From contig JARBJD010000101.1 of NCBI GenBank assembly GCA_033064195.1, forward strand, positions 124,001-188,000: 64,000 nt of DNA, in the 5' to 3' direction. The notes under the pieces were generated by a model. That model saw only the letters and a program-made list of their open reading frames with translations, was not told where the DNA came from and searched no databases. How positions within the stretch are numbered: position 1 is the stretch's first letter; each line of letters begins with the position of its first letter. Origin of the DNA: Blattamonas nauphoetae (taxonomy: Eukaryota; Preaxostyla; Oxymonadida). The position numbers and the translations under genes are program-made. Shown here piece after piece: positions 1-64,000 of this stretch.

Positions 1-1183
1 TTAGAGAACCATTTTTGTGAAATGAGGGCTTGTTAATGAAATTGGGACACCACGATCCTCTGTTTCGAACAACCTTTTCTCCATTGAAAGGACTTTATTT
101 GATCCAATTCGACAAAAAACCAATATTGAGAGTATGTGAGACGAACTGAACGATACAAAAAAAGGGAAAAATGCCCTTGGAATGAAATCAGGATTTGATG
201 TTGTCAGGACGACTACCATTTTGATGAGGGGCTCTTTCAGAAGTCTTCTACGCTTTTGCTGTCGATCGATAAATTTAACTCTCGCTCTTCCTACGTCTTT
301 GTCAACGATTTGTTGAAGCTGATTGGCCAAGGCTCAACAGACCCTGTTGCGGTGTTTGTGGATTCTGTGATTGTGCTCCTTTCGTCACCACATCCAACAA
401 TATTCAAGGGTTCCCTCGTCTTCCTTCATCGATGTCTCGATAATTGTTCATCTCAAAATCTACTTGCCATCGTCTCCTCCCAACTCGTTCCCAAAATATT
501 GTCGACACCCCATTTGCGAGATCTCTCAGTGATTGTGGACAAAAGCATCCTGTTTGAGATGATCATGATTCTACCCAAGGCAGTCCTTCTCTCATCAATC
601 GATGTTTTGAAAGTGTTCACCTCCAGTGGCCACACTGATCCACTGAGAATCCGAGAAGTGGTGTTGCACGAAGCTCTGATCCCAATCGAACCCGCTCTCG
701 TCATGATCTCTCGCAATCCTCTGATTTTATCGTGGATTGATGTCTGTAAAAGAGCACTGCAATTTCTGACTCAAATATTTGAATTGAGTGCGTACCACCA
801 ACCGACACTGGATTTTGTACTAGATTCTCGTCTCCCAGCCATTTTTCAATCTCTCTTCACAGAAGTGGAAGACGACCACACCCACATTCTCTGTCTGGAG
901 TCCATGAATAGCAATATGATCAATTGGAGAAAAGGTGGAATCGAAGCAAAGCGCGGAGGAAAGAGAATTGTGCAGACACTGACACGAGAAGGTTTTGGAG
1001 AAGGCATCGAACAAGACCTGCTTCACACCGACTCAACCACTCGTGGAAGAGATGTGGAATTCAGCTCATACCGAGTGATGAGTAGGATGTCGCAAGCTCC
1101 ATCCGACACAGAACCAGGGCTCATCAACAGATTGAGTGAGACCCTGGGTCCGGAAAAGATGGTCCATGGGTTGGCCGATCTAA

Positions 1184-2371
1184 ATGTTGCAAGAAGATTT
1201 CCAGACCTCTTCGACTCAAATTGAGCAACTAGTTTCAAACGCAATTGATACTGAATTGGTTAACGCAGTGGCAAAGCGAATTGTGGATTCTATGACAACT
1301 CTTCTTCCACAACAAACAACACCCGAAATTCCAGAGGAGAATCCATTCTCTCAACCACCACTCGAAAAACACGATCAAAAGAATCAATCCGAAGATGTTA
1401 ATCCTCCTAAAATACAAAAACAGAAGAGAAGTAAGCCTGAACCAGCACATCATTCCCGTCGAAAGAAAACCAAATCCAATTGCAGTTCTGACTCGGAAGG
1501 TCAATTGCAGCAGCGTATTCGGGAAGATCATGGAAGATGGTCGGACTGCGACAGGAGTGCATCCTCATACTGCTCTGATAGTCCGACAACTGAATCGACT
1601 TGGTCAGAAACCGATTGGCAAAAGGAACGGAGTCGAAGAGAACCGAAGCGACATAAAAGTAAATATCAAAGCAGACGGAGAAAAAGAAATGAGAAGAAAA
1701 AGCCAAACCACTCAGACGACTCGAGGCACTGGAAGGGTGACGGGATACGAACGCAGAACGACCGGAATCGGCAAGAAACATTAAAAAGAAGAATACAACG
1801 AGATATCAAACGACAGGAACCATCATTTGGTAGCGATTGGATGCGGTCCTTCATCCCAGCCCAGCAGCGGGACAACATGAAGGCATCCACATCACAAAAC
1901 CGAAAACTACTTGGGATTCCGACAGAAATAGCTCCCAATAGTTTGGATCTAGGCCCAACTCAGAGGACGCAAGATCAGATACTGATGATCGCCACCGATT
2001 CAACGCTTTCAGCAATCGGGGTGTTGGCGGAGACATATCAGAAAGTAATGGACAAAAGGCCAGTAGCTGACATCCTGTCATCAATCACGATGTCGATGAT
2101 CCTTTCCGCGGACGCGGCAGGCTGTATTCACAACGGTCGGTACGTCACACCAGTAAATGCTCGAAATGTAACAAATATAGTTGGACTTACTCAACCTGCA
2201 ACAGCTGCAAATGACCTGCTCACCCCACCATCGGGATCTCCTCAATCACCGACGCCAGTCCTCTCACACACAGGCCAGAACTCTTTCTCTGGCCACGGGG
2301 GGTTCAGCCTCCCCCCGAACCAACCAAAAGGCCGACAACCGTTTCAGCGCAAACCCAAGTGGGGACGGTAG
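1184..2371 (+). CDS. DIRS gag-like first frame
   Basis: A 395-residue frame that begins directly after the left terminal repeat. The middle (residues about 60-200) is very rich in Lys, Arg, Ser and Glu with many RRKK-type runs, as expected of a nucleic-acid-binding gag-like protein. The C-terminal half is more ordered and ends in a Pro/Ser/Gly-rich tail. No CCHC zinc knuckle is seen. It overlaps the start of the reverse-transcriptase frame by 13 bases. Assignment as gag-like rests on position and composition, not on a recognised domain. Confidence 0.6.
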   Translation: MLQEDFQTSSTQIEQLVSNAIDTELVNAVAKRIVDSMTTLLPQQTTPEIPEENPFSQPPLEKHDQKNQSEDVNPPKIQKQKRSKPEPAHHSRRKKTKSNCSSDSEGQLQQRIREDHGRWSDCDRSASSYCSDSPTTESTWSETDWQKERSRREPKRHKSKYQSRRRKRNEKKKPNHSDDSRHWKGDGIRTQNDRNRQETLKRRIQRDIKRQEPSFGSDWMRSFIPAQQRDNMKASTSQNRKLLGIPTEIAPNSLDLGPTQRTQDQILMIATDSTLSAIGVLAETYQKVMDKRPVADILSSITMSMILSADAAGCIHNGRYVTPVNARNVTNIVGLTQPATAANDLLTPPSGSPQSPTPVLSHTGQNSFSGHGGFSLPPNQPKGRQPFQRKPKWGR

Positions 2372-5300
2372 ACATGGAGGTGAAGACACCTTTCCGCCTC
2401 ATCAACTCGATTCAACTGTGGACGAAAATTGGGGGAAGAGAGAGAATCGAGGCGGGAGCAATGTGGCAGTGGAAGTCGGAGGAGTCGCCAAGGAGACTCA
2501 AATCAGTCTGTTGGGCTCCACAATTCCGTGGGAGCCAGGAGGAGGTCAGAGCATCCAAGGCACTGTTGGAGGAGGAACTGAGATGCGGGGTTGTCGTTCC
2601 AATTCAAGAAGCAGACGTCACACTCTCTCTGCACACCTTCCTGGTCCCGAAACCAGGGGGGAAGTGGAGAAAAGTTCTAAACGCAACCCTACTCAACGAA
2701 GAAGTGCGGACGGAACATTTCAAAATGGAGAATGTGGAGACAGCTGTCCAACTAATCCAGGGCGGAGAGTGGATGAGCAGTATAGATCTCACGAACGCTT
2801 ACCAACACGTCCTTGTCCCACAACACCTTCGCAGATATCTCTGTTTTCAATTCGACAGCAACTATTATCAGTATGTCGGCATGCCCTTCGGGCTTGCAAC
2901 TGCCCCTCGAACATTCACAAAAATAATGAAAATAGCGATCAGATGGCTGAGGATGGAACTCCAAATGCCAATCATTTTCTACTTGGACGACGTGTTACTC
3001 ATTGCCAAGAACAAATCAGAATCACAGACAAAGACAGAGCAGGCAGTGACAATGCTGAAGTCTCTAGGGTTCGAAATAGCCTTGAACAAGTGTCAGCTGT
3101 CACCAACTCAGGTGATCGAATTTCTTGGATGGAGGATCAACGCTCTCACTCAGACACTATCCATCACACCATCTCGTCAGTCGAAACTGTTGAATCTGTT
3201 ACAAATCATCAAAGCGAAGACTCTTTCGCGACAAATTATTCCTGTGCAGGAGCTGGCCACTCTGATTGGACATCTCAACTTTCTGCGGACATCAGTTCCA
3301 TCGACAAGCCTATACCTCAAACAGATGAACAAGATGAAGGACGAAGCGGTCAGGAAGGGAGGATGGAACTCTCATTTCCAGCTGAATCCAATGATTCTGG
3401 GAGAATTGACTCATTGGACATCAAAAGTCAAGGAGAATCTTCCAAGAGCATTCAAGATGAACACTCCACAGGCTTTCATTACTACAGACGCGAGCCCATC
3501 AGGGTGGGGCTGCCAGTTGACGATCAACGACAAGGAAACGTTGATCCACGCGTTCTGGACAGAAAAACAAAAGAGTCAAACATCGAATTGGAAGGAGACC
3601 GCAGCGATTCGCTTCGCATTCATTCGAGCAGAACCAATCTTGAAGGCAAATTACATTTCAACATTCGCAGTGAGGAGCGACAACACATCGGCAATCTCCA
3701 ATTTGAAAAGACAGAATGCGGGCGAGACGTTGTGCCAGATCACACGTCAGACTCTCCTGACAATCGAGAAATCCGGGTTGCAGATGGTGGACATCCAACA
3801 CATTCCTGGATGTCAGAACGTGACAGCAGATGCTCTCTCGCGCCTTCACCCTCAGGCGGAGTACAAGTTGACGAAGCAAGCTCTAGAAATCCTTCAAGAT
3901 CGATGGAACTTCGTTCCACAGACAGATCTATTCGCGAGCTACAAGAACAGAACATGCAGCAGATACTACTCGCTGTACGAGGAAACAGAAGCAGCTGGAA
4001 AAGATGCATTCGCCCAGTTGTGGTTAGGGATGATGAATCCTCTATTTCATCCTCCGATCTTGCTGATTCCTCGAGTACTGAAGAAACTCAAGAGCGAGAG
4101 AGTGATCAGGGGAGTCCTTATCACGCCAGATTGGGCGAATCAGAGTTGGACTTCGACTCTCAAGGAGATCGAGATGGACTCGATGATACTCGGTCCTTTT
4201 TCAACGATGACCGAGAACACCGACTCTTCCTTCGAAGCGAGCCTCCCTCCAGGGATGGTTCGCGCTTCTTTACTGGGAGAGAGAACGAGGTTGGATTGAT
4301 GTTCTTTCGAGAACTCTGTACAGTTGGAAGGATCGACACATCTGTGAGAACGATTGAAGAAAACAGATACAAGAACAAAGGCCCTTGGATGAGGGCGTGG
4401 AAGTTGTTCAAACTCTTCTGTGACGACCGTGGATATGGACCCAACTCTCTTGTACATAAATCGACAAATATCGAAGCAATACTGTGTGGATTCATGGCAG
4501 AACTCTCTCGTCAGTTCCCACCTCCCAACCAACTGCCACATAGTGCCATTGTCAAGGTTGTCGTATCGTTGGGATTGTTTCACCCCACTCTCCACAACTC
4601 ATCCTCACACCTCAACTCTTTTCGGAAACTCATTGCGCGTTCTCATCCCAGACAATCATCGAAGCGACGATACAAAGTGGCCTGGGACATTGATCTTCTT
4701 CTTCAATGGTCAATCCAAATAGACGAACGTGCACGATCAGATGTTGAACTGCAACAACTTCGAACATTCGCTCTCGTTCTCGCAACGACGATGTGTCGAC
4801 GACAGGAGATAGTCAACCTCTGCTGGAAGGAGGTTGACTTCTACGAGAAGACTGAGTTCCTTTCTGTCCCATATGCCACCGTATCCATCGTCTCAAAACA
4901 AAACCAAACAGAGCATGACATCCGTCTCGTTCGAGATGAAGGCAGCGGGACGTTCTCTCCGTATGTGGCACTCCAAACTCATCGATCAAACATGATGAAG
5001 TTCTGGAAGGAGAGGAACGAAGCAGTGAACTTCGCATCAACAAGAGTGTGGGTCGACCTCAAGAATGGGTCCCCACTCAAGATGACATCAATTGCACTCA
5101 TGCTGAAAGGTCTTCTAGTTGAGATTGGAGTTCCTCACAAGTTCGGACCTTATTCAATTAAGCATGCTGCCGTGAGTTTTCTGAGGAGAGTGGCGAATGT
5201 CTCTCTCGAAGCGGTGAATGCCCATGTCGGATGGTCAGCCAAGTCAACCACCGCGGACGACTACTACTCCGCTCCGGTCCTAATCGGTCGATCAGACTCC

Positions 5301-5456
5301 TCGCTCGCCAACTGCTGGTGGCAGCCTTTGAGGAAGCACGGCCGTTGTCAATGTAAAGGGGAGAAAGTGAGTAGAGTCGAACAAGATTTCTTCTTTTCTT
5401 ATTATCATTCTCACTTTCCACTTGATTTTAGTCCTTTTCAAATCTCAATCTGTTGA
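2181..5456 (+). CDS. DIRS tyrosine-recombinase frame (domain about 4290-5300)
   Basis: A 1091-residue open frame. Its first two thirds run opposite the gag and RT frames in another phase and look like low-complexity shadow sequence. Recognisable protein begins near 4290: an N-terminal helical core-binding part, then a catalytic part containing CRRQEIVNLCWKEVD, VWVDLKNG, FGPYSIKHAAVSFLRR and VNAHVGWSAKSTTADDYY. This is the pattern of DIRS/Crypton/phage-integrase recombinases, which integrate a circular DNA copy and make no long target duplication. How much of the upstream open frame is translated is unclear. Overlap of RT and recombinase frames is known in this family. Confidence 0.8.
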   Translation: MDLLNLQQLQMTCSPHHRDLLNHRRQSSHTQARTLSLATGGSASPRTNQKADNRFSANPSGDGRHGGEDTFPPHQLDSTVDENWGKRENRGGSNVAVEVGGVAKETQISLLGSTIPWEPGGGQSIQGTVGGGTEMRGCRSNSRSRRHTLSAHLPGPETRGEVEKSSKRNPTQRRSADGTFQNGECGDSCPTNPGRRVDEQYRSHERLPTRPCPTTPSQISLFSIRQQLLSVCRHALRACNCPSNIHKNNENSDQMAEDGTPNANHFLLGRRVTHCQEQIRITDKDRAGSDNAEVSRVRNSLEQVSAVTNSGDRISWMEDQRSHSDTIHHTISSVETVESVTNHQSEDSFATNYSCAGAGHSDWTSQLSADISSIDKPIPQTDEQDEGRSGQEGRMELSFPAESNDSGRIDSLDIKSQGESSKSIQDEHSTGFHYYRREPIRVGLPVDDQRQGNVDPRVLDRKTKESNIELEGDRSDSLRIHSSRTNLEGKLHFNIRSEERQHIGNLQFEKTECGRDVVPDHTSDSPDNREIRVADGGHPTHSWMSERDSRCSLAPSPSGGVQVDEASSRNPSRSMELRSTDRSIRELQEQNMQQILLAVRGNRSSWKRCIRPVVVRDDESSISSSDLADSSSTEETQERESDQGSPYHARLGESELDFDSQGDRDGLDDTRSFFNDDREHRLFLRSEPPSRDGSRFFTGRENEVGLMFFRELCTVGRIDTSVRTIEENRYKNKGPWMRAWKLFKLFCDDRGYGPNSLVHKSTNIEAILCGFMAELSRQFPPPNQLPHSAIVKVVVSLGLFHPTLHNSSSHLNSFRKLIARSHPRQSSKRRYKVAWDIDLLLQWSIQIDERARSDVELQQLRTFALVLATTMCRRQEIVNLCWKEVDFYEKTEFLSVPYATVSIVSKQNQTEHDIRLVRDEGSGTFSPYVALQTHRSNMMKFWKERNEAVNFASTRVWVDLKNGSPLKMTSIALMLKGLLVEIGVPHKFGPYSIKHAAVSFLRRVANVSLEAVNAHVGWSAKSTTADDYYSAPVLIGRSDSSLANCWWQPLRKHGRCQCKGEKVSRVEQDFFFSYYHSHFPLDFSPFQISIC
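2359..4299 (+). CDS. DIRS reverse transcriptase-RNase H
   Basis: A 646-residue frame. Reverse-transcriptase motifs appear in order: SSIDLTNAYQHV near residue 140, MPFGLATAPRTF near 175, the catalytic YLDD box in FYLDDVLLIA near 210, and FLGWRI near 255. The RNase H part follows with TTDASPSGWG, WKETAAIRFAF, RSDNTSAIS and the closing TADALSR. This order and the spacing match DIRS/Ty3-related elements. It supplies the copying enzyme for the element and lies in a different frame from the longer recombinase-bearing frame, which overlaps all of it. Confidence 0.9.
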   Translation: MGTVDMEVKTPFRLINSIQLWTKIGGRERIEAGAMWQWKSEESPRRLKSVCWAPQFRGSQEEVRASKALLEEELRCGVVVPIQEADVTLSLHTFLVPKPGGKWRKVLNATLLNEEVRTEHFKMENVETAVQLIQGGEWMSSIDLTNAYQHVLVPQHLRRYLCFQFDSNYYQYVGMPFGLATAPRTFTKIMKIAIRWLRMELQMPIIFYLDDVLLIAKNKSESQTKTEQAVTMLKSLGFEIALNKCQLSPTQVIEFLGWRINALTQTLSITPSRQSKLLNLLQIIKAKTLSRQIIPVQELATLIGHLNFLRTSVPSTSLYLKQMNKMKDEAVRKGGWNSHFQLNPMILGELTHWTSKVKENLPRAFKMNTPQAFITTDASPSGWGCQLTINDKETLIHAFWTEKQKSQTSNWKETAAIRFAFIRAEPILKANYISTFAVRSDNTSAISNLKRQNAGETLCQITRQTLLTIEKSGLQMVDIQHIPGCQNVTADALSRLHPQAEYKLTKQALEILQDRWNFVPQTDLFASYKNRTCSRYYSLYEETEAAGKDAFAQLWLGMMNPLFHPPILLIPRVLKKLKSERVIRGVLITPDWANQSWTSTLKEIEMDSMILGPFSTMTENTDSSFEASLPPGMVRASLLGERTRLD

Positions 5457-6097
5457 TGAGCCCTGGTTCTGTGTCGGATGGAGCTTGCGACATCCTTTGA
5501 CACAAACCAGTGCTCATCAACCTTCTTTTCTGCCACACAGCTGTTGGAGGTGCACAGCGGCTTTCTACAGGCTCTGCGGCGTTTACATTTAAAACCTTTT
5601 GGTTATTTTCACTTCATTAGTCATTCTGACCTCTCTTTTTCTCCAGTTTTTGCTCCCCGTTGGGGATTTCTGGATTTATGGGTTGATCCCATCTTTTGCT
5701 CATCAACCGCCCCCACTTGGGCAGAACCGGCTCGATGATTCACCTCTCGAGTTGGGATATTTACTTTCAACAGACAAATCTTTTTATTGCATTTGTTGAT
5801 CGGCCAACCCATGGACCATCTTTTCCGGACCCAGGGTCTCACTCAATCTGTTGATGAGCACTGGTTTGTGTCAAAGGATGGGAGCGAATGCTTATAGTCC
5901 TCGAATCAGCAGCATTTAGGATGAATACCATGATTCGTTGATGATCTCACCACTTGTCTGTTCCTGGTCATTTTCACACCATATAAACATCCTGTTTCAT
6001 TTTAAGTCCCGAAACATCAAGCCATGTTAATCCCTTCTGCTCGTTCAATTCATCATTTCAAACAATAATCTTGTTTATCGTTTTTTAGTCAGTCATG

Positions 6098-6445
6098 TCA
6101 TTGAGGTGGGAAGAAGGAGAAAAACTCAAAGTCATCATTCTCATCATCCTCTCCTCTTCCCTGCTCTTCGAGTGTTGGACTCCTGAAAGGGGTCATATCG
6201 TCCCAATCGAAGTTGTCATCTCCTTCCGATCCACCACTTGTTCGAGGTTCTGTGTCCATTTCTACGTGCTCAGTGTCCGCGGTCGAAATCCATTCTGATC
6301 GCAACAACGACAGAGGAAATGTAGGAGAGTTTGTTTTTGCCGCAGATATCAAGAAAGGCGAGTTGTAACATTCCTCCATGCCCAAAATGTAGGGGCGATC
6401 TGTTTCATTCGCTATGACCAACAAATTCGTCCGATCATTGCACAT
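6098..6445 (-). pseudogene. Internally deleted copy of the C2H2/PHD-like gene
   Basis: A 115-residue open frame joining the two ends of the gene at 7878-10549. Its first part (RPYILGMEECYN...AAKTNSP) matches the 5' end of the zinc-finger gene (RPYILSLQECHN...AVKTNSP). Its last 70 residues match that gene's acidic tail almost exactly, from SLLRSEW through TADTEHVEMDTEP to FFSFFPPQ. All zinc fingers and the PHD-like part are gone. The 3' flank is also duplicated. It is best read as the second gene of the first copy of a duplicated unit, after a large internal deletion. Whether the short frame is expressed cannot be told. Confidence 0.75.
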
Positions 6446-6564
6446 CTACGCCGAACTGACGAGCACTCAAGGCTCGTTGGGGGATATTGGATGAGTGCGG
6501 TTTGATCGTCCCATCGAAGTTTTTTACCAGAGGCGCCCCATAATCTAAATTATCAGTCTTTCTG

Positions 6565-7626
6565 ATGACAGCTAGAGATGGTATATGTGTTTCTCCTCAT
6601 CATCATGTCATTCCTCCAGAATATACTCCATTCATGAACTGGGATCCTTGTAGCACAATCACCGTTGAGTCTTTTGCACAAACATTTCCCTCTCTTGTTT
6701 CAATGGTCAGAGATGACTACCATTTTGATGAGGGGCTCCTTCAGAAGTCTTCTGCGCTTTTGCTGTCGATTGATAAAATTGAGTCTCCCTACGTCTTTGT
6801 CAACGGTTTGATAAAGCTGATTGGACAAAGCTCCCCAGACCCTGTTGCGGTGTTTGTAGATTCTGTGATTGAGCTCCTTTCTTCGCCGCATCCACCAATA
6901 TTCGAGGGTTCTCTCGTCTTCCTTCATCGATGTCTCGATTGGTGTTCATCTCAAAACCTGCTGGCAATCGTCTCCTCCCAACTCGTTCCCAGACTCTTGT
7001 CGACACCCCGTTTGCGAGATCTCTCAGTGATTGCGGACAAAAGCATCTTGTTTGAGACGATCATGATTCTCCACAATACCGTCCTTCTCTCATCAACCGA
7101 CGTTTTGAGAATGCTCACCACCAGTGGCAATGTGAGTCCTCAACGAGTCCGAGATGTGGCGTTGCAAGAAGCTCTGATCTCGATTGAACCAGCACTCGTC
7201 ATGATCTCTCGCAATCGTCTCATTTTGTCGTGGATTGAAGGATGCAAAGAAACACTGCGATTTCTGACCAAAATCTTTGAATTGAGTGCGTATCACCAAC
7301 CGACGCTGGATTTTGTAACAGCTTCTCGTCTCTCAGTGATATTCCAATCACTCTTCGCAAAAGTGGAAGACGACAAAACCCACATTCTCTGTCTGAATTC
7401 CATATACAGCAATTTCATTAAATGGAAAGCAATTGGAACCGCAATAATGCACAGAGGAAAGATAATGTTGCAGACACTGAAACGAGAAGGTTTTGAAGAT
7501 GATCTGGAACAAGGACTGTTTCGCAACCCTTCCACCGCTCTTGGAAGCGATGCGCAGTTCCGCTCATTCCGAATGATGAACAGGATGGGAACAAATGGTT
7601 TCTGTCCTCGGATCATCCCCACTTAG
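6565..7626 (+). CDS. ARM/HEAT-like family protein, subfamily 1, copy 2 (intact)
   Basis: Reads as 353 residues without an intron. A likely 5' intron (GTATATG...TCCTCCAG, about 6580-6623) would join MTARD to EYTPFMNWDP, aligning the start with the PFLNW motif of other members. The protein is a run of amphipathic helices in ARM/HEAT style with FVDSVIELLSSPHP, HRCLDWCSSQN, SSQLVPRLLST, EALISIEPALVMISRNR and SAYHQPTLDFV. No catalytic motif is present. Such repeats normally act as protein-binding scaffolds; the partner is unknown. The 3' flank from about 7800 is shared with copy 1. This is the reference intact copy for the subfamily in the window. Confidence 0.8.
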   Translation: MTARDGICVSPHHHVIPPEYTPFMNWDPCSTITVESFAQTFPSLVSMVRDDYHFDEGLLQKSSALLLSIDKIESPYVFVNGLIKLIGQSSPDPVAVFVDSVIELLSSPHPPIFEGSLVFLHRCLDWCSSQNLLAIVSSQLVPRLLSTPRLRDLSVIADKSILFETIMILHNTVLLSSTDVLRMLTTSGNVSPQRVRDVALQEALISIEPALVMISRNRLILSWIEGCKETLRFLTKIFELSAYHQPTLDFVTASRLSVIFQSLFAKVEDDKTHILCLNSIYSNFIKWKAIGTAIMHRGKIMLQTLKREGFEDDLEQGLFRNPSTALGSDAQFRSFRMMNRMGTNGFCPRIIPT

Positions 7627-7877
7627 GATGAATGCCATGATTCGTTGATTATCTCACCACTTGTCTGTTCCTGGTCATTTTCACACAGCATTATCATCCT
7701 GTTTCATCTTCTTCATTCTCTTTACTTGTGACACAATGCTGTCGGAAGCATCCAAATCACTCCTTGTCCGTGGCGCTTTATTCATGTCCAAAAACATCAA
7801 GCCATGCTAATCCCTTCTTCACGTTCAATTCATCATTTCAAACAATAATCTTGTTTATCGTTTTTTAGTCAGTCATG

Positions 7878-10549
7878 TCATTGAGGTGGGAAGAAGGAGA
7901 AAAACTCAAAGTCATCATTCTCATCATCCTCTCCTCTTCCCTGCTCTTCGAGTGTTGGACTCCTGAAAGGGGTCATATCGTCCCAATCGAAGTTGTCATC
8001 TCCTTCCGATCCACCACTTGTTCGAGGTTCTGTGTCCATTTCTACGTGCTCAGTGTCCGCGGTCAAAATCCATTCTGATCGCAACAACGATGGGCTCACA
8101 CAACGATGAGAGTGACTCAATGGATGAACTGGACTGATGTCAGCTTCGTCTGATGGTCCATCTTCCCCACTCCCAAACCACCACTCCGCTTCTCTGGCTT
8201 CGCTGTTCGTTTTCACAAGCTTTTGTTGACTCCAGTTGTCTTCAAGTCCCATCAGAACTGGGTCTGATATCGAACCCAAGTCGGGCGTATTCACTTCACG
8301 CCCACACTCGCACGCACTCATCATTTCCTGAGTTGAAGTTGGAACCGAATCGTCCTGGTTCACTCTCTCTTTTCCCTCCCACAACACCAGCTCCGCGTTT
8401 TCAATCACACGCAATGCTCTGTAAATGGTGTCGACAACGTCGAAACAAAATGAAAGTGGAGAAAAGAGAGAAGACAGACTTGACATAAATGAGAGGAGTC
8501 CCGTCCTCGTCCAATCCATCCTCCGCCACGCAGTTTCCACACTCCAAAGATCGTCGAATCAGGCGGCTTGGAAGAGGAGAGAGTGAGGTGTCCAGATGAA
8601 TTCCATCAGAGCGAGTGAAGACAGCCACTGAGTCAGCTGTTGGCACATCCACGCCACTTCTGAAGAAGAGAGAAGAAACATGAATGATCGAGAAGAGGAG
8701 AAAAATGAAGATAACAGGGGTGAAAAGCGACGAAATAGACAATGAGGAAAAAATGATGAAAAAGTGAGAAGAGGATCGAAGAGGAGACATGAAAGCGACG
8801 AAGTCGTTCGGGAGCACTCGACCTTCCACAAACACTCCCACTGAGGGACAGAAGCCGGTGAGGAAGGGATGGTGCGAACGAGCGAGGACGAGAGAGAACG
8901 GATGGCTGAAATATGGCCGAAGCACAGCACCTGGGAAGTTGACAAGAAGAGAGGCAGACACGACCCATCTGACAACACAGAAGTGTGGCGAAGGATGAAC
9001 GATGAATTGCGAGGGTAGAGCAGCTCGGCCAGAGCAGGTGGGGACAGCTCTCCGAAACATGTGTCGCACAGAAACTGCCTGTGAAGAGAGGAGGTGAGAG
9101 AAGAGAGACAATGAGAGTCGAAACAGACACACTCGAAGTCCACAGCTCACACAACCGACGCTACAAAGAGCGAACACTGCAAGGCACAAGATGAGTGGCA
9201 GAAATCCCCACACTTGACACATTCTATCACTGCACACATCACACAGAAGAGCACACACCGTTGGTCATCCAAACAGGGCACGTACAGATGCAGCACAATG
9301 GGATTTCTTCGTATTCAGTCTCACTTTGGACTTTGTCTCTGTTCTGTCTTGTTTGAGCAGAGGGAAGGTGAGCAAGAACGGAAGATTGGGTGTGATTCTT
9401 GTGTGCAACTCGTTCGTGTCCAGTAAGATAAGATAGCTTAGAGTACGCTCTTCGGCATCCAGGGAACGTGCATTTGTTCGGTTTCTCGCCAGTGTGGATT
9501 TGTTGTTGGTCTTGGAGATTACCTGATGAAGCAAACGCAGATTCACATCTTGCAAAGGTGTTTTCGGATGGTTGTTCATCTGTGTGGATTCTTTTGTGTT
9601 GTGTGAGAGCAGATGGATCGGAAAAAGCCTTGTCACATCCAGTAAAGGTGCATCGGAAAGGTTTTTCACCAATGTGGATTCGTTCGTGTCTTTGAAGATT
9701 GGACAATAGCGAAAATGTTTTTCCACATCCAGCGAATGAGCATTCGAATGGTTTCTCACCAGTGTGGGTTCGTTCATGCTTTCTCAGAAGTGATGAACTA
9801 GAAAACGCCGATTCACATCCAGGAAATGAACATTTGTGTGGCTTCTCACCAGTGTGAATTTTTTCGTGCCCTTTCAGAAGTGATGAACTAGAAAACGCAG
9901 ATTCACATCCATGAAATGAACATTTGAATGGTTTTTCACGAGTGTGGAGTCGTTCGTGCGTTTTCAGATAAGATAATGTTGTGAATGCTTTTCCACATCC
10001 AGGGAATGAACATTTGTGTGACTTCTCACCAGTGTGAGTTCGTTCATGATATTTGCGACCCGAATGTGAAGAAAAAGCTTTTTCACACCCAGGGAAAGTG
10101 CACTTGAATGGTTTCTCACCAGTGTGGGTTCGTTCATGTTTTTGCAGATGAGACAAATGTACAAAATCGTCACTACATCCTGGATACGTGCACTTGAAGG
10201 GTCTTTCACCTGTATGGGTTCGTTCGTGTTGTCTGAGAGACGATAAAGTTGTAAAAGCTTTTTGACATCCTGGAAAGTTGCATTTGTAAGGTCGTTCATT
10301 TGTGTGGGTTCGTTCGTGGTGTTTGAGCTGAATTTTTCGAGAAAACACTTTTTCACATCCAGGATGTGTGCATTGGAATAGCTTTTCACCTGTGTGGGTT
10401 CGTTCGTGTCTCGCAAGTTGAGACGGATATTGTGCTGAATAATCACAGTATGAACACTGATATCGCTTCAAGGACATAGTAAATATAGGAGAGTTTGTCT
10501 TTACCGCAGTTATCGAGAAACGCGAGTTGTGACATTCCTGCAATGACAA
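7878..10549 (-). CDS. Twelve C2H2 fingers plus a PHD-like finger, multi-exon
   Basis: The first exon (10549 to about 9270) encodes twelve TFIIIA-type C2H2 fingers in tandem, most with TGEKPF-type linkers. The eleventh is degenerate: it lacks the first Cys and the first His (SENTFARC...QDQQQIH). A likely 29-nt intron beginning GTGTGTGCTC then brings CCIC together with VIECVKCGDFCHSSC. A further intron adds FLCDTC, giving a C-x2-C, C-x2-C, x4-H-x2-C, C-x2-C metal-binding pattern like a PHD finger with a short last gap. Less certain exons follow (ALRVIENAELVLW near 8400). The protein ends in an acidic tail, GGSEGDDNFDWDD to FFPPQ. It is likely a nuclear DNA-binding and chromatin-reading regulator. 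Middle exons near 8560-9140 are unresolved. The start could also be the ATG at 10477. Confidence 0.7.
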
Positions 10550-10840
10550 AATGTAGGGGCGATCTTTCTCATTTGTGAAGTTCTCTGTAATTAGGGAAAT
10601 AAAAAGAAAGATCCACGTTGAAGGTGGATACCATCCTTTTTTCGCAGAACGAGACGTCTTGCTCTCCAGTAAAAAAAAATTTGAAGACTCATATGTTCAC
10701 TTGACTTGAACGAAGGTGTTTTGGTGAATCCTCGTTCACTTACTTGGAAGGACTGCCTCAAATTTGTGTCTGAGATTATCAGATTTCACTTCACTCTTTT
10801 TTCGATTGACTCGATTGACTAAAAGAAATTATGGGATAGA

Positions 10841-11439
10841 ATGTTCGCCACCTCGAATCTCATCGATCAACCAACGAGGAAGAAGCCCGTCCCTCCCCCT
10901 CAACCAAAACCCGATGACTATTATGCTCAACAGGAACAGAAAAGACTTGAATCAATCCGCCAGCGAAACCAAGACATCATCGAGTCACGCCATGCAAAGT
11001 ATCGGGGGTCACCAGAACAAAAGCACAAGATTCAGTGTGAGTTAATCTCTCCTTTTTTCAAATTTATTTCCAGGGAACGCGAACAAAACGAGAGAAAAAT
11101 CCTGAACGAACAGCGGGAAGAAATCAAACGTGCACAAGCTGAACGAGAGAAAAAGGAAGTTCGTTGCCCCTCTTCATCATCCTCTTTAGGACGAAAGTAT
11201 TCGTCGCTATCAACAAGAACAAGCGATTCGTTCTTCAGAGGAAGAGCGAAAACGACAAGAAACACTCAACCGAAATTCACTCCAAAACAAAGAGGTATTA
11301 CCATCTTTTGGGTCAATAGTCATATTTTCAGTTGAACCGTTCACTTCGTGAAGAGCGTCAGATGAAAATAAATCAAGATCGCATGATTCCTGATGTCTCA
11401 CCAGCTTTTTTCGATAAATTCGAAACTAGCGCGAGATAA
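10841..11439 (+). CDS. Charged coiled-coil protein, four exons
   Basis: Exons 10841-11034, 11074-11158, 11190-11294 and 11332-11439 join in frame to 163 residues ending FDKFETSAR. The three introns are 39, 31 and 37 nt, all GT...AG with pyrimidine-rich 3' ends. After a Pro-rich start (KKPVPPPQPKPDDYYAQQ) the protein is a continuous Glu/Arg/Gln-rich helix typical of coiled coils. This resembles small axonemal or cytoskeletal proteins, but no family is recognised. The frame breaks seen without splicing all disappear on removing these introns, which supports the model. It is divergent from the zinc-finger gene, with 290 bases between their starts. Confidence 0.75.
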
Positions 11440-11685
11440 CTTTGTTTTCTGTATTCTACGATATTCTACAATGAATTTTACGAAGATACTGTGATCTTCT
11501 CCTTTGATTTTGAATTTGAATATCAATTCACATCGACGCATTCTTTTGACCTCATTAGTCTGACACAATCGTTGTCAGTACTTGGTATTTTAAGTATACA
11601 TGCGTTAAGAATATTTTGGCCGCATAAAAAAAGAGTCGACAATATTAGTGTCGATTCCACGTAGAATTTGACGATACAATGATGT

Positions 11686-13169
11686 TCAAGAAGTGTCAAA
11701 ATCTTCCTCCTCTCCACTTCCGAACTGGTGAATTCCTGTCCCATCCACTTGAACAAGAACGGCAAGTGGTGCAGTGACAGGACTTTTCGTTATCGCCAAC
11801 AATTTGACGTTCAATGGCTCGTTGTTGTCGTCACTTCGATCGCGGATATTTGAGATCGTACCGGGGAGTGAATTGACGAGAACCAGACGGGTATTCACTG
11901 AGTGATGCCATAAAAGCCCAAGTCGTGGCGACAGCGTCGACGGGAAGGTGAAAGGAGATGGAGGTGGCATTGGGAGAGATAGAGTGGATGAGGGAAGGAA
12001 AAGTGATGAATCTTGATGAAGAGATGGCTAAAGAGGCACGAAAGAGAGGAAAGCACTTCAGGAAATGATTTAGACAGCACACCGTTGGAGAATGAGAAGA
12101 TGAACTGAACGCGGTGTTTGTGATTACCACAGCCAATCCGAAAAGCTCTGCAGCACGTCTAAAGGAAGTATAAAGAAGTAAAAGATGGGGAATGGGAAAT
12201 TGGAGTCAACAGACTTCAATTGAGCTGTGGTGGATGACAACATGTGTTGTCGATCGATGAGAGAAGTGCCACTCGGAAATGATTGATTGACAACTATCCA
12301 ATCACAAAAATAAACAGTCTGAGAACAAGCAAACTGGCAGCAATCGAGTCGATAACCACGATCCGGATCTTCTTCTCGATAATTTGGTCCTCAAGAGTTG
12401 TCTGTGCCCATCTGGCAAGGTCTGAGAGACCACTCACTTTCATCACATGAACACGCGACATTAAACTCTGAAGGACGGTGTCATTCACGTCATTTTCATT
12501 TTCTGATGCTCCAACCGTTTGGGGTGAGATTCGAGCTGAAGCAAGTGAGAGAAGTCTTATAGAGAAGAAGAAGGAGGAAGAAACAAAAAAATGGTTGGAT
12601 ACAAGCGTGGGGAGAACGAGGATTCAGCATCGATGAAGAGGGAGGAGAGCCCAAATCCACCGTGCTCACTAGGAGAGAAAAAGGTGTATGATGAAAATAG
12701 AACACACGGAAGGAGAGATGATTGGAGAATAAGTTGTAAACAAAGGATGGTCTTTCCCGAAGACGATTCTCCAACTATCTGGTGAAAATGAATATAATCG
12801 GAAGGAAAGGAAACCTCTGTGATCGTTCCGGCTTGGAGACCACCGTGGAGGTGTGAGTCAAGTATCGGGATGTTGAAAGGGATGGGATTTTGAAGTTGGA
12901 GGAGATTCCAAGCCTGAGATGAACAAATCGAGAAGAAAAGACAAAATGAAAGCAGAAGATAGAAATACAGTTTTTGGTGTTGGTGTAGCCATGGCAGAGA
13001 GTTCATTGAGCAAGTTGTTGATTGTCAGAAAATCAACATCCAAAAGTCGCATCAAGAGATCATATGGAGTAGTTAGAAAGCGTTCAACTGTCAGAATTTG
13101 TGCATTGGAAAGTCTTTGGAGTTGTAAGTCTGAGAAACTCCGAATCCTGCGAAGTTGTCTCGAGGCCAT
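11686..13169 (-). CDS. XRCC3: XRCC3-like RAD51 paralogue, multi-exon
   Basis: Reading the minus strand and removing short introns gives a RecA-fold recombinase. An N-terminal helical segment (MASRQLRRIRSFSDLQ...) leads to LDSHLHGGLQAGTITE. The Walker A motif GESSSGKT follows, then FIDAESSFSP, LARWAQTTLED, and the Walker B strand RIVVIDSIAA. After that come DRQHMLSSTTAQLKRAAELFGLAVVITN and LGLLWHHSVNTRLVLV, all in family order. GGL...GITE...AGKTQL and the LARW/VVIDS spacing favour XRCC3 over RAD51 or DMC1. It should help resolve recombination intermediates during double-strand break repair. At least six introns of about 36-60 nt separate the pieces. It ends EEEDFDTS-stop at 11686. Nuclear role is inferred from the family. 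Confidence 0.82.
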
Positions 13170-13189
13170 TAAAAAAAATGGGGCGACTG

Positions 13190-13375
13190 TCAAGTCTTGT
13201 TTTGTGAATCTGAATCACTTTCACCTCTTCTCAGCTTCAGTACTGTTGGAATCAACGAAGTAACGTCTGTTTTCACAGAGTCATTCATGACCTTGAGGAA
13301 AGTGTCGAGATCGTCACCACGAATTCCAGGAGTGGTTGATCCAGACCGATGAGGGCGATCGGTGAACACTATCAC
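13190..13375 (-). CDS. Small open frame upstream of the XRCC3-like gene
   Basis: A 61-residue frame (MIVFTDRPHRSG...ESDSDSQNKT) that ends about 20 bases before the XRCC3-like start. The middle (GDDLDTFLKVMNDSVK) could form helices. No family is recognised. It could be a separate small gene, the last exon of a longer one, or chance. Proximity to the next gene on the same strand is unusual but not unique here. Confidence 0.25.
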   Translation of the reverse strand: MIVFTDRPHRSGSTTPGIRGDDLDTFLKVMNDSVKTDVTSLIPTVLKLRRGESDSDSQNKT

Positions 13376-13523
13376 TTCACCTTTTCGTTTTCTCGGTTCA
13401 TTTTACCCTTTTATCTCTCATTTCATCACAATTTTTTGACAAATTTTGTTTGATCATGGTTTGTGGTGAAGTGACACAATATAACAGCCTGACCAACAAA
13501 ACACCCAAATTCAGATCACGCTC

Positions 13524-13598
13524 GACGCTTGCGTGGTGCAATCGGTAGATCGCCCGCTTTCAAAGCTTGAGGACGCGGGTTCAAGACCTACCAGCGTC
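13524..13598 (+). tRNA. tRNA-like Pol III gene, isotype unresolved
   Basis: Internal A box TGGTGCAATCG (13534-13544) and B box GGTTCAAGACC (13578-13588) both fit the eukaryotic tRNA consensus. A run of ten T starts at 13602, as expected of a Pol III terminator. An acceptor stem GACGCT/AGCGTC pairs at six positions, and the D arm fits. The anticodon arm does not fold cleanly: CCGCTTTCAAAGCTTGA gives a poor stem. CCCGC can instead pair with GCGGG of the T arm. Candidate anticodons depend on register (TTC, TCA or CAA). It is a tRNA gene, a decayed tRNA, or a tRNA-derived small RNA. Confidence 0.5.
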
Positions 13599-13879
13599 CT
13601 CTTTTTTTTTTCTCAACTTAGAATTTTTTGGCCCACCAACTCGACATTTGCCCAATAGAGGATGAAATGAGGGCAGAGATGAAGAGACAAATGTGAGAAT
13701 GGCCTGGAAACTGGAGAGGAGAGAAAGACGGAAAAAGAATCAAAGATGGATAATGGAGCACATCTGAGTGTCAACACAGAGCGAGTGGGAAACAATGAAG
13801 GGCCAGCATGTGATGTTATTTGAATATCGAGTGAAATGTTGGATCTGGGCGACAGAGTTCTGTAGGTGTCACGCCTCAT

Positions 13880-14941
13880 CTACAAATTGAAAGCCGAGCT
13901 CATTCCGAACAAATTCATAATTTCGAATGAATATTCCCTCACATGGTCTCCATACTTCGTTGAGTTTTCTTGAAGCAGGGTTTGTTCGAGATGATTTCTG
14001 AACCCTTCCTGTTCCAGTGTCCGCAGCAATATTCTGTCTCTGCCCACAGTTTCCGCTCCATTGGTCCTCCATTTGGCAATATTGTGGGAGATGTGCAGCA
14101 AAAGGATTTGGTGAACATATTCGTCTTCCGCTTTCGTGAAAAGTGACTGGAAGACTATTGGGATGGGAGAGGACGTAATGAAATCTAGTGTTGGTTGGTG
14201 GAAAGCACTAACTTCAAAGAAAGAGAACACTGATCGCATAATCATCCCGTATTCGTCTCCCCAAAACACGAGACGATAATGGTGACTGATCTGGACGAGA
14301 GATGGGACGATTGGGGCCAACACTTCATGCAGCATCAAATCTCGGATTGATTGAGGGTCAGTGTTGGTATCGGCGGAGAGAGATCGAACAGAGTCGGGTG
14401 AGGCGAGCCAGATGCCATTTTTGAGAACGTTGAGAATGATGTATAGGACGGTCTGATTCGCCATCACATAAAGGTTTTGCAGATTCGGGCTTGTAAGGAT
14501 TCCGGGAACGAGTTTGGAGGAGACAAGGGCCAGTTTGTTTGAGGAGGAACATGTCTGGAGGATTCGAGTCATGAAGACGAGTGTAGGATTGAATATCAAT
14601 TCATGGGACATTGAGAGGAGGACAGTCATCGAATCCACAAAGGCTGCAGCGGGATTTGTGGAACCTTGTCCAATGGCCTCCAAGAAATCATCGACGTTCA
14701 ATTTGCTTCCGAGATCCCAGATGAGCGAAGATGCTTTCAGAAGAAGATCATCATTCCAGTTGTACCCATTTCTGACCATTGAAACAAGAGATAGGAGGAC
14801 TGGTGACAGAGAATCAGACGTGTGTGGTCCATCCCGAGTCCAATTCAGGAATGGAGAGTCTTCTGGATAAAACAAATGAAAATGAAGAGAAAAAGTGGAT
14901 ACCGTTCGATGAGGCCTTTCTGAAAGTGTGATGTGCTCCAT
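13880..14941 (-). CDS. ARM/HEAT-like family protein, subfamily 1, copy 3
   Basis: 353 residues on the minus strand, diverged from copies 1 and 2 but colinear: PFLNWTRDG, LVSMVRNGYNWND, FVDSMTVLLSMSHE, SSKLVPGILTSP, HEVLAPIVPSLVQIS, SAFHQPTLDFITSSPIPIVFQSLF. QVLAP-like HEVLAP also links it to subfamily 2. It is all-helical with no active site, so a scaffold role is only inferred. The 5' end was copied immediately upstream in a recent local duplication, so two potential starts and promoters exist (14941 and 15194). The start at 14941 gives the uninterrupted protein. Confidence 0.78.
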   Translation of the reverse strand: MEHITLSERPHRTVSTFSLHFHLFYPEDSPFLNWTRDGPHTSDSLSPVLLSLVSMVRNGYNWNDDLLLKASSLIWDLGSKLNVDDFLEAIGQGSTNPAAAFVDSMTVLLSMSHELIFNPTLVFMTRILQTCSSSNKLALVSSKLVPGILTSPNLQNLYVMANQTVLYIILNVLKNGIWLASPDSVRSLSADTNTDPQSIRDLMLHEVLAPIVPSLVQISHHYRLVFWGDEYGMIMRSVFSFFEVSAFHQPTLDFITSSPIPIVFQSLFTKAEDEYVHQILLLHISHNIAKWRTNGAETVGRDRILLRTLEQEGFRNHLEQTLLQENSTKYGDHVREYSFEIMNLFGMSSAFNL

Positions 14942-15212
14942 GGACGATTGTTTTCATGGGTCTTCCAACCCAGATGAGCGAAGATGCTTTCAGAAGAAGA
15001 TCATCATTCCAGTTGTACCCATTTCTGACCATTGAAACAAGAGATAGGAGGACTGGTGACAGAGAATCAGACGTGTGTGGTCCATCCCGAGTCCAATTCA
15101 GGAATGGAGAGTCTTCTGGATAAAACAAATGAAAATGAAGAGAAAAAGTGGATACCGTTCGATGAGGCCTTTCTGAAAGTGTGATGTGCTCCATGGACGA
15201 TTGTCTTCACGG
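14716..15212 (-). repeat. Tandem duplication of the 5' end of ARM-like copy 3 (253-bp step)
   Basis: About 244 bases at 14716-14959 recur at 14969-15212, offset 253 throughout and almost identical. The unit covers the start codon, the first 60 or so codons and some 5' flank. The outer copy reads MEHITLSERPHRTVS... for 126 residues and then runs out of frame at the junction. Near-identity implies a recent event. Confidence 0.9.
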
Positions 15213-15406
15213 TTCATTCTGATATTCATACCCTTTAATGAATATCTTACTAACCCGAACTTCAATATCTGCGAGGACAATTTCACTGAAGTTTGTCTTC
15301 GGAAAGTGGACAACAAAACATGCGTGAATGACTCAATGTTTCATGAGATGAAAAGAATCAATGAAGTGAAATGGTGATCCAGGGCATCTCCCAAAGATCC
15401 AAATTC

Positions 15407-17643
15407 CTAATATTCGTCCCAGATGACCGCATCCTCCCATTTGTCATCCAACAGCACCTCGATGGAGCGTCTTCCTTTGAGGAGATAGTTCACTGGTGCT
15501 TGGTTGAGGATATCGAGAGGAAGAGATAGGAGGGTTTTCAGTGTTGCGACGTATTGTTCCTTGGTTCGACCCAATCGTTTGAAAATTGTGCCAAAATTCA
15601 TCTTTTTGGATTGTCTGAAGAAGGCGCAGATTCTGAGAATGATGTCATCGGTCAACGAGGTGTTCGAGTTGAGGTGAGCAACAGTTCTGTCGATGACTTC
15701 GATTGTCTCTTTGTTGGAGAGAGAGCTCACAAGTTCAGTTGTGAGGATGAAGGGAGGACATGGCGACGAGAGAGCAGCCTCGTTCATCATTTCTTTCAGT
15801 TTTTGATAATACGGATCGACCCAATCAGCTTTCAAATTCAGTTTGAACAAGAGAGCCAGGAAGTCAAGAATGAGGTTCTGTTCGCATCGCTCCAACGCGA
15901 ATGGATGGAGCGAGAGGTGGACGGCATAATCCATCGTCAGATCGAGGAACCAGAGAATGAGCGTATTCCACCTAACCTTCGATTTGATGCTCGTGAGATG
16001 CTCGGTCAAGAACGCGATGAGGTTGGAGTGAAAGGTGATGAATTCTGTTGTGAAGGGCAGTGTTGATGGCTTGACTGCTTCAACAAAGAGGAAGATCCAT
16101 TCCGTCCAAATGGTGTCACGACACTTGTGTTTGATAATTGGGACGAATTCACGAAACGCTGTGAGGATAAAATTGGCGTGGCGAGGCTGAGTGGGAATGA
16201 AGAGTGTCCAGAGCGATTTCATATCATGAGGAGGCGAGTCAGTGAGGAAGAGACGATCCACAGTTACAGCGAAAGAGCCGTTAACCGAAGGGAGTTCTGT
16301 GCCTGGCGGAGGGCGAAGCAGAAAGAACAGAATCGATTGGAGTTCCAAATCGGATAATATTTTCTTCCTCCCGTTCCGAAAAAGCAGACTTTCGAATCCC
16401 TGCACCCAAAGGCGTTTGTTCTTTGGTTCTGTGAAATTGGAAAACAGATACTGTTGTGCCACGTTCATATTGGTGATTCCCATCGCAGATGCGAAGGCCG
16501 ACGACAGATCGCCACGAATGGTCACGAAGAACTGCTGAATCTCCGGAAAATGTGATGCGGACAATTTGGATTGGTCGACTGTGGGATGGTTCTCGTCACA
16601 CAAAAGATACTCCAACAATTCATCGGAAATGGGTGGATCGTTCGAGGAGGCAAATGCGGAAGGAAGAACTGTTCGAATCTGGCTGTAGTAGCATTCAGTG
16701 TCGCGAGGGGGAAGGGATGGATAAGGGATTCTGTGATTTGTGACGTGAGCTCGCTGGGGCTTGAAGGGAGCGTCATTTCGTTGAGATAAAGACGGAGGTT
16801 CCCTGGTTGGAGAAGTAACATACAACGGGACAAGATCGAAAGGAGATGGTTGTGCAATTCCAGTGTTTGTTCATTCACTGGAATTTCGTGCGGTTTAAGA
16901 ACAGAGAAGAGACCAGACATGAATGCAGTCTTAGTCTCGGAGATAGTGAATGCGGGAGATGTAGACTGGTGTACAACAGCGTAGAACGCAATGAAGGCAC
17001 GTTTCAGGGCATCACTTGGAAGAGAAAACAGTTTGAGGAGAGTTGAAGCGAGTTCCTTCGAGAGGCAACAATTCGGGAAGAGGTATTCGAACAAGGCCTT
17101 TGAACCACCTTCATGATATTCCATGTGGAGCGTGGTGTATCGCAGGAACCGAATCGCATGGGTGATATCCGTTTGAGACAGTTCCATTTCGGAGTCAACA
17201 TGAGCAAAGAGTGAGAGACACCCTTCCCCAATCTCATCCGTTCCGATGCCATCCTGCAGCACCAATCTTTGATCCCACGAGACGGAGGTGGTGAGAGGTA
17301 CATCATCACCCTCCAGAAGCTCTTGACCCGCCTTTGTGTCTGGATTGATTCGCTTTCTTTTCAATTCGAACAGCAGAATTGATCTTGATATCCGAAAATA
17401 TTCACGTTCATCCCCATCATCCGTGACTGGATCGGTAGTTGGTTGGATATAACTTGAATCAACAGGTATTTCGCTGTTCTTCCCAAGATTTGTTTCGGAA
17501 GAAGGAATAACGATGCACGTATTCTCCATACTGGAGCAATTAGATTGGATGTGAGTTTCAGATGGTGAATCGGTGCTTTTCCTCGAATATTTAAGCTTTG
17601 GAGGCATATCTGGTAGATCTGTCCCTTTTTCACTTGATTTCAC
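15407..17643 (-). CDS. 724-residue helical protein with one intron
   Basis: Two long frames overlap in different phases. Removing a 62-nt intron at 16683-16744 (GTCACAAATC...CTACTACAG on the minus strand) joins SSPSELT to QIRTVLPSAF. That yields one 724-residue protein from MKSSEKGTDLPD to WEDAVIWDEY. The first 80 residues are polar and probably disordered. The rest is helix-rich with Leu-dense segments (LLKLFSLPSDALKRAFIAFYAV, WIFLFVEAV, DFLALLFKL) suggesting a repeat scaffold. No named domain is recognised. It is divergent from the RRM gene, only about 30 bases away, so the two promoters must overlap. Confidence 0.72.
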
Positions 17644-17672
17644 TGAATGAACGGAGTTGTCACAAACTGTCT

Positions 17673-18632
17673 ATGATGGAATTCATGCAAGAGAAGTATC
17701 GGCGGTGTTCTCGGAATCATATTGCGATCACTTTGTGTACAGACTCTCAACTGAGTGGACCTGATAATTATATTGCGGGCTTCAAAAAATACACTCCAAC
17801 CGCAAGCACCATGCAAGCAATTGCTCCGGAGAAGGCTTCATTCTGGACGGTTCTTCGTGATGGGTTCTCTTTCGATCTTGATGCTTTGAACCGTTTCTTC
17901 TCACGATTTGGGACAGTCTTCTTTTCTTCGACGATTGTCTCGCCATTTCCTGGCATTCCACACCAATATCAATTTGGGATTCTCACAAATACAACAGAGG
18001 ACATCATTATTTCAACATTTCACTCACAATATGCCTCTCTCCCAACCTCCAAACTGATCCTCCTCAACTCTGGTCCCGTTGTGAACCAGCTCTTCATTTC
18101 ATCAGTACCTGACTCAATGACGAACAGAGAATTGCAGACGATCATCTCACCTCATTCACAATGTTCCATATACATTCGGAAAGACCGAGAAAACCCGAAC
18201 ACAAGTGTCGCGTTCTTGATATTCCCAACGTCAACAGAAGCAGTTCATGCCTTCATGGATCGCTTCCAATGGACTTTGAATGGAACTCCACTTGAGGTGA
18301 CATTCACCACTGAATCACCTCTGTCGCCTCGCTTCCTCGTGATCACTCCTCCTCATCAACCAAAAGAAGCAGCCGATCCTCCTCGTTCTCCGACGAATCA
18401 AACAGTTAACATCGAAAACATCAGCCAAGGAACAACACTTGGAGAAATTTTTAAAAGTTTGCGGACATTGCATGGGAAGAAAATCACATTTGAGATTCCC
18501 GAGAACGAAACCGTGATGGCTTCTGGATCCGTGCAGATTGAGAGAGTGGAATCATTGCAATTCGCATCTCTCCAATCCCCCTTTGCAATTGATTTCCAAT
18601 CGTCCAGTTTTAGCAAATGTGGTTCCTTCTGA
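17673..18632 (+). CDS. RRM-domain protein
   Basis: Residues following NQLFISSVPDSMTNREL form an RRM-like fold: an RNP2-like strand (LFISSVP), helix (NRELQTIISPH), strand (CSIYIRK), an RNP1-like strand (SVAFLIFP) and helix (AVHAFMDRFQ), ending LEVTF. RNP1 lacks the usual aromatic pair, so RNA binding is plausible but not proven. An upstream part (SFDLDALNRFFSRFGTVFFSS) may be a second, degenerate RRM. The same SPH...C.I.I.K signature occurs in the split RRM-SH3 gene at 23400, so the two are paralogues. The ATG at 17673 is preferred because the upstream one (17598) lies within the divergent neighbour's coding region. Confidence 0.65.
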   Translation: MMEFMQEKYRRCSRNHIAITLCTDSQLSGPDNYIAGFKKYTPTASTMQAIAPEKASFWTVLRDGFSFDLDALNRFFSRFGTVFFSSTIVSPFPGIPHQYQFGILTNTTEDIIISTFHSQYASLPTSKLILLNSGPVVNQLFISSVPDSMTNRELQTIISPHSQCSIYIRKDRENPNTSVAFLIFPTSTEAVHAFMDRFQWTLNGTPLEVTFTTESPLSPRFLVITPPHQPKEAADPPRSPTNQTVNIENISQGTTLGEIFKSLRTLHGKKITFEIPENETVMASGSVQIERVESLQFASLQSPFAIDFQSSSFSKCGSF

Positions 18633-18970
18633 GGTTCTCTTCCTTTGAAGATCAGTCTTCACTGCCGACTTCTTTTGTCATCCTCATTCCGTCCTTATAA
18701 TCTTTGAACCGTCACACTTCTTATCGATGTTTGGTGTCTCTCCGATTGTTCCAATTGGCAAGCCAATGGATTGCTTGTCAGTTGCTCCAGTTTCATGCAT
18801 TCAGCTCGCATCTCATCCAGAACACCATTCCGTTGGTGATCACCGGTATGTCATGTTGATCGCCCCAATGACATTTCATCTTCATCATTTCGGACTTATT
18901 CCAGCAAATATAAATAGTCAATTATCAAAAAACTGTGGAATGTAAGTAAAACAAGAATATAATCAACTCC
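18633..18970. other. Intergenic, no convincing gene
   Basis: The interval between the RRM gene and the dead transposase holds only a 72-codon open frame on + (18727-18945, MFGVSPIVPIGKP...) without recognisable features. Nothing else stands out. Confidence 0.4.
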
Positions 18971-20361
18971 TTACTGTCTGTACTTCGGAGCCCATCGAGT
19001 GGGGAACTGCTGCCTATTCATAAAACCAAACAACGGGTTCCGATCATCCTCACTTTTCTCCTTCTGTGATTCTTCCTCATCAGGGATGCAATGCTCTTCC
19101 ATCTCTGTGAATACATCTTCATTGAGCGCAACAGTCCGTTTGCCTTTTGTCTCCTTTATTGTGAAGCCAGCATCGCGAAAAGCCAACCGGTTCTTTTTTT
19201 CGTCTGTACAACTTGCTAGTGTCAGGGCAGCTTCGCTAAATCGGTTTGTTTGCGTTCTAGCATCTTGTATTTCATTATCTTTTCGTTCCATTTGCTTCCA
19301 GGGCGGTGAAGGTCAGTTGGTCACATGGCTGAGTGAGATGGGAAGATGCAGGGGGAAGGTGAATAGGATGATGTTGTTAACTGCAAGGTTTTGCTTTATC
19401 TTCTCAGTTTTATGAATTTCAAGATTGTCCGCCAGGAGCACCGCGGTATTGTCAAGGAGGTTTTGTTGGACACGGACTTTTGCACGTGTGGGATGAACTG
19501 TTCATCGATCCAGTCCATGTATTGATCTGACTGGATCAATCCACTTTGGCTAACTCCGGTGACAGCATCTATATTTCCTTTCTTCACCTCCTGCGCAACC
19601 TTTCCGTCGAGTTTGTTCGCTTTGATGACGATCAATGGTTTTACAGCTCTGCCTTCAAACGGTATGCAAGCTAATATACCGGTCACTTTTTACTTGCACT
19701 AGTTTTGAATCGGGGTGGAGCAGATTCCTTTTACCACAACTCTCTTTGTCCCGACGGATCCAGCCTTTTCAACAGACTTTCATCGCAATTGAATATGAGT
19801 CGTGGATGGACACCCACAACAGAATCTTGTAATCGTTTCTTGTATTTCCTAATCATCCTCTTTTGTAGTCGGGATCGTGAGCTTTCTAACGGCTTGGCAA
19901 TTGTGCGTGTAAGAGTCTTTCTGTGCCGGCCTAAAACCGATGAACCCATCCCTGGGTGACATTTGTATGAAATTTTTCTTGACTAACTTGATTATCCCAG
20001 TCCTTCCTACTGGTCGATGAAGGTTCGCAAGGTTGTGTATTTCGCCAACAAGCTCGACTTCTTGATCGTCAGACAGTCTGCGATCATTTGTAATCATCCC
20101 TGCATTTCGTCGCTCTCGTTGATTCCGAATGTGCCACAAGAACTGTCGGTTGGTTCGAAAAATGTATGAGATATCTTTTATATATGCCTTCCCCAGGTAG
20201 AATCGTGTCCAATGATCGTACGCATAGAGGAGACATTCGGAATGTGTCGACAGTTGCTTTCGAGCAAGTTGAGTGTATGCTCGTCCTCCAAGAACTTTGC
20301 CGAACTTTTCCTTACATCTCGCGAGTACATCCTTTTTATGTGTCTTCCAATAACTTTCCAT
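18971..20361 (-). pseudogene. Dead pogo/Tigger-like (DDE_1) transposase
   Basis: Minus-strand pieces read in order as a CENP-B/Tigger-like transposase. There is a helix-turn-helix region (MESYWKTHKKDV..., LSDDQEVELVGEIHNLA), then RLIFNCDESLL with the first catalytic Asp. IVIKANKLDGKV and SDQYMDWIDEQFIPHV follow, then LLADNLEIHKT with the second Asp of the DN motif, and a charged C-terminal tail to 18971. The pieces lie in different frames, with at least three shifts and a stop, so it is inactive. No terminal inverted repeats or TA duplication could be identified, so the element's ends are unknown. Confidence 0.7.
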
Positions 20362-20892
20362 CCTTATTCTACAGACTATAATCAAAGAAAACTGGAGAAT
20401 ATGAAATGCCGGAAATGACAAGAGAGTGATCACATTGTCATGGTCGTGATCACAAACGGATTCCCTCTTATTCGTTTCTTCTTGACATGGTCACCATTCT
20501 TCAATCATTCTGTTTTTGCTCGATTTTAGACCATTTTCTATCCTTGTTTGGAGATTGATGTTTTCATCTCCATTCAGCTCTTCTGTGAGATCGTTATTCT
20601 GAAATTCGGAAATCGAATGATCGAGAGTTCAGAAAGATTGAGAATGGGCTCGGAAACAGCTCATCATTTGCGAGTTCTCTTCTCATTTCATCGCATCTGA
20701 TCTCTCTTCTGTGGATGATTAGATTGCATTCGGAATCCTAAAGTCTGATTCAAGAAAGATTCCGCCTGTTGGAGATTCACAAAATAAACTGAGACGAGAA
20801 CGCCTCCTGAATGTGAAGTATGTTGTAAGGAACAACTGAACAATAAAACTGTATGCATCAGAGCGATAGGGAGAGATAGACTGAAACGGGCG

Positions 20893-22467
20893 TTACAGAG
20901 CGAGGGAGGTGACGAGTCCCTCGAAGAAGACCAGATCGTTCCTCTTGTCTGCCAACGCCACAATGAACGGCCGATCGAAAACAAGCTGCGGGACAGGGGC
21001 TTCCGGGGGAGGCATCATCAGCAGTCCCATCGTGACGGCTGTCGCTGCGGCTGCTTCAACTCCGTTCTCCGCCACTTTCAGGACTGTTTTGTGGATCACC
21101 TGGCTGCGAGACAAAAGAGATGGGAGAGAGGATGATGGGAAAACAAGGGAAGAAGTGGAGGAAGGGAATAGTGTCGAAAGAGGACGAAGAATCCACACTC
21201 GATTTTGAGTGGTTGAGGCGAGATTCTGGGGAACTCGGCAGCATCTGAGAACGCCGCTCCCATCCCAAGGGCAGTCAGTGGTTCCTTCAGTTCTTCTGAA
21301 CACTCCAGCTCGAACTTCGGAAGATGGAGTTCGATTCTGGTTTATTCACACACACACCAGAGTAGCGAATGAAACAGGGAAGAGATCACACCGAGAGGGA
21401 GTGCATTCCTTCACAAGTGCCGAAAACTCTTTTGGGTCGAGAATAGCATTCTGTCCAGTTTCTGAGAAGAGCACCAAAATAATCGTGTTCAAAAGAAGAA
21501 TAACGAACACACCGTTTGGAAGAATCAGAATCATCATCGCTTCGGGATGCGCAAAGTCCAGGCACACCACCGAAACGTCAGAATTATGGCAAGTCCGAAG
21601 TGCGTGCTTCATGTGCATCATGTTCACTTTCCGCTTCTCTCCGTCAAACAGCGTGAAGTCCTGCTTCCGTGTCTTCGATTGCTCGAATTTGACTTTGAAA
21701 TCTTGTTGGAAGTGGACAGTGTTCACCAACACCATTTTGTGGTCAGGCGCCAGCTGATTACGACTTGCTTGATCAAGTCCTTCGTATTCGTGCTCACCCA
21801 CTCGTTGATGGCTGAGACAGTCCTGAGAAGAGGCAGAAGGGGAGGGAGGGACGAGATGACGAGAAGGAGACAGAACAAGTGATGATGTGATTGAAAAGTG
21901 TGATCGATGAAATATCGTTGAATAGGGAAATGAACAGAGGGATCAAAAATGGACAGACTCTGCTTTTGAGAAATCCATCGATTTCGCTGTCGCATCGAAG
22001 ACAGACTCGCTCTCCGAAAGAAACCCAGCGAAGACTGGAAACTTGTCCGAAATCCACAGCGAGTTCGCCATTGTGAAGAGAGGTGCCCGATTCTCCATCT
22101 GTCTTCCTGCCGTCAACATCGAATGAAGCGTGTTGATCTGAATCGAAATAAAGCAGATATTCAAAATATCAAAACAGAAAGCGCATACTGGCTCGTCACT
22201 CGATGCATTTGGAAGACAGAGGGTCTCCTTCATTGAATGCAGAGTGCTTCCCATCGCTCCATTTCCAGCCATCAGCAAACACTCGTGGATCGACAGCGGT
22301 GAAATGAAAACATTCTTTCCAGACGATCCAAGCAGAGTCGTAAGTTTCTGTCCAAACTGTCCGACACTGGTTGATTGCTCTTGCAGTGATGAATCGAACT
22401 TGGTTTTGTCAAACGCTGGAAACACAAATTCTGGACCTGGTGGTCTTTCAGTGATGATATCGGACAT
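20893..22467 (-). CDS. Serpin, multi-exon, with one frame break
   Basis: Exon 1 has NVFISPLSIHECLLMAGNGAMGSTL. After a 49-nt intron come FTMANSLWISDKFPV, AINEWVSTNTKDLI, KMVLVNTVHF, ILILPN and IELHLPKFELE. LGMGAAFSDAAEF, QVIHKTVLKVAENG and DRPFIVALADKRNDLVFFEGLV close the protein, the full serpin order. The reactive-centre hinge ENGVEAAAATAV is of the inhibitory type. Counting 17 residues from the hinge Glu puts P1-P1' at Leu-Met, suggesting a chymotrypsin- or elastase-like target. Short introns (about 49-140 nt) explain most frame changes. Between KDLIKQVV and QLAPDHKMV near 21755 one base seems missing, so this copy may be a recent pseudogene or contain a sequence error. No signal peptide is visible, so a cytosolic serpin is likely. 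Confidence 0.82.
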
Positions 22468-22479
22468 AGAATCTAGATC

Positions 22480-23390
22480 AAAATAAACTTAATACATTGA
22501 CTACACGATACTCTTTGAGGAAATCTTGAAGAAGTGGGTGATTCTAAATGAAAAGTTACAAAAGACTATGGTGCGTCTCAAAAAAAAAATTTTTGTAGAA
22601 TTAGCTGTCAGAGGTTTTCAGGACAGAAAAGTGCTAAATTTTGGAGATTTTGTTTTGATCGCGTTCGAGAGAGCCCTATTCTGATTGGGGCTTTTTTTCA
22701 CATTTATTTCCCCGAAACGTGCCAGAAAATCAACCGATGGTGTAAAACGATATAAAAGAACGGAAATGTGAGAAAAAAGCGAATCAAAAGCACGAATCAT
22801 TCAAAAAGTCTTGAAAAACATGGATTGACTTCCTCGCGTCAGAGAGGCAATATCTTCATAAAGGAATCCGAAAACGTCCATATGGTATTTTTGAGGCGAA
22901 TTTGTGAATGGATATCATTTTGAGGGTTACAATAGAAGAGGGAGGAAGATCGGAATTCACAAGTCAACTGTTTGAGGGGAAGAACGGGATCACCAGATCT
23001 GAATGAGAAAGTTGAAGGAAAAGAGTTGGAAAACCTCAAAATTGCAATCAATCAATGAGATGTCAAGTTTCGTTGTTGGATCGAAGATGATGGAAACAAA
23101 GACTTGGAAAGCGAAGATGAGAATATATATCCTGTTCAAGCGATGGTTTTCCGCTTCAAAGTTTGTGTTAAAACGAGATACTTGAACATGTTTGGAGGTA
23201 TAGACAAGTCTGGGTGAAAAATGTCGACTGAATGCAGAACTCAGATACAAAAGAATGTATGAAGAGTCAGAAGGACAAAAAACACCTTCATCATGTCGAG
23301 GGGAGGAGAATATGAGCGCTCTGAAAATTGCAGAGAGTTTCTGCACGTCTGGCAGAAGAAAATACGCGGGTAACAATTCATTTAGAATCA
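22480..23390. other. Intergenic between serpin and RRM-SH3 gene
   Basis: AT-rich interval between two divergent genes. Open frames on the minus strand (for example 22990-23484) overlap the start of the next gene and show no domain. Nothing further is supported; it should contain both promoters. Confidence 0.4.
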
Positions 23391-24554
23391 CCCAAGTCGA
23401 TGTCACCATGTTTGTTATCTGGCCCAAATCATGTTGCCCATCGACCCGTTTTATCGGTCCTCTCCTTTGATCCAATCCCCCCATCTCCTCCTGCCACTCA
23501 CGAATCCTTCCGCATCGTCTTGCTCACCAGTGTGCCCTTTTCCACCATCACTCAGAGACTCTCGAAAGACCCTTCAGTAAGTCAGGTGACAATATGCCGT
23601 CCAAAGAAGAAACTGAGTCCGATGGAGTTGAGAATCAACACACTCCCAGAGGGATGCACAGAAGATCATCTCCGAGCTGTGATTTCTCCTCACACATCTT
23701 GCACGATCACCATCAAACCACCGACCTCTCCTTCCGTCCAATCATCAAGTGCTATTCTCATTTATCCGACTGAGGAAGCAGCAATCGCAGCATTCAGAGC
23801 AAGTTCGACGTGGATGGTTGAAAACGAACCAATCAAGGCTTTTTTTAAATTTCAAGGGAAGCGTGACAAGCATGACGGTCGGAAACACAGAAAGGTTCCA
23901 GAGGAACAGAAAGAGGAGAAACAAGGGGGGAGTTCACCACCATCCCCGTTCAGCTGCGGTTCCATCCCTGCCAAGGCTCTCTCTCCTCCAAGTCCTCCAC
24001 CTCTCCAACCGTTCCGAGTCATATTCTCCTTCGACGCGACTGGCTATCCAGGGGCAATGGGAGTTCAGGAAGGAGAAGAGGTGCTGGTGTCGGAGGAGAT
24101 GGCGGATGGATGGAGTGTTGTGTGTTGGCCGGATGGGACAGAGCGAGGAATCGTCCCGTCTTCATACATCGAACGATTGAACAAGCTCACCAACCCTCCG
24201 ACAGGACAGGGACAGCCTCCCCCACCACATCCTGCGATGGAGACAGCACACGGTGGGATGGAGACGGAAGGAGAGGCTCTGACTCCACAAGTCCAGCAAA
24301 CCGTGTCACAGTCAAACACTCCCCACCACAACCCCTTGCTTCCAACTCCAAACCCACAGTCAACACCGAACATCCGGCTGCATCAAGTGTCCATCGTCAC
24401 GCGGAAATGGAGGATGAGACAGACACTGCGAGCTGTCGACAATTATTCTGCTCCGACTGAACAACCGAACTGTTTGTCGCTTCGAGCTGGTCAGATAGTA
24501 ACACTGGTGGAGTTTGGCGATGAGTGGTGTCGTGTTCGAGATTATGTGGCAAAT

Positions 24555-26323
24555 GGGGTTGACTAAAAACAATCCACCGATCTATCTAAAAACAATCCAA
24601 TTCGATCAATCCCATCGAACTGCGACATTACGGATAAAACCTTTAACAATCGTTTTCATTTCACATTTTCATTGTATTCAGGAACATATTAGCAAAATGT
24701 GACCAAGTCAGGTGGGAATCGCGGCCAAGTCAACAGTCACTTCCGTGTCGATCACAACCTCTCCTTTTTCGCTTCCTTCTTGAACGACAAGTTCGATGAT
24801 GGACTGGCCAACGAAGTTGTCGAGATACAAGGGGTGTTGGCGGATTTGGGCAGCGGTGTAACGCTGGGGATGGGTGGGAGGGAGGGAACGAAAAAAGAAG
24901 GTGAGGAGAGGAGATCGGAAGGATATTTTGGAAAAGAGAGAAATAAAATGAGAAAAATGAAGTCTTTCTTCTCACAAAGGCATAAAACACTCAACTCACA
25001 CCTTTGTTGGATCAACCTCAAGAATCTTTGAAATGAGATTCCGATAGTCAGCTGACAGTGTCGATGGAGGACGGTATCAGGCGTGGATGACCTTTTGATG
25101 AAAGGGCGGCGCGTTCCGGTCCTCGAAGGGAGGAAGCCGCACACGAGAGAGAACAGAGTAACGCCACAGCTCCAGATGTCTATATAGCGGTCATTGTATC
25201 TCTGAAGAGATGGAGGAGGAGGGAAGAGACAATATGATTCGCAGAAACACGAATGAGAAGGAAAGAATCGTCCCAAAAGATGAGATATGATTGTCGACAA
25301 AAGAAATCGGTAGGATCAATTTCACACCTTTCCTTCGATCATTTCCAACGCCACATAACGTGGTCAATCACAGGCCGTCTTCAGAAGGCTTCCTAGCTTC
25401 ATTCTGTTCGAAAGGGCAAAATTGATGATCTTCAGGTTTCGGTGTCCATCGAGCATCAAGATCTTGGGTTTGAGACCACGATGGATGACTCTGAACTGTG
25501 AACGGGAGACAAAGAAGGAGGGGGGATAGAGGAGAGAGATGATGGAGAGATGATTGAATATGAGATGAGTAAGAGACCTAAAGAAGCATGAAAGACTAGC
25601 TAGGGCATCATAAAGATGCGCCATCCACAAAAACATATCCTCAAACCTGATTACAGAAGTCCAGTCCTTTGATCAACAGGTGGAAGAATGGGTATCCTTC
25701 TTCATCCTTCTTTCCACGTCTGCGATGTCAATGATTCGTTTCTTATCCACAATTTTGGCTGTAACCTATCACCGTCATGTCAATACATGGACGGAAATAA
25801 ATCAGAAGGTGACAGAACGCGAGGAAGGCATAATTTCTCTCCCATGATTGAGTGTGTTGCTGCAGAGAGAAAGGGAACAGAAAATCAATCATGCACAATA
25901 CAATCAGATGTAAAAACAGAAGAAATGAGGATAAAATAGTCAATTTGTGATAGAAGAAGAAAAGCGAGACTCAGGAGAGAGTACGAGAGAAATTGGTCTT
26001 CGTATCCACAGACCTGGAACAAAAACTAATTGAGCAGGAAGACAACCACGATTCGCGGAGAAAAAAGGACAGGATTCACCGGTTTCGTCGAAATTGACAT
26101 GTGAATTTCGATCAATCCATAAAAGTATCCGATCAACTCAGTGATGTCCACTTGAACTCAAATGAAAAGATCTTTCTTCTTTGTTGCTTTCTGACAATGT
26201 CTTCTTCCGTTTCCACTGAAATTTCTGAAAAACATAACCTTTATCCTCAATCTCACAATTCGATGGGATTGATCGAAATGGATTGTTTTTAGATAGATCG
26301 GTGGATTGTTTTTAGTCAACCCC
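24555..26323. mobile_element. Pack-type (MULE-like) DNA transposon carrying a kinase gene
   Basis: 1769 bp. The first 44 bases, starting GGGGTTGACTAAAAACAATC, are the exact reverse complement of the last 44. Weaker matching continues to roughly 90 bases. The 9-bp target duplication GTGGCAAAT flanks it at 24546-24554 and 26324-26332. Long terminal inverted repeats with a 9-bp duplication fit the Mutator/MULE group best; hAT would give 8. No transposase is encoded. Instead most of the interior is a decayed SNF1-like kinase gene on the minus strand, with introns. Perfect TIRs and an exact duplication mark a young insertion. Confidence 0.88.
24708..25940 (-). pseudogene. Captured SNF1/AMPK-like protein kinase, decayed
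   Basis: Minus-strand exons align with a SNF1-type kinase domain. AKIVDKKRIIDIADVERR is the lysine-bearing N-lobe. About 50-60 residues are missing, then EEGYPFFHLLIKGLDFC and FRVIHRGLKPKILMLDG stand where HRDLKPEN is expected. KIINFALSNRM stands for DFGLSNRM; LLKTACD is followed by a stop and then PRYVALEMIEGK. DIWSCGVTLFSLVCGFLP and ISKILEVDP follow, and YTAAQIRQHPLYLDNF closes it near 24780. Catalytic Asp and the DFG Asp are replaced. There are at least two internal stops and a one-base frame shift after GFLP. GT...AG introns are still recognisable, so capture was at the DNA level. It is not a functional kinase. Confidence 0.82.
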
Positions 26324-26741
26324 GTGGCAAATCAGGATGGCTTTGTTCCCACTCGCTGTCTGGACTCATCAGTTCCTGCCTCGATTCGTTCTCCATATCA
26401 ACAACAACGGAATTCGTCTCCGATCCTACCTCTCCCTCATCATCCTCAATCGATCCTCCGGAACGATCTCAATCGAGCAACCAACGCCACGTCGCTGACA
26501 CCACCTGCCCAACCAGTTCAGCTGATTGAAATGATCCACAATCACCCAGCAGCTGTCCCTCACTCTTCGCCAACACACGAGCACGACATTTTCCGCAGAT
26601 GTGCCATCACAGGCAACGTGATTGTGAAGTGTGCCCATCTGAGGAACGAGCCGGGTGTGTTCTACGAATGCGACAGACTGATCGACGTTGTGACAGGGAC
26701 TGGGTTGTCACCACACTCCTTCCTGCCTGTGTCTCTGGGGG

Positions 26742-28987
26742 TTGGCCTGTTAAGCTGTGTCCAGTCGAGGTGGCAATGTCCAGTCCAATGTCCAGTCTCC
26801 TATTTAGGAGCCGAGGGAGTTCATAAAACCGGGCAATGGGTGAAATCCAAGTCATTGCAACAAAATGACTCGAAACGACAAGGGAAGGTGTTCTGTGGGC
26901 AGATTAGAGATATGTCAGCAGATTGAGGTCAATTGTGTCCGGAGAACTGAATTATCGGATGGAAATGGGATGATCATTCCAAACCACATCCTTTTCTCCT
27001 CGAATTATCAATTCTACAAACATATTCTTGCAGCAATGATCTCAAAGATGGAATAATTGATATGGCGAGGGTGGATATCAGAACCTGGCTGGTAAAAATG
27101 ACACAAGGCAAAACAGTGTGATTAGTGACGAATTAAGTGAAAAGAAGACAAAAGATACGGCAGCCGACCTTCAGCTTGTTGTGATTCTTCTGAATTTCCT
27201 TCGACGATTGGCTCAGTCTATTTTAGGGCTGGTTGAGATCTTACAAACATCAACAGCGCGTCTATGTTCGTTCTTCCTCGCATCCCCTTCCTTGTTTGCT
27301 TTTCATTCACCGTCACTCCCTGTTCAGATCGAAGCGAGCGTCCAAGAATCTTTGATTCCCCTCCTTTCCGATTTTCGCAAGTGTGATCATCAGGGCCATG
27401 CACAAGTAGAAATACGCCGAGTTCGAAGAGACCAGAACACAAATTCAGTCCAGGGTGTCTGTGTATGACCAAAAAAGAGTAGGTGAGACCGTTAACAAAT
27501 GTGATCATGATTTAGAGGAAGGCCTTGATGAAAGCGATTGTGAAGAATACCCGGTTGAAGAAGCTGTGTTCAACGACGTTGACTTCGTTGGAGCATTGTC
27601 GTGTGGGGGGAAATGTTGAATTCTGGAGGTTAAGGAGAAAAAGAGAAGAAGGATCAATGTGGAGAATGTGAAAGATTATGAAGAACGGAGATATCTCTTG
27701 AGAGGACAATGAAGATGAGATGAAATTTCTGGGAATTCATTCTGACAAACCTTGTATCGATGATACATTCTTCTCTTCCATTGTTTTCGCAAAGTATTTC
27801 ATTGTCCTGAACTTTCGGTTCTTCTTTCTTCTCGACTTGTTTTGTTGATTCCTTATTTTCTTCACCGATTGATTCGGCCATCGTTTGATCAGTTAGAGTT
27901 GCAACAAGTGCAACAGTGTGTTCTTGTTCAATCTTGTTCTGGCTGGGTTCTGGAGACTTCACTTCCTTTGGAATCACAACTGTCTTCGAATCTTTCTTCT
28001 CATCATCTGATTCCATATTCCTAGCTACCATCTCCTCTGATTCTTGCCTCTTCGCCTCGGCCTGTTTTGCTATCTGCTCAAATCTCCCCTTAACTCCCGA
28101 TCTATATGTCGAATGTGAAGATATGAATGAGGAGGGTCAAAGATGATGAAAAAATGTCAAAAAAATGAATAAGCAAGAGATGCAAACCGATGGCAACAGA
28201 TCTCCCATCCTAGTGTATATTGGGGAACAATATGCCCGTCGTCTTGGAGGTTCCCTTTGAAAATACTCTGAGTCCATTTTCTACCAATTCGATGACAGTT
28301 GTTCATTTCTTCTCAGAGGAGAAGAAGACTGAAATTGCGGTTGTGCAGCTTTCTCGCTTGTGGATGAATGAGCACCCTGTTCCTGCAAGAGATGGAGAGA
28401 AAAAGTCAAGGAAGTGGCTAGAAATTGAAAATAAGGAGAGAAAACACGATCAACGGCGACTCAAACTGTTCTGAGTTTGGACACATCCAGGGGAAGCAAA
28501 ATGCAGAGATGAAGGCACTACCTCGCTCAAACAAAGTGATGAGGTCTAAGACTAATCAAAAAAGTGAGAGATGGGTGGTAATATCACACCAACATCGAAA
28601 TGGAGAAGCAACTGTGACCCTATATAGATGTGGATTGGACGTCCAGGACTGGATGTCCAATCGGACAGTCCAATTTTGCCGACTCTTTGAAAACTTCAAA
28701 AACGGTATGCACTAATTGAGAAGACATCAGAACAAAAGTATCAGCGAAATGTCCAATGACATCCAATGACGTCCAATGGTGGGTGGATCAAGCAACTCGT
28801 CACTAGAAGAAGAGTATCATCGGATTCTCACCATTTCGCTGATTTTCAAGAGACTATTCTCATTTTCAAGTGAAAGGAAACAAATATATGGAATGAGAGT
28901 AAAATGAACAGGATCAAAATTGAATTTCCAATCGAAGTCAATTGTCCAGTCCAACGCTGGCACCGTCCAATCCAATTAACATGCCAA
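26742..28987 (-). mobile_element. TTGGC-ended DNA transposon, copy A, with captured gene
   Basis: 2246 bp with short imperfect terminal inverted repeats: TTGGCCTGTTAA at one end and TTGGCATGTTAA at the other. An exact 8-bp target duplication TCTGGGGG lies at 26734-26741 and 28988-28995. Clusters of GTCCA/TCCAA motifs near both ends look like subterminal transposase-binding sites. Eight-base duplication and subterminal clusters suggest the hAT group, although the ends are not the usual CAG. No transposase is recognised. The interior carries the same intron-bearing gene as copy B, in opposite orientation in the window. It interrupts the RRM-SH3-SH3 gene near its 3' end. Confidence 0.85.
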
Positions 28988-29369
28988 TCTGGGGGACATT
29001 GTTATGGATCATTGAGGCATGGCCGCGAAACAAATTCTCTATTCTCGATGTTTTTCCTCTTTCTGGTTCACAATCTTCACTATATGTGGTTTGATTTTTG
29101 AAAACTCTTTGGGACCACGATCACTTCGATACTTGGAGACATCAGAATCGAGGAAGAGAAATGTGGAGAGATGTATGCTGACACACACGAGAAAATAGCT
29201 GAAGAAGCTTGGAGATTTGGGTGGACTGACAGCAACGGCTAGGGTGCGAAGTAGGTTGATGAATGTGATTGTGGGTGACATAAAACAGGATTTTCGGTTT
29301 CAACTTAACAAAGTCTCGACAAAAGTTGACAATTGTAGATCGGAACCTTAGTTTGTACATTGATATAGA

Positions 29370-32314
29370 ATGTTCTTCCCTCTCATCGTTCTTTTCGCTA
29401 ACATCCATTCTCAAAGCATCAACCTTCAGGGTGTGATTGAGGAGCATGCATCTGATGTTACAGAGATCAAATTACAGGATGGAACTTACAGTGCGGAAGA
29501 TAAAACTGCAACGCCGAGGTAAGAAAGCTAGGGAGATCAAACGAGGGTTTTCTTCTTCTTTTGAGAGTTGGTAAGTGCCCCTTTGGACGCTCGCTGCCAA
29601 AACAGCCTGGTTGGTCTGTGAGGACCCCAAATGACCACTTGGGGGAGAGATCGGATCTCAGTAGTTCAAACTCATTTCAATTACTCAATTCGACTTCCGC
29701 AGACACTTTCGGTGATAATACAGATAACAGTGAAATAAATGTTGAAATGGAGAGATAAACTGAGAAAAGAGTGAAAAAAGAAACGCGTGATGCCACAACA
29801 GCTTTATCCTTTCTAATTGTGTGAAAATAGTAAAACGAACAAATAGACATTGGTATCGGAATAAAATATTTCGTCACGTTTTGCCTTTCTTCGAGGTTAA
29901 GAGTGATGAACACTCGCTTTGTTTTTCGAATGAAGATTCCAACCTGTATGTTGAAGTTTGTGCTTTGTCGGTCTGCGAAATCTCCAGTATTTGATAATGT
30001 GAACAGAAATCAAAGCCGAATGAACCGGCGACTGAAGGATCGAGACATCCAAATCGGATCTCTAATCACAGAAATTTCTTCCGTCGTGAACCGCATGGAC
30101 CTCCAAATCAACATCGAATATTATCTTTCTGTGATTTGACGGAACAATCGTTTAATCAAGTCCGACAATGAACACATTAGGCTTTAGTGGTTCGAAAGTG
30201 AGAAACCACCTGAAAAAAACGACCAGATAGAATCGATAAGTCTGTTAAAGTTGAAGAAAATTGAAGATGTACCATGAAAACGTTGATCGATGTTTGGTTT
30301 CATCGAAAAGCAACTTGATGGGAACTGTCGGCAAGAGTCTTTGTCAATTCAGTATGACAGCTATACTTGTCTAGAGGGAGAGAAATTCTGAAAAAAGCAG
30401 GATTGTTGTCGGATGTTCAAAACAAAGTTGAACACAAAAACAATAAACACCTTGAATTGGCTGAACAGTAACATTTGATGAATCTGGCTGAATCACTTGT
30501 CTAATTGTGGAAAAAATATGATGAACAGTTTGAAAGAGCGAATTAAGTTAAACCGTGAAAGGAAACGCGACTGGACGCGATGGGAGGAGAATGAAAGGAA
30601 GATCAAACCATGTTGTTTCTTTTTCTCGTCATGTCAACAAGATTGTTTTACAGCGTTTATTTTCAGAAACGATCAGATGGATAAAAAGCGTGAAATGGAG
30701 GCAAAACGGAAAAAGGACGCTTCTGTCAGTGTTGCAGTTTTGCCTTCCCCACTGTACCATGCAGATGTTGACCTGAACAACCGAAATTTGACGTTCATCG
30801 GGAAACCGCGCACAGTCTTTTTCGACGCTCTGGATTGTCATATTACAGCCTTTTCTCTGGTGAATTCATCGCTGACATTGGTGTCATTTACAATCTTCGG
30901 AAAGTCCAACGAAAACATCGCCATTGCGGAAGATTCGATTCTGAACTTGACCGACTGCAACATTACGCTCAAAGCCTTGATCAACTCACTACTTTATGGA
31001 TGGAGAAGTCAACTGATCCTCCAAAAGACCAGAATGAATGACGCAATATCCTTCTCGTCTTTGATTGAAGGCTCTCCCGATGCTCGCGATCCTCAAATGT
31101 CACTTATTGTGGACGACTGTTTCTTTGAAAATATTGTGATCAAAGCCCAAATCCCATTTCTTGCGGGACTGGATGTGCAGAATGTGACCGTCCTCAACTC
31201 GCGTTTCCGACATATCACGTGCACAGAACAAGGCCAACTACCCACATATCAAGATTATGACTATGGGAATCGCTCTGTTGTTATGAAATCTTCCCATGTG
31301 TGGGAAGTGGAAGGGGCTCTGAGCGGAGGACTGGTGTACGGAGTGCAAGCAAGATACTTGACTTTGGAGGACATGTGGTGGAACCACGGAACGAATGCAG
31401 TGCGTTTCTCTGGTATTGCAGCGTTCAGCGACGACATCGATGTGAACATCGTGAACAGCAAATTTGAAGACAAAACGGCATCTGAATTCTGGCCAAACGG
31501 AGGCTTTCTTGATCTTCCGCACAACACTGCGAACATCAACATCTCCAACACCACCATTTGTGGCTCGTCAGCACCCTCTGGCGATGGAGGATTCATCAAC
31601 TTAAGGGGCCGATCGACGATCATGATCAACGACAGTCGTGTTGAGGACACTTATGCCGGGAAATGCGGAGGATTCGTTTATGCAGCTTCTCCCGTCGACA
31701 CAGTTACACTGGACCATCTCTCTGTGAGAGGTTCGCACGCCGTGGCTGATGGTGGGTTGCTGTATCTGGACAGTGTGCCATCGTTCCAAGCGCTTCACTG
31801 CAACATCACTGAATGCCACGCGTCCAAACAAGGCGGGGCAGTGTTCTTTAACAACTCGGACAACTCGACAATCAACTTCACGCTGAGCAGTTTCTGGTAT
31901 TGCTCGGCAGCGTCGGGGTTGGGAGAGGATGTGCTGCTTTCTTATCAATATGTGTCGAATTACAACGTGAGCAAGAAGAATTTCATCAAATGTACCAGTG
32001 ACAACACAAGAAACAAAGTCACATTTCTCCCTCGAGTCGTTCACGCCGAATGGACGAACTCAGGCTGGAAAGCTTCCGGATCCGTCATTACTGGCATTTC
32101 CGTTGGTGTCTCTGTGTTGATTGCCGCTTGTGTCTTCCTTATTTGTCTCTGCTGTTGCTGTGGGTGTTGCGTCACCTGTGGCTGTGGGAGGAAGAAAGCA
32201 AACGCTTATCAACACGTGGAATCCCAACAAACAGCTTCTTTCGTTCCCGCGAAACTGTCTTCCGACGACTATGCTCAACAACAGATGGGTGTTAGTCTCT
32301 GTATCAACAATTAA
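29370..32314 (+). CDS. Parallel beta-helix surface protein with C-terminal membrane anchor
   Basis: Exon 1 (29370-29518) encodes a signal peptide (MFFPLIVLFANIHSQS) and IKLQDGTYSAEDKT. Splicing to 30730 gives TATPSVAVLPSPLYHADVDLNNRNLTFIG, in frame. The 528 residues that follow show repeated short strands with Gly-Gly turns and Asn/Ser ladders (GGFINL, GGFVYAAS, GGLLYLD, GGAVFFNN), typical of a right-handed beta-helix. Near the C terminus a transmembrane helix (ITGISVGVSVLIAACVFLIC), a Cys-rich juxtamembrane run and a cytosolic tail ending SLCINN follow. It should display the helix outside the cell; the ligand is unknown. The first intron is 1211 nt, far longer than others here. Confidence 0.8.
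29519..30729 (+). other. Unusually long intron (1211 nt)
   Basis: Donor GTAAGAAAG at 29519 and acceptor TTCTGTCAG ending at 30729 restore the beta-helix frame. Introns measured elsewhere in the window are 31-62 nt. The interior holds weak open frames, for example 29903-30139 and the basic stretch NSLKERIKLNRERKRDW near 30520. I could not find inverted ends or target duplications, but an old insertion is the simplest explanation. Confidence 0.5.
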
Positions 32315-32319
32315 TGATT

Positions 32320-32720
32320 TACCTCGTGTACGCTTTTTCTGTCTCTGAAATTTCTGTTTTCAATTCTGTACTCTATTTTATTTCTCTTTTTTTGTGCGAA
32401 ATGGAGTCGAACCTTCAATACCTTGTCATCTTCACAATCCAATGGGTCGAGACTCCAGTTTCGAGTGTAATCTCTAAGTTGATGCTTGGAATCAGTCTTT
32501 TTGTTACAGTGCTTATTCATGGTGCCTGTAATCCAACCTCTCGAATTCAGCCTCTTAGCATAATCGAAGAATGCAACGACACAATCCCAGTCTCTTTTTT
32601 TCGTCTATCTATTTTCGCAGTTTGACGAGATCGAAGCAGTAAGCACCATGTACTCTATCCTGCAGATTTTTAATGAATACTCGGGCATGTATTACCCCTG
32701 TAGGTAATCGGAACCCTGTA
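32320..32720. other. Intergenic with a minisatellite fragment
   Basis: No gene is seen. Bases 32672-32724 contain CCTGTAGGTAATCGGAACC-type units that are the inverted counterpart of the array at 34404-34535, on the other side of the fold-back element. Confidence 0.5.
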
Positions 32721-32724
32721 GGTA

Positions 32725-33898
32725 CAGTCGGTCGGAATGTTGAGGAATTTGTAACTCGTCATGTCAAACGTAAAACTGTAGAATTGCATTTTTCATCAAA
32801 AAGGAAAAAAGTGTCAAACCTCTGTCTGTCTCATGTGTCGACATTCGATTATCTTTCAAAATTTTCATTCAAAATTCCATATCAAGATTTCTACATCATT
32901 GTTGAGCACATTCTTCAACTTTTTTCGTGATCGTGTGCTGAGAGAATGAGGAGAGTATTCGATTGGAAAAAAGAAGACAACAAAGGACGATACCGGAACA
33001 ACTCAGAGAAGACATAGGGTGCTGGGCGCATTCAAGGGTCTCGTACAACCAGCTTGGGAAAAATGATGATCCAGTCGTGGAGGAAGAAAAGAGCGTATTT
33101 TCAAGGAATCAGAAAGCAGTGTACTATGCTTGATAAAAGAAGACAGTAGAAGAGAAATATCATGAAATCAAACCAAATACTTCCGGACATCAGTGCAAAT
33201 CTCTCATTCTGTTGAAAGTCGTCTCCACTCGTGTTGATAAACCGGAGTGGGTGGAACTTTGAGAGACAAAAATGGATATGCGAACCGAATTGAACATCAT
33301 CAAATCTATGTATCACTGTTCAACAAGCTCCCCTCAGACTTCTTGAAATTTGGACAATCTATTTTGAATCGAGTCTAGTAAAGTCAGATGGGTTTGCTCT
33401 TCGGATTTCCAAACGATGTGTTTTCTCTGATTCTCTATCAAAAATTTAGGTTTGATTTCATGATATTTCTCTTCTACTGTCTTCTTTTATCAAGCATAGT
33501 ACACTGCTTTCTGATTCCTTGAAAATACGCTCTTTTCTTCCTCCACGACTGGATCATCATTTTTCCCAAGCTGGTTGTACGAGACCCTTGAATGCGCCCA
33601 GCACCCTATGTCTTCTCTGAGTTGTTCCGGTATCGTCCTTTGTTGTCTTCTTTTTTCCAATCGAATACTCTCCTCATTCTCTCAGCACACGATCACGAAA
33701 AAAGTTGAAGAATGTGCTCAACAATGATGTAGAAATCTTGATATGGAATTTTGAATGAAAATTTTGAAAGATAATCGAATGTCGACACATGAGACAGACA
33801 GAGGTTTGACATTTTTTTCATTTTTGATGAAAAATGCAATTCTACAGTTTCAGGTTTGACGTGACGAGTTACAAATTCCTCAACAGTCCGACCGACTG
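32725..33898. mobile_element. 1174-bp fold-back element, Tc1/mariner-like ends
   Basis: Arms of about 450 bp (32725-33174 and 33449-33898) are inverted copies of each other, roughly 95% alike by eye. Outer and inner coordinates both sum to 66623, so there is no net indel. They surround a 274-bp unique loop. The ends start CAGTCGGTCGGA and the element is flanked by TA on both sides, as for Tc1/mariner elements. No transposase is encoded. It is a non-autonomous fold-back derivative; transcripts would form a long hairpin. Small differences between the arms show it is not an assembly artefact of one copy. Confidence 0.88.
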
Positions 33899-34403
33899 TA
33901 ATCGAGCGAGTTTGTGCGAGAGAACCGGTCTGAGAGGGGGGATATTGGAGAATCACAAACTTCACTTTGCCTTGCATCCACCGATGATTTCTTTTGAAAA
34001 TCGATTCGGAGGAAATTGTGTGTTTTCCCATAAACTTTTGATCAAACGCATCTTTCACGATCTATCAGGCAAATGTGTTGAACATAGGGAGAAAAGAAAG
34101 AGAAAAGGATACTATATGTTAAACGAACTAGAGATAGTCTAAATTGTGTACATTTGAGTCGACAATCTCCATTTTTGTTGTTGTGGTCTTGATCAAGGAT
34201 CGCGACCAAAAATGATTTTCACAAACATATAGAGTTGAAAAATGATGATGATATGCATAAAAATGAGAAGATGAAAGGAATAATGTCATCAAAGAGAGAA
34301 ATTCAGTGTTTGATGGAAAATGGTACTTTCGAAGAAGTTTGGATCCCGTGTTGGTCTCGAGCATGCTTTGTGGAGCGAAATGAGTGGAGAACAGTGTTTC
34401 TAG

Positions 34404-34535
34404 TCATACCCTCCAGAGTTCCAAAACACCCTACAGGGTTCCATTCATTACCTACAGGCTTCCTCTTCACACCCTACAGGGTTCCGATTACCTACAGGGT
34501 TCATTTTACCTACAGGGGTAATACATGCCAATACT
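34404..34535. repeat. CCTACAGGGTTCC minisatellite
   Basis: Imperfect units built from ACCCTACAGGGTTCC and ATTACCTACAGG repeat about seven times. Related sequence lies inverted at 32672-32724. It is translated only because a long open frame upstream of the protease happens to run through it (PTGF, YRVP). Confidence 0.7.
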
Positions 34536-34585
34536 CGTTTGGTGACACCCTCCGGAATCCTCCTGAAGATGCTGGTGTTCCTAAA

Positions 34586-36640
34586 ATGGATCTTGTTGCC
34601 AGTCTTGAAGCTCTTGACCTGGAAGAGATGAATTCGATGTTTAAATTCTACAGTGCTATCCACAAAATCGTTGATTCTGCCAGAGATGCTCATCTCCAAT
34701 TCATTGCACCTTGTGAAACAGTTTTCCTGCAGTGCTTCCCGTATGACCTCTCGATTGAAACAACGAACCCTCCCATCTTGGTACTCCAGGCATCGAATCT
34801 GGACATGAGTCTTTCCGAAGACTCAAACAAGAAACTCGGATTTGATTTGATTGGAGCAAAAGTCCACAATCTGTCACTAAATACAGAATTTGACCCAACA
34901 AAAACACCCTTCGACGTGCTCTCAGATTGGGCAGAGGAGAATGTTGTTGCCGCAAAAAGAAAAACGAATCGATTCAACCGAGCCATTTTCGAAGACTTTG
35001 TCTATCGAACAGCTCTGAAACCTCAAACAGCAAAAGTCAAAATGATGGTTACTCTGACAAATGGGGAACAGAAAACAGTCACTGTTCCGTTTGGTGTTTA
35101 TATAAACACTGAAGAGCTCATTACCAGACTCGAGGATTTCTGCCCGCTACAAATCATGAACAATAAGTCCAAAACTCCAAATTCGACTCTAAAATTGGAG
35201 GAAATTCATAAGAAGAACGAAGAAATCATCAAATATGTATTATCCCCTGCCCGACAACTCATTTCATCGACGAACAACTCGATCCCATCCCTACCATCCA
35301 ACTCCGATTATTCCACGCCCATCATAACGTCTGAATATGGCATTACATCTGCAATCATCCCCACTGAGAAGATCGGCTATTTACACATCGGCTCGTTTAG
35401 TGAACAAAAAAACGGAACTGCAAAAGCGTTTGTCCAGTCTCTGAAAGAAATTCTGTCCAAAAAATGCGAGAAACTCATTCTTGACCTGCGTGGGAATGGA
35501 GGTGGTGACGTGATGTTTACTGTTGAAATGATGGAGCTCCTCTGGCCGAATCGAATTCCACACACTTTCCAGGTTGATCACCCAGTCACTCCGTGGCATG
35601 ATATGTACGAAGATTTGTTTGTTGCCCTTTCAAACCCTTTTCTCGATCCCACAACTCTCAAACCAACAAATATGAAGACGGATCGTGTGGTGAAAAACTT
35701 CACACACATCAACGGAACAGAATACCAACGAACATATTCCAAACGATTTATTTTCGGAGGGGGAGATGAAACGATTGGATCGACACTTCGGAAGTACTGG
35801 AACAGAGCTCTCCTCAAAAGAAAGACGCCTCTCTTCGCTCCCGAAAACATTGTCATGCTCACCGACGGACGGTGTGGATCAGCTTGCGGAATGTTCATCA
35901 AAACAGCCCGCGCACATCGATTGGGTCGTGTGGCGTACATGGGTGGATACCCAATCGAAACAGAGCCGACAGACATCGACATTGGGGAGTTCAGTGGAGG
36001 ATCTGTATTCACGGCATCGGAAATACACCCAATTGCCGCAGTGTTCGGTGAAGAATCTCCGATTGCTCCGTTTGTGCGAATGACGACTGATATGACATTC
36101 ACACACATCAGCGTGTATTCCAACGAGGAAGGGAAGGAAAACGAGATGTGGGAGTTCTCGAGGGTGACACCGTCGGTTGTGAAGAGGCTGTACAAGAACG
36201 CCCCCGCATCAAGCGAAGCTGACATGAAAGAACTCGTGGAACTTGTGAAGGCCGAATTCGGGAAATGCGATGTTGGGATGTTCAAAGAAAGCTCGACCTG
36301 CAACAAGCTGAACAAGAACAACAAACTCTCCGCCCATCCATGCTCGCCAGACACGTCGACATTCGACACATCAACCTGTGTCGCTGCTGGGTGTGTTGCT
36401 CGCCACTGGTCAGTCGGCGGGGAATGTGTTGCTTCGCCTCTCCTTTCTCGGAAGGAGGTCGAACTCCGGTCGTGGTGGGAAAGATTTGGATGGATCATCA
36501 TTGTTGTCGTTGTCGCACTCGTTCTCGTTGTAGTCATCCTGATTGCGGCATGTGTTTGTTCCAGTCGACGTCGAAATAAAGACAAGGATGGTCTGGACAT
36601 CGATCAGCAACCAACAGATTACGATATGATGGCTGTCTAA
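34586..36640 (+). CDS. Membrane-anchored S41-type (C-terminal processing) protease homologue
   Basis: The open frame begins at 34235, but its first 100 residues cross a minisatellite, so the first plausible internal ATG (MDLVASLEALDLEEM, 34586) is used. The real first exon with a signal peptide was not found. S41 landmarks: KIGYLHIGSFSEQ, then LILDLRGNGGGDV (the conserved LRxNxGG strand), then VMLTDGRCGSACGMF, in which the Ser of CGSAC is the likely nucleophile. A C-terminal helix (WIIIVVVVALVLVVVILIAA) and a basic tail RRRNKDKDG make it a type I membrane protein. This fits a cell-surface serine protease near beta-helix surface proteins that share the same anchor style. The substrate is unknown. 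Confidence 0.75.
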   Translation: MDLVASLEALDLEEMNSMFKFYSAIHKIVDSARDAHLQFIAPCETVFLQCFPYDLSIETTNPPILVLQASNLDMSLSEDSNKKLGFDLIGAKVHNLSLNTEFDPTKTPFDVLSDWAEENVVAAKRKTNRFNRAIFEDFVYRTALKPQTAKVKMMVTLTNGEQKTVTVPFGVYINTEELITRLEDFCPLQIMNNKSKTPNSTLKLEEIHKKNEEIIKYVLSPARQLISSTNNSIPSLPSNSDYSTPIITSEYGITSAIIPTEKIGYLHIGSFSEQKNGTAKAFVQSLKEILSKKCEKLILDLRGNGGGDVMFTVEMMELLWPNRIPHTFQVDHPVTPWHDMYEDLFVALSNPFLDPTTLKPTNMKTDRVVKNFTHINGTEYQRTYSKRFIFGGGDETIGSTLRKYWNRALLKRKTPLFAPENIVMLTDGRCGSACGMFIKTARAHRLGRVAYMGGYPIETEPTDIDIGEFSGGSVFTASEIHPIAAVFGEESPIAPFVRMTTDMTFTHISVYSNEEGKENEMWEFSRVTPSVVKRLYKNAPASSEADMKELVELVKAEFGKCDVGMFKESSTCNKLNKNNKLSAHPCSPDTSTFDTSTCVAAGCVARHWSVGGECVASPLLSRKEVELRSWWERFGWIIIVVVVALVLVVVILIAACVCSSRRRNKDKDGLDIDQQPTDYDMMAV

Positions 36641-36906
36641 CTCCTCCTCTTGCTTTTTATGATCTTTTCACATGTTGGGCATTGACCGAACACTGAGACG
36701 CTTAAACTTTTCGAATGTTTTAATTTTGATTCATGAAACCCACCCTTACTTCGGAACTGTGACAACACGTTTTTGCGAGAATGCTCTGGATGATCATTCT
36801 TTTCGCTCCATATTCCTTTATATACAGCCTTCCGTTCCAATCAATATCTACCAGAGCAATTCCACTGAAATCTGTCATCGATTTTAGATCTTAAAGTTCC
36901 AATGCA
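36641..36906. other. 5' region of the giant beta-helix gene
   Basis: A 71-codon open frame (36672-36887) with NVLILIHETHPYF and SIFLYIQPSVPINIY could hold a first exon or leader of the next gene, but no splice pair could be settled. Otherwise nothing is seen. Confidence 0.3.
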
Positions 36907-39900
36907 CCCTCCAACCCAAATATCATTACTTTGTTACACAATGACTACTATGGAGATAATATCATGATCACTTCTTCGAGGTTCAAAATTGTGGGACAAA
37001 ACCCAACCACTATCCATCCATCATCGTCGAGATCCCAAAGTCAGTCAAACATTGAGCGGGCTTCTCGGACATACGAAATTGAGAAAGACTCTGATGGATC
37101 AAGCATCTTCATCCTCAGGAATTCAACGTTTTGCTTAGAGACTCTCCGCTTCAATCTGGCCACAACTCCAAATCTTCATCTCCATCGTATGACCCACAGA
37201 TCAACATCGAAAAATAAACCATCCTTGTCAACAATTATTTCTTCGTCGTTGACACTGGATAGCTGTACTATTCATCTCTCTGAAGACAAATCACCGATCA
37301 TCATCAAACCAGATCCTAACCATGAAGCACCATCAGATGTCATGATCTCAAGAACAGAACTCGAGACAGACTTCCATGTTTTGACGGCTCTAGTGGAACT
37401 TTCTCATTCGCCATACCATCTTTCTGTGTCTATCACTGCATCGTCACTCCACATCCATTCTCAAACACTCCGAAATGGAAATTGTCTACTTTACACTTCA
37501 GTCAGCACAAAGTCTTCATTGAATATCCAACCGACAATTTTATCAGCTTTACTTTCATCTTCATTCCACAATCTCACCTGTGACAACCCTCAAATTTCCC
37601 CACCGAACTATCAACTATCCCAGAAATCAGTTGGCCTCTCAACCACCCACACCATCGGACCTCTTCAGGGAATCATCTCTCAAGACTACAATCACGGCGG
37701 GTCGTTCCTATTTCAAAACTCGTCGTTCGTTCATTGACGTTTTTTCGCCATTTTTCGATCGAGACCCAACAAACATGAAACCACCGTATGATTGGTCCAG
37801 CACATCCTTCGAGGAGCATCCATTAATTTTCTGGGAGCGATTTTACTCACCAAACCCGCCAAATTGCCCATTCTCGTATGCCACATTCTCCACACCGATC
37901 ATCTTCACTGATTGCCAATTCTCTCACTTCTCGGAAAGCGCAATTGTACTCTTGACGCCTGCCCCTCTCACCGTGTTTGGTTGTTCATTCTCAGATTGCA
38001 ACTCATCAGCTTATCAAGGAGGGGGCATAGCCTCGTGCAAGTCTGCCCAAAGCTTCACAACGACCATCCACGTTGAGCTCAGCCTGTTTGAAGACTGTCC
38101 CTCGTCGTGGAGAGGAGGAGGGCTTGGTCTCATCGTCCCTGGAAGAAACACCGTCACATCATCCAACTTCACTCGATGCGTCGCAGTTGTGCAGAGTGGA
38201 GGGGGTGGTTTTTCGAAGCAGCACTTTCGTATTGTCGCTTTGTGGAGAACAGCGCGGAGAGTGGAGCCGGGCTGTATGCGGTGTCTGCCTCTCTTTCGTT
38301 CTGTGTCTTCAAAGACAATGTTGCCTTGGGCCATCGTGACTGGATGATCGAGCGGCCTGATTCCTCACTCAATCCCATCGACACCTGCATCTACCTGAGT
38401 CTCCCATCGGAAATGTTGGCTCAGCAACACTCTCCAAAGGAGGAACCATCACGATATGTGGATTGGGGTCGGAATCTGATTGGACAGCTTCATCCAGAGC
38501 AAGATCTTTCTCCCTAACTGTGGAAGGCCAGGCAACACTCGTTACGATCGAGAATCTGGGTCTCGTTCCCATCCAAGGGTTTCCCCTTGTCTCATGCATG
38601 GCCAGCAACGCCAAAATTACGATCAGACAAATCAGAATGTCCAGCGTGATTGGAATCTCACCAGTTCCGTTTGTATTCACAGCAGGACAAGTCTCGATGG
38701 AACTCTGCCACTTCACCCATCTCACCCAAATGACAACATCTCTCATCTCTGTCACTGGGACGTGTTCTCTTGAAATCAAACACTCTGCTTTCGAACACAC
38801 AACCAGCAGGTCACCAATCATCTTCTCTGAAGACGCGAAGCTACAGATCCTACAATGCATTTTCAGAAATCTGACAAGGTCAGAAGGAAGTGGAGCATCA
38901 GCCATTGACAGCTTCAATTCTGAGGACATCCAGATCTTCGCATTGTTCACTTCTTGTTCATCACTCACTGGCATCGCTGGTGCGCTCCAAGTTACCATCA
39001 CGAAATCGATCACTTTCCACTCGTCTCCACTCGTCTTCTGTAACAACACCGCGTTCGGAACCAACGCTGCGAATGACCTCCATCTTTCTGGAGCCTCCCT
39101 CCCCGCCTCGCACTACGTGGACATATACTCCTCCAGTGCAGCACCGTCTATTGTGGATAAAGATGGAGAGCATGTTCCATTCACGATCGACTTTATCCAT
39201 GTCTTCGATGAAGACAATCTTTCCGATCACCCGCTTTGTCTCCCTCCGCTCGTTCTCGATGATCTCTTTTTTGAACTCGTGGGATTCATGGGTCGCTCTC
39301 TCCCACTCATCGCACAGACTCACTCGGCATCCGGCCCTCTCTTCTCAATTGTTTCGAATGGGCAGTTGTATCTTTCGGATCTCACTTTTCTCATCAGTTC
39401 TGATCGAACTCATCCAACGATCGTTGTTGATGAAACTTCCACACTCCGTCTTCTGAGTGGAGTGCTGATCTCACAAGGACAACGTCTCACTCAACCATTC
39501 CTCCTGTCGACCGGCTCAGTCCTCCTGACGAGTCCTCAGTTCTCCAACCTTCGTTTCTCCGGCTGTTCGTGTGTTCTCATCGAAGGTGGCACATTCACCA
39601 TTGACCAAGATGCGGAGACTCTTCGCGCTCATCTCAACAATGTGACCACTGACGGAGATGGAGCCTTCCTTCATGCCTCATCTGCCACTGTCAACATCGC
39701 GCCCTTTGTATTCGGCAACTGCCATGCTCGGAATGGAGGTGCTCTCTGCTTCCAAGATTGCTACTCAGTCTCCGTGTCATCCTGTATCTTCACACATTGC
39801 TCAGCGAGTAAAGATGGTGGAAGCATCATCGTTGAAAACCACAACACACCCGATGCTTATCTCGCCATCGAATGGTGCTGCTTTGCCGATTGTTCCGCTG

Positions 39901-42032
39901 AGCGTGGAGGCGGTTTCTTCATCAACACGTCTGCCTCTTCGTCACTCTCGCTGGATGGAGGAGGGGATGCCAATGGTGAGAAAATCCGGACAACACTCCA
40001 ACGAGGATTGACATCCAACATCGAAGAAACTGTGTTTCTCGTAGTGGCGTACGATGGGACACTCGAATTGAACAGTCTCACTCTCGAATGGCCAGGTGAT
40101 CTTGTTCTGGTTCAGCTGGTCGATCCATCAGCAACCCTCACAATTGCGAAGTGTCACCTGATCTACGGGCATGACGTCACTGACAGTATTATCATCTGCC
40201 AGTCTGGGTCTCTGGTGATGTCATCCACAGAAGTCGAGTGCACCAACAGTAATTGTGAGGTCGATGTCCCGTTTATCTCGATTGAAGGAGGAAAAACTGT
40301 TCTCGATCAAACATCGTTGACAACAGCACAGACGATGACAACCGCATCATCATCTTTGATCGTCCAATCATCAGGGTCATTCACAATGAAGAACATGGTT
40401 GTGACAGATATCACTCTTCAAACTGGAGATGGAAGCGCAATCTCCGCAGCACTCACCACAAACACCGACCAACTCTCGATTGAATCAACAACCTTCGCCT
40501 CGTGTTCAAGCTCAGCTGGAAATGGAGGAGCACTGGCAGTGACCATCACGTCAGGCTCGCTCTCGCTGAACACGTGTCGCTTTGAAAAGTGCTCGAGTGC
40601 GATGAACGGAGGGGCAATCTGGCTGGATCTGTCGCAGATGCCATCACCATCACAATACTCGCTCTTGAAGACGACATTTGGAACAGATGGTTCTGCAAAC
40701 AAGGCATCAGGGATGGGACACTGCGTGTTTGTGTTGGGGGAAGATCTGCGTCGAGTGATTGTGAGGCGCAGATGGGAAGGATCATTCGAGGAAGCGGAAG
40801 CGGACGATCTGTGGGGGAAAGACAACACCACACCGCCATCAGGAATATCGTTGCTGTCGCTTCTGCAGTCGCACGTGATGGGTGTGGGAGAGGGAGGAAG
40901 GGACGATGCAACAGGCACAACGGACGCCCCGTTCAAGACACTTCGTTGGTGCTTCATGGCAACAGAACCAGGCGATGGACCATTCGACGTGGTTGTGGTT
41001 GAGCGAGCTCGGATCGGAGAGAGCTATTCGCTGGAGGATCAATCAGGTTGGACGATGGATGTGAGTGGAAGTGGAAGTGGAGGGTCGTGCGAAGTGCTGT
41101 CCAGTGTGAGTGACGAGGAAAGGAAGCCCGGAACAGCCTCGTCGCCAATGCCACGCGCAATGGTCACTCTGAGCGGACAGACGCTCTCGTTCTTCGACAT
41201 TCTGTTCTCTTCGTTATCAGCCCCTCGCTCGATGCAGTTTGTATTCTCTCTGCTGACATCGTCGCACCTCACTCTGTCATCCTGCTCGCTCTCCTCGTCG
41301 TCTCCCATTGCTGTCTCTTTCGTGTCTGCATCAGCCGTCTCATCGTTCTCGGTTGACACCTTTTCGATGAACTCTGTGTCGTTTGTGAGGAAGGCTGCAC
41401 TGGTGATGTTTGGAGATTCAAGCGAAATCACGCTGACATCGAGCTCGTTCCTGACGATCTCGTTGGAAGGAGGAGCGCTGCTGTGGGGGACAACAAGCGG
41501 TGCGATGAAAGTGACAAACACATCCTTCTCTCACTGCAACGGAGAAGTGTTCGGAAGTGTGATTCGAACGAAGATTGTTGGAATCACCACAACAATAACC
41601 AACTGCACATTCTCGTCATGTTCGACCCGAGTGAAGCTGGGAGAGAAGGGCGAGAGGAGCGTGGTTGGGGGAGGATGCGTGGTGGTTGAGATGATGAAGC
41701 GGACAATCTCGACTCGTCGTCTCCCCTCCTCCTCTGTCGATCTCTCTCTCTCCTCGTTCTCCGACTGCATGCTGACCAAAACTGACACCTCGTCGTCTCA
41801 ATCGTCGTTGTCTGAGTTTGTGGGTGGGAGTGGGTTCCTGATCGTTGGGAACGAGAACTCAGACTCAGCGATTCTTCAGAAAGTGACACTCTCTCGCTGT
41901 TTGTGCACTGGGTTCGGAAAGATGAGTGTGTTTGATGGAGGAGTTGTGGTTGGGCGGAGACACGCACTCTTCACCGATCGGCGTGGCAGCTCTGTTCGCG
42001 AGTGTGGAATGGGAAGCGTCCAAATACGATGA
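36907..42032 (+). CDS. Giant parallel beta-helix protein, frame broken in two or three places
   Basis: Four overlapping frames make one protein of about 1,680 residues built of beta-helix rungs: FTDCQFSHFSESAIV, GGGIASC, SGAGLYAVSASLSFCVFKDNVA, GGALCFQDCYSVSVSSCIFTHC, GGGFFINTSASSS and GGALLWGTTSGAMKV. Frame changes lie near 37735, 38205 (in a run of five G) and 38400. The last is also explained by a 26-nt GT...AG intron. The first two have no credible intron, so the gene is decaying or the sequence has indels. From 38463 on, 1189 codons are open. No membrane helix is seen at the C terminus, where the anchor of such proteins is expected, so the 3' end may be incomplete. Cell-surface display is inferred. 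Confidence 0.7.
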
Positions 42033-42352
42033 AACTCTCCTCTAAATCGCTCCTAACGCCTTCCAAAGACCTCCGTTCATCGTCTCTCGAAAAGTGGTCT
42101 TTCTCTCTGATTCAAAACAGACCCTTCATTTCTAAGAACGTGAGCTATTGTCCATTTCTTCTTCTTTTTTGCATTCTTTCTTCGCACTTCACAGCTTATT
42201 CGTTTTTGTGATGACTCAACATTTCTGAATACCCATAATGAAAGTAATTCCGTGAACCCACTCAGAATGACTGCTTTCGTCATTCATCTAAACACCTCTC
42301 CTGAAAACACATGCTCTGGTTTGTGCCCTTCTTTCTATTTTAACGTTTTGAA

Positions 42353-43344
42353 GAATGCTCTCTTTTCCTGAATTGGAGCGGAGAAGTACCTGAAACTCCA
42401 CACGGACAAGCAGTTCTATTTCGGTCTCTTGTTGCCACTCTGAAGTTACAGCACTCATTTGATGTATCTTTGGAAACGAAAGCCGTTCAATTTCTCCGAT
42501 CTCTGAAACCGAGCGATAAAATTTTAATAGACGCTTTTCTCGGCGTTTTTGCTTCTTTCTCTGATGAATCCTTGACCGATTTCATACAATCCATTGTGGT
42601 GCTCATTTCTTCACCCAGTCATGACATCACCACCGCATCGATGGAGATGTTCCATTATCTGATCAAGGGATGTTCATTACGAGTAAATCTTGCACTCGCC
42701 AAGGCTGATATGATCCCTCAACTCCTCAAAATTCTCAATCCACTGTCTCTTTCGTTTGCAGATTGTCAAAACATCCACACCTGTCTCATGTTTGCCATCT
42801 CCATCTCATTCTGGCTCGCAACTCCGACTGGTCTCGTAGCACTCGCTATTCACGCTGCCTACGAGCCACAAACTGTTCACGAGACGGTTTTTCAGCAAGT
42901 TCTCGCACCATCGGAGAAGTACATTTGCCATTTGTGCATGAACCGCTATTCGATCATCGAAGGCGAGCAGTCAGCTGAATTTATCAATTTTCTTGCCCAG
43001 CTCCTCCGCATATCTCCATATTATCAACCGAAAATGGAATATGTTCTTCATATCCCAATCTTTCTCACGATCCCAAGTTGTCTCACGTTCTTCGAAAATG
43101 ATCAATCAATCTGGAATTTTCTGTGTCATATGAACGATGCCCAGCGAGAAAGGAACGAAAAAAAGGCAGAAAAGTGCGACAGCTGTGGAAGATAGTGGAT
43201 CGAATGATGAGATTGGAGGGCATCGAAGATGTGATGGAAGAAAAGCTGCAAAATGACCGAAACACCTTCAAAGGAGTAATGATTGTTGCCAACTCGATCG
43301 ATTGTAACAACCAGCTGGGCATGAACCATCCACCACTTTTGTAG
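42353..43344 (+). pseudogene. ARM-like family, subfamily 2, copy a (5'-less, frameshifted)
   Basis: Matches the intact copy at 48039: FLNW, VLFRSLVATLKLQ, FIQSIVVLISSPSHDITTASMEMF, LALAKADMIPQLLKILNPLSLSF, FQQVLAPSEKYICHLCMNRYSI, PIFLTIPSCLTFFE. There is no MGAV start: an in-frame TAA lies just upstream of the CSLFLNW motif. The frame shifts after NEKKAEK near 43175, so that DRMMRLEGIEDVMEEKL lies in another phase. It is a decayed member of the cluster. Confidence 0.75.
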
Positions 43345-44267
43345 AAACAGACAAGAGCCAGCGATCATTTCTGAGCTGTTTTGACTTCTTTTGGACAACA
43401 CTGCTTGTTTGACTATTTTTTCAGCTTTGATGTCACCTCATACATTGCCAGAAAGCTTTGGGTCTACTCTCCCCCAGTCTGCCTTCATCGGCACCACACT
43501 TTCCTTCTCCACCTCTCCCACTCCTCCCAAATGGAAGCCATAAATCCTCACTCTTCGTCATTATTTGTTTAAGCATCGTTAATTCCTGAATGTTCGACAA
43601 AATTATCTTATCTTCATGATTCATCAAGATTTTGAGATCACACCCACACTCACCTCACTCCCGATTTCTTAGACCTTCATGTTTTATCTGATTTCAGAAA
43701 GCGAAGGTTCATTGTGAGAGAAAGTGAAGGGGAGAAGATTGGAACAATAATTTACCTTCATCCGGCATGGTGCCTCCAGAAAGTTTTTTTGACGACCAGG
43801 ATACAGTCGGAAATGATTCGGTCGAAAATCATCCTGAGTCGAACTGACTCCCAGATTCTTCATAGCTGGAGTCATCCAACTTTTGCATTGATTGCTCAGC
43901 AAACGTGATTCAGGTTTCTCTGCCAACAGCATCCGTCGCGTGAAGGATGTGCAACATCGAGAGCCAAATCATCATCAATTCAACGATTTCTAAACGCGGA
44001 TGGCAAAGCAATCGATAGAGAACGAGCACTTGTCGATTTAGATGATTTACAGAACCAGCAACTCCAGAACGAACCTGATGGAATGATATTCGGGAGGAGG
44101 ATCTGTTCGTTGGGTTCACACAATCAGCACGTGTGAGATAACAATCCATTGATCGCCTCTCACGTTCGATAACGATATTAAATATGACTCCTTCCCTGAG
44201 CTCTTCATTTTTCTACCTTGACGTTTTTTTGGTGATTGGTTGAGTATTTCTGGATTTTGGGGATAGA
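43345..44267. other. Gene-free stretch
   Basis: About 920 bases with only short open frames on both strands and no repeats or domains that I can recognise. It should contain the promoter of the large gene starting at 44268. Confidence 0.4.
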
Positions 44268-47200
44268 ATGGGTGGTAGCATCGAATTAGTGACTAGAAAT
44301 ATGGATATTGATTACCATTCAGGAAAGAAAGAGTCAGAGACCAGGAACTACGAAAAACCATGGTTCGATCGTTTCCTCCAAGGATTCATCAATGTTTATT
44401 CGTCCAAAAGAACGTTACTTCAAACCAACCACTCTTAATAGTCCAACGGTTTGCTTGTCCAGTCTTTATCATCTCATCAGACCAAGGAACAGGAACTTCT
44501 CAGAAACACCTTCGCTCTCTTCAAAGAAGATTCCATTCAATGTCTTCTCGATCATCTCCGAGGTACGTCCACTTGATTATTGTCTGAGCCATATTTTCAC
44601 ATTTTAGGATCAGAACGAATTGTGTCTGACGAGAATGTTGGATGGTTCGAAGATGGCTTCTCTGAGCCGTTCAGACAATATTTTATTCCCAACCGTGTTG
44701 TGTGCATCGTTCATAGTTGATTGTTTCAGCATCTCCAGAAGTGTGTTCTGGACTCTCTTTTGATTATTGGTCTGTTTTCCTTCTCGTTCTCATTCTGGCA
44801 GTCCAATCCACAATATCCAAAAAATGTGAGAATATGGTGGTTAAGATCCTTTCTGAGATCATCGTCGCTCGGTCACACAACATCATTCCTCCTGAACTAG
44901 CACCCTCAGTGTGTTCTCGCTTTCCTTCATCATTTGGTCTAGTTCTCCGAATTTGTTTATCAATTCGTTTCAAGTCCAGTTGGACTGAGGCTGATGCGGA
45001 GAACACAGCAGGAGCACAATGTGAAGTGGTTTTTGATGGAGTTTCTCGTCGACAGTTGCCAACCTTCACAAACTCCTTCCGAATTCGTCCAAATCGTCCT
45101 CACTCGACCGACTCCCCTTCTCATCTCTGCCATCGACGTTATCAACACACGCTTCTCCATCCACAATCTATCCCGATATCTCTCCACTCCTCCCGACCTC
45201 ACAAACGAGAAGGACGAAGATTCCTCAGCCAGAACGGACCTCGCCTTTGATGTGCTGTTTCTGTCTCTGCTGAGCATCGTATCGGACGAGGAAGTCCACA
45301 AACCAGCTCGACACCTCCTGGCCCGCATGTTTGAGATGTCGGAAGGCGAGTTGGAGAGACTTCTGTTGGAGCGAGAGGTTCGACGTGGAGATTTGGAGAT
45401 GGAGTGGCTGGGCGAGGGAAGAACGAAGGAAGACACTCTGTCGTTCGCAGAAGGAGTGTGGATGCTGCTTGGAAGAAGAGAGACAGAGGAGGAACGAGAC
45501 GAAGACACCACCGAATCAGAACCAGAATCTGAAGAAATGCATCAGGTCACAGACAGTGTGGAGTCTCCTGGAACTATCCGCATCATTCCTAACGACGAGA
45601 CCACGTCAACACCAACTGTCTTCCTCCATCGAGTGGCATGCTTGTTTATCTCTGCTCTTTTCTCGGCTGCCTCTGTTTGTCTATCATCCAACCACCAACC
45701 AACTGCATCGACAGACACGAACCACAACGATCCCGACTCGACTGACGACAGTGCGTCTGAATCGAACACTCACAAAATGAGTGAGTCGCACCTGTTCAGG
45801 ATCTGTCTGAAACTGACTTTCTGGCTCCAAACAACGTTTGAGAAATGGTGGTCTGGTTCTGTGTTCACCAAAACAGTGCGGATGGATGTGGAGTCGGCCG
45901 TGTCTCTCGTCTTCCTCCTTCTTCCCCACGCCGACCTCGACTCGCAATGCTTCCTCGTCTTCCAACTTCGCCACTTCTCTCGCTTCATCGAAATGGTTCC
46001 CCGCGTGATCACTCCCGACCTCGTCCGAAAAGTGGTTCTCTTCTTCGCCCGTCTCAGCCCATCGCTCCCACACGAGCTCGTACGATGTGTGGAATACGGG
46101 GTGCGATCGATGTTAGAGGGAGGTTGGCAACCTCAATACGGATGCGATTCGGAAGAGGCAGCCGAGCTGTGCCGACCGATTCTGGCCGACCTGCTGAATC
46201 GGTTGGAGAGTGTCGTGGAGGGAAGGAGAGAGATTGCAGCGCAGATTTGGGTGATTATGTCGTCGAATGACTATCACCTGCTTTACGATGTCAAACCACT
46301 TGTCCCTCTTCTCTCTGTCCTCTCCGACACAACCGACGTCGACGAAGCTTTTTTCATCCTTCGTGCCATCACCAAACACCTCACTCATAAAACTCCAGGC
46401 GAGCGCACACTGTCCTCTCTTCTTCTCCAACCCTCCTCCGCCCTCTATCGATTTGGGAATCGGATGGACAGACCACAAGTCGTGATCGAGGCGTGGAGGA
46501 TTGTCTATCATCTGCTGGCCATTTTAAATCGATCCTTTCGCTATCGGAAAGGCGATCCGACAGAGTTTGTGGAGATGACGAGACAAATCGTGATGGAGTT
46601 CGTTCAGACAGTGGAGAGAGCTCTGAAGATGCGAGGACACACTGATCAGTCATTCGGGAGGGAGGCAGACATCAATCATCTTTTTCATTTTCTTGGTACG
46701 TTCTTAATCCACTTGCATGCAATCTTCAATATTGACCTCTCTCCTCTGATTCTCTCTCTCATTCCCGCCATCACGCCAACACAACAGTTCTTTTTCGGCA
46801 ACAGCGAAAACTCACTGTGGCATGTGACTATCGGATTATCACATCACTCCCGTCCTTTTTTCATTCCGTTGGCTCCCATCCACTTCATCCCAACGTTGCC
46901 TTCTTTCCCGACCGAAAAATCTGTGTTTGACGATGTTCTGAACAGAAAGCTCGCTCGTGTCGAGTCGATCCTCCGATTTGGCAGACATCACACGAACACA
47001 AGTCAACGAAGAATGAAATCCATCAGATTGCGACTGTTCAAATCAGTGAATCGCACGCTTCGGGTGAAGATGGCGTCGGAGTGCGCGATCCGTCTGCCTC
47101 GTCTTCTCCACAAGACCAAACACTTCCTCAGAGAGATCCAGGCCCAGACTGAACAAGGCGGGGATCCGAATTGGCTGAAAGAATTGTTTTACAGGATGGA

Positions 47201-47786
47201 GATGATCTTCTCAAAATTGAATCTGGGTCTCCTCACCACTCTTCATATCCGTGAAATCCGCCCTTCTGACACAATTGATACCGGTCTCGTACGTTGGGCG
47301 CTGATTGATGGAAACAGGCGAGATGCACTCCCTCCCACAAATGAGGAAGACTCGAGTCCATCCGAGACGGGTCTGTCGTTCGTCGAGAATCTTCAGTTTG
47401 CTGCGATGTGGATGTTGAATGGGATGGTTGAGTTTCCTTTCTCTTCTCCAACAAGGAGATATGATTCCGGCATTCCCCTTCTGTGGAAGATGATGCTCAA
47501 CTCCATCCTCTTCAAATCACCCTTCGATCCCTCCATCGCACAGACAGCCGTCCAGCTGCGTGTGTGTCTTTGGGAGGAAGGCGTGGAGGATGTGGTGGAT
47601 GCTGTTGGACATCTGATCCACAAGTCATTTTGGGCAGCCTTCCCTCTCAACCCCCATCTTCCTGCTGTGAAGGAAGGAGATGTTGATGATGGTGATCTTA
47701 TCACTTCTGCTGTCTGTGAAGATCTCTTTGTTGATGATGATGATGATCTAATCAATGATGCTGTCTGTGAAGAACTCTTTGGTTGA
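44268..47786 (+). CDS. Large helical protein of about 1,100 residues, multi-exon
   Basis: Starts MGGSIELVTRNMDIDY at 44268. Introns 44394-44441 (48 nt) and 44563-44607 (45 nt) are clear, each restoring frame (GFIN to SNGLLVQS; DHLRG to SERIVSDENV). A third near 44673 and a fourth of 43 nt near 44938 lead into the long last exon. The protein is Leu-rich and helical (LAFDVLFLSLLSIVSDEE, EAWRIVYHLLAILNRSF), with an acidic insert around residue 330 and an acidic tail DDDDDLIN. No domain is recognised; a helical scaffold is likely. It sits between subfamily 2 ARM-like genes but is not obviously one of them. Confidence 0.7.
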
Positions 47787-48038
47787 ATGGCAGCTCGAAT
47801 TCTCTTTTTTTGGATTGAAGTGAGAAGTTGATGTTGATGAGACATGTTTCGTGCATTTGAGCCTTCCATTTTGTGGGAAAGCTCTCCCTCTTCGTCACTC
47901 ACTTCTTTATTCATGGCTAATCTCTGTCTTCGTTAGTTCATAATTATTCTTCCTTAGGACGTCTGTTTCATCTTTATCTCTTTGCTCTGTCCATTTGAAA
48001 GACCCATAACGAGTGATTCTTCCCAGAAACCTGAGGGA

Positions 48039-49112
48039 ATGGGTGCTGTAAAATCGAAGATGAACTCCTCCACTGATTCTCCTAGCCCTGGTATATCTCC
48101 CAACGGCCTTTCACATTTAGCAGATTGTTCTCGTTTCCTGAATTGGGATGGGGAAGAAGTTGAATCTTATCGCGAAAGAGCCGTTGTCTTTCGATCTCTC
48201 GTTGCCACTGTGAAGTTACAGCCTGCTCTTGATGACTCTCTGGAAGCGAAAACCATCAATTTTCTTGAATCTGTGGTTTCAGATGATGAAGAATCAGATG
48301 GTGATTCTCTCGGCAGCTATGCATCGTTCTCTGATGACTCTTCGACTGATTTCGTACAATGCATTGTGATTCTCATTTCCTCGTCCAGTCAGGACATCAC
48401 AACAGCAACAATGAAGATGCTCGGACATCTGATCTGGTCCTGTTCAGCTAAAATCCATCTAGCCCTCGCCAAAGCTGATCTAAGTCCTCAACTCATCACC
48501 AATCTCAATCCTCTGTCTCTTTCATTCACCGAAACTGACGATATCCCCACTGGTCTCCTGAGAATCATCAGCAATTCTCTCAGGCTCGCAACTCCGTATA
48601 GTCTCAGACAACTTGGAATAGAAGATGACAAAGGGCAACAAGCTGTTCACGAGACAGTTTTTCAACAAGTTCTGGCACCTTCGGAGAAGTATATTTGCCA
48701 TTTATGCGTAAACCGCTATTCGATCATGGACAGACGCAAATCCGATTATCTCATGGACATCCTCACGTATCTCCTCGAACTTAGTCCATCTTACCAACCA
48801 ACAATGGATTTTGTTCTTAAAATACCCATCTTTCTCACGATCCCGAGTTGTCTCACATTCTTCGAAATTGATTACGCAATCTTCAATTTTCTGTCTTCAA
48901 TGGTCAATATCCAACGGGGATGGAACGAAAAAAGGGGAGAAAAGCGACAGAATTGGAAAACAGTGTATCGAATGATGAGAATGGAGGGCATCGAGGATGT
49001 GATTGAGGTCAAGCTTCGAAACGACAATACGGGAGACTTTGGAGGATGGGTTGTTAAGCAATCGATTGAATGGAACACTTTGCAGGGCATGAACCTTCCA
49101 AAACAGGAATAA
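48039..49112 (+). CDS. ARM-like family, subfamily 2, copy b (intact)
   Basis: 357 residues from MGAVKSKMNSS; this ATG is chosen because copy c begins identically. Gly2, small residue at 3 and Ser6 fit an N-myristoylation signal, so membrane association is possible. The body repeats the family motifs: CSRFLNWDGEE, VFRSLVATVKLQPALD, FVQCIVILISSSSQDITTATMKMLGHL, LAKADLSPQLITNLNPLSLSF, FQQVLAPSEKYICHLCVNRYSIMDRRKSDYLMD, SYQPTMDFVLKIPIFLTIPSCLTFFE, VYRMMRMEGIEDVIEVKL. It shares the QPT-DF and LAP...E...R pattern with subfamily 1, so both descend from one ancestor. Function unknown; scaffold by inference. Confidence 0.8.
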   Translation: MGAVKSKMNSSTDSPSPGISPNGLSHLADCSRFLNWDGEEVESYRERAVVFRSLVATVKLQPALDDSLEAKTINFLESVVSDDEESDGDSLGSYASFSDDSSTDFVQCIVILISSSSQDITTATMKMLGHLIWSCSAKIHLALAKADLSPQLITNLNPLSLSFTETDDIPTGLLRIISNSLRLATPYSLRQLGIEDDKGQQAVHETVFQQVLAPSEKYICHLCVNRYSIMDRRKSDYLMDILTYLLELSPSYQPTMDFVLKIPIFLTIPSCLTFFEIDYAIFNFLSSMVNIQRGWNEKRGEKRQNWKTVYRMMRMEGIEDVIEVKLRNDNTGDFGGWVVKQSIEWNTLQGMNLPKQE

Positions 49113-49189
49113 TGACAAACAATTACCAACGATCCTCTCGACCAGTTTCTAGCTTGCTTTGGACACCAAACACGATGTTTGTGTGATAT

Positions 49190-49820
49190 TTGTCGTCTCT
49201 GGCGTCACTCCATGATTTCTTTTGCCGGAACGATTGGGATTCTCTCTCGCCAGTCTCGCTCGATGGTCGCCACACTCTGCTTCTCCTTCGCAAGTCCAAA
49301 CGAAGCCACCAATGGTCCAACCAGCATCTTCTCTCACTCCTGTCACTCTCTCCGTCAACAACCAAAAAACTCACTCGCAAACTCCAGCACAGCCAGTCCA
49401 CTCGTGTCGAAGCTGTTGAGCGATTTTCTCTCAAGGAAATTTCCAAATTGATGATTGTGTGTCATCGACACTGAATACGAAACAGGAATCTTGTCGCTGA
49501 ATGCATTGCTGTGCAGTCCAACAGATCTCTCGACTTGAAAAGTATGTCGATGTCTGGAAACGACGTCTCCGAAGGCAAGTTTGCATCAGCACGGAAGTTC
49601 ACTCGATGTTGTTCAGAGGGAGCAGCGAGCATTGTCTCTGCAAGTGGAGATGGAGCAGATACTCCCTGCACTGGATCTCTTGCTCCGAATCCACAATCAC
49701 GAAAGATGACACAACACACGCGTCTCCTCTCTTCGTCGCTGAACTTAAGAGCAGCGAGAGCACCAGCACACTCACCGAGAACGGGACGATCAACATCGAG
49801 CTCGGCGGGTGGGCAATGAT
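49190..49820 (+). CDS. Hypothetical exon pair
   Basis: MSSLASLHDFFCRNDWDSL...EISKLMIV joins through a 27-nt GTGTCATC...AAACAG intron to NLVAECIAVQSNRSLDLKSMSMSGNDVSEGKF. Beyond about 49620 another phase reads STITKDDTTHASPLFVAEL and NGTINIELGGWAMI, which recalls beta-helix surface proteins. Frames overlap and none is long, so this may be remnants of one or two genes. Confidence 0.3.
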
Positions 49821-50544
49821 TCATTGTGGCCACTTCCTGGAAGTGTTCGAAGACAAAAGCAGAACACCAAAATCGCTTGGAAATGGCGACTCGTCTTCGA
49901 GAACGGAATGCACAGCACAGAACCTATCATCATTCGCTCCTCCTCGTCCTTATCATCATCTTCATCCTCCTCTTCTGCCATCCCAAGAATCAACAGAAAC
50001 CAACTCTTGCATCTCAGCCAGAACCTGACAACATCCAACAAGACATCAAGTTTGAAGACGAGATCATGATCGTGCATCCAACAACAGTGTATTTCGGCAA
50101 GCACAACAGCGATTCACACGCTGGCCTCGTCACAGACGATGATGAAAACAATTGCACCAGATGCGAACAAGAGGACTCGAGAGGAAAAGCGAAAGTTTGA
50201 GTATCCACACCAGACGGAGCTTGAAGAGAGGGGAATAGGGAGAGGACGGGACAAGGGAGGAGTGAGAGAAGTTGGGAAGGAAGTGGAGGGAGAGAAAAGT
50301 GTAGAAATAAAACGACGGAACGAAGTGCTCTCATTGGCGAAGACAGCATCGCAGGCTCTCTCGTCCAGAGCATTCGCATCGACAGGCACGCTTGTCTTCT
50401 TCGTTCAGGCTTCAGCTTTGAAAATCTGCATCACCACACCGCATCCCGTCTTTTTCTATTCCACTCACAATGATCGTCTCTGCGTTGAAGGCATTCAGCT
50501 AAAGAAGAAGAGTGGGTGAGTCAAAACGCAAACGATTCATCTCT

Positions 50545-51055
50545 CGACAGCTTTGGGCAAACACCGATGAATCTTGTGTCAATTTCGCACAGTCCATTGG
50601 GATGCTCATTTATTCAACCAGTCAGGTCATTACCACAAGGACGATGAAAACGCGAAAAAGCAGATGACAATCGAGCAGCTGAAGATGGATGCCTGGCTGA
50701 CGAGCAATGGATCGTTTGTGTTCCCAACGCCGTATCGTGTGGAGGTGAGCGAGGATGTGATGGACAACGCTGTGACTGCTTTCAAGCCACTCCAGGCGAT
50801 GGTATGCCTGAATCACTCAATCTATTTGTCTTTGCTTACACATTGATTCTTCTTGTTTGATCATCTCCCACATCATATCCCTCCCTCCTCCCCTCCCTCT
50901 CCCAGATCGGTCCGAAGATTCTGATGTCCCACAACGCGAACGAAGCTGGTTCAGGATCAGTCGAACCAGCTGTCTTTCGAACAGCAGTCAGACATCTCGA
51001 CGAACCTTGTGCAACAGACGGACAGGAATCAGGAATTGGAGAACAGGGAATCGCC
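50545..51055 (+). CDS. Hypothetical two-exon frame over an ARM-like relic
   Basis: The frame from 50574 reads KMDAWLTSNGSFVFPTPYRVEVSEDVMDNAV. It splices (intron 50802-50905, GTATGC...CCCAG) to IGPKILMSHNANEAGSGSVEPAVF before running into a degraded MITE at 51056. The same DNA at 50545-50640 in another phase reads LWANTDESCVNFAQSIGMLIYSTSQVITTRTM. That phase matches the subfamily 2 segment SNSDETLSNFVQSFVVLISS of copy c. Which phase was ever used is open. Confidence 0.35.
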
Positions 51056-51625
51056 GGCATGGGTGTAGTGTGTCTGGCGAAGTGTACTGTATCTGGCCGT
51101 GGTTTACTGTGTCTGGTTGTAGTGTATTGTATCTGGTTGTGCCATATTCCCAGAATTCGGTCGTCTGAACGATACAGTTCGAAAAACGTCAACTTTTCAC
51201 TCAGAATGTCCATCTCTGATGTACGAAAGAAAAGAAGAACAGTCACTGGAGGATAGGCCTTCCAACAGTTGGGAGACCGAATGTCGAAATCGTTGAAAAC
51301 AATCAATTCGTAGTATATGAAAGATCACTATATCTCGGTTCTTGTCCGTTTTCAAGATTTGTTTGTCGTGAAAACATAAATATCCAAAATCAACATCCAT
51401 AAAGTGTTAAAAAGTGTGATTCTTTCAGAACAACATTGATTGGAAGAATTTCAACATTCCATGCAGATTTTTTGGTTCTATACCTTCAACATCATCTCTA
51501 GTCATCTCATCCAACTCATATATAAACACTATCGTCTGATCCCTCTCATGGTTCTTTGGAAATTCACCACCAGACACACTACACTCGTTGCACCAGACAT
51601 ATTTCAGAACCACCCCTCATCTTCC
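51056..51625. mobile_element. Degraded relative of the 577-bp MITE
   Basis: Starts GGCATGGGTGTAGTGTGTC and is colinear with the element at 51670: GTCACTGGAGGATAGGCC in the middle and CTCGTTGCACCAGACATATT near the right end. The right terminus and target duplication are lost. TGTATCTGG-type units repeat near its left end. It is clearly older than its neighbour. Confidence 0.65.
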
Positions 51626-51669
51626 ACACAAAACGTAACAAATTGGAGAGAGCTATGCGTTGTCTTCCC

Positions 51670-52246
51670 GGCATGGGTTTAGTATAGCTGGTGAAGTTTA
51701 GTATAGCTGGTGGTGGTTTAATATAGCTGGTGGCGGTTTAGTATAGCTGGTTGTTACAAATCACTAAAAGTTGGTCATCTGGGGGTTAGAACATACAAAA
51801 TTGTTCCATTTCCTTCTTGTCATCTCTATTCACAACAATAGCGAGAGGCGGAACAGTCAGTGGAGGATAGGCCCTTCAAAAATGTGAGGCGAAAATCAGA
51901 AATCCTTGATAACAATCACTTCACAGGACAAGTATGTTCACTTTATTTTGAGTCCTGTCTGTTTTGCACATTATTTTGTCAAAAACATATTATTTTTCTA
52001 AATCGATATTCATAGAGCGAAAAAAGTGCAATCTTTTTTGATCAATCTTGATCGGAGGAATTGAGACTTTTCATGACTTTTATGCGGTTTTTTCACTTCT
52101 ACACCTTCTCTGGGGATCTCATCCTGACCATATCGGAATACTTTATGGTGATGGCTTCCATATTTCTGGAGAAATCCACCACCAGTCATACTAAACTCGT
52201 TGCACCAGCCATATTTCAAAACCACCAGCTATATTAAACCCATGCC
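51670..52246. mobile_element. 577-bp MITE with 8-bp target duplication
   Basis: Ends GGCATGGGTTTAGTATAGCT and its inverted counterpart at 52223-52246 form terminal inverted repeats of about 24 bp. GTCTTCCC is duplicated exactly at 51662-51669 and 52247-52254. TATAGCTGGTG units repeat four times just inside the left end. No coding capacity. Eight-base duplication suggests mobilisation by a hAT-type transposase. Confidence 0.85.
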
Positions 52247-52461
52247 GTCTTCCCTCTCTCGTTCCTTGGTCGTTCGTCGGTTTTTAAATGTCAACAAAAC
52301 GTTTTCTCTCGTTCAAGGCCTCCTCTTAATTCCTGGATCGTCTCACTAATCAGGATGCGAACTTTTATTCTTCCTTTTTGGACAATTATTTCGTTTCACT
52401 CTCATTGTTCTTCACACTTGTCTGACCCATAACGGGTGATTGAACTCAGAAACCTGAAGAA

Positions 52462-53364
52462 ATGGGTGCTGTAAACTCGAAGATGAACTCCTCCACTGCT
52501 TCTCCTAACCCTGGTATCTCTTCACACTCTTTTTCATATTCGCCAGATTGTTCTCCTTTCTTGAAATGGAGAGAGAGCAAAGTTAGATCTGTTCAAGAAC
52601 GGGTCGTTGTATTTCAGTCTCTTGTTGCCACATTGAAGTTGCAGCCTGCACTTGATGCTTCTCTGGAAACAAAAGCGATCAAATTCCTCGAATCTGTGGA
52701 TCCACAGGATACAGAACCAGCAAATGCTTTTCTCTACAGTCTTGCATCAAACTCTGATGAAACTTTGAGCAACTTCGTACAGTCCTTTGTGGTGCTAATT
52801 TCCTCACCCAGTCAGGCAATCACCAAAGCAACAATGCAGATGCTCAGTTCAATGATGATCAACTGTTCGGAAAACATCGGATTTTCGCTCGCCAAAGCTG
52901 ACCTGATCCCTCAGCTCATCAACACTCTCAATCCACTATCTCTCTCTTTTGCCGAAACTGACGATATCCAGACTGGTCTCATGAGAATCATCTGGTCATT
53001 TCTCTGGCTCACAACACCGGATGGTCTCACACGACTCGGACTTGAAGATGAGAATGGGCAACAAACCGTTTTCGAGGCGGTTTTTCAACAAGTTCTGGCA
53101 CCTTCGGAGAAGTTTATTTGCCATTTGTGCGCACACCGCTATTCGATCATGGACAGACGCAAATCCGATTATCTCATGGACCTCCTCACATGTCTCCTCG
53201 AACTTAGTCCATTTTATCAACCAACAATGGATTTTATTCTTAGAATACCCATATTTCTCACGATCCCGAGTGGTCTCACATGTCCCAATAATTTTGAAAG
53301 AATCCATCCGTTTCACTGGTCTTTCTATCAAATTCTGTCTATTCTTGTTCCAGGAACAGATTAA
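52462..53364 (+). CDS. ARM-like family, subfamily 2, copy c with replaced C terminus
   Basis: 300 residues from MGAVNSKMNSS, again fitting N-myristoylation. Colinear with copy b through FVQSFVVLISSPSQAITKATM, LAKADLIPQLINTLNPLSLSF, FQQVLAPSEKFICHLC and FYQPTMDFILRIPIFLTIPSGLT. After SGLT the sequence leaves the family: CPNNFERIHPFHWSFYQ... replaces TFFE and the roughly 65 following residues. The 5' flank (GACCCATAACGGGTGATT) is shared with copy b. It may be a shortened functional copy or a 3'-truncated one. Confidence 0.72.
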   Translation: MGAVNSKMNSSTASPNPGISSHSFSYSPDCSPFLKWRESKVRSVQERVVVFQSLVATLKLQPALDASLETKAIKFLESVDPQDTEPANAFLYSLASNSDETLSNFVQSFVVLISSPSQAITKATMQMLSSMMINCSENIGFSLAKADLIPQLINTLNPLSLSFAETDDIQTGLMRIIWSFLWLTTPDGLTRLGLEDENGQQTVFEAVFQQVLAPSEKFICHLCAHRYSIMDRRKSDYLMDLLTCLLELSPFYQPTMDFILRIPIFLTIPSGLTCPNNFERIHPFHWSFYQILSILVPGTD

Positions 53365-53459
53365 AGTCCTCAATCTCCACGGATATCTTCTCTCAAAACT
53401 TCGTTTCTACACATCCTCTTTTCAAGCACTGACTCTCCAACCTTCATTGTGACCTCACT

Positions 53460-53900
53460 GCTCCACCTTTGATAAACTGCGTTCCACTCAGATCGATGTA
53501 CATCAAGTCACATGTGTGAAGATCGGGTGTGCTCTTTTCACTTTCTTTGAAACTCGTAGCACCTGAAAGCGGATTCTCTTTTTCCATGACGGTTACTCTT
53601 GGAGATTAAGATAATGATGTCCCAATGTCTCTTCACCAGTGTCAAACAGACATATAAAACCTGTTTGTTCTCAATTATCTCTCATAATTTCAGATAGACA
53701 AAGGAAAGGAGTGTTCAGGACACGATCGATGATGATCTTGCCAGATGGGTGCAAACATGTGTCCAATTCAAGAAAAAATACTTGTACTCCTGGGTTCATG
53801 CAGAAATCTAATTTCAACTGATAATTCAAGTGCAATAGAGCATTTTCGAGACTATTGAGTATTTTGCCTCTATTTCTTCACAATACATCTTATCCGTACT
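53460..53900. other. Gene-free stretch after copy c
   Basis: Short open frames only. No repeat, domain or RNA gene is evident. Confidence 0.4.
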
Positions 53901-53904
53901 CTCC

Positions 53905-54275
53905 ATTTAAGGATGAGCAACGGACGGACAAAACCTCCTTCTCATCGGACATCGGACAGAGACCCTGTCCAAGTCGAAACAGAAGTGATTCCTCTGGCAT
54001 AAATCAATGTTCAATCCTCCAAATTCTTTCATTAAATCACCCAAAATGTTGAATTTATTCATATTTCGTCTTTCAAAAAAATGAAAAACGTGTATTAGAG
54101 AATTCGGACAAAAATCCCATAAATTGGTGAAATGTCCAAGCATGTCCAATCTTGGACATCCGCTCATTTGTTGAAAAAATGAATTGTTTAAATTTCTTCA
54201 CAATCCAATAGTGATCAGTTGAAAACGGACAAAAGTGTCCAGTCCTGGACATGTCCGGATCGTCCTCCCCATCTT
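53905..54275. repeat. GGACA/TGTCC-rich tract, possible transposon remnant
   Basis: TGTCC or GGACA occurs about twelve times in 370 bases (for example CGGACATCGGACAGAG, GTCCAGTCCTGGACATGTCC). The density resembles the subterminal clusters of the TTGGC-ended elements and of 55985-56130. Ends and target duplications were not found. Confidence 0.4.
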
Positions 54276-54717
54276 AATTTGTCTTCGTCTTCCATTTTCT
54301 CTCAGAACCTCTTAAATCGCAATTTGAATTCACTTGTCGATTCAAGCATTCTATTGTCCTGCTTCACATCATTCTTGTCTCAAGTGAATCCAAATTCATG
54401 GAAATCAGTACAGCTTTCAAAAGCCGTTTCTCCTCACAATGTATGACATCATAATGGAATGATGTTTGAAAAATCACATCATCAGTGTGTATCTCCATTG
54501 TTTTTTACACTTTATCGATCTCATTCTCTTCATTAGTGTGGCGTGGATATCCCAATCAAACCGCAACCTGTTAAGGACTGAAAGAGATGAGATAAGACAA
54601 CTCATACCATCAGTATTCATCTCCATTGTTATTCCGGCTCTTTCCGTACCATTGGACGTCAGTTAGAACGTGTCCAACAGGAGTTAATGGCCTGGTGTCC
54701 CGCCTCTTCTGTATTAT

Positions 54718-55241
54718 GTGATCACAACCAATTCAGAGGCACAATCGTTGATGATTCAGTACGCTTCGATCATTGTGGGTATTGCGTCCATCATCATACC
54801 AATGACTGTTCTCCTTACTCAATACATTCAGACCGTCTCTTCACTCAAGAAGGAGCGAAGAGAAATCTCCTTCCAGATCTCCATTGGGCGGAAAGATGAT
54901 GTGTTGCGTCTGGAAGCAAAGGCTGGACAATACAGATGGAGGAATTGATGGCGACACAGTCGTGTCGACACACTTTGGGATTCCGACAGCTCAATCGCAC
55001 ATGAACACAATGAACGAATGACAAGGCTGGATTCAACGAAAACGAGATGGAGTTGGGATCGACTCAAGGAGAGGAGAATGAGGAGGAGAAGCTGAAGATG
55101 GAGCTGATTTCACAAGGAATGAATCCTCAGAAGATTACGATGATGCAGATGCAGGGGATGTCGCTCCAACAAATTGCCGAAATGACGGGGAAGAACAAGA
55201 ATGATGAAGATGATGATGAGAAGGAAGAGACGAAGTCATAA
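54718..55241 (+). CDS. Weak small frames
   Basis: 54718-54948 has a single hydrophobic helix (YASIIVGIASIIIPMTVLL) followed by a charged stretch. 55047-55241 reads KMELISQGMNPQKITMMQMQGMSLQQIAEMTG and then an acidic tail. They could be exons of one small membrane protein gene, but no splice pair is certain and no family is recognised. Confidence 0.25.
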
Positions 55242-55534
55242 AAAGTGAAGATAGAAGCAGAAGAAAAGAAGAAGGCGGAGGCAGAGGAGAAGGAAAACAA
55301 AAAAAGAAGAAAGGTCGAAGTGACTTGACCCCACAGTAACAGGAACTGCTCCACCAAATTCATACGATGTCGAGCTTCAACACAACATCGTTCTCCATCC
55401 GCGTTGTGATTACATTGATTCTCCTAGTCGTTGGTTTGTGTCTCAAGACATTCATCACTCATTGTCTACACACTTCTAGCTGACTTCCTAATTTTCCATA
55501 GCATATAGGATAAAATTGCATCCGCCATCCTCAC

Positions 55535-55716
55535 ATCCATTCATCACCCTCATTCGTCAGATCCACTCATCACCCTCACTCGTCACATCCACTCCTCACT
55601 CTCACTCGTCACATCCACTCATCACCCTCACTCGTCACATCCACTCCTCACTCTCACTCGTCACATCCACTCATCACCCTCACTTGTCACATCCACTCAT
55701 CACCCTCACTTGTCAC
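55535..55716. repeat. 26-bp minisatellite, seven units
   Basis: Units of the form ATCCACTCATCACCCTCACT plus CGTCAC repeat seven times in tandem. Two variants (ATCACCCT and CTCACTCT) alternate in the middle, giving a 52-bp higher order. An open frame through it (HSSLSLVTST...) is a by-product of 26 not being a stop-containing unit. Confidence 0.9.
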
Positions 55717-55988
55717 CTACTCTCCTCCACCAACGACTCTTTCGATTGAGCTTTTCCAGGCGGAAACATCAGCCCTTTCTGCCCTATATTTATCCTCCAT
55801 TGCCAATGAGTTCGATCGATCAAGATTAACTGTTAGAGAATGAAAGTATCTCTCACATTTCACCTGCAATCAAGGTAACAGATCCATTTGATCTTGTTAC
55901 ATGATGTATCAATCCACTTCACAGTCTTTTCAATAACTTCGTTCGATCCCACCCTTTTTCAAAACTTACGAGCTGTGACCTCCTAATT

Positions 55989-56113
55989 AGGCGCTGTCCG
56001 AGGACGGACAGCGCCTCACCTTGTCCGGACAACTGCTCCTCCTTAGTTGTCAGACAGATTTAGTGTAAACGTGAGGTCGAAAGACCTCACCTCCCCATTT
56101 TGGAGGTGAGGTC
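55989..56113. other. Cluster of perfect hairpins, two mutually exclusive
   Basis: 55989-56016: AGGCGCTGTCCG, loop AGGA, perfect 12-bp complement. 56071-56090: GTGAGGTC, GAAA tetraloop, GACCTCAC. 56083-56113: GACCTCACCTCC, 7-base loop, GGAGGTGAGGTC. The last two share the arm GACCTCAC, so only one can form at a time. GAGGTGAGGTCT recurs at 56567-56578 as a third possible partner. No gene is adjacent; the nearest frames are on both sides more than 700 bases away. Confidence 0.7.
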
Positions 56114-56860
56114 TCTCGATGTCCGAAATAGGCAACTGACAAACCAAAAAAGTGAGATGATCGACCACAACACGACGCTCCAACACCATTTCGCACCTTA
56201 AATTTCTTTCCACTTCACCGGAAACAGTTGAATTTCTCTTTTTTTCGCAAAAATTGCTGAAATTGTCACTTGATCCAGATGACAAAAAAGTTGGTGGGTT
56301 GGATCAATTATCAGTTTTTCCATAGAGTGATCCAATGTGACTTTCAATTTGATTTTAGATGTTAAATGATCTTCTCGAATCCATTTAATGAAAAAAAAGA
56401 GGAAATTTCTCCTTGATTGAGCTAATTGAGACAATAGAAGCGAAAAACAGCACCACATTTTTTTCCACAATCCATCTCACATTTAGAAATTTTGCTCAAA
56501 CTATAATCAATTTTTCATGAAATGAGAATCCTCGTGAAAATTAAACCAAAAACATAAATTAGAAAAGAGGTGAGGTCTTTTGAGGGTGAGTCAGGTGAGG
56601 ACCCGATCCAAACCCTGGACATATGAATTAGATCTGAACCCATACCAAATTTGTCAGAACCTACTGGAAGTAGCAATCACCCAAAACCTTCCAGAAGATT
56701 CTGGAAAAGAAGAAAATGGATGAATGAAGTGGAAAATTAGCGAGAGACTTTACAAGCAAAACACTGGAGAAGGATATCAATGATCTTTCTGACATGGAGA
56801 CTTTCGATAAACACGAGAGAAAAATTTTATAAAGATCCCATATTTCCAATGGATCTTGTC
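56114..56860. other. AT-rich stretch without a gene
   Basis: Apart from the repeated GAGGTGAGGTCT motif near 56567 and GGTGAGGACC near 56592, only short minus-strand open frames are present and none has features of a protein. Confidence 0.4.
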
Positions 56861-56866
56861 TGATAG

Positions 56867-57169
56867 ATGACTATCCTCCGAGAAGAGGACAAACAACGAT
56901 CAGACAAGACACTGTGGCTGATAACGCACAGGGTTCTGTTTGATGCAAATGACGCTATCCTCTTCCGACTCAACACTCCCAAAGACGTCGCCACGATTTC
57001 GCATCCACAATTGGAAGGTGGAGAGAATGCGGATGTGAGACAGAACGAGGAGCAGCGGTGGGTTCCGCCAGAAGAGGCCGATAGAAAGGAGATTGTGGAT
57101 CGCTCATACGATCAATGCAATTTTAGAGTGGTTGGTGAACGCTTGAAGGCCGAGAATGAACGAGGCTAG
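56867..57169 (+). CDS. Hypothetical 100-residue protein
   Basis: MTILREEDKQRSDKTLWLITHRVLFDAND...GERLKAENERG. The composition is soluble and charged with a balanced hydrophobic core (FRLNTPKDVATISHP), better than a chance frame. No family is recognised. It might be the last exon of a longer gene. Confidence 0.35.
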   Translation: MTILREEDKQRSDKTLWLITHRVLFDANDAILFRLNTPKDVATISHPQLEGGENADVRQNEEQRWVPPEEADRKEIVDRSYDQCNFRVVGERLKAENERG

Positions 57170-57381
57170 GAAAGATATCGTGTTTCCAGAGACCCATGAT
57201 GGTTTTGATGAGAAGTGACCCCATCATCTTTTTCAAACTGTCATCTCTCTGTCATCCCAAATACTACTTCCTTATTCATGGAGCCCAACAGCCTGGATGC
57301 TCACAAGGGGAAAGAAAGGGTTGATCTCTATTCGTCAAACTCTCCTTTCGCAAATCGAGATTTGAGACTGTTCATCGATTC

Positions 57382-59559
57382 ATGATATCGCTCTCGCTCG
57401 TCCTCTGCCTGTTTCAGCACCCCGTGGCGATTACTGCCAGTTCACACAAGTCGACGACAATCACGACACATCTGAACACTGGCATAAGTGTGAACGATCT
57501 TGCATCACTTTTCGGGCAAGAATGGAACACACTATCTTCTGGATCGAACATCATTAATGTTCTCTCCATTCCAGAAGGAACATTTGTTGGCCGTGATATC
57601 GAAATCGCTCATCGCTCTCTTGAACTGTCAGGCGAGCGGTCATCTGAAAGAAACGAGCCTGGAACACAAATCATCGGATGGCATGAGTCAAGACGAAAGA
57701 TGAATGAAGATATCGACAACATGCACACAATGGATCGAAGCATGTTCTCTGTGAAAAACGCGTCATTGTCGTTGAAATGGATGGACTTTTCACTGATCGG
57801 CAAGTCATCCGAAAGAAGACAAAAATCGAACGAAGCGGGAACATCAAGACTGGCGATTGTTTCAGACAGCATGCTGACAATTTCTGAAAGCAGAATTGAA
57901 GTCTCGTCGATGACAAGTGCGATTCTGATTTCACCATCGACATTCGAGGAATCAGGAAGAGAATCGTCAGTTGTGGTGAAGAAATGTTCGATTTCGAATG
58001 ATGTTTGGGAGATGCGTGGTGTTGTTGAAACATCGTCCGTTCCATCGTTTGGAGGATCAGTTTCTGTGTCGATTGTTGACTGTTCGTTTGACTCGCAGGT
58101 AGTTCTCGGAACAGACGGGATTGGCCTCTCATTGACGCGAAAGGCTCGAAAGCGAAATGAAGAGGTTGGAATGATCTCGTCATCGCTGATTCGCTGCTCG
58201 TTTGTGAACATGAGCTCGATTGGCTCGTCCTGCCAGTCACAGCTATCACATTTGAGTCAGAAGATGTTGGGATGTGTTGTTTCGCTGACAAGTTCGCATC
58301 TGTCGGGATCGACGATTCGGGACATGAACACTGGAGGCTCCGTTTTGTGCTCGAATTCTTCCTTCTCCTCCCTCCTCCCCTCCCCTAACTCAGACTCTGA
58401 AATCCCAACTGTCACCCTGCCCGGTCAACCGTCCAAACCATTTGTGAAAGACCTTGATTATTACATCACCGAAGAGAGCGGCACTGAACACACATCAGTC
58501 ACCTTCTCACACTGCCAGTTTGGATCCACAGATGAAGAATATTATGGCAACGTGTTTGAATCTGAGCGCCCCATCACAATTGACCAGTACTCAGGAACGG
58601 TCTCCCTCCTCTTCTGCTCGTTCAATTGGATTTATGGGTATTATGACTTTGGGGGAGTTGTCTCTGTTTACGTCCCGAACCATCACGACCACATGTGTTT
58701 CACAGCCATCATGTGCAATTTCTCGTCCATCGTTGCGGTTTCTCAAGGTGCAGCGATGCGAATTGAAGTCGCGGACGATATCCTTCTCGATTCGTGCCAC
58801 TTTGATGATTGTTGGACAATAAATGGGGGAACAGTGGGCGGAGCTCTGCGTTTTGATGGACTCGGGCGGGAAGGGAGCTTGAAGAAGTTCGAACTGGTTG
58901 ACTGTGTATTCACGGACTGCTGGAACAAAGGGTATGGAGGAGCGGTGTTTTCAGTTCGAGCAAATCTGTCGATTGTCGACACGATGTTTGAGTCTTGCTA
59001 TGCGAACGGAGGCTCGTTCTTCACACTCGGAGGGGGTGTTTGTTTGAGTATGTCTTCCCCATTGACTGTGGAGAGAAGTAGCTTCATCGGATGTTCTTCC
59101 TGTTTCGTTGGAGGCGCCATTGCATCGATGACACAAAACGACATCTGCATCTCCGACACTCTCGTGAAGGATTGTGTTTCAGGAACGACAGGTGCAGTCT
59201 TCACCCAACGTGCTGGCAATTCTGAGAATCTTTCGTTCTCGCAAGTTCTCTTTATCGGGAATTCGGTTGGTGAGGACAAAACGTTCTTCCCAGATTACAT
59301 GAGCTTAGAAGAGAACACGACCAAATTCACTGATGTCGCAATCATGGGTAGTTCGTTCACCGACCTGCCCAAACTCACGTTCAAAGATTGCTACACCACA
59401 ACCAGTCCTGACTCAGCTGGAACGATCGTCAAAGGAGATGAGCTCCCGACGGGTTTCTTCGTCGCTGAACGACATTTGGATTCTGAGTTCAATAAAATAG
59501 GTCCATTTCTTTCAGCCAAACCGACTGTGATTTACCAGAAACCAGTGCTCCTCTCATGA
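57382..59559 (+). CDS. Secreted parallel beta-helix protein, 3' end truncated
   Basis: 725 residues with an N-terminal signal peptide (MISLSLVLCLFQHPVAITAS). Beta-helix rungs follow: VSIVDCSFDSQVV, VTFSHCQFGSTDEEYYGNVF, VSLLFCSFNWIYGYYDFGGVVSVY, LLDSCHFDDCWTINGGTVGGALRF, LVDCVFTDCWNKGYGGAVF, RSSFIGCSSCFVGGAIAS. Unlike the copy at 29370 there is no membrane helix. The frame ends in TVIYQKPVLLS, which is translated from ACCAGAAACCAGTGCTCCTC, a sequence that recurs at 62122-62196 and resembles a DIRS terminal repeat. The 3' end was therefore probably cut off by an insertion. Extracellular role inferred from the signal peptide and fold. Confidence 0.75.
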   Translation: MISLSLVLCLFQHPVAITASSHKSTTITTHLNTGISVNDLASLFGQEWNTLSSGSNIINVLSIPEGTFVGRDIEIAHRSLELSGERSSERNEPGTQIIGWHESRRKMNEDIDNMHTMDRSMFSVKNASLSLKWMDFSLIGKSSERRQKSNEAGTSRLAIVSDSMLTISESRIEVSSMTSAILISPSTFEESGRESSVVVKKCSISNDVWEMRGVVETSSVPSFGGSVSVSIVDCSFDSQVVLGTDGIGLSLTRKARKRNEEVGMISSSLIRCSFVNMSSIGSSCQSQLSHLSQKMLGCVVSLTSSHLSGSTIRDMNTGGSVLCSNSSFSSLLPSPNSDSEIPTVTLPGQPSKPFVKDLDYYITEESGTEHTSVTFSHCQFGSTDEEYYGNVFESERPITIDQYSGTVSLLFCSFNWIYGYYDFGGVVSVYVPNHHDHMCFTAIMCNFSSIVAVSQGAAMRIEVADDILLDSCHFDDCWTINGGTVGGALRFDGLGREGSLKKFELVDCVFTDCWNKGYGGAVFSVRANLSIVDTMFESCYANGGSFFTLGGGVCLSMSSPLTVERSSFIGCSSCFVGGAIASMTQNDICISDTLVKDCVSGTTGAVFTQRAGNSENLSFSQVLFIGNSVGEDKTFFPDYMSLEENTTKFTDVAIMGSSFTDLPKLTFKDCYTTTSPDSAGTIVKGDELPTGFFVAERHLDSEFNKIGPFLSAKPTVIYQKPVLLS

Positions 59560-59565
59560 CGAGAT
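59530..59565. mobile_element. DIRS-like terminal fragment (fossil)
   Basis: TTACCAGAAACCAGTGCTCC and what follows match, in direct and inverted form, the two halves of the region at 62115-62200. The AACCAGTGCTC core is also shared with the DIRS element at 1084-5880. It is a short fossil end, not a full element. Confidence 0.35.
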
Positions 59566-59678
59566 TGGTGTGATCAAATAATAATATTAATTATGGGGTA
59601 GGCCAAGAAAATGAGGAACTTGCAAATGAAATATGTTCTCGGTTTGTGTAGAAAAGGAACCGAGAAACAAGTCTAGAG

Positions 59679-61922
59679 TTGGCATGTTAATTGGATTGGA
59701 CGGTGCCAGCGTTGGACTGGACAATTGACTTCGGTTGGATATTCAATTTTCATCCTGTTCATTTTACTCTCATTCCATATATTTGTTTCCTTTCACTTGA
59801 AAATGAGAAGTCTGTTGAAAATCAGCGAAATGGTGAGAATCCGATGATACTCTTCTTCAAGTGACGAGTTGCTTGATCCACCCACCATTGGACGTCATTG
59901 GATGTCATTGGACATTTCGCTGATACTTTTGTTCTGATGTCTTCTCAATTAGTGCATACCGTTTTTGAAGTTTTCAAAGAGTCGGCAAAATTGGACTGTC
60001 CGATTGGACATCCAGTCCTGGACGTCCAATCGACATCTAGAAAGGGTCACAGTTGCTTCTCCATTTCGATGTTGGTGTGATATTACCACCCATCTCTCAC
60101 TTTTTGATTAGTCTTAGACCTCATCACTTTGTTTGAGCGAGGTAGTGCCTTCATCTCTGCATTTTGCTGCCCCTGGATGTGACCAAACTCAGAACAGTTT
60201 GAGTCGCCGTTGATAGTGTTTTCTCTCTTTATTTTCAATTTCTAGCCACTTCCTTCACTTCTTCTCTCCATCTCTTGCAGGAACAGGGTGCTCATTCATC
60301 CACAAGCGAAAAGTCAACACGATCGAACTGTCGGACGTCTTCTCCTCTGAGAAGAAATGAACAACTGTCATCGAATTGGTAGAAAATGGACTCAGAGTAT
60401 TTTCAAAGGGAACCTCCAAGACGACGGGCATATTGTTCCCCAATATGCACTAGGATGGGAGATCTGTTGCCATCGGTTTGCATCTCTTGCTTATTCATTT
60501 TTTTGACATTTTTTCATCGTATTGGACCCTCCTCATTCATCTCTTCACATTCGACATATAGATCGGGAGTTAAGGGGAGATTTGAGCAGATCGCGAAACA
60601 GGCCGAGGCGAAGAGGCAAGAATCGGAGGAGATGGTAGCTAGGAATATGGAATCAGATGATGAGAAGAAAGATTCGAAGACAGTTGTGATTCCAAAGGAA
60701 GTGAAGTCTCCAGAACCCAGCCAGAACAAGATTGAACAAGAACACACTGTTGCACTTGTTGTAACTCTAACTGATCAAACGATGGCCGAATCAATCGGTG
60801 AAGAAAAGAAGGAATCAACAAAACAAGTCGAGAAGAAAGAAGAACCGAAAGTTCAGGACAATGAAATACTTTGCGAAAACAATGGAAGAGAAGAATTTAT
60901 CATCGATACAAGGTTTGTCAGAATGAATTCCCAGAAATTTCATCTCATCTTCATTGTCCTCTCAAGAGATATCTCCGTTCTTCATAATCTTTCACATTCT
61001 CCACATTGATCCTTCTTCTCTTTTTCTCCTTAACCTCCAGAATTCAACATTTCCCCCCACACGACAATGCTCCAACGAAGTCAACGTCGTTGAACACAGC
61101 TTCTTCAACCGGGTATTCTTCACAATCGCTTTCCTCAAGATCTTCCTCTAAATCATGATCACACTTGTTAACGGTCTCACCTACTCTTTTTTTGGTCATA
61201 CACAGACACCCTGGACTGAATTTGTGTTCTGATCTCTTCGAACTCGGCGTATTTCTACTTGTGCATGGCCCTGATGATCACACTTGCGAAAATCGGAAAG
61301 GAGGGGAATCAAAGATTCTTGGACGCTCGCTTCGATCTGAACAGGGAGTGACGGTGAATGAAAAGCAAACAAGGAAGGGGATGCGAGGAAGAACGAACAT
61401 AGACGCGCTGTTGATGTTTGTAAGATCTCAACCAGCCCTAAAATAGACTGAGCCAATCGTCGAAGGAAATTCAGAAGAATCACAACAAGCTGAAGGTCGG
61501 CTGCCGTATATTTTGTCTTCTTTTCACTTAATTCGTCACTAATCACACTTTTTTACCTTGTGTCATTTTTACCAGCCAGGTTCTGATATCCACCCTCGCC
61601 ATATCAATTATTCCATCTTTGAGATCATTGCTGCAAGAATATGTTTGTTGAATTGATAATTCGAGGAGAAAAGGATGTGGTTTGGAATGATCATCCCATT
61701 TCCATCCGATAATTCAGTTCTCCGGACACAATTGACCTCAATCTGCTGAAATATCTCTAATCTGCCCACAGAACACCTTCCCTTGTCGTTTCGAGTCATT
61801 TTGTTGCAATGACTTGGATTTCACCCATTGCCCGGTTTTATGAACTCCCTCGGCTCCCAAATAGGAGACTGGACATTGGACTGGACATTGCCACCTCGAC
61901 TGGACACAGCTTAACAGGCCAA
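59679..61922 (+). mobile_element. TTGGC-ended DNA transposon, copy B, with captured gene
   Basis: 2244 bp, nearly identical to copy A but inverted in the window. Ends TTGGCATGTTAA and (inverted)TTGGCCTGTTAA; exact 8-bp target duplication GTCTAGAG at 59671-59678 and 61923-61930. GTCCA motifs cluster at 59700-60030 and 61870-61920. The interior holds one host-like gene with introns and no recognisable transposase. It landed in DIRS-like fossil sequence between 59565 and 62115. Two near-identical copies with clean duplications mean recent activity. Confidence 0.87.
60386..61446 (+). CDS. Non-transposase gene inside transposon copy B
   Basis: Spliced by eye: MDSEYFQREPPRRRAYCSP..., an intron ending TCGACATATAG near 60562, then SGVKGRFEQIAKQAEAKRQESEEMV, a Lys/Glu-rich segment and ENNGREEFIIDT. 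An intron (GTTTGTCAG...CTCCAG) leads to NSTFPPTRQCSNEVNVVEHSFFNRVF. A further part (HRHPGLNLCSDLFELGVFLLVHGPDDHTCENRKGGE...SQPALK) follows a third intron. The first region is coiled-coil-like; no DDE catalytic domain is seen. Copy A carries the same gene at 28474-27218 on the minus strand. It may be captured host sequence or an accessory protein of the element. Confidence 0.5.
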
Positions 61923-62114
61923 GTCTAGAGTAAAGAGAGACACGTAGGAAGGGGTACGTTGTCTATCTTACAGTTCCAAGGCCAGTATACGCCCATTTTC
62001 CCAGGTGCCACTTCACAGTGAGCACCTGGTTCTGGCCAAAGGCCGGGAGAAGGAGCAAAAAGGGAAAGAAACTCCAATTCCCATTGGAGAAGAAAACCCT
62101 GTGGGTGTGGCAGA

Positions 62115-62200
62115 CAGGTTGATGAGAGGAGCACTGGTTTCTGGTAAAGAACCGCCCTTCCAGTAGGTTCATTACGAAACCAGCTGCTCCTCTCATGACG
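62115..62200. mobile_element. DIRS-like internal complementary region (fossil)
   Basis: GTTGATGAGAGGAGCACTGG... and ...CCAGCTGCTCCTCTCATGAC face each other around a 30-base centre, the same arrangement as the 5450-5521 region of the element at 1084-5880, though the sequence differs. One half matches the fragment at 59530. It is a small remnant of a second DIRS-like lineage; coding parts are gone. Confidence 0.35.
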
Positions 62201-62925
62201 AGACTTGAAAGGGACAAAAGGGGGATGAATAAAGAAGAAAAACAAGCCTGAGGTATCAACTGACAGTGGTGATGGCGAAGGCAGGCCGTGACCAGCGAAA
62301 CGCTGCTGCCACCAAACAGGATAAGAAAAACGGATGGCGAGTGTGGAGCTTCTTGATCAAGAATCGGTGTCCAGCCGAATAGCTCACTCACTCAAGCCCA
62401 CTTCGTTCTCTCTCATTCTGGCTTTCTTCATATTCTCACCCGAGTCTAATTCTCCCTCCCCCATTGCCAAGTTGAACTTGCAGAGACAGAACCTCGACCA
62501 GTGAATCACAAGTCGCCTATGGTTGAGGTCTGACCACCCTCAGAAGACTTCAGAAGAGGGACAACTTGGGTTGGATCCGTCATGTGCGGGTATATAGACA
62601 TGTGAAGCTCGATACTGATTGCGTTGACTCTTCAAAATTGTCACAGCCTGTGCATGTGCACTCGAAGGAAGGAGATCGATGATCCTCATCCGGGAAGCGA
62701 GCGAGCTCAATGGGAGTGTTGAGCTAATGTGCCACACTTCGTAGGAGATGCTATCACGATCAGAATCGACAAAACTTCGGTACGACCAAATTGCCGCATC
62801 GTCAAACAGCAAGGGTGATTGCCACCAGACCGAAGGGACATGGCTTATCAACGGTGGTTGGAGAGGGTCTCATCAACAATCAACCCCAACAGAGGTGAGT
62901 ATACTATCACTCCAGTTCCCACTAT

Positions 62926-63420
62926 TCAGTCCTCAATTGATGTGCCCGTCCCCTTGTCAGCTTCCTTCTCGGATGATGAAGTCTTCCTTCGCCTCTCGTT
63001 TCTATCTTTCAGTAAGTCAACGCTGTGCACTCCCTCTGAAGCGAAGCTGTAAAGTTGTGTCAAGAATTCGAAGATGTGAATCATCGTTTTCTGAGTTGTA
63101 GGTTCCGATGTTTGTTCTTGTCTTGACACGTTTAGGGAAATTGAGGAGATGTGAGTGTTTGATGCTGTGTGAAATACATTATTATGATATTCGTCCGTCA
63201 TAGAGAAGAGGTCCTTTCCAGACTTATCAAACATGAAAATCGGGGGGTGCTGGATTGGTTCGATCGATTCGATGTCTGACAGGACGATTATGCTACCGAA
63301 CAGGGAGGAGCAAGAAAATGGTGGAGAGATCTCCTGAACGGGGAAAGATCGATCATTTCTCAGCACTTTTCTGAAACTCACAGTCTTCCACGAGATCGAA
63401 TGTATCGAGTTCGTCATCAC
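62926..63420 (-). CDS. Hypothetical 164-residue protein
   Basis: Minus-strand frame MMTNSIHSISWKTVSFRK...SSLFGSIIVLSDIESIEPIQHPPIFMFDKSGKDLFSMTDEYHNNVF...KGTGTSIED. A possible 39-nt intron (GTGTCAAG...ACTCAG) lies inside without changing the frame. The central part looks like ordinary protein sequence but no family is recognised. Confidence 0.35.
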   Translation of the reverse strand: MMTNSIHSISWKTVSFRKVLRNDRSFPVQEISPPFSCSSLFGSIIVLSDIESIEPIQHPPIFMFDKSGKDLFSMTDEYHNNVFHTASNTHISSISLNVSRQEQTSEPTTQKTMIHIFEFLTQLYSFASEGVHSVDLLKDRNERRRKTSSSEKEADKGTGTSIED

Positions 63421-63429
63421 TCTCCTTAG

Positions 63430-64000
63430 TTGACGAGAGATGGAATGCCCTGAGTGCTTCCGGTCGAAGGGTGCATCAATTCATGGCTAAAGCGATGGGA
63501 CAGTCACCACTCAACACTGGTCCCATCTCACGAATATGGCTGGTCTCATATCCGTTAATTCTACCCTCACTTCATCAAGGGTGTGAGAGCCTCGAAATGA
63601 CGAACGAATGAAGATGATTCCACAAATTTGCAACGCAGAAAGATGTTTCTAGAATGAGCTTGAATTCCTTCACTGTTCTTGCTCCTTTGAATCGCAGAGA
63701 GATGCTCTGTCAGTGCAGGAGGTCGAGGAGACTGAGAAAATCATCGTAGTCAATCTGATAATTGGTTTGAAGGTTTATGATTCGCGTGTCCCAACGATGA
63801 ATTGAATCAGCCAGTGGAATGTTCCATCTTCAGCAGCTGGCGTGTGAAGCAGAGAGACTGTGCAGAGATGGGAGCGTGCTATCGCTTCTTTTCTGTTCTG
63901 TTCTGATTTTCCAAGAGTGTTGGGGTTGATTCCGCTTCGATGTCGTTCTAGCATCGTTCTGTTACCCAGTTGATCGCATCAACTGTCCACGATCGTTGAC
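63430..64000. other. Window end, no confident gene
   Basis: Short minus-strand segments such as INLQTNYQIDYDDFLSLLDLL (near 63720-63780) and HTPAAEDGTFHWLIQFIVGT hint at exons of a gene continuing past the window, but frames change often and no splice model was found. Confidence 0.3.

Follow-up and report, generated by a model that had tools for sequence, protein, structure and literature searches.

The window (the whole stretch of DNA analysed, 64,000 nucleotides, C4:124001-188000) comes from Blattamonas nauphoetae, a gut-dwelling protist whose relatives include species without mitochondria, and all genome sequence searched was that of one assembly (88.31 Mb, 837 contigs). At positions 24555-26323 the window contains a transposon of 1769 bp with terminal inverted repeats (TIRs) that lies within the frame of an SH3-domain protein (Table 1). 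Its inverted ends begin with GGGGTTGACTAAAAACAATCC and form a perfect repeat, as an earlier note on this DNA had claimed, which extends over 45 bp rather than the 44 bp given there and is part of 84-bp arms that are 93% identical. An exact 9-bp target-site duplication (TSD), GTGGCAAAT, flanks the element (24546-24554 and 26324-26332), and no transposase family was matched by the 10 ORFs of the window element and nine sister loci (E up to 0.1); the duplication and the missing transposase of that note therefore both held. Removal by script of the element together with one TSD gave a continuous open frame (...EFGDEWCRVRDYVAN/QDGFVPTRC..., the slash marking the junction). The frame upstream of the insertion encodes a clear SH3 domain (SH3_2, E 1e-9) and the stretch adjoining the insertion gave a weak SH3_4 match (E 0.0098), and we read the element as splitting a putative second SH3 domain in the assembled haplotype. 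The insertion site was not found in empty form elsewhere in the genome assembly.

Other repeats were observed in the window. Another DNA transposon, ~2.24 kb long, occurs twice in opposite orientation (26742-28987 and 59679-61922, 97.6% alike), with ends TTGGC(C/A)TGTTAA and 8-bp duplications TCTGGGGG and GTCTAGAG; its open frame (27654-28136; 60383-61009) is not transposase-like by eye, and its first copy lies about 410 bp past the kinase-bearing element, within the open frame that comes after it. Overlapping frames at 1184-5456 match a reverse transcriptase (PF00078) and a tyrosine recombinase (PF00589, just below the cut-off), and we take this retroelement to be of the DIRS-like type. Pairs of related open frames with 70-83% similarity and no known function are located at 203-1089/6706-7587, 42339-43510/48109-49286 and 47944-48858/52365-53281, and the protein encoded at 13880-14953 resembles those of the 203-1089/6706-7587 pair, by eye only.

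Table 1. Features of the kinase-bearing element and its insertion site (window positions; the exon letters B-H are our own)
Feature	Positions	Strand	Remark
SH3-domain open frame broken by element	23325..24554	+	stop-to-stop open frame, not a gene model; resumes at 26333 (VAN/QDGFVPTRC)
Left TSD GTGGCAAAT	24546..24554		exact copy
Left TIR arm	24555..24638	+	perfect over 45 bp, 93% over 84 bp
Left terminal and subterminal transposon sequence	24555..24742		common to kinase-bearing sister elements
Captured kinase exon H, truncated	24743..24863	-	donor alignment
Captured intron 7, GTGTGA...CCCAG	24864..25001	-	in donor L069; missing from paralog L070
Captured kinase exon G	25002..25201	-	with stop and 1-bp frame shift
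Captured intron 6, GTGTGA...TTCAG	25202..25327	-	donor alignment
Captured kinase exon F	25328..25495	-	HRD to HRG, DFG to NFA, stop
Captured intron 5, GTTTGA...CACAG	25496..25646	-	donor alignment
Captured kinase exon E, 3' part	25647..25689	-	donor alignment
Deletion junction	25690..25711	-	~405 bp of donor absent, remainder of exon C through the greater part of exon E
Captured kinase exon C, 5' part	25712..25765	-	donor alignment
Captured intron 2	25766..25833	-	5' GT lost, 3' AG kept
Captured kinase exon B	25834..25859	-	donor alignment
Captured intron 1, 3' part	25860..25936	-	donor alignment
Right subterminal and terminal transposon sequence	25937..26323		common to kinase-bearing sister elements
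Right TIR arm	26240..26323	-	pairs with left arm
Right TSD GTGGCAAAT	26324..26332		exact copy

The minus strand of the element reads as two blocks of a decayed SNF1-like kinase gene, 25712-25936 and 24743-25688, joined by a 23-bp link. These blocks align at 84.9% over 225 columns and 81.9% over 974 columns, respectively, with a donor gene in the same genome (C34:168148-169095, L069; listed publicly as 'putative serine/threonine protein kinase [Blattamonas nauphoetae]'), and they run through donor introns 1 (part), 2, 5, 6 and 7. The public protein is identical to the kinase frame of the donor (100% over 92% of 453 aa). The protein model of the donor is intact (678 aa) and contains Pkinase (E 6e-79) and KA1 domains, a SNF1/AMPK/MARK-type architecture; since this domain set is also found in listed proteins of Monocercomonoides and Streblomastix, the kinase was considered a host gene. 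The approximately 405 bp of donor sequence lost between the blocks correspond to residues about 65-123 of 678 (hand count), in agreement with the N-lobe deletion described previously, and the minus-strand kinase itself was confirmed, the expression "most of" a kinase being generous for about 204 of 678 residues and ~70% of the Pfam kinase domain, both counted by hand. Where the 5' end of an intron is retained, the GT and AG borders claimed for the introns are intact in three of four cases and GT is lost in the remaining one.

The window copy is about equally close to the donor in exons (85.7% identity, 489 sites) and introns (85.4%, 260 sites), and genomic DNA was therefore captured; in the larger group of kinase copies defined below, identity to the donor is 82-86% in exons and lower, 77-79%, in introns. 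Capture via mRNA was ruled out because introns are present in the cargo and match those of the donor. The paralog on contig C2 (L070) was also ruled out as the donor, since its exons are only 68-72% identical to those of the elements and it lacks intron 7, which is present in the donor and in the elements. No TIR-like ends were found in the 4.6 kb read at the donor.

The ends of the window element define a genome-wide family. Of 72 candidates for an 86-bp terminal query, 40 were scored matches, and the end pattern, with up to 3 mismatches, gave 77 matches in its window version (3 for the reversed control) and 97 in a commoner version (0 for the reversed control), the two sets overlapping. Because these values are far above those of the reversed controls, the ends are not a chance match. 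We delimited 34 elements; L043 was dropped as a repetition of L034, and L021, L024 and L029-L031 were dropped because they have an end and no kinase cargo. Perfect duplications of 8-9 bp (scored with 8-10 bp and allowing a one-base shift) flank 30 of the 34, these being plain 9-bp (23 elements), shifted 9-bp (3) or 8-bp (4) repeats, and a perfect one is absent from L012 (3 mismatches), L017 (1), L048 (2) and L009 (4), the last of which is the nearest sister of the window element and has no recognisable duplication. Helitrons have neither TIRs nor a target-site duplication, whereas the window element has both.

When 150 bp at either end were ignored, the interiors of the 34 elements were sorted by us into nine groups, i.e. 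kinase (11 elements), S41-like (9), L018-20 (3), L039/44/45 (3), L034/47 (2), L037/40 (2), L050/51 (2), L053 (1) and L054 (1), and shorter stretches (~50-490 bp at 72-87%), mostly near the ends, are common to several of them. Related ends thus enclose different cargo, with a sequence-checked donor for three of the nine groups; the donor searches covered the groups other than L018-20, L037/40 and L050/51. Nested repeats or insertions are present inside L015, L023, L032, L036, L045, L048, L049, L052, L053 and L054, and some of these repeats occur at dozens of places. The 3.2-kb interior of L045 and the greater part of the 5.5-kb interior of L052 are 95-100% identical to repeats elsewhere and were therefore taken as nested repeats. 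As for the insertion sites, an open frame of at least 150 codons within 600 bp on both sides was found at 28 of the 34 empty sites; in a control within 300 bp, 19 of 34 sites were open versus 546 of 1020 random flank points, and exon targeting as a general feature was withdrawn because random flank points are about equally often open. One family element (L051, 607-2178) was observed within a RING-finger-like frame (CGHTFHKECLDD/WLVSQSTCPYC, by eye).

Besides the kinase, other host-gene pieces were traced to their sources. The L053 element carries a piece of a USP-type deubiquitinase that is 88% identical over 979 aligned columns to a donor on C579, an open frame of 815 aa with a UCH match (E 1.8e-24). 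In the S41-peptidase-like group, L049 aligns with C127:112700-113700 in two parts, 559 bp at 90% and 246 bp at 82%, and the other eight elements lack ~440 bp of this donor at the same place. The donor stretch of 1001 bp is open throughout (333 aa), gave a Peptidase_S41 match slightly below the curated cut-off (22.7 versus 24 bits), and is 27% identical (E 1e-36) to the S41 gene of the window (34193-36640). A candidate donor for L047 (C168:320120-320647, 83% over 528 bp) is a search match, not sequence-checked. A TIR-bounded unit with its TSD (in the window element), no transposase of its own (in the window element and the sister loci read) and host-gene cargo with a surviving source gene (kinase, USP and S41-like) are thus all present, and the elements constitute a Pack-TYPE family in an oxymonad. 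The main claim of the earlier note, the capture of a gene with its introns, was borne out by the intact donor without TIR-like ends, by the equal match of exons and introns and by the sisters with other cargo. Of the comparison it proposed with the SNF1-like kinases of the genome, the part made here, with the C34 gene and the C2 paralog, pointed to the former through exon identity and intron 7, and the TIR search it proposed yielded sisters with other cargo and no autonomous MULE; a family in which every copy has the same cargo and no intact donor exists, the outcome it named as contrary, was not what we found.

A search with the kinase cargo of one sister gave 24 matches at 20 places, which comprise 17 elements with much cargo, a 39-bp remnant (C338), the donor on C34 and the paralog on C2. 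Ten of the 17 elements were delimited at both ends, and the other seven showed one recognised end with the patterns used. One kinase-bearing copy, L011 on contig C381, probably corresponds to the hypothetical protein BLNAU_23069 (P0006), whose contig has an identical length (50657 bases) and whose sequence is kinase-like, and under this name transposon cargo probably sits in the predicted proteome. The kinase alignment left out L015 and L023 (insertions) and L017 (too little cargo), and L012, L027 and L028 were aligned and not included in the tree. In this tree (14 sequences, rooted with L070), the element copies form a single clade (ultrafast bootstrap 96) that contains two subgroups, the window copy with the C351 copy (100) and the remaining element copies (100). 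Because the window and C351 copies agree at 98-99% along most of the element and lie in 1-kb flanks that do not match each other, this element appears to have moved recently.

The seven kinase-bearing loci with one recognised end each might suggest a host pseudogene lying between two solo ends rather than one mobile unit. Such a reading is extremely improbable, as it is refuted by the exact duplication around the window element, by the same kinase cargo in 17 elements and by the 99%-identical sister that sits in non-matching flanks. If the kinase DNA is thus part of the mobile unit, it might be a working transposon gene maintained by selection, in agreement with its presence in 17 copies and with the annotated protein to which one of them probably corresponds. 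However, the exons of the window copy, when read in the donor frame, contain two stops and one frame shift, and HRD is HRG and DFG is NFA, the loss of both aspartates having been noted before; the two sisters read also have stops, and sister elements exist without kinase cargo. The donor and the paralog L070 differ mostly at third codon positions (0.099/0.050/0.553 differences per site at positions 1/2/3), and hence the host paralogs are under strong constraint. Differences between the window copy and the sister E_L014, by contrast, are even at the three codon positions (0.178/0.193/0.201) and in introns (0.204). In the larger kinase group the codon-position differences are about even in four of five comparisons (for example E_L010-E_L014, 0.048/0.062/0.055 with 0.044 in the intron), the E_L014-E_L016 pair being uneven (4, 0 and 8 changes). 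The donor and the window copy show an intermediate pattern (0.128/0.110/0.191, intron 0.146), since constraint is expected on one side only. As differences are even at codon positions and in introns, the window copy and its sister would be decaying without selection, and the kinase copies lack a clear sign of it. The selected gene was rejected as very improbable, largely refuted by the codon-position and intron divergence and by the stops.

For an unselected cargo, it might still be asked whether the same kinase gene was captured at least twice, independently for the window/C351 pair and for the larger group. The cargo boundaries of both groups differ, the window copy covering L069 blocks 1942-2909 and 3314-3538 and L010, of the larger group, blocks 1355-1418 and 1559-2796, and the parsimony sites for the three four-taxon groupings (8, 7 and 5) barely favour one capture. 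We consider two captures rather unlikely, because the element copies form one clade and the subterminal regions on both sides are common to both kinase groups. The differing donor ranges fit a larger capture after which the two groups lost different internal parts, and a single capture is favoured by the tree model, not firmly because the parsimony counts are close.

The identity of the mobilising superfamily was approached through the transposases of the genome. Mutator-like (PF10551) and Merlin-like (PF12762, DDE_Tnp_IS1595) matches were found at 100 and 94 places, respectively, and none of them (0/100 and 0/94) lies inside the GGGGTTGACT-type ends of delimited elements, in a comparison made by eye with end lists that are possibly incomplete; no autonomous partner with such ends was found among these places. 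The nearest transposase is a PF10551 place ~1.7 kb outside an element on C334. No TIR with a 9-bp TSD was found in ten 3.3-kb Mutator-like loci, whose right ends are probably outside. When the longest frames of 10 Mutator-like loci were compared with 46 regions, three matches of 16-23 aa were obtained, of which two fall in a nested repeat of L036 and L048 and one in the L048 flank. A 742-bp insert of L015 shows 73% similarity to DNA next to the Mutator-like frame L055. The left boundaries of two Mutator-like groups start with GGGTGACTC and GGGTATTTC, somewhat like GGGGTTGAC, a one-sided comparison made with Mutator-like ends alone, those of other families being partly read.

The duplications lie in the 8-10-bp range of Pack-MULEs and are also compatible with Merlin (IS1595-like), which might have mobilised the same Pack-TYPE event instead of Mutator. 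In Merlin elements the ends start with 5'-GG, the TIRs measure 24-462 bp and the duplications are of 8 or 9 bp (PMC8101967), and their transposase is abundant in this genome. However, the Merlin families of Monocercomonoides, at least seven, have 8-bp duplications (PMC8101967), whereas 23 of the 34 elements analysed here show plain 9-bp ones and 7 of 34 show 8-bp or one-base-shifted 9-bp ones, a mixture like the 8- or 9-bp duplications of the Mutator-like element Muta1 (PMC5225508), and the Mutator-like left boundaries point in the same direction. Mobilisation by Merlin therefore seems unlikely to us and by Mutator fairly probable; membership in Mutator is likely, and unproven because an autonomous partner was not found and both types of transposase are common. 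The term Pack-MULE, used in the earlier note, accordingly exceeds the data, and the Pack-type capture that it implied stands.

Taken together, these results make it highly probable that the window element is a Pack-TYPE transposon with captured kinase DNA, most likely mobilised in trans by a Mutator-like transposase, and that its copies decayed unselected. Between two subterminal regions, an ancestor element would have taken up genomic SNF1-like kinase DNA that spanned intron 1 to exon H as a minimum. As a non-autonomous cut-and-paste DNA transposon served in trans by a Mutator-like transposase, the hybrid element would then have transposed and reached 17 copies or more, its lineages would have lost different internal parts while the kinase decayed without selection, and a close sister of the C351 copy would have inserted into the SH3-domain frame of the window. 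Gap repair is a possible route for the capture. Tandem insertion with re-mobilisation (PMC8903248) might be another.

With pieces of three or more unrelated host genes lying behind related ends, it is conceivable, if somewhat doubtful, that the Pack-TYPE system acts as a general gene-shuffling engine in the oxymonad, with cargo such as BLNAU_23069 as raw material for new genes. In Monocercomonoides exilis many unclassified repeats coincide in part with protein tyrosine kinase genes, and the authors of that study interpreted this as expanded gene families (PMC8767320); if the gene-shuffling idea is true, these repeats could be the same thing in a relative. The 'hypothetical proteins' and kinase counts of oxymonads may include transposon cargo.

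The Pack-MULEs of plants are reportedly the subject of Jiang et al. (2004). Like the elements described here, they are non-autonomous, mostly 1-2 kb long, and have TIRs and varied host-gene fragments behind related ends (PMC6431247, PMC6446971); the differences are the oxymonad host and the lack, in our searches, of an autonomous Mutator element with these ends. Unlike in plant Pack-MULEs, three cargo pieces are of ordinary GC content (0.448, 0.442 and 0.475), the published value for the B. nauphoetae genome being 44.96% (0.45) (PMC10703272). The definition of Pack-TYPE elements as Class II non-autonomous elements with coding-gene DNA between TIRs fits the family, although the same source describes them as found in plants (PMC8903248). 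Outside plants, hAT and Tc1/Mariner elements of Pyrenophora tritici-repentis also multiply non-transposon genes between TIRs, but the longer hAT form there still has a complete transposase and the copies are almost identical (PMC3538342), whereas here transposase is absent from the elements read, the cargo is diverse and the donors are in the same genome. The TvMULEs of Trichomonas vaginalis are Mutator-like elements in a metamonad as well, but they encode transposases and capture is not mentioned in the main text of their report (PMC2725143). Non-autonomous families of Ectocarpus carry genes without transposase homology and are likened by their authors to Pack-MULEs, but they are giant, their accessory genes are mostly of unknown function, and no donor host genes are seen in the account given of them (PMC12477816). 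The earlier note had supposed that a case in a protist of this kind would be new, and in agreement with this no Pack-type capture in a metamonad was found in full-text searches of open papers; the kind of element is known and its taxonomic setting new, and the donor evidence is unusually complete. How Pack-type capture happens is still open (PMC13317346, PMC5225508). Such capture has been documented mainly in plants, and the oxymonad provides a second, very distant system for this question, with a compact genome in which the donor, the captured copy and the deletion derivatives are all readable.
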